A DNA stretch of 30,014 bases. It comes from a virus. The notes below the pieces were generated by a model, which made no database searches, was not told the origin of the DNA, and saw only the letters and a program-made list of their open reading frames with translations. Location: positions 1-30,014 of the IMG/VR virus record IMGVR_UViG_3300045004_000053; one strand, 5' to 3'. Shown here one piece after another: positions 1 through 30,014 of the stretch. The position numbers were made by a program, and so were the translations under genes. Within the stretch, counting starts at the first letter, position 1. Each line of letters opens with the position of its first letter.

Positions 1-31
1 GCTGAAACGCCGCGACAAGAGCCGCGTCCAT
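1..31 (-). CDS. Start of a further tail gene, cut by the window edge
   Basis: An ATG at 31-29 opens a frame reading MDAALVAAFQ that runs off the left edge. It begins one base after the stop of the preceding tail gene (35-33), which is the spacing seen throughout this operon. Alphaproteobacterial siphophages and GTAs usually carry DUF2163-type or other distal-tail proteins here, but ten residues are too few to assign a family. Confidence 0.55.
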   Translation of the reverse strand, partial: MDAALVAAFQ

Positions 32-32
32 C

Positions 33-617
33 TCAGTCCCGCTCCTCGATCGTGAACTTCAGGCCCAGCGCCGACAGGGTGGACAGCGACGCCGATTGAT
101 TGGCGGGAACGAACCCTTCGACCATAGGCGTCGCCACCTCGGCGACCGCCCCGTCTATGGTCGGGCGGCGCAGCAGGGTCGTGATCGGAACCGTCGCCTT
201 ACCCGCTCCGTCGGCGGTCACGGCGTCCGCCGTCAGATACAGATATCTCTGACCCGCCAGGATCAACGAGATCCATTTGACCGGGATCGTCACGCCGGGC
301 GCCAGGCCGCGCAGCGGAACGGCGTTGCCCGCCGCGACCCCGTCCACCACCGGCGCGCCATAGTCTCGCGCAGGCGACCGATCCGGAACCTTCATCACCA
401 GCGGCTCGCGCTTGCCGCGCGTCAGGTCCGCGAACAGCTTCATCCCGCACGCTCGCGCGTCGTGGGCTGGAATGGTTACGTCCCAGGCCCAGTGATCGCC
501 CTTGCGGGCCAGCGGCTGGTTCGATCCGCCGAACGCCGGACGCAGCACATTGCCGGCGGCGACCTCGCGGAACTCATAGGTGGTGGTGCGCGGCAGCGTC
601 TGCAGCAGAATGGTCAT
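33..617 (-). CDS. Siphophage tail protein downstream of the tape measure, family unknown
   Basis: This 194-aa protein begins MTILLQTLPRTTTYEF and ends FTIEERD. I do not recognise a named family. The sequence is rich in beta-strand-type stretches and small residues, as expected of a distal tail or tail-tip component, and the position directly after the tape measure gene supports that role. The ATG at 617 overlaps the tape measure stop as ATGA (617-614), so translation is probably coupled. The same reading frame is open for a long way upstream, but that part lies antisense-free inside the tape measure gene and has arginine/glycine-rich shadow composition, so I start at 617. The next tail gene begins at 31. 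Confidence 0.75.
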   Translation of the reverse strand: MTILLQTLPRTTTYEFREVAAGNVLRPAFGGSNQPLARKGDHWAWDVTIPAHDARACGMKLFADLTRGKREPLVMKVPDRSPARDYGAPVVDGVAAGNAVPLRGLAPGVTIPVKWISLILAGQRYLYLTADAVTADGAGKATVPITTLLRRPTIDGAVAEVATPMVEGFVPANQSASLSTLSALGLKFTIEERD

Positions 618-3166
618 TTCAGTCGATACCGCCGCGCCGCATTGGCCTGGGCCTGATCCGCCCGCGACTGGGCGATGGCCGCCTCGGTGCCTCGCCGCGC
701 CGCAGCCTCGGCGATGGCCGCTACGGCCGCGTCGCCGTTGGCGCCCGACACGTCCACGCTGACGCTCAAGGCGCCGACGCCGAACGCGCTGCGAACCCGG
801 TTCGCACTGTCCATGGCCCGGTTGACCGCGTTCAGGGCGGGCGCCGCCACGACCCCGCCGTCCGCATAGCCCTTCAGCCCGCGCCTCAGGGCCTCGACCA
901 CGGCTGGGCCGCCGTGCCGCGCGACGTCGCGCTGCGACCACACCACCTCGCCCGCATGGACGACGCCGGCCGGTTGAAGGCGCGGCCCAGGGCCGGTGTA
1001 ACCGCCGCTGTCGAAGCCGGGCAGGTAGTCCAGCAGACTCTTGACCACGCCGGCGCCCCGCCCGCCGAAGGCGGCGTTGATGAGGCTGAACAGCCCGTCC
1101 GCCAGACCCTCCAGCGCCTTCTGTTTGAAGGCATCCCCGGCCCGCTCGGTCAGACTGCCGAAATCCCGCCCCGCCTCGACCACCAGGTCGCGGAACCGCC
1201 CCTGCGTCGTGGCATCGTCGATGGCCTGGACCTCGCCCTCGGCCACGCCCCGCGCCGCCGCCGCATTCAGTTCGGGGCGCAGGCGCAAGAGTTCGTTGAT
1301 CCGCTCCACGATCCACAGTTCACGCTCAGCGGCTTCCGTCGCACGACGGTCCCCGCGCAGGGACGCCAGCTGCGCCTCCATGGCCAGCCGATCCATCAGC
1401 TGGTCGTTCAGCAGCTGTTGATAATCGGCTTCCCGCTCCAGTTGGCGACGACGGCCTTCCAGGATCAAGTCCACCTGTTCTTCGGCCTTGGCCCGCTCTT
1501 CGGCGCGCTGTTCCGCCGCATTCAACAGCGACAGATGCTCCAGGGCCTGCGCCTGCGCATCGGTGTATCCGGCGTCTTCATATTGCGCCGTCAACTGCGC
1601 CAGCCGCTGGCGTTCCTCCGCCGCGCGGATCGACTTATCGTCGCCACTCGCGCGCGCCAGATCGATGGCCCGCTCCAGCGCCAGCGCTTCGCGCCGCTCC
1701 GCCAGCCGCTCGGCGGCGGCCTGGGCCGCGCGGGCCGAGGCGTCGCCTGAGCCGCCGGCTGCGACAGGCTTCAGCTGATCGCCGGACAGTTGGAAGTTGC
1801 CGATCTGCGCCAGGGCGTCACGTGCCTGCTGATCAGCCGTTTCCTGCGGCGTCCGGGGGCGGGCAATCTCTTGCAGGCCCTGCGCCAGTTCCCGACTGGA
1901 CCGGACACGCTGCTGATAGGCTTCTTGACGCCGCGCCTCAGCCTCATTGCCTTGCGCCCGCAGGCGGGCGATGACGCCGGTCAGCCGGGCTTCTTCGCGG
2001 AGCTGATTATTGATGCGGTCTTGAAGGTCGCCGTTCGCCTGCGGGGTGTCGCCGGACACCAGCAGCGCGGCTCCGACCGGGCCGGCCGCGCGGGAGGCGC
2101 CTGCAACAAGGCGGCCCGCAACCCCTCCGGCCGCCGCGCCGCCGGCAGCGGCCCCGCCGGCAACCGCCGACGTCCCCCCAAGGGCGAGCATTGCAGCCCG
2201 CGCCGCCGCCGCCGTCGTGATCAGATCCTTCAGACCCTTGATGACGGAGAGGATCGGCCCGCCGACAGCGACCAGGGCCAGCAGACCCAGCGCGGCGTTC
2301 TTCGTGCCGCCGTCCAGATCGTTGAACGCCTTCAGCGCGTCTGACGCCCATTCCAGCACCTCGGCCGCGACCGGCAGGAACTGCTGACCGTAATCTTCGG
2401 CGGCCTTCACGAACTGGGCGCGAAGCTCCTTTTCCTTGTTGGCGGCGTTGCCCGCCTCGCGCGCCACCTGACCATGCATGGTCGCGGACTTGGCCAGGAT
2501 CAGGTTCGCCCGGGCAATGGCCTTCGCCGCCTCGGGCGCCTGTTCCGCATTGCCCTTGAACCCCAGGCGCAGCAGCTCGGCCTTCGTCGCCGTCTCATTG
2601 ACCACGATGCCAAACCGTTTCAGCGGCTCGGTCTCGCCTGTGATGCCCGAGATTACGGCCTGAAACGCCTGTGCGTCGGTCGTCCCCGGCTTGAATGCAG
2701 CCATGTCCAGCGCACGACGCTGCAACTGGTCCACAATGCCGAGCGACTGCTGCGCATTCACCCCCAGGCCGATCATCACGGCCTGGGCTTGGGTGAAGTT
2801 GTCCTTGATGTCGGTTTCCAGCCGCTTGAACTCGTCGGCGATGGCCGTGGTCGCCTCCTCCGCCTCCTTTGGCATGTCGCGGAAGGTCTGGGCGAACGCC
2901 CCGTTCACATCCTGTGCCCGCTTCGCCGCCTCATACGACAGGGCCACGATGGCGCCCGTCGCCAGGGCCGCGCCGACCTGAACCGGGCGATACAGGTCGC
3001 CGGCCTTGGCCCCCAGCTGCGCCAGCCGCTTGTCCATCTCCCGCTGGCGGCGCTCGATGCTGTTGGCGGCCTTGTCGAACTTGCCCTGGGCTTCCTCCAG
3101 CTTGCGCGTGAACTTGTTGATGTTGGCATCCATCAACAGGACCAGGGCTTCGACGTCGCGGGCCAT
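614..3166 (-). CDS. Tail length tape measure protein
   Basis: The 850-aa protein sets tail length and is expected to occupy the tail tube. Residues 1-60 are a charged helical coiled-coil-like segment. Residues about 160-280 match the conserved lambda/TMP-type block (LKRFGIVVNETATKAELLRLG and its continuation). Hydrophobic segments lie at about 291-310 and 331-370, the second very Ala/Gly-rich. A long charged helical region follows, and from residue 721 comes the typical C-terminal signature GGYTGPG...PAGVVHAGEVVWS. The start at 3166 has an AGGTG-type ribosome site just upstream and lies 8 bases after the chaperone frame stop. Using the known rule of roughly 0.15 nm per residue, the inferred tail is about 125-130 nm. 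It contains one copy of the interspersed palindrome (791-805). Confidence 0.95.
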   Translation of the reverse strand: MARDVEALVLLMDANINKFTRKLEEAQGKFDKAANSIERRQREMDKRLAQLGAKAGDLYRPVQVGAALATGAIVALSYEAAKRAQDVNGAFAQTFRDMPKEAEEATTAIADEFKRLETDIKDNFTQAQAVMIGLGVNAQQSLGIVDQLQRRALDMAAFKPGTTDAQAFQAVISGITGETEPLKRFGIVVNETATKAELLRLGFKGNAEQAPEAAKAIARANLILAKSATMHGQVAREAGNAANKEKELRAQFVKAAEDYGQQFLPVAAEVLEWASDALKAFNDLDGGTKNAALGLLALVAVGGPILSVIKGLKDLITTAAAARAAMLALGGTSAVAGGAAAGGAAAGGVAGRLVAGASRAAGPVGAALLVSGDTPQANGDLQDRINNQLREEARLTGVIARLRAQGNEAEARRQEAYQQRVRSSRELAQGLQEIARPRTPQETADQQARDALAQIGNFQLSGDQLKPVAAGGSGDASARAAQAAAERLAERREALALERAIDLARASGDDKSIRAAEERQRLAQLTAQYEDAGYTDAQAQALEHLSLLNAAEQRAEERAKAEEQVDLILEGRRRQLEREADYQQLLNDQLMDRLAMEAQLASLRGDRRATEAAERELWIVERINELLRLRPELNAAAARGVAEGEVQAIDDATTQGRFRDLVVEAGRDFGSLTERAGDAFKQKALEGLADGLFSLINAAFGGRGAGVVKSLLDYLPGFDSGGYTGPGPRLQPAGVVHAGEVVWSQRDVARHGGPAVVEALRRGLKGYADGGVVAAPALNAVNRAMDSANRVRSAFGVGALSVSVDVSGANGDAAVAAIAEAAARRGTEAAIAQSRADQAQANAARRYRLK
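791..805. repeat. Interspersed palindrome copy 1 (exact)
   Basis: GCGAACCCGGTTCGC, an exact match to GCGAACCNGGTTCGC, inside the tape measure gene; the minus-strand codons read Ala-Asn-Arg-Val-Arg. Confidence 0.8.
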
Positions 3167-3174
3167 GGATCACC

Positions 3175-3414
3175 TCATGCGTACTTCGCCATCAGGGCGT
3201 CGTGTTCTTCGTCGGTCGGCGCGGGCGGTTTGCTCTCCGCCCCATTGGCCTTGGCCCAGCCGTTGACCGCCGCCGTGAACTCCCACAGCGACAGATCATC
3301 CACCTCGCGCGGACTCAGTCCGAGGACGGCGCCGGTGCCGTAGAAGCCTGCGAAACGGAGCTTTCCTCGCGGGAGGGGCGGTTCGCGCTCGCCTCCCCCG
3401 CTGGCGGCTCCCCC
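3175..3414 (-). CDS. Tail assembly chaperone, -1 frame extension (GT-like part)
   Basis: Overlapping the 3' end of the upstream chaperone gene, the -1 frame is open from 3426 to a stop at 3177-3175. It encodes a credible domain containing LGLSPREVDDLSLWEF, then AVNGWAKANG, ending DALMAKYA. This resembles the short tail assembly chaperones placed before tape measure genes in GTAs and alphaproteobacterial siphophages. The open frame has no ATG, GTG or TTG upstream of the domain, so it is most likely made by -1 slippage from the 3315-3734 gene, as in lambda G/GT. Two G5 runs on the coding strand (3410-3414 and 3395-3399) let a GGG-reading tRNA re-pair one base back; a C4 run follows. The exact slip site is inferred. 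A sequencing indel is the alternative. Confidence 0.7.
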   Translation of the reverse strand, partial: GGAASGGGEREPPLPRGKLRFAGFYGTGAVLGLSPREVDDLSLWEFTAAVNGWAKANGAESKPPAPTDEEHDALMAKYA

Positions 3415-3734
3415 GGCTCCTCGTCCTCAGCGCCGATCAGGAAGGCCAGAACCACGGCCTGGGCGATGGCGACGAACGGCATCATCGGCAGACCGTCCAT
3501 CGCCGTCTCGACCAGGCGCTGCGCCTCATGCGGGGCCAGACCGCCGCCGATGAGGCCCTGCAGGATGGGCTCGCGCACATCGTCCACACGCCAGGTCTTG
3601 GCGACATAACGGGTCAGCAACTCGGGCGGACCCGCGTCGCATTTCTCCTGCACCGCCCGCATCCGACCCAGCGGCATGCGGAACAGCCGGTCCTCTCCCC
3701 CGAAGGGGAGAGTGACCTCAGCGCCTCGGCTCAT
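3315..3734 (-). CDS. GTA gp10-like tail assembly chaperone (G-like, unshifted product)
   Basis: This 139-aa protein begins MSRGAEVTLPFGGEDRLFRM. The layout, an N-terminal small beta region followed by helices with GLIGGGLAPHEAQRLVE, matches the GTA-gp10-like family found between the major tail protein and the tape measure gene. The final 30 or so residues are low-complexity and rich in Ser, Ala, Pro and Glu, typical of a tail read in the wrong frame past a slippage site. The ATG at 3734 shares one base with the stop of the major tail protein (TGATG). The abundant product is probably this form, with a minor frameshifted product carrying the 3175-3414 domain. Both would coat the tape measure protein before tail tube assembly. 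Confidence 0.8.
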   Translation of the reverse strand: MSRGAEVTLPFGGEDRLFRMPLGRMRAVQEKCDAGPPELLTRYVAKTWRVDDVREPILQGLIGGGLAPHEAQRLVETAMDGLPMMPFVAIAQAVVLAFLIGAEDEEPGEPPAGEASANRPSREESSVSQASTAPAPSSD

Positions 3735-4204
3735 CAGGCCCCGCCGCCGACGTTCGCGCCATAGGTGGCGACGATCTCGCCCGACGAGGCCAGAGCGATG
3801 TCGCCGGTCACGGCGGGCGTGCCGGGGTCGCCGGCCATGCTGAAGGTGTTCAGATGGTAATCGCCTTCGAAGACGATGACGTTCGCCGCCAGATCATCGT
3901 CCAGAACCACCTGACAACGTTTCGTGTCGGGAGACGAGAACCAGTCGAACATGGTCTTGACGTCGGTCTTGTTGACCTTGCCCGACCCGGTCACGTCGGC
4001 CGACAGGCTGACCTTCTCGCGCAAAAGCCATTGCAGCTTTTCCAGGTCGTCGCAGTCCGGGATCGAGTCCTCGGACATATTGGCGTTGAAGGTGATGCCG
4101 CGCGCCGCGTTGATCGTGCAGATCGGCGCGAACACGACAGGATCGGCGTTATTGCCGACCTTGAGCACCAGCTTGGACCAGCGCGTGAACTTGATAGCCG
4201 CCAT
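3734..4204 (-). CDS. Major tail (tube) protein, GTA gp9-like
   Basis: The 156-aa protein begins MAAIKFTRWSKLVLKVG and has the features of TP901-1/GTA gp9-type tube subunits: an N-terminal strand region, a central ITFNANMSEDSIPDCDD stretch, a loop with DVTGSGKVNKTDVKTM, and a C-terminal GDIALASSGEIVATYGA. It would polymerise into the tube of a non-contractile tail. The start at 4204 has a GGGAG ribosome site 8 bases upstream. A gap of about 60 bases separates it from the DUF3168 gene, one of the few real gaps in this operon, which may reflect independent translation of an abundant protein. Confidence 0.88.
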   Translation of the reverse strand: MAAIKFTRWSKLVLKVGNNADPVVFAPICTINAARGITFNANMSEDSIPDCDDLEKLQWLLREKVSLSADVTGSGKVNKTDVKTMFDWFSSPDTKRCQVVLDDDLAANVIVFEGDYHLNTFSMAGDPGTPAVTGDIALASSGEIVATYGANVGGGA

Positions 4205-4264
4205 GACGGGGCTCCCTTTCTCGATGTCAGTGGAAATGCCCCGCGCTCGCGCGGTATGGGGCGG

Positions 4265-4687
4265 CTAGGCCGGGTCCAGGTGGAACCGGTGATCGACGAC
4301 CGAATGACAGGTCAGCCCGTCCTTGTCGGTCAGATGCTCGGCGAACTCGAAAGCCCAGTCCGACGTGACGAAGCCGGGCACGGTCAACGCCCCGTCCAGA
4401 ACCCGCCGCACATGGCCCGCGATAACCTTGGCCTCGCGCCGCGACGCCTCGACCCCGTCGCCCGACAGGGTCCACACATGAACCCGCGTGAAATATTCGT
4501 CCGACGGACACGAAAGGCCGTCGGGTACCACCTGGTCCTCGCCGATAACCAGATAGGGTTTCGGCGTGCCCGTGGGCGCGCTCACCGTGAACAGCCGCAA
4601 GACCCCGCCGGCCGCCACAGTCAGATCAGCATCTGCACGCAAAGCCGCCTCGACGGCGTCCTGCAAGGCCAGGGAGGCGTCGTTCAT
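4265..4687 (-). CDS. DUF3168 tail terminator/completion protein (GTA gp8-like)
   Basis: The 140-aa protein begins MNDASLALQDAVEAALRAD and includes PYLVIGEDQVVPDG and a C-terminal SVVDHRFHLDPA. It fits the DUF3168 family, whose members cap the tail tube at the head-proximal end in siphophages. I start at the ATG at 4687, which overlaps the stop of the previous gene as ATGA (4687-4684). An in-frame extension to 4765 exists but would only repeat the neighbour's coding DNA in another frame. Position between the HK97 gp10-like and major tail genes is exactly that expected. Confidence 0.85.
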   Translation of the reverse strand: MNDASLALQDAVEAALRADADLTVAAGGVLRLFTVSAPTGTPKPYLVIGEDQVVPDGLSCPSDEYFTRVHVWTLSGDGVEASRREAKVIAGHVRRVLDGALTVPGFVTSDWAFEFAEHLTDKDGLTCHSVVDHRFHLDPA

Positions 4688-5109
4688 TTCGAAACCGCCT
4701 CCTGAATGCCCTTCTTGCCGGCCCGCGACATCCGCGCCTTGAACCGCCGACGCTTCAGCCGCCATGCGGGCCAGAAGAACGGCTGCGCCGCCATATCCTC
4801 GGTCCCGTACTCGTTGGCGTTGGCGTAGTCGTACAGCGGCGCATTGCCCTTCTTGGACTTCCGCACCGCCTTCGTGGTCGCCGCGCCGCCCGCGCTGACC
4901 CGTTGCGCGATCGGGCTCTTTTCGGGGGCGGCCTCACGCTTGACCGTGCTCGCCAGTTTCCCGGTCTTGTCGTTGATGAAGCCCTTCATCGTCTCGACCA
5001 GTTCATCCGCGTTCGCTGCGTTCTGGCTCTCCAGCCGTTTTTGTACGGCGGACGGCAAGGCCTTCATGACGCGCTTGGCGCGGGCGCGGGGACCGGACAG
5101 GAACGGCAT
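4684..5109 (-). CDS. HK97 gp10-like head-tail joining protein
   Basis: This 141-aa basic protein begins MPFLSGPRARAKRVMKALP and contains the family hallmarks: a helical N-terminal half (VQKRLESQNAANADELVETM), then a segment with YDYANANEYGTEDMAAQPFFWPAW, and a basic C-terminus RRRFKARMSRAGKKG. The EYG...QPFFWPA motif is characteristic of the HK97 gp10/neck protein family. The ATG at 5109 overlaps the stop of the head closure gene by one base. It should sit at the neck between the connector ring and the tail terminator. Confidence 0.9.
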   Translation of the reverse strand: MPFLSGPRARAKRVMKALPSAVQKRLESQNAANADELVETMKGFINDKTGKLASTVKREAAPEKSPIAQRVSAGGAATTKAVRKSKKGNAPLYDYANANEYGTEDMAAQPFFWPAWRLKRRRFKARMSRAGKKGIQEAVSK

Positions 5110-5444
5110 CAGCCTGCCGCCCCGCCCGACACGGCCAGGACGTCGATGAAACCCGGCTCCCGCGACGGCGACGCCGCCGTGACGTCGAAGACCTGCTGCG
5201 TCCGGCTGTCCACGGCGCGAAACCCCGTGGTGATCGTCCGCGCCTGGGCGCTGTCGCGAATGCTGAAGGCCACGGGCTGTTTTCCCTCCAGCCGCTGCGC
5301 CACCACCCCCTCGCCGCCCCGCAGCCAGGTCGTTTCGGCCCAGACGGTGAAACCCTCTTCCCACGGCCCCTGGCGAACCTGGTTCGCGTCCAGGGCTCGC
5401 TGATCGAAGCGGATGCGGTCCCGCATCTTCCCGGCGCTAGACAT
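5109..5444 (-). CDS. Head closure protein (SPP1 gp16 / phage head-tail adaptor family)
   Basis: The 111-aa protein begins MSSAGKMRDRIRFDQRA and continues with QGPWEEGFTVWAET, then a C-terminal FDVTAASPSREPGFIDVLAV. The MRDRIxFD...W...A..W pattern is typical of the head-tail adaptor fold that closes the connector after packaging. The start at 5444 lies 8 bases inside the end of the 63-aa gene, with no strong ribosome site of its own, so it is probably translationally coupled. It contains one copy of the interspersed palindrome (5373-5387), read as Ala-Asn-Gln-Val-Arg. Confidence 0.85.
   Translation of the reverse strand: MSSAGKMRDRIRFDQRALDANQVRQGPWEEGFTVWAETTWLRGGEGVVAQRLEGKQPVAFSIRDSAQARTITTGFRAVDSRTQQVFDVTAASPSREPGFIDVLAVSGGAAG
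5373..5387. repeat. Interspersed palindrome copy 2 (exact)
   Basis: GCGAACCTGGTTCGC inside the head closure gene, read Ala-Asn-Gln-Val-Arg. It is 4582 bases from copy 1. Confidence 0.8.
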
Positions 5445-5628
5445 CGGTCCCGCCGCGCGGCGCCCGAACGATGACGGCCTTCTTCGCCGCCACCGCCGCC
5501 AGACCGCATTCCCGCTTGACGGTATAGACCCCGTCCTTTTCCGCCCCGCCGTCCGCCCGAAACCGCAACGTCACACGCGGATCGCCCGACGGCCTGTAAT
5601 CGAACTGATCGACGAACCTAACACGCAT
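5437..5628 (-). CDS. Small conserved-position head-tail gene, unknown function
   Basis: A 63-aa protein begins MRVRFVDQFDYRPSGDPRV and ends RAPRGGTDV. A clear ribosome site (TAGGAG, 6 bases before the ATG at 5628) and tight packing between the connector and head closure genes support translation. I do not recognise a domain. Small proteins of this size with an MRVRF... start are common at this place in alphaproteobacterial siphophages, so a structural or assembly role is inferred from position only. Confidence 0.7.
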   Translation of the reverse strand: MRVRFVDQFDYRPSGDPRVTLRFRADGGAEKDGVYTVKRECGLAAVAAKKAVIVRAPRGGTDV

Positions 5629-5637
5629 GGCGGGCTC

Positions 5638-5943
5638 CTAGACGCGCAACTGCCGATAAGGATCGATCAGCACACGAACCGCCGATCCGTCAGACAGGTT
5701 CGGTTCCCGATTGGCATAGAAGTCCGCCAGGACCATCAGGGCCGCCACCTTGAACGCCGCCTCTGGCACGTCGCCGTCCGGCACAAGGGCGAGGTTGCAG
5801 TACTGAAGCACCCGTGCGACCGCCGCATTCGCATAGGTCTCGATCAGGGCGTCGTCGTCCGGAAAGTCGACCCGCAGATGCGACTTCGCCTCTTCGAGGG
5901 TGAAAAGCGGGCCTGTGCCCGTGACGACGACGTTGAGCATCAT
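5638..5943 (-). CDS. Head-tail connector protein (HK97 gp6-like)
   Basis: The 101-aa protein contains LFTLEEAKSHLRVDFPDDDALIETYANAA... and ...AALMVLADFYANREPN, the signature of the gp6-like connector family (a mostly helical protein forming a ring under the portal). The helix pattern ITLEEAKxHLR.D...DD..I is very typical. Two consecutive ATG codons (5943 and 5940) could serve as start; no strong ribosome site separates them. It lies just 3 bases after the stop of the preceding small gene. Confidence 0.88.
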   Translation of the reverse strand: MMLNVVVTGTGPLFTLEEAKSHLRVDFPDDDALIETYANAAVARVLQYCNLALVPDGDVPEAAFKVAALMVLADFYANREPNLSDGSAVRVLIDPYRQLRV

Positions 5944-5946
5944 GGC

Positions 5947-6198
5947 CTAGTCGGCGCCCTTCGACGCCATGCCAAGTTGTTCAGCGACCACGTCCGCGTC
6001 CGACCGCGTGGGGTCGTTGAAGTCGATCCGGTTTTGAGCGGCGGTCGTGTTCGCGCGCGGATCATTGTCCACGGCCGGATGCGACGGATCGACGTCCGGC
6101 ACAGTCTGAACAGGAGCGCCGGACGGATCGAAAGCCGTGGCTGGCTTGATGTCGGCAGGAGCCGCATCAGAGGTGGCGGCGGTTTTCTTCGTGGTCAT
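5947..6198 (-). CDS. Small, probably disordered phage protein after the capsid gene
   Basis: An 83-aa protein begins MTTKKTAATSDAAPADIK and is rich in Ala, Asp, Pro and Thr with few hydrophobic residues, so it is probably unstructured. The start at 6198 is chosen because GGAGG lies just upstream (GGAGGATATCATG), although the frame is open to 6303. A C-terminal segment DADVVAEQLGMASKGAD may form a helix. It is separated from the capsid gene by the 52-bp perfect palindrome, so its transcript level may differ from that of the capsid. No family is recognised. Confidence 0.65.
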   Translation of the reverse strand: MTTKKTAATSDAAPADIKPATAFDPSGAPVQTVPDVDPSHPAVDNDPRANTTAAQNRIDFNDPTRSDADVVAEQLGMASKGAD

Positions 6199-6221
6199 GA
6201 TATCCTCCATTGACCGTGGGT

Positions 6222-6273
6222 GTCCCGACTTTCCCGGACGGTCTGGCGCCAGACCGTCCGGGAAAGTCGGGAC
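6222..6273. repeat. Perfect 52-bp palindrome between capsid and downstream genes
   Basis: Bases 6222-6247 are the exact reverse complement of 6248-6273, with no spacer and GGCGCC at the centre. In RNA this would be a very stable hairpin of up to about 24 pairs. On the minus strand it lies 37 bases after the capsid stop and 24 bases before the next start. No U-run follows, so a standard intrinsic terminator is not shown. A partial terminator, RNA processing site or 3' stabiliser that raises capsid over downstream genes is the most economical reading. Confidence 0.8.
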
Positions 6274-6309
6274 CAGCCGAAGCCGGTCCCGGTTCGCTAC
6301 CATCCAGGC

Positions 6310-7614
6310 TTAGGCGCCCGTGCCGATCTTCAAGGCGCGCATCGACTGAGGGTTCTTGACCCCGCCGCCGACCCGCTTGGTGGTGTAGAAGTGGACGAAC
6401 GGCTTGTTCGTGTAGGGATCACGCAGAACACGCACGCCGATCCGGTCGATGACCTGATAGGTCTCCGACATGTCGCCATACAGCATCGCGATATTGCCGG
6501 CGGCGACCGCAGGCATGGCCGGGAGGTGGACGATCGGCTCGCCCGAGAAGGTTGCAGGCTGGCCCTCGGCGAGGCTGGGCTGCCAGAGGTACTGCCCCTG
6601 TCCGTCCTTCAGCTTGCGCAGAGAGCCCGCGACCCGGCGGTTCATGAAAAGCCGGGCATTGGTCTCGAACTCTTCAGGCAGATCATAGATCAGATCCAAG
6701 ACGCCGTCGGCCGTGACAGCGGCGGCGGCTCCCGAGTTGATCGCAGCGATGGCGCCCAGAGGGTGCCGGGCGGCGTTGGCGGCGCCGGTGACATAGGTCA
6801 GGATGCCGTGCGGCTTGTTGGTGCCGTCGCCCGACAGGAAAGCGATGCCTTCCTGCCGCGCGAATTCGGTGCGGACCTCGTTGGCCAGCCATTCCTCGAT
6901 ATTGACCTCGGCGTCGTCGATCAGGCCCTGCGAAGCGGCCGGGTTGGCGTACAGTTCGCCCAGCGGGAAATCCAGCTTCGCCAGACCCGGCGTCCCGGTC
7001 GCCGGGCGCGCGGCGGTCTCCCCAACCCAGCCAGAGCCGGTGTTGCCGTCGTTGATCAGCTTGCTGAAACCCGCGCCGCTGATGGAGATAACGCTGGCGT
7101 ACTGGCGCAAGGGCGAGACCTGCTTCAGAGCCGACACGATAGTGCGGTCCCATTCGATTGGCGCCAGGAAGCCGCCCTCGCCATCCGTCTTCGTCGCCGC
7201 TGCCCGGACTTCGTCCAGGCGCTTGGACTCGACGCCACGCGAGAAATAGGCCTCGAACTCACCGGTATATTCCGGATCGCGCGGGCCTTGGGCGCCCGGC
7301 GCGGGGCCGGCGGCGATCTTGGCGTTCAGTTCATCGATAGTCGCCTGAAAGCCGTCGATGACGGTGTCCAGCTTGGCCAACTTCTCGCTGACGATGCTGT
7401 CGTCCGCCTTGGACTTCAGCTTTTCGTCGTTGGTGGCCTTGTATTCCGCGAAGGCCTTCTGGATCTCGGCGACCATGGCCTTCGGGTCCGAAACATCGGC
7501 ACGAATCGGGCTGGTCATAGCGGCAGGCGGCGCAACGGAAGCCGCCGAAGTGAGCGCCACGGCAGCAGCCATGGCGGAAGAGCCCGCCAGAAGGCGGGTG
7601 CGGGAGGTGTTCAT
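6310..7614 (-). CDS. Major capsid protein, HK97 fold
   Basis: The 434-aa protein has a delta-domain-like coiled coil at about residues 42-95, then the HK97 core, including GGFLAPIEWDRTIVSALKQ, SGWVGETAARPATGTPGL, LSGDGTNKPHGIL and ARLFMNRRVAGSLRKLKDG. It would form the icosahedral shell, with the delta domain cut off by the neighbouring protease. The start at 7614 has an AGGAGA ribosome site at good distance. Odd point: residues 1-32 look like a Sec signal peptide (two Arg, then LLAGSSAMAAAVALTSAASVA), unusual in a capsid precursor. A start at Met33 (MTSPIRADV) would remove it but has no better ribosome site. Confidence 0.95.
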   Translation of the reverse strand: MNTSRTRLLAGSSAMAAAVALTSAASVAPPAAMTSPIRADVSDPKAMVAEIQKAFAEYKATNDEKLKSKADDSIVSEKLAKLDTVIDGFQATIDELNAKIAAGPAPGAQGPRDPEYTGEFEAYFSRGVESKRLDEVRAAATKTDGEGGFLAPIEWDRTIVSALKQVSPLRQYASVISISGAGFSKLINDGNTGSGWVGETAARPATGTPGLAKLDFPLGELYANPAASQGLIDDAEVNIEEWLANEVRTEFARQEGIAFLSGDGTNKPHGILTYVTGAANAARHPLGAIAAINSGAAAAVTADGVLDLIYDLPEEFETNARLFMNRRVAGSLRKLKDGQGQYLWQPSLAEGQPATFSGEPIVHLPAMPAVAAGNIAMLYGDMSETYQVIDRIGVRVLRDPYTNKPFVHFYTTKRVGGGVKNPQSMRALKIGTGA

Positions 7615-7635
7615 GATGGATGTCTCCTGGCGCTC

Positions 7636-8529
7636 TTAGGCGCGGATGGTGGCAAGCAGATCGGCGAGAACGCCGGTCAGTTCGGGATCGCCAGCGCCAG
7701 GCGTGGCGGGGTTATCGAGAGCAGCGCCAGGCGTGCCCTTGATCTTGTTGATGCGCTCTCGCGCTTGGGTGCGCGTCAGGCCCGCAGACACCAGCTGCAG
7801 CTCGGTCGCCCGCAGTTCGTTGTTCGCCCGGTCGCGGGCCTTCGCGGCTTCATCGGTCGTCACCTTGTCCGCCGACAAGAGGGCGTCGGCGAAACCGCGC
7901 TCAATGGCTTGAGACCCCGACATGAAGGTTTCGGCATCCATCCACTTGGCGACGGCCGACACGTCCTGTCCGGAGCGCGCGGCATAGACGTCAGCCATCG
8001 CGGCGTCGAATGGCTCCAGGAAGTCGCTGACCTCCCGCATCTCATGACGGTTTCCCATGGCGACGACCCAACAGTTATGGATCATTAGGAAGGAAGCAGC
8101 CCCGATTTCGACGGTATCGCCCGCCATCGCGATGATGGACGCCGCAGACGCGGCCATGCCCATGACCTTGATCGTTACGGCGTGCGGATGCTCCCTCAGG
8201 ACGTTGTAGATCGCGATGCCCTCGAACATGTCGCCGCCAGGCGAATTGATCTGGACCTCGACCGGCCCCTCAATCGCTCGCAGCTGGGCCGCGACCTTCT
8301 TGGCGGTCACGCCGCCGCCGGTCCACCAGTCCTCGCCAATGATGTCGAACATGGTGATGACGTTGTCGCCACGCTCCAGCGCGCGTACTCCGGCGGCGTC
8401 TTCGGACCATTTGTCCAACACCTGCGGCTTCGTGAAGGCCTGGACGTCACGGTTGGCGGGCTGGGGAAGCGCACTCGGGCGCCCCTTCGCGAATACGCGA
8501 ACATTACGGCTGAACACCAGCGCCTCCAT
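7636..8529 (-). CDS. ClpP-like prohead maturation protease
   Basis: The 297-aa protein belongs to the ClpP/S14-like head protease group. Motifs seen are INSPGGDMFEGIAIYNVL at about 94-111, GMAASAASIIAMAGD with the predicted catalytic Ser128, FLMIHN with catalytic His151, and DAETFMSGSQAIERGFAD, where Asp198 is a candidate for the third residue. The C-terminal third (about 220-297) is a charged helical extension, which may act as an internal scaffold as in other protease-scaffold genes. It starts 26 bases inside the 3' end of the portal gene and ends 21 bases before the capsid start. It should cut the capsid delta domain during prohead maturation. Confidence 0.92.
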   Translation of the reverse strand: MEALVFSRNVRVFAKGRPSALPQPANRDVQAFTKPQVLDKWSEDAAGVRALERGDNVITMFDIIGEDWWTGGGVTAKKVAAQLRAIEGPVEVQINSPGGDMFEGIAIYNVLREHPHAVTIKVMGMAASAASIIAMAGDTVEIGAASFLMIHNCWVVAMGNRHEMREVSDFLEPFDAAMADVYAARSGQDVSAVAKWMDAETFMSGSQAIERGFADALLSADKVTTDEAAKARDRANNELRATELQLVSAGLTRTQARERINKIKGTPGAALDNPATPGAGDPELTGVLADLLATIRA

Positions 8530-9799
8530 TCGATTGCTCCGGCGTCTTCGACCCCGAACCCTTGTTGATGCCGTCGCCGTCCGGGCTTGGCGGACGGTCG
8601 TCGAGCTCTCGGACCTCGTTCTGGCTCAGCCAGCCGGGCGATCCGCCCGAACCGAGGGCCTTGTTGAAGTACTCGGCCTGTTCTTTCGGGGACCCGCGAA
8701 GGAAAGCGCCCGAGTTGAACTTGATCTCGAAGCGATCCTTCTCTTCGCCGACCAGAAGCGAGCGTTCTCCGGCCTGCTCCCACGATGAGAACCAAGGGCT
8801 CAGACCAAACTGGTGGAAGAACTGAACCAAGGCCTGAAGGCCCGTGCCCCAAGACGTATCGTCCATCATCAGCAGAGGCCGAGGCGCGCCGGTGATGCGC
8901 GCCACCTGTTCCACCCCGAACCGCGTCAGCTCCATCAGCTGCGAGTCGCGAGCGGACACCTCAGGTGTCTCCCACTTCATCCCTTCCTCGAGGATCAGGG
9001 TCGATCCGGCGTTATCCGCGCCTTCGTTCTCGGCGATGCTGGCCTTGAGCCGGTCAAAGGCGGGATCAGACAGCTTTCCCGGATGGGTGAACAAGCCGCC
9101 GGCCATGACGCCGTTCTTGAACAACCGGCCGGCCGCAATCTCTGCCGCCATGGCCAGGCCCAGGGCGTCGCGGGCCTGTTTGACGAGTGAAAGCCCATTG
9201 ATGCCGTCAAGCGACATGCCTCGGAGGTGAAAGACCTCCTCAGGGCTGAGGACCCGAAGCGCACCCTTAGGCGGCTGATACTTGTAGCTGACAGACCAGT
9301 CGGCGGCCTGCACCGGCGTCACATGGTCGGGATGGATGGGAACCAGGCGCACCACTTCGTCGCGGCCCGTCCGCAGTTGGCGCGCCCGCACGATGATTGC
9401 ATAGGCGTTGCCATAGACCAGGGCGCGCATCTGCATGAGCGTCCGGAAGTCGAACGCAGTCTGCCAGTTGTTCGGCTCGCGGTGCAGTATCCGGTACAGA
9501 GGATGGTCTGCTTTTTCCTTCGTTTCCTTGTCGATCACCCGCAAGGGCAACATTCCGACCGCATAGGAGATCAGGCTGACCGCGCGGAACATGGCCGGGT
9601 TTCTCAGCGCTGTCTGGACCGTCACCTTGGCGCCGGAAATCGACTCCAGACCGTCGCGCAGGAAAGCCGCGACCAAAGGATCGTCAAGAGCCAAGGCGCT
9701 GACTCTTTCGACTGGCCCCGACTGGCGAACCGGGTTCGCGGGAGCCGACTTTTTGTCCGACGGCTTAGCAGCCATCGACAGGAGATCGCGCCAACCCAT
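8504..9799 (-). CDS. Portal protein, HK97 family
   Basis: The 431-aa protein begins MGWRDLLSMAAKP and has the usual HK97-type portal landmarks: TALRNPAMFRAVSLISYAVG, DHPLYRILHREPNNWQT, MQMRALVYGNAYAII, EEVFHLRGMSLDGINGLS, and a C-terminal GSGGSPGWLSQNEVRELDD. It forms the dodecameric ring through which DNA is packaged. I start at 9799 because GGGAGGTCGA lies immediately upstream; an extension to 9838 would overlap TerL. An interspersed palindrome lies at 9725-9739 near the N-terminal coding end, read as Ala-Asn-Pro-Val-Arg. Confidence 0.93.
   Translation of the reverse strand: MGWRDLLSMAAKPSDKKSAPANPVRQSGPVERVSALALDDPLVAAFLRDGLESISGAKVTVQTALRNPAMFRAVSLISYAVGMLPLRVIDKETKEKADHPLYRILHREPNNWQTAFDFRTLMQMRALVYGNAYAIIVRARQLRTGRDEVVRLVPIHPDHVTPVQAADWSVSYKYQPPKGALRVLSPEEVFHLRGMSLDGINGLSLVKQARDALGLAMAAEIAAGRLFKNGVMAGGLFTHPGKLSDPAFDRLKASIAENEGADNAGSTLILEEGMKWETPEVSARDSQLMELTRFGVEQVARITGAPRPLLMMDDTSWGTGLQALVQFFHQFGLSPWFSSWEQAGERSLLVGEEKDRFEIKFNSGAFLRGSPKEQAEYFNKALGSGGSPGWLSQNEVRELDDRPPSPDGDGINKGSGSKTPEQSNGGAGVQP
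9725..9739. repeat. Interspersed palindrome copy 3 (exact)
   Basis: GCGAACCGGGTTCGC near the N-terminal coding end of the portal gene, read Ala-Asn-Pro-Val-Arg. It is 4352 bases from copy 2. Confidence 0.8.
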
Positions 9800-9809
9800 T
9801 CGACCTCCC

Positions 9810-11489
9810 TCAGACCCGCCGCACGCCGCGCGTCTCATAAACAGAAAGGCCCTTGGCCTCTGGATTGCGGTTCATGAGCATGACCGCGTTGAAGACAGCG
9901 ACCAGCGGGTCAATCTTGGCCCGCCCTGCCGTCTCCTTGGTGATCAAGGTGGCCCCGCCGCGCGTCTCGGCCTTGGCGTTGCCGACGCACCAGGCCATCA
10001 ACGGCTGACCGCAGTGACGGAATGACCGGTTCTTGAGTTTGGGCTCCAGCCCCCAACTGGCGGGCGACAGGGCGGCGCCCTGACGGATGGCCGAGATCTG
10101 ATCGTCTTCGACTTTCTTTTCAGCCAGAGCATCGACCAGTGCGGTGACGCCGTAGGGGTCCAGGCCGATCCCATACTTCTCGGGGAGAAGGCCTCGCTCG
10201 TTAATGTCCGCGACGATTTGCGCCGCCTGGACGATCGGTTCCTCAGGGTCGGAGGAAATGACCAGATCGCCATCCTTTTCGAACTCCAGCAGCTTGCTGG
10301 CGATATCCTGGCGAAGCCGCAGCACGTCGTCGTGCGCCCACGCTCTGGCCCAGGCCATCCAACGGCGCGTGTCCCTATCGCGACCGATCACGGCCAAGGC
10401 AAAAAGGTCGTCCAAACCGCCGCCATCAATCCCGATCGTCACGACGTCGGAACGATCAAGGATCAACTCCAATGTCAGGCCGGGCTCCGCCGCCTGCAAC
10501 CAGTAATCCACCCCGCGCCAGCGGTTGTGTCTCAGGGCTATGCCGATCGGCACATTGAGGTGCTTGGCGAGGAAAATCTGTTTCTCGCCGCCGACGGCGT
10601 TGATGACCTTCCGAAGCTCGCTCTCCAGCCAGGACTGATCGACGGATCGACCCAGGTTCGGGTTGGTGATGTAGAAGTTGGCAGGGTCGAGATAGGCCTC
10701 TTCCTCGACCATCTTCTCCGGAAACTCATAGATCACCGGCAGGCTCGCCGGATCGCAGATGATGCCGTCGCGCACGTCACGGAAGTAAGTCAGCTTGGTC
10801 GCAAAGACCCCCGCCGGCTCCTCATCCGGCATCGTGCTCGCCCAGATGACGAAGCCTTCGGGTCGCGAGACCAGACCGCCCGTCGCCTCCCGCAGCATGG
10901 CGTCGGCCTTGGCGCGCTTCCCGAAAATCCAAAGTTCATCGACCAAAACAAAACCGGCCTTCTTGCCGGAGACGGTGTCCGTGTCCGCCGCTACGACCTT
11001 CAGTTCAGCCTTCGTCGTGCGATGCTTGATCGTCCGCGTATGTTCCTGAATGTGCAGCAGCACTTTCAGTTCGTCATCCAACAGGATCATGTCCCGCGCC
11101 GGAAGAAAGGCGTTGTTGGCGACCTCAAGCGTCGGAGCCAGTAGCAACAGTTCAGCCGAGTGCCGCCAGTTCCTCACCAGCGCCGTGACCATGATCCCGG
11201 CGGCGATGGTCGACTTAGAGTTCTTCTTGCTGACCAGCAGGAAGAACTCGCGGATCAAGCGGCGACCCTCTTCCTTGTCATAGGCGCCAAAAATGGCCGA
11301 GACAAAATCGAAGACCCAGGGCTCGCAAGCGTCGCCGAATGTCGGCTGGCCGGGCGCATCGGCGATCTTCAACGTTTTGAAAACAGCCAGGGCCTCCGCC
11401 GCCTCGTCAGCGAAGAGCGGGGATGGGATCAGGGACCGGCGCTGGACGATCCGCTCCTCCCAATCCAGGCAGGCCGTGGACCAATCCAT
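9810..11489 (-). CDS. terL: Terminase large subunit
   Basis: The 559-aa packaging motor has an ATPase domain with the adenine/Walker A region FFLLVSKKNSKSTIAAG (phosphate loop about 87-94) and Walker B VLVDELW (about 181-187). The nuclease domain begins at the first acidic strand TIGIDGGGLDD (Asp355). It is a Terminase_1-type enzyme of the HK97/lambdoid cos-phage group. The ATG at 11489 shares a base with the TerS stop (TGATG); GTG at 11492 is possible. An HNH protein and TerS directly upstream fit the three-component packaging machine described for such phages. Confidence 0.95.
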   Translation of the reverse strand: MDWSTACLDWEERIVQRRSLIPSPLFADEAAEALAVFKTLKIADAPGQPTFGDACEPWVFDFVSAIFGAYDKEEGRRLIREFFLLVSKKNSKSTIAAGIMVTALVRNWRHSAELLLLAPTLEVANNAFLPARDMILLDDELKVLLHIQEHTRTIKHRTTKAELKVVAADTDTVSGKKAGFVLVDELWIFGKRAKADAMLREATGGLVSRPEGFVIWASTMPDEEPAGVFATKLTYFRDVRDGIICDPASLPVIYEFPEKMVEEEAYLDPANFYITNPNLGRSVDQSWLESELRKVINAVGGEKQIFLAKHLNVPIGIALRHNRWRGVDYWLQAAEPGLTLELILDRSDVVTIGIDGGGLDDLFALAVIGRDRDTRRWMAWARAWAHDDVLRLRQDIASKLLEFEKDGDLVISSDPEEPIVQAAQIVADINERGLLPEKYGIGLDPYGVTALVDALAEKKVEDDQISAIRQGAALSPASWGLEPKLKNRSFRHCGQPLMAWCVGNAKAETRGGATLITKETAGRAKIDPLVAVFNAVMLMNRNPEAKGLSVYETRGVRRV

Positions 11490-11950
11490 CACTGAATCAG
11501 CTTAGGTGCCGGCGGTGTGGCGAAGCGCCCGCCGATCTGTTCGGCGGCGACCTGCTGCTGTTCCTTCTTGCCGAGCGCTGGCTCCTTGACCTCCCGCGTC
11601 CGGACCCGCTCGTCCAGGCGGGCGAGGTCCGCCTTTTCGAACTCCTCGCGCATGTACCGCGCCGCCGAAACATTACCGGCCTTGGCCTTCTCCCACATGG
11701 CCTCGGTCAGCACGGCCTTTGCCAGTGAAGGCCCGCCGTTCAGCTCACGGGAATAATACTTGCGGAGCGTCTTTGGATCGAGCCCAAGGCGCGCCGCGAT
11801 GTCCTCCTCGATCATCTTTCCGGCGCGAAGAACCGCAACCTTTTCAGCGAGTTGAGGGTCGCGCTTGTGCCTCTTACGCCCCCTGGGGTCCGGCTCGGGC
11901 GTCCAAGGATTGCCCCACAGATCGACCAAGCCCTCGTTTTCGTCGCTCAT
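11489..11950 (-). CDS. terS: Terminase small subunit (HTH type)
   Basis: A 153-aa protein begins MSDENEGLVDLWGNPWTP. After a basic linker (PRGRKRHKRD) comes a helix-turn-helix segment with MIEEDIAARLGLDPKTLRKYY (about 50-70), then helical oligomerisation-like sequence (AMWEKAKAGNVSAARYMREEF). This matches small terminase subunits that bind the cos/pac DNA and present it to TerL. I prefer the ATG at 11950 (GGAG 13 bases upstream) over 11971, which has no ribosome site; the frame stays open much further, but as Arg/Pro shadow sequence. Location just before TerL is decisive. Confidence 0.85.
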   Translation of the reverse strand: MSDENEGLVDLWGNPWTPEPDPRGRKRHKRDPQLAEKVAVLRAGKMIEEDIAARLGLDPKTLRKYYSRELNGGPSLAKAVLTEAMWEKAKAGNVSAARYMREEFEKADLARLDERVRTREVKEPALGKKEQQQVAAEQIGGRFATPPAPKLIQ

Positions 11951-12114
11951 CGGGAAATAAAATCTCCGCATGAGGGGGGCGCCGGTCGGCGGGCGAAGGG
12001 CTTCCCAGACTTTTGATCCCCCCCCGGTCGGTTGGGGTCGGCCCGGCGGCCGAGGGGAGCGACAGCCGGGCCGGACGCGGGGAGGCGCAAGCGCGCACCG
12101 CCTCGACCGCGTGT
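11951..12114. other. Gene-free gap between HNH and TerS: candidate cos region
   Basis: No gene is seen in these 164 bases. The stretch holds a C8 run (12018-12025), two GGTCGG motifs, and an inverted repeat GGCCCGGC (12040-12047) with GCCGGGCC (12065-12072). In cos phages of the HNH-TerS-TerL type, the cohesive-end site lies close to these genes, so this is the best place for cos in the window. The nick positions cannot be read from sequence, so this is inference. Confidence 0.35.
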
Positions 12115-12480
12115 TCAGTCCCAGACGCCGCCTTGGAAGCGGGACGCCTGTTCGAGGGCTTGCTTGTGCATGTCGTGACAGGGCGACTTGCATAGGGTCT
12201 GGAGGTTGGCGTCGTCCCAGAACAGGGCGGCGACGCCGCGATGCGGTTTGACGTGGTCGCAGACCAGGAGCGAGGTATCGCCTTCGATGTGACCGCACAT
12301 CTGACAGGTGAAGTGGTCGCGGAGGAAGATGCGCTTGCGCGTGATCTTCCATCGGACCGTGTCGTACCAGCGCCGCCAAGGCGCGGCGGCGCGCCGTTCG
12401 GCCGAGGCCTCGCGCGGCGGCAGGCCCACCCGATACGGCGCGGCGTTCAGCCTAGACGGCGGTGACGACAGCCTGCCCAT
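12115..12480 (-). CDS. HNH endonuclease of the packaging module
   Basis: The 121-aa protein has a basic N-terminus followed by an HNH/treble-clef domain: CQMCG (about 61-65), LVCDHVKPHRGV with the catalytic-type His, then LFWDDANLQTLCKSPCHDMHKQ carrying the Asn, second Cys pair and last His. Such HNH proteins next to terminase genes are known in HK97-like phages to be needed with terminase for specific cos cleavage. GGAG lies 6 bases before the ATG at 12480 (GTG at 12483 also possible). It is the first gene of the late/packaging block, just after a hairpin. Confidence 0.92.
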   Translation of the reverse strand: MGRLSSPPSRLNAAPYRVGLPPREASAERRAAAPWRRWYDTVRWKITRKRIFLRDHFTCQMCGHIEGDTSLLVCDHVKPHRGVAALFWDDANLQTLCKSPCHDMHKQALEQASRFQGGVWD

Positions 12481-12495
12481 CACACACTCCAGACA

Positions 12496-12532
12496 CGCGA
12501 ACCCGCCTCGGCAGGGCCAGGGCGGGTTCGCG
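12496..12532 (-). terminator. 12-bp-stem hairpin between early and packaging blocks
   Basis: CGCGAACCCGCC (12496-12507) and GGCGGGTTCGCG (12521-12532) are perfect inverted repeats around a 13-base loop. The hairpin sits just upstream of the HNH gene, where replication genes give way to packaging genes. No T-run follows on the minus strand, so it may be a weak or regulated terminator rather than a classical one. Its outer arms are the two halves of the interspersed palindrome (GCGAACC and GGTTCGC), here split by 21 bases. Confidence 0.45.
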
Positions 12533-12579
12533 ACGCAGTTCTAGACGTGGGACAAAGCTGACCTTATCGCGTCCGCCCG

Positions 12580-13563
12580 TCAAGCCCCCCGCTCAATCAT
12601 ATCCCCAACCAGCCTCAGGGCCGCCACAAGCTGCTCCGTCAATGCGATCTGACGGCGGCGTCCACTGATCAGACTGGACACGCTACGCGCCTCTCCAGCA
12701 ACTCCTCGCAACACGGCCAACGCACCCTCGCCAAGCTTTGTCGCGACGGCGATGTCCAACCGCCGAACCTGGTTCGCAAACGCCGCCCGCCGTTGCGAGA
12801 GCCGGGCCGCCTCCCACATGGACAACTGAACCCGCGCCCCGTCCGAGACGGCTAGGCAGGACTTCAGCGAAGCCGCCGCCCGCTCATGCCGGTCCCGGTA
12901 GGCCAGACCGACCGCCAACAGGCGATCAGCCTCCCAGCGCCCGCCCTTGCCGTCCTTCGGCGTCAGGCCGCCCCGTTCGTGCAGCAGCTTCAGCCCGTCC
13001 CGCGTCCGCAGCCGCACCTGCGTCTGTCCCCGCCGCTTCTCGACCACTTCGGCGACGCCCTCGCGCGCCGCATCCAGGGCGGCGGTCTCCGCAAGGCGGA
13101 GATCGTCCTCACGCTCGACCAGGGCCGCCGTGCGCCCGGCCTCGACCAGACGCCGCATACGCAGGGCCTCGCCCGCCTTGCGCCGCTTCTCCGCCCCCTT
13201 CAGCGTCGCCGCTTCCGCGTCCAGGGCGTCGGCTTCCGCCAGGGTCTTCATCTGCCCTTTGGTCAGGCTCGCCTTGGGCATGGCCCCGTTCAGGCGCCGA
13301 ACCCGGTCCCGGTCCAGCCGCGCCCGGCGGCGCACCTCGACGGCATAGGCCTTGCGCGCCGGCTCCCGCTCCATCCGCGCACAGATCAGGGCCAGGGCCT
13401 CGCCCAGCGCCCGCACCATCCGCCGGGCCTCGCCCTTTGCCCAGCGGTCGTACCGCGCCTGGATCAGATCGGCGGCGGGCGCGAACGCCAACACACGGGC
13501 CAGCCCGGCGAGGTCGATCTCGACGGCGTGGTTCAGGTCTTCTTTCTGGATTTGGAGGGTCAT
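12580..13563 (-). CDS. 327-aa basic helical protein, unknown function
   Basis: The protein begins MTLQIQKEDLNHAVEIDLAG and is almost entirely helical, with a very high Arg/Ala/Leu content and long charged stretches (about 60-190) suggesting coiled coils. A later part contains DGLKLLHERGGLTPKDGKGG followed by WEADRLLAVGLAYRDRHERA, faintly reminiscent of the DUF6456-type region of alphaproteobacterial DNA-binding proteins; I would not assign it. It sits between the primase-helicase, with the iteron cluster upstream, and the HNH gene, so a role in replication or in switching to packaging is possible. No strong ribosome site precedes the ATG at 13563. It holds a palindrome copy at 12763-12777. 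Confidence 0.75.
   Translation of the reverse strand: MTLQIQKEDLNHAVEIDLAGLARVLAFAPAADLIQARYDRWAKGEARRMVRALGEALALICARMEREPARKAYAVEVRRRARLDRDRVRRLNGAMPKASLTKGQMKTLAEADALDAEAATLKGAEKRRKAGEALRMRRLVEAGRTAALVEREDDLRLAETAALDAAREGVAEVVEKRRGQTQVRLRTRDGLKLLHERGGLTPKDGKGGRWEADRLLAVGLAYRDRHERAAASLKSCLAVSDGARVQLSMWEAARLSQRRAAFANQVRRLDIAVATKLGEGALAVLRGVAGEARSVSSLISGRRRQIALTEQLVAALRLVGDMIERGA
12763..12777. repeat. Interspersed palindrome copy 4 (one mismatch)
   Basis: CCGAACCTGGTTCGC inside the 327-aa gene, first base changed; read Ala-Asn-Gln-Val-Arg. It lies 3038 bases from copy 3 and 231 bases from the hairpin with split arms at 12496-12532. Confidence 0.7.
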
Positions 13564-13605
13564 TTTGAAAACCAAGGGAAACGGGAACAGGAGAAGGCGA
13601 CGGGA

Positions 13606-13837
13606 CGAACGGACGGACGGACGATGCGGCATGTGGCGCGTCTCGCCTGCGCATCACCCGCATGATGATCAGGGCGGGGGAACTGTCCGGAATGTCCGTT
13701 CTGTCCGTTCGCCCTGTCGTGGCTGGCGTTTGGGCGACGGACATTCGCCCCGGCGACGGACAGTGATCGTCCGTTTTCGCGCCCTCCGCACCGCGTCACA
13801 GACACCGCGATTGTCCGTCTGTCCGTTAATGTCCGTT
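13606..13837. repeat. TGTCCGTT iteron cluster, candidate replication origin
   Basis: This 284-base gap (13564-13847) has no convincing gene but at least eight copies of TGTCCGT or a one-base variant. Plus-strand copies start at 13684, 13693, 13702, 13812, 13820 and 13830 (steps of 8-10 bases); minus-strand copies lie at 13737-13743 and 13756-13762. A GACG/CGGACGGACGGACG tract lies at 13606-13624, and a related TCGTCCGTT at 13767. The same doublet, TTGTCCGTCTGTCCGT, recurs at 15475-15491 at the 5' end of the primase-helicase gene. Short, closely spaced repeats on both strands beside a primase-helicase gene are typical of phage and plasmid origins. Confidence 0.6.
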
Positions 13838-13847
13838 CCGGTGCGGG

Positions 13848-15494
13848 TCATCCGAACGGGCTTTCGTCGGCTTCAGCCGCGCGCCAATAGGCGTCCGGGT
13901 CCGTCGGGTCGCCCATCGGCGGCGCTTCGCCCCCATGACCCGCCGGGGCGGCCGGCCGCTCTGTGATGCCGTCCTCCGCCAGTTCCTGGATCGTCTTCAG
14001 GCGGATCGGCCCCCGGTACTTCAGCCCGGACTTGTCCTTGCCCATCAACCCGATCTGGCGGTCGCGCAGGGCGTCGCCGAAGGCCCGCGTGGACATGGGC
14101 TTCTCGAACCCCTGGTCCTCGAACCATTTCTTGAAGTCGTTGTAGAGGACGCCCGACAGCTCGCGGTCGGTCCCGGCCTTCTCGCCGGTCCAGCATCGCT
14201 CCCGCAGCCAGTCGCCGAACGGCGAGGACGACTTGCGATAATCGTCCAGCACGGACTTCAGGCTCTCGGGCATGGCCAGAGACCCCGTCTCCAACCAGTC
14301 GCCGACGCCCTCGACCAGCCAGTTCAGGATTCCGGGCAACTCCCCGTCTCTCAGCTTCTCGGGCAGCAGCCGGTCCATTTCGTCCTCGGGCACCTGGTGC
14401 CGGAACTGGGGTGTCAGCACCCGTCGCCAGATCCCGTCGTCATCACCGCGCGCCACGGGGAAGGCGTTGCACTCGAAGATGATCTTGGCCTTGGGCCGGA
14501 AGTTGATCGGCTTGGAATGCAGATCCCGCGCCGAGATCGGCGAGCCCGAGGTCCAGGCCTTCAGCAGGCCCTCGTTGAACTTGGCCCCGCGCTTGGGCTC
14601 CGACAGCACCGCCAGGCGCGTATCCCCCGACAGGGCGATCAGGTCCGGCGCTGCATCCGATCCCGACCGCATCCCGCCTTCCAGGAAGGTGTCCGGCGAC
14701 GCCGCCACGCCATATGTGCCCAACGCCTCGCGACAGGCGTCCAGGATGGTGGACTTGCCGTCCCGCCCCCGCCCCTGCACCAGGGCGAAGGCCTGTTCCT
14801 CGGTCCGTCCCGTGGCGGCATAGCCCAGCAACCGCTTGAAGAAGGCCCGCTCTTCGTCCTCGGGCAGGCTGGTCTGCACCACGCCGCGAAACAGCGGGGC
14901 CTCCGCGTCCGGATCGTAATCCACGGCCGCCATGCGTGTGATCCGGTCGGCCGGATCGTGCGGGCTGATCCAGGTGCGAAACCGCCGCCCCGGCGCCGCC
15001 CTGGGGTCGAAACGCATCTTCAGCGTTCCGTTGCGACAGTTGATGGCGAGGGGGTCGCGGTCGAACACCTCGATCCGCACGGTCAGATAGGATTGCGCCT
15101 GTTTCAGCATGGACGATGTCGCCCCGGCCGATCCGCACCCGTCCATGAACTTGAACACGTCCTTGGGCGTCTTGCCCTGCGCCACGAAGGCGTCGAAACA
15201 CCCGCGCAGCGCTCGCGCCGTCCGGTGCGCCAGTTTGCGCGCTTCGTCTTCGCCGCACTCACGGTCCCAGAACCGGCCGTTGAACCCGATCCAGCCCAGG
15301 CCCAGCAGATACAGCAGGCGACAGTTCGTGGTGTCCACGTCCCCGTCGTCGTCGATCTCGCCGCCGCCCATCAGGATCAGCCGCATCCCGTTGCCGAAGT
15401 CGTTCATGTCGAACGCCGCCAGCCGCTCGGGGGCGGGCGCCGCCGTCCCTGCCTTGGCCCGCGCAGCAAAGGGATTGTCCGTCTGTCCGTCCAT
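13848..15494 (-). CDS. Phage/plasmid primase-helicase, SF3 (P4/D5 type)
   Basis: The 548-aa protein has a D5_N-like region (INCRNGTLKM at about 151-160) and an SF3 helicase core: Walker A GRGRDGKST (241-249), Walker B LAVLSEP (294-300), and motif C KIIFECNAFP (about 337-346) followed by the arginine region WRRVL. A C-terminal winged-helix-like region (about 420-500) may bind origin DNA. No zinc-ribbon or archaeo-eukaryotic primase motif is obvious in the N-terminus, and the separate prim-pol gene probably supplies priming. The ATG at 15494 overlaps the preceding stop (TGATG). The protein should be the replicative helicase acting at the iterons just downstream. Confidence 0.93.
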   Translation of the reverse strand: MDGQTDNPFAARAKAGTAAPAPERLAAFDMNDFGNGMRLILMGGGEIDDDGDVDTTNCRLLYLLGLGWIGFNGRFWDRECGEDEARKLAHRTARALRGCFDAFVAQGKTPKDVFKFMDGCGSAGATSSMLKQAQSYLTVRIEVFDRDPLAINCRNGTLKMRFDPRAAPGRRFRTWISPHDPADRITRMAAVDYDPDAEAPLFRGVVQTSLPEDEERAFFKRLLGYAATGRTEEQAFALVQGRGRDGKSTILDACREALGTYGVAASPDTFLEGGMRSGSDAAPDLIALSGDTRLAVLSEPKRGAKFNEGLLKAWTSGSPISARDLHSKPINFRPKAKIIFECNAFPVARGDDDGIWRRVLTPQFRHQVPEDEMDRLLPEKLRDGELPGILNWLVEGVGDWLETGSLAMPESLKSVLDDYRKSSSPFGDWLRERCWTGEKAGTDRELSGVLYNDFKKWFEDQGFEKPMSTRAFGDALRDRQIGLMGKDKSGLKYRGPIRLKTIQELAEDGITERPAAPAGHGGEAPPMGDPTDPDAYWRAAEADESPFG

Positions 15495-15838
15495 CAGGCG
15501 TTACCCTTCGGACGCGACATGACATGAATGGACGCCACACCTTCGTCGTGCCCGCGCTCCAGTTCGTCGCACAGGAACCCGGCCTCCTCATCGTCCATCT
15601 GTGCAAATAGACCGCCGAGCCCAAGCCCAAGGCCATAGAACACGCAGGACATCGTCATCCGATCCGCCTGCGCCGAAGCAATCAGGCACTGGATCAGGCT
15701 GGACATCTCATACGCCGCGACTTCATCGGCGTCGGCATCCTGGGGCAGCATCATGCCGGACCAGGCCCGAACCGCCTTCAGCGCCGCCTGACCGACCAGG
15801 ACCGCATCGGCCTGCTGTTCTTCCGTCGTGAACGCCAT
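15494..15838 (-). CDS. Small protein between prim-pol and helicase, unknown
   Basis: The 114-aa acidic protein begins MAFTTEEQQADAVLVGQAA and is predicted mainly helical; a Gly/Leu-rich stretch (FYGLGLGLGGLFAQMDDEE) lies in the middle. It is not recognised. I choose the ATG at 15838 because AAGGGG lies 7 bases upstream; GTG at 15844 would give a GTGA overlap with the prim-pol stop. Its place inside the replication operon suggests a helicase loader or accessory role, but nothing in the sequence proves it. Confidence 0.7.
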   Translation of the reverse strand: MAFTTEEQQADAVLVGQAALKAVRAWSGMMLPQDADADEVAAYEMSSLIQCLIASAQADRMTMSCVFYGLGLGLGGLFAQMDDEEAGFLCDELERGHDEGVASIHVMSRPKGNA

Positions 15839-15840
15839 CG

Positions 15841-17700
15841 TCACGCCCCTTCGCTTGTATGAAAATCAACACCGTTGGGCGGAGCCAGCAGGCGAACCCG
15901 GTTCGCCTCTCCCCCACCCTGCGCCACCGGCCGCTTCCACGCCTGTTCCGCCAGGGAACCGCAGAACCGCGCCGCATCGCCGCCCCTCAGCTGGACCCGC
16001 TTCGTCCCGCCGCCGACCTTGCGAACCTTCAGTTCCGGCGTGACCAGGTCGCCCCGCACCGCCAGCCAGACCGCCCCCATTCGGGGCAACATCCACGGGG
16101 CGCAGGCCGGATCGGCCCGAGGCGAGACCGGATCGACCCGCTGATACTTGTCGCCGGCCGGGCCGCCGCAGAACCCGCTCAGGGTCGGCGCGACGGACAC
16201 CCCCATGACGTCGTCCGTATCCTCCATGTCGCTGGCCAGCGCCCACGCGTCTTGCAGGTCGATGGACACCAGCACCGACCCGAACGGCTCCGCCGGCGTC
16301 AGCACACAGGCCCGGCCCGTCGTGTCGCCGACGAAATGGGTGAACCGCTCCGCCCCGCGATGACCCCGCCCGCCGATCAGCGGCAGGATCGCCAGGGCGT
16401 CCGGCGCATCCGCCTCATGGCCCGGCAAGGTCAGCGGCGCCAACAACGCCGGTCCCCGATGGCCGCTGCGATCCAGCGGCGCATGGGCGTGCGCCCTCAG
16501 GCCCGCCAACGCCCGTTTGGCCCATGCCCCATCGTGCGACAGGCCCCGAACCTTCAACCAGGCCCGAACCAGCCCAACGTCCGCTGGATCGGCCTCGGCC
16601 CACAAGCCGCGCGCGTCCGTCGCCGTTCCGTTGACGGATCGGTTGGCGGAAATCACGTGCGGGGCCTTCGACCCCTCTGCCCGCCGGGGCGCGCCGCCGG
16701 TTTGCTGGCGCCCAGATGCGTTGCGTGAAGGCTCGGCCGATTTCGGGTTCATGGCGCCGAACGCCAGCGCACGGTCCACCTGACGGATCAGCTGGGCTTC
16801 GCTCATGGCGCTGGGCACATGCACCCGGCCCGCATTCTCCAGCGCCGACCGCGCATAGGCCTCGTCGATCTCGCCGCCGGCGACCAGCCGCCCGATCGAG
16901 CAACTGGCGGAATACAGGGTGCTGTCGCGCGACCCGACACGGGCCGCCTGAATGGTCGCCACCGCCCGATCCAGCGCCGCCTCGCCGTATGCACTGGCCC
17001 GCCCCTCGACCCGCACATGCGGCTTGGCCTCGACCTGGACGGGCGCTTCCTTCGGCTTGACCAGGGCGATCAGCCACGCAGGCGCAGGCGCGAAATCCAT
17101 CTCCCACGGCGCATGGCCGGGCCGCCAGCGATAGACGAAGCCGGGCGGAACCCCCTTTTTGGCGTCGCCGGGATGGATGCTGGGCGCGACGACGATGTAA
17201 CCACCCTCCCCCCGCACGTCCAAGGGCGCGCCGGACAGCTGCGAGCGGTTCGAGATATCGGCCGCCGCCGCTTCGTCATTCCACAGGAAGCACCGATGCC
17301 GCCCGCGCGCCGTCTGCTGTTCCACCGTATCGGGCAGTGGGCCGTGTTCCGCCTCCCGCGCCGCGATCCAGGCGGACGCCTCAGGCCCGTCTTCGTCCAG
17401 CACCCAAAAACCCGCCGGGGCTCCGGTGGCGATAGCCACGTTCGCCGACGGCTGCGCCTTGACCGGCCGCAACAGCCAGTCGTCCGACTTGCCGGGGTTC
17501 TTCTCGCGCAACTTCTCGATCGGCTGCAAAGGCAGCATCCACCGCCCGGCCCAGCGCTCCCGCGCCGTCCGCACGTCGGCCGACGCCATATGCAGCCCGA
17601 CCGTCCGCCCATACGGCTGTTTGGTTCGCGGCCGCAGCGGGAAGACCGCAATCGCCCGCTCCGCCAGCCGCACCGCCGCTTCCATCGTCGGCGTGGTCAT
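15841..17700 (-). CDS. Bifunctional primase-polymerase (prim-pol) with C-terminal toprim-like domain
   Basis: The 619-aa protein carries the N-terminal prim-pol domain (about 1-220): WVLDEDG with the catalytic acidic pair Asp102/Asp104, GRHRCFLW with His135, and DVRGEGGYIVVAPSIHPGD (161-179). A helical middle follows, and the C-terminal part (about 400-600) looks like a degenerate toprim_3-type domain (SVLVSIDLQDAWALA, then MGVSVAPTLSGFCGG and FCGSLAEQAWKRP). It would make primers and possibly extend them for the SF3 helicase encoded two genes downstream. The ATG at 17700 overlaps the methylase stop as ATGA. A palindrome copy lies at 15892-15906, read as Ala-Asn-Arg-Val-Arg. Confidence 0.9.
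   Translation of the reverse strand: MTTPTMEAAVRLAERAIAVFPLRPRTKQPYGRTVGLHMASADVRTARERWAGRWMLPLQPIEKLREKNPGKSDDWLLRPVKAQPSANVAIATGAPAGFWVLDEDGPEASAWIAAREAEHGPLPDTVEQQTARGRHRCFLWNDEAAAADISNRSQLSGAPLDVRGEGGYIVVAPSIHPGDAKKGVPPGFVYRWRPGHAPWEMDFAPAPAWLIALVKPKEAPVQVEAKPHVRVEGRASAYGEAALDRAVATIQAARVGSRDSTLYSASCSIGRLVAGGEIDEAYARSALENAGRVHVPSAMSEAQLIRQVDRALAFGAMNPKSAEPSRNASGRQQTGGAPRRAEGSKAPHVISANRSVNGTATDARGLWAEADPADVGLVRAWLKVRGLSHDGAWAKRALAGLRAHAHAPLDRSGHRGPALLAPLTLPGHEADAPDALAILPLIGGRGHRGAERFTHFVGDTTGRACVLTPAEPFGSVLVSIDLQDAWALASDMEDTDDVMGVSVAPTLSGFCGGPAGDKYQRVDPVSPRADPACAPWMLPRMGAVWLAVRGDLVTPELKVRKVGGGTKRVQLRGGDAARFCGSLAEQAWKRPVAQGGGEANRVRLLAPPNGVDFHTSEGA
15892..15906. repeat. Interspersed palindrome copy 5 (exact)
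   Basis: GCGAACCCGGTTCGC near the C-terminal coding end of the prim-pol gene; the symmetry extends to 19 bp (AGGCGAACCCGGTTCGCCT). Read Ala-Asn-Arg-Val-Arg. Confidence 0.8.
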
Positions 17701-18953
17701 GCGTCACCCATGGCGATGTCGCAGGCGGGCAGAGCCGCGCCGATCCGGTGCATGGCCAACAGGGCGTACCAGGGGTTCAGTTCGATAACCGTGGCGTCTA
17801 GCCCTCGCCGCGCCGCGACCAGGGCGGTCGTTCCCGCCCCGCCGAACGGATCGAGGACGCGCGCACCCTCCCCGCCCGAGGCGTCCAGGCATCGCTCCAC
17901 CAGGGACGGCGGGAAGGTGGCGAAATGCGACAGCCAGCCCGTGTGCGATCCGCAGGTGCAATACCGCTGGCGATCCACGCCGCCGTCAGCCCGATCAACC
18001 TCGACGACCCGCAACGCCCGCACGGCCTTACGGTCGAAATAGGCGCAGCAGTCCGTGCAGAGTTCGGAGTCGAACGGCGTCGTCGCCATCGCCCAAACAT
18101 CGACCGGTGACGGCTCATAGGTCCGCAGGCTGCGACCTTCGCCGCGTAGATAGGCGACCGGCTCCCGCTCGGTGCGGAACTGCGACGACTGTCCATGACC
18201 GCCCGCCGACGCCTTGTGATGGCGGGCGAAACTGTCGCCGCGCTCTCGGCCAGACCGCTTGATCGACCCATGACCGCCTTCGCCGACGGACCGATCCCAC
18301 CCCTTCGGCACGGGACAGTTGCCGACCGAGGCGCGACGGCCGGGCTCATCGTGAACGTAGGACCCGCCCCGGAACCCATTGGCGTCCTCGCCCGAGGTGC
18401 GGCCCTGACGGACGGCGGCCTTGTCGTAGAAATACGTCCCGGACTTCGTAAGCTGGAAGATCTTCTCGAACGCCGTCGCCGGACGGTCCCGCGTGGACTC
18501 CGGCATCGGGTTCGTCTTGCCCCAGATGTTTTCCGACCGAACCCACCACCCGTCGTCCTGCAGCGCGATGGCCAGACGGTTGGGGATCATGCACAGGTCT
18601 TTCGGCTTCAGCGTCCCGCCGACCGTCGAGAACGGCTTGTCGCGGAACGTCCGATCATCCCCGCCGGCCGCCTTCGTCGCCGCCGCGCTCCGCCCGTTCG
18701 GCGTCGTGGCGTAACAGTCGCCGTAGTTGAGCCACAGCGTCCCGGTCGCCTTCAGCACCCGGCGGCATTCGCGGAACACCGCAACCATGGCGTCCAGGTG
18801 CTCGCCCAGCGTGGGCTCCAGCCCCAGCTGACCCTCGACGCCATAATCCCGCAGGCCCCAATAGGGCGGCGAGGTGATGATCACGTCGAAATAGTCCGAC
18901 GGCAGGCCGCTCAGCTTGGCCAGCACGTCGCCGATCAGGATGCGCACGGTCAT
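17697..18953 (-). CDS. DNA amino-methyltransferase (N6-adenine or N4-cytosine), beta class
   Basis: The 418-aa enzyme has motif IV TSPPYWGLRDYG at 27-38 and the AdoMet-binding motif I DPFGGAGTTALVA at 368-380, the order of the beta class. Product (N6-mA or N4-mC) cannot be decided from the SPPY motif alone. A long Gly/Arg-rich insert (about 185-275) and a Cys cluster (C299, C302, C303, C332, C334) are inserted between the motifs and may be a target-recognition region with a metal site. The start at 18953 overlaps the cytosine methylase stop as ATGA. No restriction endonuclease gene is near, so it is probably an orphan methylase that protects phage DNA or alters regulation. Confidence 0.9.
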   Translation of the reverse strand: MTVRILIGDVLAKLSGLPSDYFDVIITSPPYWGLRDYGVEGQLGLEPTLGEHLDAMVAVFRECRRVLKATGTLWLNYGDCYATTPNGRSAAATKAAGGDDRTFRDKPFSTVGGTLKPKDLCMIPNRLAIALQDDGWWVRSENIWGKTNPMPESTRDRPATAFEKIFQLTKSGTYFYDKAAVRQGRTSGEDANGFRGGSYVHDEPGRRASVGNCPVPKGWDRSVGEGGHGSIKRSGRERGDSFARHHKASAGGHGQSSQFRTEREPVAYLRGEGRSLRTYEPSPVDVWAMATTPFDSELCTDCCAYFDRKAVRALRVVEVDRADGGVDRQRYCTCGSHTGWLSHFATFPPSLVERCLDASGGEGARVLDPFGGAGTTALVAARRGLDATVIELNPWYALLAMHRIGAALPACDIAMGDA

Positions 18954-20809
18954 GCGGCCATCCTCTCGGCGGGCGTATTGTCGTTCAGGTTGGCCGCCGC
19001 CAGGGCATAGGCCAACGGCGGCGGGACCGAGTTCCCGACCATCAGGGTCGCGGCCGTGCCCGTGATCGGATTGCCCCACGGGTCGCGGTCGATGATGTAG
19101 TCGGCGGGGAAGCCCTGGGCGTTGAACAGTTCGCGGACCTTCAACATCCGCATGCCGATGTCGGCGATCTCCCACGTCTGGCCATGCAGAATGACCAGGC
19201 CGAACCGCAGGCGCGCCTGCGTCGTCCCGGTCGGGTCCGCCCATTCGGCCTCGGTCGGCTCGCCGAAATGATCCCACAGGAACCGCAGCACCGCCCGGCG
19301 ACGGCTGTCCGGCAGGGCGCCTATGGCCTGAAGCCGCGCTTCGATCAGCCGCTGCTGCGTCGCCCGACCCGTGATCGTGCTGACGCCCTCGCGCAGGTCA
19401 TGCCCCACCATCCCGGTGTTGGCCTGTTCCAGGAAGGTGGTCACCAGCCCGTGGCGATCCTCGCCCGTCACCGTCCGCACCGGATCGGCCGCCTCGCCCG
19501 CGTTCACGCCCATCCCATAATAGGTGGTCAGGTTGGCGGCGATGACGGATAGCTTGCCGCCGCCCCCCTCGCCCATGATCGTCGGCGACGGTTCGGTGAT
19601 GTCGTTGCCCGCGACGTTCGATCCGAACTGGCGACCCAAGGTGGCGGCGATCACCTGCGTCTTGCCGCCGCCGCCCGCAGTGATCGCACCGACCGGATCG
19701 GCGACATCGCTCCCGACGGAACGACCGAACTGGCGGCCCAGGCTGGCGACCGCCACGGCGAACTCCCCGCCCTTGGCGGCCGTAATCGTCCGGATCGGCT
19801 CGTTGGCGGCGTCCACGCGGTCAGGCGACCACTTGGTGTTCAGGATCGGGACCAGGGTTGGCGCGGCAAGCGCCTTCTCCCCACGATGCGCCGAGGTGAT
19901 GGTGGACAGGGGCTCTGCCGTCGTCGGAACCCGCCGTTCGCCGTGATGGGTCAGTTCGACGATGAACGGATCGGGCGATCCGACAACATAGCGTTCGATC
20001 CCCTTGGCGATCCGGCTCATGGTCGCATCGACCAGAGGCCGTTTGATCTTCAGCCCTTCGGCCTTGGCCTCGGCGGACGACATGAAGATCGACGGGCACC
20101 GTTCCGACCAGTCGATGATGGAGGCCGCGCTGGCATAGGGCAGCAGGCCCAGGGCGGCGGCCTCGCGCCTCGGCGCATGGGTGCGTTCGGGCCAGACGAT
20201 GGCCTCGCCGTCGCAACGCGCCAGGATGAACAGCCGCTTGCGAGTCGTCGGCGCGCCATAGTCGGCGGCGTTCAACACCTTCCACTCGACCGTATAGCCC
20301 GCCTGTTCCAGTCGACGGATGAAGCGCTTGAACGTCTCGCCCCGCCGCTTCTTGATCGGCTTGCCTTGGGCGTCCAGCGGCCCCCAGGTCGTGAACTCCT
20401 TGACGTTCTCGATGAAGATCACGTCCGGCCGGCGCAGCTTGGCCCAGGGGATGATGCACCACGCCAGCCCCCGGATGCGGGGCGACTTTGGCGCCGAACC
20501 CCGCGCGATCGAGAAGTGGGTGCAATCCGGCGAGGCCCAGAAGGCGCGGATACGGCGGCCGGGCTCCAGCGTCATCGGATGGACCGAGGTCGCATCGTCG
20601 CACAGGTGGACGCACTCCGGATGATTGACCTGGTGCATCCACAGGGCGGTGGCGTTGTGGTTCAGCGCATAGTCCGGCGCGAAACCGGCCTGCGCCATGC
20701 CCGCGCTGGAGCCGCCGCCGCCCGCGAACCAGACGACGTTCAGCGGGGTCAGCAGGGCGCCTGCGGCGATTGCGGCGGCAGCCGCAGCGAGGCGAACCGG
20801 GTTCGTCAT
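18950..20809 (-). CDS. DNA cytosine-5 methyltransferase with repeat-rich insert
   Basis: The 619-aa enzyme has motif I VVWFAGGGGSSAGMAQAG (25-42), a catalytic motif SPDCTHFS with Cys96 (in place of the usual PPC), ENV at 134-136, TRKRLF at 189-194 and the C-terminal motif LMVGNSVPPPLAYALA. Between the catalytic half and the last motifs (about 298-490) lie six degenerate repeats of 31-38 residues, each with a (D/E)P..(T/A)(I/V)T core followed by a Gly-rich turn and a V-A-x-L strand. This is where the target recognition domain lies in m5C enzymes. The N-terminus MTNPVRLAAAAAAIAAGALL is hydrophobic and unusual. The start at 20809 overlaps the upstream stop as ATGA. A palindrome copy is at 20792-20806. 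Confidence 0.9.
   Translation of the reverse strand: MTNPVRLAAAAAAIAAGALLTPLNVVWFAGGGGSSAGMAQAGFAPDYALNHNATALWMHQVNHPECVHLCDDATSVHPMTLEPGRRIRAFWASPDCTHFSIARGSAPKSPRIRGLAWCIIPWAKLRRPDVIFIENVKEFTTWGPLDAQGKPIKKRRGETFKRFIRRLEQAGYTVEWKVLNAADYGAPTTRKRLFILARCDGEAIVWPERTHAPRREAAALGLLPYASAASIIDWSERCPSIFMSSAEAKAEGLKIKRPLVDATMSRIAKGIERYVVGSPDPFIVELTHHGERRVPTTAEPLSTITSAHRGEKALAAPTLVPILNTKWSPDRVDAANEPIRTITAAKGGEFAVAVASLGRQFGRSVGSDVADPVGAITAGGGGKTQVIAATLGRQFGSNVAGNDITEPSPTIMGEGGGGKLSVIAANLTTYYGMGVNAGEAADPVRTVTGEDRHGLVTTFLEQANTGMVGHDLREGVSTITGRATQQRLIEARLQAIGALPDSRRRAVLRFLWDHFGEPTEAEWADPTGTTQARLRFGLVILHGQTWEIADIGMRMLKVRELFNAQGFPADYIIDRDPWGNPITGTAATLMVGNSVPPPLAYALAAANLNDNTPAERMAA
20792..20806. repeat. Interspersed palindrome copy 6 (one mismatch)
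   Basis: GCGAACCGGGTTCGT, last base changed, over codons 2-6 of the cytosine methyltransferase gene (Thr-Asn-Pro-Val-Arg). Confidence 0.7.
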
Positions 20810-21030
20810 GCCGACCGCTCCACCCGCAACAGGTCTTGCACCTCTTCCGGGTCCAGCGCCTCGCCCTTCGTTCCGAACAGAGTGCCCTTGCATGGCAAGG
20901 CGACCGCGTCCGGGCACGCCGTCACCTTGCCCGCCGCCATCGCCTGGGCGATCAGCGCCCGATCCGCGTCCGTGATCGGTGCAGGACGGTCGCCCGTCCG
21001 CTTCCTGTAGTAGGTCCGGCGCGGCCACAC
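20806..21030 (-). CDS. Small phage protein (74 aa), unknown
   Basis: It begins with GTG at 21030 (MWPRRTYYRKRTGD...) preceded by GGAGG at 7 bases, and ends at 20806 overlapping the cytosine methylase start. The middle, LIAQAMAAGKVTACPDAVAL, resembles small proteins common in alphaproteobacterial prophages, with a Cys-Pro near the centre; no function is known to me. A long in-frame extension to 21585 is open, but it runs antisense-like through the two upstream genes and has shadow composition. Confidence 0.65.
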   Translation of the reverse strand: MWPRRTYYRKRTGDRPAPITDADRALIAQAMAAGKVTACPDAVALPCKGTLFGTKGEALDPEEVQDLLRVERSA

Positions 21031-21032
21031 CC

Positions 21033-21440
21033 TCAGTCCTCCGCATAGGGCAGGCGGCGGGCGTTGGACGCGGCGACGTCGCCGACGACGGCGACGGGCG
21101 CCTGCGCCGTCACCGGCGTCGCGCGCCCGACCTCGGTCAGCAGTTCGTCCATCATCCCGGCCACGGCCAGCAGCGACGGCGCGATCTCCGCCCGCCGCGC
21201 CGCATCGGTCTGACGGCCATAGGCCAGGGCCAGGGACCAAAGCGGATAGGCGATCAGCCCGCGCGGATAGGCGGCCGGGATTTCGTACATCGTCCGCGCC
21301 TTCAGCGCCTTGTCCGCCAGGGCCGACAGGGCGGCGGGCGTCTGGCTCTCGACGGCGGCATGGGCTTCGCGCACCAGGTCGCGCCACTGGGGGCGGTGCT
21401 TGGCGTGATCGGCGGGGATGATTTTCCGGCGCCGGGTCAT
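21033..21440 (-). CDS. Hypothetical protein in the cro operon
   Basis: The 135-aa protein begins MTRRRKIIPADHAKHRPQW and is predicted to be mostly helical, with a Leu/Ala-rich central part and a C-terminal region rich in Val/Ala. No domain is recognised. The start at 21440 overlaps the Cro-like stop as ATGA, and its own stop lies 2 bases before the GTG of the next gene, so it is a coupled early gene. Confidence 0.7.
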   Translation of the reverse strand: MTRRRKIIPADHAKHRPQWRDLVREAHAAVESQTPAALSALADKALKARTMYEIPAAYPRGLIAYPLWSLALAYGRQTDAARRAEIAPSLLAVAGMMDELLTEVGRATPVTAQAPVAVVGDVAASNARRLPYAED

Positions 21441-21724
21441 TGGGTCCGCTCCAGCGACCCGACCGACGCCGGCAATGGCGCCCCGGACAGTTCGGGCGGA
21501 TACCAGTCAGCCGCGACCACCTCGCCCCGCGTCCATTCAAGGACGTCGGCGATCTTGTCCTCGCCTGGCACGATCCGCCGATCATCGCCGAACGGCAGCA
21601 GATAGCGGCTCGCGCCTTGGGGCGAGATGCCCCAGCGTTCGCCCAGGTGGCGGGTGCCCATGCCCCGGTCGCGCAGCCACCGATCCATCTTCGGGCGGGG
21701 CTTGAATGTCGGTTGTTCGGTCAT
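21437..21724 (-). CDS. Cro-like transcriptional regulator
   Basis: The 95-aa protein begins MTEQPTFKPRPKMDRWLRD and holds a helix-turn-helix in MGTRHLGERWGISPQGASRYL, followed by VPGEDKIADVLEWTRGEVVAADWYPPEL. The ending A.DWYPPEL is typical of small phage Cro/YdaS-like regulators. It is divergent from the CI-like repressor and is the first gene of the long leftward transcript. The shared control region (21725-21809) contains an operator-like site at 21782-21797. By analogy with lambdoid phages it should favour lytic growth by acting on the same sites as the repressor; that is inference. Confidence 0.8.
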   Translation of the reverse strand: MTEQPTFKPRPKMDRWLRDRGMGTRHLGERWGISPQGASRYLLPFGDDRRIVPGEDKIADVLEWTRGEVVAADWYPPELSGAPLPASVGSLERTQ

Positions 21725-21770
21725 CGTTGCGGTCCGCTGATTCGCGATGACCGTGATAACGAAACTTATT

Positions 21771-21809
21771 CGGTGGATTTCGCAACCATTTAGTTTAGAC
21801 AATCCACCG
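21771..21809. promoter_or_regulatory. Operator region between cro-like and repressor genes
   Basis: CGGTGGATT (21771-21779) and AATCCACCG (21801-21809) form a perfect 9-bp inverted repeat. Almost exactly at its centre lies GCAACCATTTAGTTTA (21782-21797), which matches the operator-like sites at 22947-23018. The inner site and the outer dyad share a centre within half a base. On the minus strand TTGTCT (21802-21797) could be a -35, but a good -10 is not evident; promoter positions are therefore left open. The repressor ATG at 21810 touches the right arm. Confidence 0.6.
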
Positions 21810-22613
21810 ATGCAGTCGCTCGCCCTCCAACGGCCGCTGTTGCAACGTCCGCCCCGCATGGTTGGCGATGTTGAAATGGCAGGTCACGGTGATGACGCCC
21901 TCCTCCTCGGACGGGCGCTGGGCGTGCTGCGCAAGCGCGCCGGCCTGACACAGGAGGGCGCCGGCGCTCGCCTGGACATGTCCGGGCAGGCCTGGGCCAA
22001 ATATGAGAAGGGCCGGGTTCCCGGCATCTTCCACCCCAATACGCAACGCCGCCTGACCGCCGCCCTGGGCTTCGAAGTCGCCGACCTGGAACGCGAGCGC
22101 CAGATCCTGTCCGGCGGCGGCCAGCCAGCCACCGTGACCGAGATCCGCAGCTTCGCCGCAGCGACCAGCAACAGCAGCCTACCGATCCGCGATCGTATTC
22201 AGGCTGGCGCATGGTTGATGGCGGACGACACGTCTCAGGTTTCGCCGCGCCGTCACGCCTTTGCGCGCGACCCGCGCTTTCCCCACGCGGATCAATGGCT
22301 GTCAGAGGTGATCGGCGACAGCGTGGATCGCCTGGGCATCTTTGAAGGCGACCTGGTTCATTGCGTAGATTTTGAAGGCGCAGGCCTGGGCCTACAGACG
22401 GGCCAGATCGTCGAGGTTGAACGCCTTCGGTTCGGCGGTGCGGAGCGCGAACTCAGCATCAAACAGGTCGAGTTTTCACCGGCCGGGCCGCTACTTTGGC
22501 CCCGATCCTCGAACCCGCGCTGGGCCACGCCTCTCAGCATGACGGACGGGGCGAATGATGAGGTCGAGGTCCGCATTCGCGGCCTTGTGGTCCAGTCTAT
22601 CCGTCGCTTTTAA
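21810..22613 (+). CDS. CI-like repressor with S24 (LexA-type) autocleavage domain
   Basis: Counted from ATG 21810 (267 aa), an XRE-type helix-turn-helix lies at about 33-68 (LGVLRKRAGLTQEGAGARLD...SGQAWAKYEKGR). The C-terminal half is an S24 peptidase: a likely Ala132-Gly133 cleavage site in RIQAGAWL, nucleophile Ser171 in VIGDSVDRLGIFEGDLV, and general base Lys218 in ELSIKQVEF. The repressor should keep the lysogen and be inactivated by RecA-stimulated self-cleavage. The true start is uncertain; ATG codons at 21859 and 21877 are also in frame and none has a strong ribosome site. Its 3' end overlaps the convergent membrane-protein gene by 17 bases. Confidence 0.88.
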   Translation: MQSLALQRPLLQRPPRMVGDVEMAGHGDDALLLGRALGVLRKRAGLTQEGAGARLDMSGQAWAKYEKGRVPGIFHPNTQRRLTAALGFEVADLERERQILSGGGQPATVTEIRSFAAATSNSSLPIRDRIQAGAWLMADDTSQVSPRRHAFARDPRFPHADQWLSEVIGDSVDRLGIFEGDLVHCVDFEGAGLGLQTGQIVEVERLRFGGAERELSIKQVEFSPAGPLLWPRSSNPRWATPLSMTDGANDEVEVRIRGLVVQSIRRF

Positions 22614-22851
22614 CGGCCAGGGCGTCCTGAATACGCCGCAAGTGCGCGCAGACGCGCTCTGCCGCTAGAAGGATTACGCCGGCGATGAAGGCGAATCCGC
22701 CGCCGATGAAATACATCTCGCGCTGAAGCATCAGATCAGTGTTTGCGATGGACGGGTCGGCTGGCGTCGTCACGTCCATCGCCCCCGCGCCGATCATTTG
22801 CGCGATGCCTGCGACCAGCAGGAACACGCCTCCAATCAGAATACGCTTCAT
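22597..22851 (-). CDS. Small two-span membrane protein beside the repressor
   Basis: The 84-aa protein begins MKRILIGGVFLLVAGIAQM. Two hydrophobic segments (about 3-22 and 48-67) are separated by a polar loop, and the C-terminus is basic (AHLRRIQDALAVKSDG). GAGGATGTC just before the ATG at 22851 is a good ribosome site. The gene lies in the immunity region, convergent with and overlapping the repressor, and opposite in direction to the early operon. Small membrane proteins in that position are often expressed from the lysogen and can block superinfection. I infer that as a possibility only; no family is recognised. Confidence 0.65.
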   Translation of the reverse strand: MKRILIGGVFLLVAGIAQMIGAGAMDVTTPADPSIANTDLMLQREMYFIGGGFAFIAGVILLAAERVCAHLRRIQDALAVKSDG

Positions 22852-22946
22852 GACATCCTCCAGCCCACACACTGCCCCTGCAGCAGGAGCGAGACAATCC
22901 CCGCCCTCGCGATAGGAGTCTGCGTGCTCAATCACTAGCCGACTTC

Positions 22947-23018
22947 GCGACCAAACGGTTTTCGACGCCAACTAAAGGGTTGCAAACTTCCCGGTTGACT
23001 TTCCAACCATTTGGTTGG
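22947..23018. promoter_or_regulatory. Three operator-like sites upstream of the early operon
   Basis: Sites at 22947-22962 (minus strand, weakest, 11 of 16 matches), 22968-22983 (minus strand) and 23003-23018 (plus strand) share the pattern sCAACCaTTTrGTTkG with the site at 21782-21797. The last, CCAACCATTTGGTTGG, is a near-perfect palindrome (CCAACCA-TT-TGGTTGG). Starts are 21 and 35 bases apart. Their presence on both sides of the repressor gene, and nowhere else that I noticed, marks them as the probable repressor operators. Confidence 0.65.
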
Positions 23019-23024
23019 GATAAG
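22995..23024 (+). promoter_or_regulatory. Rightward early promoter overlapped by an operator
   Basis: TTGACT (22995-23000) as -35 and GATAAG (23019-23024) as -10 are 18 bases apart. The palindromic site CCAACCATTTGGTTGG fills the spacer (23003-23018), so bound repressor would exclude RNA polymerase. Transcription would start near 23031 and run through a leader of about 140 bases into the early operon at 23168. Confidence 0.65.
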
Positions 23025-23167
23025 AAGGCGTCGCCCGCGTCGGGCGATCGCGCGGGTTGGGTCCCCACCCTCCTAGAGAGCCCAGCGCGAACGGGGACGG
23101 AAGCGTAGCGTAGGATTTTCCGTCACCGGCCCGGCGCGGGCGCACCCTTTCAACGGGAGCGCCGCAC
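23025..23167 (+). other. Structured leader of the early operon
   Basis: No gene is seen. Three inverted repeats are present: TCGCCCG (23031-23037) with CGGGCGA (23041-23047), GTCCCC (23061-23066) with GGGGAC (23093-23098), and GACGGAA (23096-23102) with TTCCGTC (23118-23124). The last two overlap and so could be alternative folds. No T-run follows, so no terminator can be claimed. GGGAG before the ATG at 23168 is the ribosome site. Confidence 0.45.
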
Positions 23168-23611
23168 ATGGCCGATATCCTGCCCTTCACCCCTGCCCCT
23201 CGGCCCGTCGCCCTGCAGCGACAGCCCGAAGTGGTCGCCAACCTCTTGCTGCTGCTGGAGGACGAACCCCTTTTCCCGCCCTCGGTCTGGTCCAGCCGCG
23301 ACGATCAGGGCCGGGCCTTCGTCGGCGTGCGCCACGCGGGCGTCACCCTGCGTCTCGACCCCGAAGACGCCTGCTTCGCCGCCCGCTGCCTGATCGCGGA
23401 ACAGGCCTTCCCCGCCTGTGTCGAAATCGCCTGTCGCCTCCGTGACGCCGCGAACGGCGCGAGCGCCGAGGTGGTTCGCCTTCATGCCGGCCTTCTGGCG
23501 CCGCCGGCTCCGATCCCGCCGCGACAGAACACCGGCGGGCGGACGATGCTGTTCCTGTCCGTCCTGGGCCTCTTCATCCTCGCCCTGTCCACCCTGGACC
23601 GTCTGCCGTGA
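23168..23611 (+). CDS. First early gene, hypothetical protein with C-terminal membrane anchor
   Basis: The 147-aa protein begins MADILPFTPAPRPVALQRQ. The central part (RAFVGVRHAGVTLRLDPEDA, then CFAARCLIAEQAFPACVEIACR) looks like a small alpha/beta domain, and the last 20 or so residues (MLFLSVLGLFILALSTLDRL) form a hydrophobic C-terminal anchor after a Pro-rich linker. It is the first gene behind the operator-controlled promoter and has a GGGAG ribosome site. No family is recognised; a soluble domain tethered to the membrane by its tail is what the sequence shows. Confidence 0.7.
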   Translation: MADILPFTPAPRPVALQRQPEVVANLLLLLEDEPLFPPSVWSSRDDQGRAFVGVRHAGVTLRLDPEDACFAARCLIAEQAFPACVEIACRLRDAANGASAEVVRLHAGLLAPPAPIPPRQNTGGRTMLFLSVLGLFILALSTLDRLP

Positions 23612-24039
23612 GCCGCGCCCCCGCCCGCACATTCGTCACCCGCGCCCAGGCAGAACAGGCCGCGCGCCAGGCCGAGCCGGCCTCTTCGTCCCTGGCGCCG
23701 GGCGCGCTGCGCCAAACCGCCGTCATGCTGTCGCCCTTGGCGCCCGGCTGCCACGGCCTCCCGCTGGATCATCACGACCGCTGGCGTTGGTTGGTCGATC
23801 GCACGCCCGCCGCCGCCCTGCGCATGGTTCTGCGACGTCTCCGCCGCACCGCCGACCAGGTCGCCCTGCGCCACACTCATGGTCTGGCGGGAACCGAGAT
23901 CCACGACGGCGCCAACGACCCGCCCGCCGGCTGCGAACGCCTGCTGGCCATCATCTTCGATGCGGCCCCGGACGCCCTGTTTGACGCCCAGTCCCAGATC
24001 AGGCGCGCCCTGACCCCATCCACCGCAGAGCCCGCCTGA
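23608..24039 (+). CDS. Early hypothetical protein (143 aa)
   Basis: Starts with GTG at 23608, overlapping the previous stop as GTGA. It has an Ala-rich helical N-terminus, a region with LDHHDRWRWLVDRTPAAAL, and an Arg-rich helix (MVLRRLRRTADQVALRHTHG). The HDRWRWLVD segment and the basic helices suggest nucleic-acid or protein binding, but I know no family. The stop shares a base with the next ATG (TGATG). Confidence 0.65.
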   Translation: MSRAPARTFVTRAQAEQAARQAEPASSSLAPGALRQTAVMLSPLAPGCHGLPLDHHDRWRWLVDRTPAAALRMVLRRLRRTADQVALRHTHGLAGTEIHDGANDPPAGCERLLAIIFDAAPDALFDAQSQIRRALTPSTAEPA

Positions 24040-24257
24040 TGGCCAGGAAGCCCGCCGCCGATCCGTTTCAGCGCTGGCGCCAGACCATCGACCGTGTCTG
24101 CCGTCAGGCCACCACGCCTCAGGGCCGCCGCATCGCGGCGCTGCACAGCCGCCACCTCGACGGACTGCCGTCGGACCACCCCTCCATCAAGGACGTCGCC
24201 CCGGACCTTCGCGCCGAATGGTCCGACCGTCTCCGCAAAGCCGCCAAGGGAGCCTAA
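24039..24257 (+). CDS. Early small basic protein (72 aa)
   Basis: It begins MARKPAADPFQRWRQTIDRV and is rich in Arg, Asp and Pro with predicted helices; the end is SDRLRKAAKGA. Translational coupling to the previous gene (TGATG) and a clean stop 4 bases before the next gene's start support it. Function unknown. Confidence 0.6.
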   Translation: MARKPAADPFQRWRQTIDRVCRQATTPQGRRIAALHSRHLDGLPSDHPSIKDVAPDLRAEWSDRLRKAAKGA

Positions 24258-24261
24258 GACC

Positions 24262-24705
24262 GTGAACCTGCGCCTCTACTACATCGAACAATGGACCGAC
24301 GAGGTCATGCCCTGCCAACCGACTCTGGAGGGCTGGGCCGCATGGCTTGCCGCGCCGGATGCAGAATATGAGCGGCCTGAACCCGCCGCCGACGGCGAGA
24401 CCTTCACGGCCTCTGTTATCGAGGTCCTGGGCGACGTCCGCGTGGAACGGAAAGACGGCGTGTGGGAAACCGTCGAGACCATCCCCGAAGGCACGGATTG
24501 CTTCTTCCTTCGCCATCACCAAGGCAGTGAGGGATGGAACGCCGAATATGCTGCAAACACCCTCGCCGACGCCACCGACGGGTTGGACGAGTTTGACGAC
24601 AGCCCGTGCTGGTTCGCCTGCACTCGCAGCGCCCCTGAAGTCCGGCTGACCTTCAGCTATGCCGAGGACGGCCCGCGCATGACCGTTGGGGACGTGGGCC
24701 AGTGA
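24262..24705 (+). CDS. Early acidic protein (147 aa), unknown
   Basis: GTG start at 24262 with GGGAG 9 bases upstream; begins [20 protein letters not shown]. Strongly acidic, with many Trp and Glu residues ([40 protein letters not shown]) and beta-like sequence. Such acidic composition is common among early phage proteins that bind host factors or mimic DNA, but that is only a possibility here. Ends in a GTGA overlap with the ParB-MucR gene. An upstream in-frame extension to 24094 would duplicate the neighbour's DNA and is rejected. Confidence 0.65.
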
Positions 24706-26879
24706 GCGGCCTCGAACTCAACCCCGTGGCGGTCGGCAACGCCGTCGTCCTGCGCGCCATCAACGCGGGCGGCTGGTCCAGCCGCGCCGAACTGGCCCAT
24801 GCGGTCGGCAAGGACCCCCGCAACCTTCCGCGTGACATCGGCGTCCTGGCCAAGGCCGGACTGATCGCCGACGCCGGCGGAACCGCCCTGACCCTGACCG
24901 ACGAAGGCCGCGCCCAGCTGGACGCCATCGCCCGTGCCGAGGGTCAGACCACGGGCGGCGACCTGCTGCCCGACGAACGCCTGGTCGTCCACGCCCAGCT
25001 GCGGCCCGACCCGGACAATCCGCGCAAGGACTTCGACAGCGATGAGGCCCAGGAAAAGCTGGACGAACTGCGCGTCAGCATCGTCCAGGACGGTCTGTTG
25101 CAGAACCTGGTCTGCCGCACCGATCCGGAAGGGATCGCCGACTACATCGTCACGGCCGGGAACCGCCGCTGGCATGCGATCCAGCAGGCCATCTTCGACG
25201 CCGACTGGCCCGAGGACCGCCCGATCCGGATCAAGCTGCGCGAGGGCGACGCCCAATCCTCCCTGCTGACCGCCATCGTCGAGAACAAGCAGCGCGCCGA
25301 CATGACCGAGATCGAGGAGGCCGAGGCCTTCGGCGACCTGGTCAACGTCCACGGCATGAAGACCATCGACATCGCAGGCAAGACCGGCCTGTCGCAGAAG
25401 GTCATCCAGAACCGTCTGAAGCTGCTGCGCCTGTCGGACGAAGACAAACAGCGGATGCGCCTGCCCGAGGATCACCCCGACCACCTGGGCTACAAGGCCG
25501 CCCTGCGTCAGCTGACGGTGACGCGAGAGCCCGAACCCACCCTGTCGCAACAGATCGCCGAACACGGGACCGCGACCCTCGCGACCGGCGAACCCGGTTC
25601 GCCCGATCCGTCGCCGACGCCGAGCCCCGCCGCCTCCCTGGGTCGCTCGCTGACCGACGTCGAGGCCCTGATCCTGGCCGAGGTCGCGGACAAGGCCGAG
25701 CGCCAGCCCGACGACCTTCATCCCGGCTACACCGCCGCCCTGCCCCAGGCGATGAAATCGGGCGTACCCCACCTGATCGCGCGCGGCCTGCTGGGCACCC
25801 GGCAAAAGGGCATGACCCTGCTGATCCGTCCGCTGCTGCACACTTCGGGCCTGAAGCAATGGCTTGAGGCCATCGGCTTCTATGACGCCGGCCGCGACAC
25901 GGTTCTGTTTGAACTGGCGGCCCGCGTTCAGGGTGCCGAAAACACCGCCGACCGGCAGTCGTGCGGAATCCGCTACGCCACCGCATGGCTGAACCTTGAG
26001 GGCGATCCTCGCAATGAAGCCGCGACATCTGCTTCAGCGCCAGACGACATCGCACTTCGAACCTTCAAACCCGACCCCAGCCTGACGCAAGCCGACATCG
26101 ACGAAGCCTATGAGGCGACCGAACGCGCCGTCCGCAGTCTCCATGAGCCTGAACAGCCCGAACTGATCGAGGCGACAGAGGAAGAGAAGGCCGCCCGCCG
26201 CCGCGCAGAACGGATGGCGGCCGAGGCGGCGTCCGACGAAGCCGCGCTCGCCACCTTTGTCGGGTGGATGCGGGACAAGCTGGCGGCGAAGCGTGCTGAA
26301 GGCGCTCACGGCTGGCGTAACCCCGAGGCCTGCGCGGTCCAGGACATCGCTGACCAGCTGGTCGGGCACGTCGCCAAGGGCGATCCGGTGGACATCGCGA
26401 TCCTCGCAATGATGCTGGGGATCAAGGCGGGAGCCATGGGCGCTCCAGGCCACCTGCGAACCATGCCGACGCCGCGTATGGAGCGGCTGATGATAGAGGC
26501 CCGCGCCGCCCGCTACGTCAGCGCCGAAGGCCCCGCAGAACCCGATCCCGTCGAGGACTTTGTCCAGGAAGAGCTGGACGACGAAGAAGCCGACGCGGGC
26601 GGCGTTTGGACCGAGGCCGCGCGAGCCTTCGACGGCAAGCGCGAACGCGGCGGACCGGCCGTCCCCATCCGCAAGAGCATCACGCCCGACTTCATCGTCT
26701 GTTTGGAGGATGGTCGGAAGTTCAAGTCGCTCAAGCGGCATCTGCGCACCCGGTACGACCTGTCGCCCGAGGAGTACCGCGCCAAGTGGGGGCTCCCGTC
26801 TGACTACCCGATGGTGGCGCCGAACTACGCCAAGGCTCGCGCCGACCTCGCCCGTCAGATGGGGTTGCGCGACGCATGA
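24702..26879 (+). CDS. Winged helix - ParB - MucR fusion protein (725 aa)
   Basis: One uninterrupted frame from a GTG overlapping the previous stop. Residues 1-80 form a MarR-like winged helix ([20 protein letters not shown]). Residues 90-250 are a ParB/Spo0J domain: [28 protein letters not shown] (GxRR), [14 protein letters not shown], and the [23 protein letters not shown]. Residues 315-440 are helical and unknown. Residues 523-575 carry [15 protein letters not shown]...[17 protein letters not shown], a motif seen in several phage proteins. Residues 656-722 are a Ros/MucR domain ([37 protein letters not shown]). The zinc ligands are altered: Cys-Asp-His-Arg instead of Cys-Cys-His-His. It is probably a DNA-binding regulator or partition-like factor. 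A palindrome copy lies at 25588-25602. Confidence 0.9.
25588..25602. repeat. Interspersed palindrome copy 7 (exact)
   Basis: GCGAACCCGGTTCGC inside the ParB-MucR gene, in the linker after the ParB domain. Here the reading frame differs (Gly-Glu-Pro-Gly-Ser), so the DNA sequence, not the peptide, is what is shared. Confidence 0.8.
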
Positions 26880-27292
26880 CCCCCGCCGCCCTGCAAACCC
26901 CCTTCGGCCGCACCGCCACGCCCCTGCGGCTCCAACGGTCCGCACCCAACCTCGCCGCCACCCTGACCCATGGAAGGAGACCGCCTTTGCCGTCCGCCCG
27001 CTACGTCCTGCTGCCCAAACTGGACAATGTCACCAAGCCCAAGGCCTTCCCCACCTTGGCGGCCCTCGCCGCCTGTATCGAACGCGCACGCGGGACCCAG
27101 GCCCTTCACCTGGTCGAGGTCGAAGATCTGGAGTTCCGCGACGTCTCTGGCCTTCATCGCGGCGTCCAGGTCTGGACCCTCGATCTCGCCAACGAGAAAG
27201 ACCGTCTGATCGGCTACGCATGGCTGAACGGACGGGGGCGCGAGGCGCTTGAACCGGCCCTGCGTCAGGCCTGCATCCAGGCGGCGGCGTGA
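26876..27292 (+). CDS. Hypothetical protein after ParB-MucR; start uncertain
   Basis: The frame begins at ATG 26876 (ATGA overlap with the previous stop), giving 138 aa. However, GGAAGGAG lies just before a TTG at 26987, which would give a 101-aa protein starting [15 protein letters not shown]. The first 37 residues of the long form are Arg/Thr/Pro-rich and low in structure, so the TTG may be the main start. The body contains [20 protein letters not shown] and [20 protein letters not shown], an alpha/beta pattern. No family recognised. Confidence 0.65.
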
Positions 27293-27906
27293 TGACCCGG
27301 ACCTTCACCACCCTCCGTGCCGCCAACGCCGCCCGTCAGGCCGAGTGGGACCCGGACGACCGGATCACCCTCGCCTATCGCGGCAATGAAATGGGCGGCG
27401 AGTGCGGCGAGGCGCAGAACGTCATCAAGAAGCTGGAGCGTGAACGCCTCGGCATCCGGGGCTCGCGGGCCACGGTCCAAGACTTGGCCGACGAGCTGGC
27501 CGATGTCGTCATCTGCGCCGACCTGATCGCCATGGCCGAAGGCATCGACCTCGACCAGGCCATCGCACGCAAGTTCAACCTGACGTCGGAAAAGCAGGGG
27601 CTGGAGACGCGGCTTTCGCTTTTATTTGCAGAGGAGAACCTAAAACAGAATCCGGACGACCTGGACGAACCCCTGCGCTGGTTCTTGCTCATGATCGAAG
27701 CGGCAGGCGGTGAGATCAATAGCAGCGAATACCCGCACAATCCGATCAACGTCTTCTGCGACGACCGAGGCGACGGGACCGACACGTTCAATCTGTCGGA
27801 AGATCGCGGCTACACTCACACCACGCATGACAGCGATTTCGACATCAGCACCACACGGCTGACCAACAAGGGGCAAGAAGTCGTTGCCGTCTTGAAGGCG
27901 GCCTGA
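27292..27906 (+). CDS. MazG-like NTP pyrophosphohydrolase with C-terminal extension
   Basis: The 204-aa protein has a MazG-like helical domain in the first 105 or so residues: metal-binding EMGGECGEAQNVIKKLE and DLADELADVVICADLIAMA, ending with the typical ARKFN segment. These enzymes hydrolyse nucleotides; a phage version may adjust dNTP pools or (p)ppGpp. Residues about 110-204 are an extension not usual for the family, with SEYPHNPINVFCDDRGDGTD and a C-terminal RLTNKGQEVVAVLKA. The DNA for the extension (about 27615-27850) is visibly lower in GC than its surroundings, suggesting later acquisition. Start at 27292 (or GTG 27289). Confidence 0.85.
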   Translation: MTRTFTTLRAANAARQAEWDPDDRITLAYRGNEMGGECGEAQNVIKKLERERLGIRGSRATVQDLADELADVVICADLIAMAEGIDLDQAIARKFNLTSEKQGLETRLSLLFAEENLKQNPDDLDEPLRWFLLMIEAAGGEINSSEYPHNPINVFCDDRGDGTDTFNLSEDRGYTHTTHDSDFDISTTRLTNKGQEVVAVLKAA

Positions 27907-27917
27907 GGAGATAGGTG

Positions 27918-28118
27918 ATGGCGATCCAGCCCGAAGCCGCCGACCTCGACCAGGTCATTCTCCGGAAACTCGACAAGGGCCGCGCCACCGCATGGGCGAT
28001 GGGCGCGTCCGGCTCTCCGAAAGACCCGATCAAGCGCCGCCTCCGATCGCTGAAGCGTCGCGGCCTGGTTCGCTGCGACGGTGCGATCTGGAGCCGTATA
28101 CAGGAGCAATCCGCATGA
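27918..28118 (+). CDS. Small winged-helix-like protein (66 aa)
   Basis: GAGGAG precedes the ATG at 27918 by 7 bases. The sequence MAIQPEAADLDQVILRKLDK, then DPIKRRLRSLKRRGLVRCDG, looks like the second half of a winged helix (recognition helix then wing). It may be a small DNA-binding regulator of the integration genes that follow. The stop overlaps the next ATG as ATGA. Confidence 0.65.
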   Translation: MAIQPEAADLDQVILRKLDKGRATAWAMGASGSPKDPIKRRLRSLKRRGLVRCDGAIWSRIQEQSA

Positions 28119-28366
28119 GCGCCCCCCTCGCCCCGCAGGGCCGCCGCGCCCGCATCCTCGCCGCCGCCGCGCGCGAACCCCGCACCCTCAGCGACATCTG
28201 CCGTCGCGTGACGCCCAAGGTCGCCCTGACGCGCCAGGACAAGAGCCTGACCCGCCTCAAGGTCACGTCGGCCCTGCGCACCCTGAAGGCGGACGGCTTG
28301 ATCGTCCGCACCCCCGACGGCTGGCGCGCCACGCCCGCCGGTCGTCAGGCCGTGGGGATCGACTGA
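28115..28366 (+). CDS. Small winged-helix protein (83 aa)
   Basis: AGGAG precedes the ATG at 28115. The order of elements is typical of a winged helix: RILAAAAREPRTLSDICRRV, then LTRLKVTSALRTLKADGLIV (recognition helix region), then RTPDGWRATPAGRQAV (wing). It resembles the previous small protein in its second half, so the pair may have arisen by duplication. Probably a DNA-binding regulator; target unknown. Confidence 0.7.
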   Translation: MSAPLAPQGRRARILAAAAREPRTLSDICRRVTPKVALTRQDKSLTRLKVTSALRTLKADGLIVRTPDGWRATPAGRQAVGID

Positions 28367-28369
28367 CCT

Positions 28370-28738
28370 ATGACGAACCCGGTTCGCGACATCGGCCGGC
28401 CGGCGGACCTCTTGCCGTCGGTTCTGACCTTCGCCCAGGCCTGCCGGGAACTCCAGGTCGGCGAGCATGTCTTGCGCGGCCTGCTGTCCAGTGGTTCTTT
28501 GCGTGGGGGCAAGGTCGGCGGCACGTGGCGTATCCGCCGCGATGACTTCAACGCCTATCTGGAGGCCGTGACATGCCCGTCTATAAGCGCGGCGACATCT
28601 GGTGGTACGACTTCACCGTCAAGGGCGAGCGCTTCCGGGGCTCCACGGGCGCGCGGACGAAAGAGGTCGCCATCAAGCTCGAACGCCGCGAATACGACGC
28701 CGCGCTCCTGGGAAATCTACATAAACCCCTCACGCTAG
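28370..28738 (+). CDS. Excisionase-like helix-turn-helix protein
   Basis: Residues 1-68 form a MerR-like excisionase domain: LTFAQACRELQVGEHVLRGL, then GSLRGGKVGGTWRIRRDDFN and AYLEAV. Such proteins bind next to att and steer integrase to excision. The reading frame does not stop before the integrase start but continues to 28738, so the last 55 or so residues (Ser/Arg/Ala-rich) overlap the integrase N-terminal coding region by 166 bases. This tail could be real or the sign of an indel near 28570, where one neighbouring frame has an immediate TGA. The N-terminal codons hold a palindrome copy (28373-28387). Confidence 0.75.
   Translation: MTNPVRDIGRPADLLPSVLTFAQACRELQVGEHVLRGLLSSGSLRGGKVGGTWRIRRDDFNAYLEAVTCPSISAATSGGTTSPSRASASGAPRARGRKRSPSSSNAANTTPRSWEIYINPSR
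28373..28387. repeat. Interspersed palindrome copy 8 (one mismatch)
   Basis: ACGAACCCGGTTCGC over codons 2-6 of the excisionase-like gene (Thr-Asn-Pro-Val-Arg), the same place in the gene as copy 6. It is the last copy before the att site. Confidence 0.7.
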
Positions 28739-29712
28739 AGGAGGCGGCGGACCTCTGGTTCACCGCCCGCAAGGCCGGGCGCAAGGACGCCGTCACCACG
28801 GCCCGCCGCATCAAGATCATGCTGCGTCACATCCCCGGCGCCACGCCCCTGGCGGACATCGGCGCGCGAACGATCACCGAGGCCATGAACGCCCGGCGCT
28901 TCGAGCCCATCCGGCGCGGCAAGAACGCCAAGGACACGGGCAAGCTGCCCACCAACAGCACCATCAACCGCGACCTGATCGACAGCACCCTGCGCCCGAT
29001 CATGCGCTACGCCGCCCGCAATCTGGAGGCCAAGGTCAAGGACATCCCCTGGTCCGACCTGCGCCTGGCCGAACCGCGCCCGGTCGTCATCTGGTTCACA
29101 GACGACCAGATCGCCGCCTGGGCCGAACACATGCCCCATTGGCACCGGCCCATCCTGCGTTTCATGCTGCGCTACGGCGTGCGGCTGAAGGAAGCCTTCT
29201 TCAACTTCGACGAAGCGGTCCACGACGGGCCGGGCGGCATGGACATCTACACCCGCGACCGCAAGAACGGCCCCCACGTCGTCGCCCTTCTGGACGAGGA
29301 CGCCAGGGAAATGCGCGCCCGCATCGGACGCGCCCGCGCCTTCAACGTCGGCCGACCGCCAGAGCAACGTCTGACCACGCCTTGGTTCCGCGAGATGAAG
29401 GACGGCAGCCTGCGCCCGATCCAGTGGCGCGGATTCCAGTCGGCCTCGGACCTCGCCCTCGATCGCGCCAAGATCGACGCCCGCCCGGCCCACGACGCCC
29501 GCCACCACGCGGCCACCATGCTGCTGCGCCTCAGCAAGGGTGATCTGGCCAGCGTCAAGGAACTGCTGGGGCATGAGGCGATCCAATCGACCATGCGCTA
29601 CGCCCACACCTCGCGCGACGATCTGCGCGCGGCGCTACGTCACGCATACGCCACACCGGCCACGCCTGACGCCGAAAACCCTAACGATAACAATACGAAA
29701 AAGACCGCATAG
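28573..29712 (+). CDS. int: Tyrosine recombinase integrase
   Basis: The 379-aa integrase starts at 28573 with GGAGG 7 bases upstream. The N-terminus MPVYKRGDIWWYDFTVKGER is the arm-binding-like beta region; a SAM-like core-binding helical domain spans about 50-160; the catalytic domain follows. Active-site residues are all visible: Arg204 (YGVRLKE), Lys231 (RDRKNGP), His307 and Arg310 (HDARHH), His334 (LLGHEAIQ) and nucleophile Tyr343 (TMRYAHTSRDD). The gene ends 7 bases before the tRNA-Leu att core, the usual place for an integrase that targets tRNA genes. Confidence 0.96.
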   Translation: MPVYKRGDIWWYDFTVKGERFRGSTGARTKEVAIKLERREYDAALLGNLHKPLTLEEAADLWFTARKAGRKDAVTTARRIKIMLRHIPGATPLADIGARTITEAMNARRFEPIRRGKNAKDTGKLPTNSTINRDLIDSTLRPIMRYAARNLEAKVKDIPWSDLRLAEPRPVVIWFTDDQIAAWAEHMPHWHRPILRFMLRYGVRLKEAFFNFDEAVHDGPGGMDIYTRDRKNGPHVVALLDEDAREMRARIGRARAFNVGRPPEQRLTTPWFREMKDGSLRPIQWRGFQSASDLALDRAKIDARPAHDARHHAATMLLRLSKGDLASVKELLGHEAIQSTMRYAHTSRDDLRAALRHAYATPATPDAENPNDNNTKKTA

Positions 29713-29718
29713 ACCGGC

Positions 29719-29771
29719 CTCAAAATCCAGTTCCGAGAGGAGTGTCGGTTCGAGCCCGACCACCCGCACCA
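29719..29771 (+). other. Attachment site: 3' part of tRNA-Leu(CAA)
   Basis: From CTCAAAA (anticodon loop, CAA at 29721-29723) through the 3' anticodon strand TCCAG, a class II variable arm (TCC-GAGA-GGA), the T arm GTCGG-TTCGAGC-CCGAC and the acceptor strand CACCCGC to ACCA. Bases upstream (GACCGGC) cannot pair with TCCAG, so the 5' half is absent and this is not a working tRNA. The identity core therefore begins at or near the anticodon loop. The intact tRNA-Leu, expected to start GCGGGTG, should lie at the other prophage end. Confidence 0.88.
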
Positions 29772-29817
29772 AAGATCAGATCCGGCGGACGCCGCCGCAG
29801 CCGCGCCCGCCGTCTCT

Positions 29818-30012
29818 TCAGTCTTCGATCGGGGTCGTCCGACCTGCGCCCGCCCCTGCGCCCAGGTCCGCGCCGGTCACGGGGTCGGACTCGGGGTCCG
29901 ACATGGTCCGGCTCATGAAGGCTTCCACCGCCTTGCCCGCCTTGGCGTCCATCTCGACCGTGGCGTGGCCGTCGCCGCCGTCCACCGCCATCTGCATCTC
30001 GCGATCGGACAC
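29818..30012 (-). CDS. C-terminal part of a host gene at the window edge
   Basis: An open frame of 64 codons runs leftward and ends in TGRTTPIED-like sequence at 29818. It contains MDAKAGKAVEAFMSRTMSDP and is rich in Asp, Gly and Met, probably surface-exposed or disordered. The GTG at 30012 may be internal, with the real start beyond the window. It lies outside the att core, so it belongs to the host chromosome. No function can be given. Confidence 0.45.
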   Translation of the reverse strand: MSDREMQMAVDGGDGHATVEMDAKAGKAVEAFMSRTMSDPESDPVTGADLGAGAGAGRTTPIED

Positions 30013-30014
30013 CA

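Follow-up and report, generated by a model that had tools for sequence, protein, structure and literature searches.

What is the function of the related short sequences that lie on both sides of a repressor gene in a virus contig of 30,014 bases? The whole contig, here called the window, was analysed. Four such sites, at 21782 and 23003 on the plus strand and at 22947 and 22968 on the minus strand, had been recorded in the initial annotation, where they were read as a putative repressor operator.

The genes transcribed leftward in the window encode two DNA methyltransferases, a primase, a terminase, a portal protein, an HK97-type head protein, a tail tube protein and a tape measure protein, and those transcribed rightward encode a ParB/ROS-MucR protein, an HTH_17 protein and an integrase. 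A small divergent gene (21437–21724, minus strand; 95 aa) occupies the position of cro; it is an open frame, and a homologous frame was read from the sequence in the relatives L006 and L031. Family searches with its product returned no match and no DNA-binding family. Directly downstream of it, two adjoining ORFs at 17697–21046, with frames overlapping at 18950–19277, match DNA methyltransferase families. The primase is split over two ORFs, with 15841–17700 resembling the N-terminal part and 13848–15494 the C-terminal part of phrog_1156. On the other side, 24702–26879, in the operon behind the rightward promoter, encodes a protein of 725 aa that has ParB N-terminal and HTH domains and a C-terminal domain of the ROS/MucR zinc-finger type.

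The repressor gene (21810–22613, plus strand) encodes a CI-like protein of 267 aa, made up of an HTH_31 domain (residues 33–94; E 4e-12, over the curated cut-off) and a LexA/S24-like C-terminal domain. The C-terminal domain aligns with LexA (E 7e-4), with S171, K218 and A132-G133 lining up with the Ser, the Lys and the Ala-Gly cleavage site, and the protein is probably SOS-cleavable. It resembles annotated phage CI/S24 proteins (E 2e-12). Because the Pfam S24 score is under the cut-off, the S24 fold is considered likely and not proven; the structure model was poor outside the HTH domain. Candidate start codons at 21747 and 21858 were dropped for the one at 21810, where M-x-SLAL is conserved; 15 bases upstream of it, L031 has a stop codon in the same frame.

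A symmetric 16-position matrix was trained solely on sites from other prophages (L006, L031, L072 and L073) and applied to the approximately 30,000 positions of the window. It ranks exactly the four recorded sites 1 to 4. These candidate operators are L1 (GCAACCATTTAGTTTA, 21782–21797, plus strand; score 23.9), R1 (CCAACCATTTGGTTGG, 23003–23018, plus strand; 19.3), R3 (GCAACCCTTTAGTTGG, 22968–22983, minus strand; 16.5) and the weaker R4 (GAAAACCGTTTGGTCGC, 22947–22962, minus strand; 14.6), and 0.02–0.2 random positions per 30 kb are expected at each of these scores. The training set included no counterpart of either R3 or R4; L006 has a site at the position aligned with R4. Ranks 5 and 6, which had been overlooked, fall in the same two regions. 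They are R2 (CAAACTTCCCGGTTGA, 22983–22998, plus strand; score 8.4), a weak candidate, and L2 (GAAACTTATTCGGTGG, 21761–21776, plus strand; score 8.4), a candidate that is weak in this phage. All six top-ranked sites fall in the gaps that adjoin the repressor gene on either side, and these gaps together account for 1.3 % of the window. Hence the original four sites are real but the set was incomplete, and the matrix points to about six sites, two left of the repressor gene and as many as four right of it. R2 and R3 are only 15 bp apart, and may not be filled simultaneously.

The consensus first proposed, sCAACCaTTTrGTTkG, has four matches in the window when up to 3 mismatches are allowed, against 0.44 expected, and four were reached in 0 of 100 shuffles, a test that is circular in that the consensus was taken from the tested sites themselves. 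The element does recur in relatives, but this consensus needs to be relaxed, to a 16 bp element with the core [C/A]AAC-N6-GTT[G/T]. When viral contigs were searched, a pattern with the spacing one base off (TTGACNNNCAAC...) gave 16 matches, which were treated as chance, and the pattern with the correct spacing gave three, all of them known relatives.

The rightward promoter (22995–23024, plus strand) was read from the sequence as TTGACT (22995–23000), an 18-nt spacer and GATAAG (23019–23024), and L031 has TTGACA, 18 nt and GATAAC at the same place. In R1, the two perfect 7-bp arms of an inverted repeat enclose TT; the site begins 2 nt past TTGACT and abuts GATAAG, and the original description of the best copy as a palindrome exactly between these two hexamers holds. 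R2 overlaps the −35. A probable leftward promoter (21756–21785, minus strand) consists of the −35 TTGCGA (21785–21780), an 18-nt spacer and a weak −10, CGTTAT (21761–21756). It was placed by alignment with the rightward promoter and with L070 and L071, which have TTGACA at that −35. A sigma-70 scan called no standard promoter, the leftward one included; alphaproteobacterial promoters are often a poor fit to the sigma-70 consensus. AATAAG on the minus strand (21770–21765) was considered as the leftward −10 and rejected, as it is inside L2 and leaves no proper −35, and the alignment of the two promoters puts the −10 further on.

When the left region, read on its minus strand, is aligned with the right region, read on its plus strand, both promoters have the same layout, AAAC-N6-GTTG over the −35 followed by a second operator in the spacer. 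On the left, L1 overlaps the −35 and L2 is in the spacer. This common layout indicates that each promoter has its −35 embedded in an operator half-site. L1 ends 12 bp upstream of the start codon of the repressor gene, an interval without an evident Shine-Dalgarno sequence. L1 therefore probably governs the repressor's own mRNA too, and that mRNA is perhaps leaderless.

L1 had also been described as the centre of a larger dyad, at 21771–21809. The dyad exists, with arms TCGGTGGATT...AATCCACCGA at 21770–21779 and 21801–21810 that are perfect in the window. However, the right arm is absent in relatives, and this 39-bp dyad was rejected as a functional element. Its expectation is 0.009 in local shuffles, yet the whole window holds 23 such dyads, and for this reason it is probably coincidental.

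Related prophages were then compared. Repressors of L005–L008 and L031 are 69–72 % identical to that of the window, and L008 sits inside a Brevundimonas genome assembly. L070–L073, in other genomes of the same family, are more distant relatives. In all of these the element is kept on both sides of the repressor gene. Seven non-redundant records, namely the window and six that share the repressor HTH domain, were used for counting, and in the six the element has the positions that it has in the window, flanking the repressor gene as originally noted. The position of L1 is common to all seven. In each of them, two operators exactly 21 bp apart immediately precede the repressor start; the left site 21 bp from L1 has a mean score of 11.5 (z 3.7 relative to offsets 10–49). 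In the rightward promoter, TTGAC is followed after 3–4 nt by an operator in 7/7 records. Further upstream, a site 20 bp from R1, corresponding to R2, is found in four of the seven, and a site 34–35 bp from R1, corresponding to R3, in five, in one of which it is weak. Shared ancestry of the control regions explains some of this conservation, and L070 and L071 are close to one another.

The element follows the HTH domain of the repressor and not the C-terminal domain. Records with the same HTH have site scores of 16–23; of those scored, L070, L071 and the window contributed no training sites, and L006, L031, L072 and L073 did. In L009–L011 and L033–L036, which have only the C-terminal domain in common with the window's repressor, no site scores >11. 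L073 shares only the HTH and has a different C-terminal domain, and the operators are still present. Domains of these repressors have been shuffled, with L009–L011 pairing the S24-like C-terminal domain with an unrelated HTH and L073 showing the reverse. In the 3.1 Mb genome containing L008, the one relative checked in this way, the consensus with no more than 1 mismatch occurs only at the two control regions of the prophage. In a further Brevundimonas genome, G130, two copies of CAACCAGTTGGTTGG are approximately 75 kb apart (L046 and L048), and a search of G130 found no full-length repressor homologue.

These comparisons support the operator reading, and we consider it very likely that the sites serve as immunity operators in a lysogeny switch of the lambda type, run by the repressor encoded at 21810–22613. 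The identification of the phage as a temperate, HK97-like siphovirus with a Brevundimonas-like host forms one claim with this reading, and is held with the same high confidence. We infer repressor binding, promoter use, autoregulation, cooperativity and SOS induction, which would be combined as follows. Dimers of the repressor would bind the 16-bp inverted repeat [C/A]AAC-N6-GTT[G/T] via their HTH domains. Each early promoter would carry a pair of sites 20–21 bp apart, or two helical turns, one overlapping the −35, with its TTG part of the half-site GGTTG, and the other filling the 18-nt spacer, and two more sites would be available upstream of the rightward promoter. At this spacing, the two dimers would sit on the same face of the helix, which would suit cooperative binding. 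Dimers over the −35 and the spacer would keep RNA polymerase off both early promoters, and closing the leftward promoter would turn off the cro-position gene, the methyltransferases, the primase and the packaging and structural genes, and closing the rightward promoter the ParB-like protein, the HTH_17 protein and the integrase. Through L1, the repressor would control its own transcription. Upon DNA damage, RecA-stimulated self-cleavage at A132-G133, as in LexA and CI, would free both promoters.

Lambda has one set of operators that both CI and Cro recognise, and here too a small gene is in the cro position, with a homologue beside the operators in L006 and L031. The sites could accordingly be bound mainly by the cro-position protein (21437–21724), or shared between it and the repressor. 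We regard this as unlikely, as the protein matches no DNA-binding family and the presence of the operators tracks the repressor HTH in every record examined; sharing, moreover, would supplement control by the repressor and not displace it. We think it very unlikely that the operators belong to a host regulator, such as the chromosomal HTH paralogue described below, and serve the phage in host sensing, with the prophage repressor acting elsewhere. Most Brevundimonas genomes do contain such a paralogue, preceded by a partly similar site, but the sites flank and track the phage repressor gene, and the consensus is nearly absent from host chromosomes, with 13 matches in all (≤1 mismatch) among 131 Brevundimonas genomes. 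Chance similarity of promoter DNA, suggested by sites that are AT-richer than their surroundings and by TTG being common to −35 elements, can practically be dismissed given the out-of-sample ranks, the TTGAC–operator distance, the conserved spacing and the near absence of the element elsewhere in the 3.1 Mb genome.

As immunity operators, the sites belong to a region that resembles the CI regions of lambda and 434 in having an HTH repressor with a LexA-like domain, a small divergent gene adjoining it, and operators inside two divergently oriented early promoters that flank the repressor gene. The 434 operator is ACAA-N6-TTGT, and the 4-6-4 geometry is shared with it, whereas the half-site here is CAAC/GTTG. 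In place of lambda's three operators per side, the left region here has two and the right region as many as four. The 20–21 bp spacing, the −35 built into an operator half-site, the HTH_31-type domain and a cro-position protein of no recognisable family also differ from lambda and 434. The predicted switch thus works like that of lambda but without the lambda operator arrangement. Judged from sequence, the operator set is genuine, well supported and of a known kind, and involves no new mechanism.

Rhizobium phage 16-3, another temperate phage of alphaproteobacteria, has a C repressor with the operators oL1, oL2, oR1 and oR2 (PMC12429752). By description, it is similar in that the basic unit is a pair of operators per side; a search of the phage collection with the window's repressor gave no match to any 16-3 record. 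CI/S24 repressors of Sinorhizobium phage phi3LM21, Rhizobium phages RHph_TM3_3_3 and RHph_N28_2, and Microcystis phage Mae-JY35 are 34–38 % identical in the C-terminal domain, and these matches exclude the HTH domain. Searches restricted to a library of open-access papers found no description of this operator or of such a switch anatomy in temperate phages of Caulobacteraceae, an absence that is not proof of novelty.

A counterpart of the repressor HTH, approximately 45–60 % identical, is present in most Brevundimonas genomes, and was detected in 109 of 390 genomes of the family (E ≤1e-8), nearly all from the genus set. The paralogue (L052–L069) is a single HTH_31 protein of approximately 200 aa in most Brevundimonas genomes, and in most loci examined its gene is just downstream of a NifU-like gene, which was identified by eye from the C-terminal end of its product. 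Its C-terminal domain is S24-like but degenerate, and nearly all copies lack the catalytic Ser and Lys. The sequence GAAAC-N6-GTY is found 25–35 bp before the paralogue start in 11 of 17 loci examined and is missing from the other six. The phage-trained matrix scores above chance at the paralogue loci (combined p ~2e-11, not corrected for shared ancestry). When the host motif was searched for across the genus with its flanks fixed, most of the matches were scattered. The paralogue may be a domesticated relative of the repressor with a related operator. That the prophage repressors and the chromosomal regulator of Brevundimonas share one operator code is a tentative proposal, and on balance we doubt it.

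The interest of this locus is in the clean operator code and in the host paralogue. For temperate Caulobacteraceae phages, the former sets out concretely both the code and the anatomy of the switch; immunity groups would thereby be predictable from sequence, and the code may supply promoter/repressor pairs for alphaproteobacteria. The latter prompts one to ask whether, in these bacteria, phage operators are read by a phage-repressor relative that has become fixed. If the code is shared, a domesticated, non-cleavable relative in the host could bind phages of this immunity type as they enter and silence them; alternatively, the host gene could be a target of the phage repressor.
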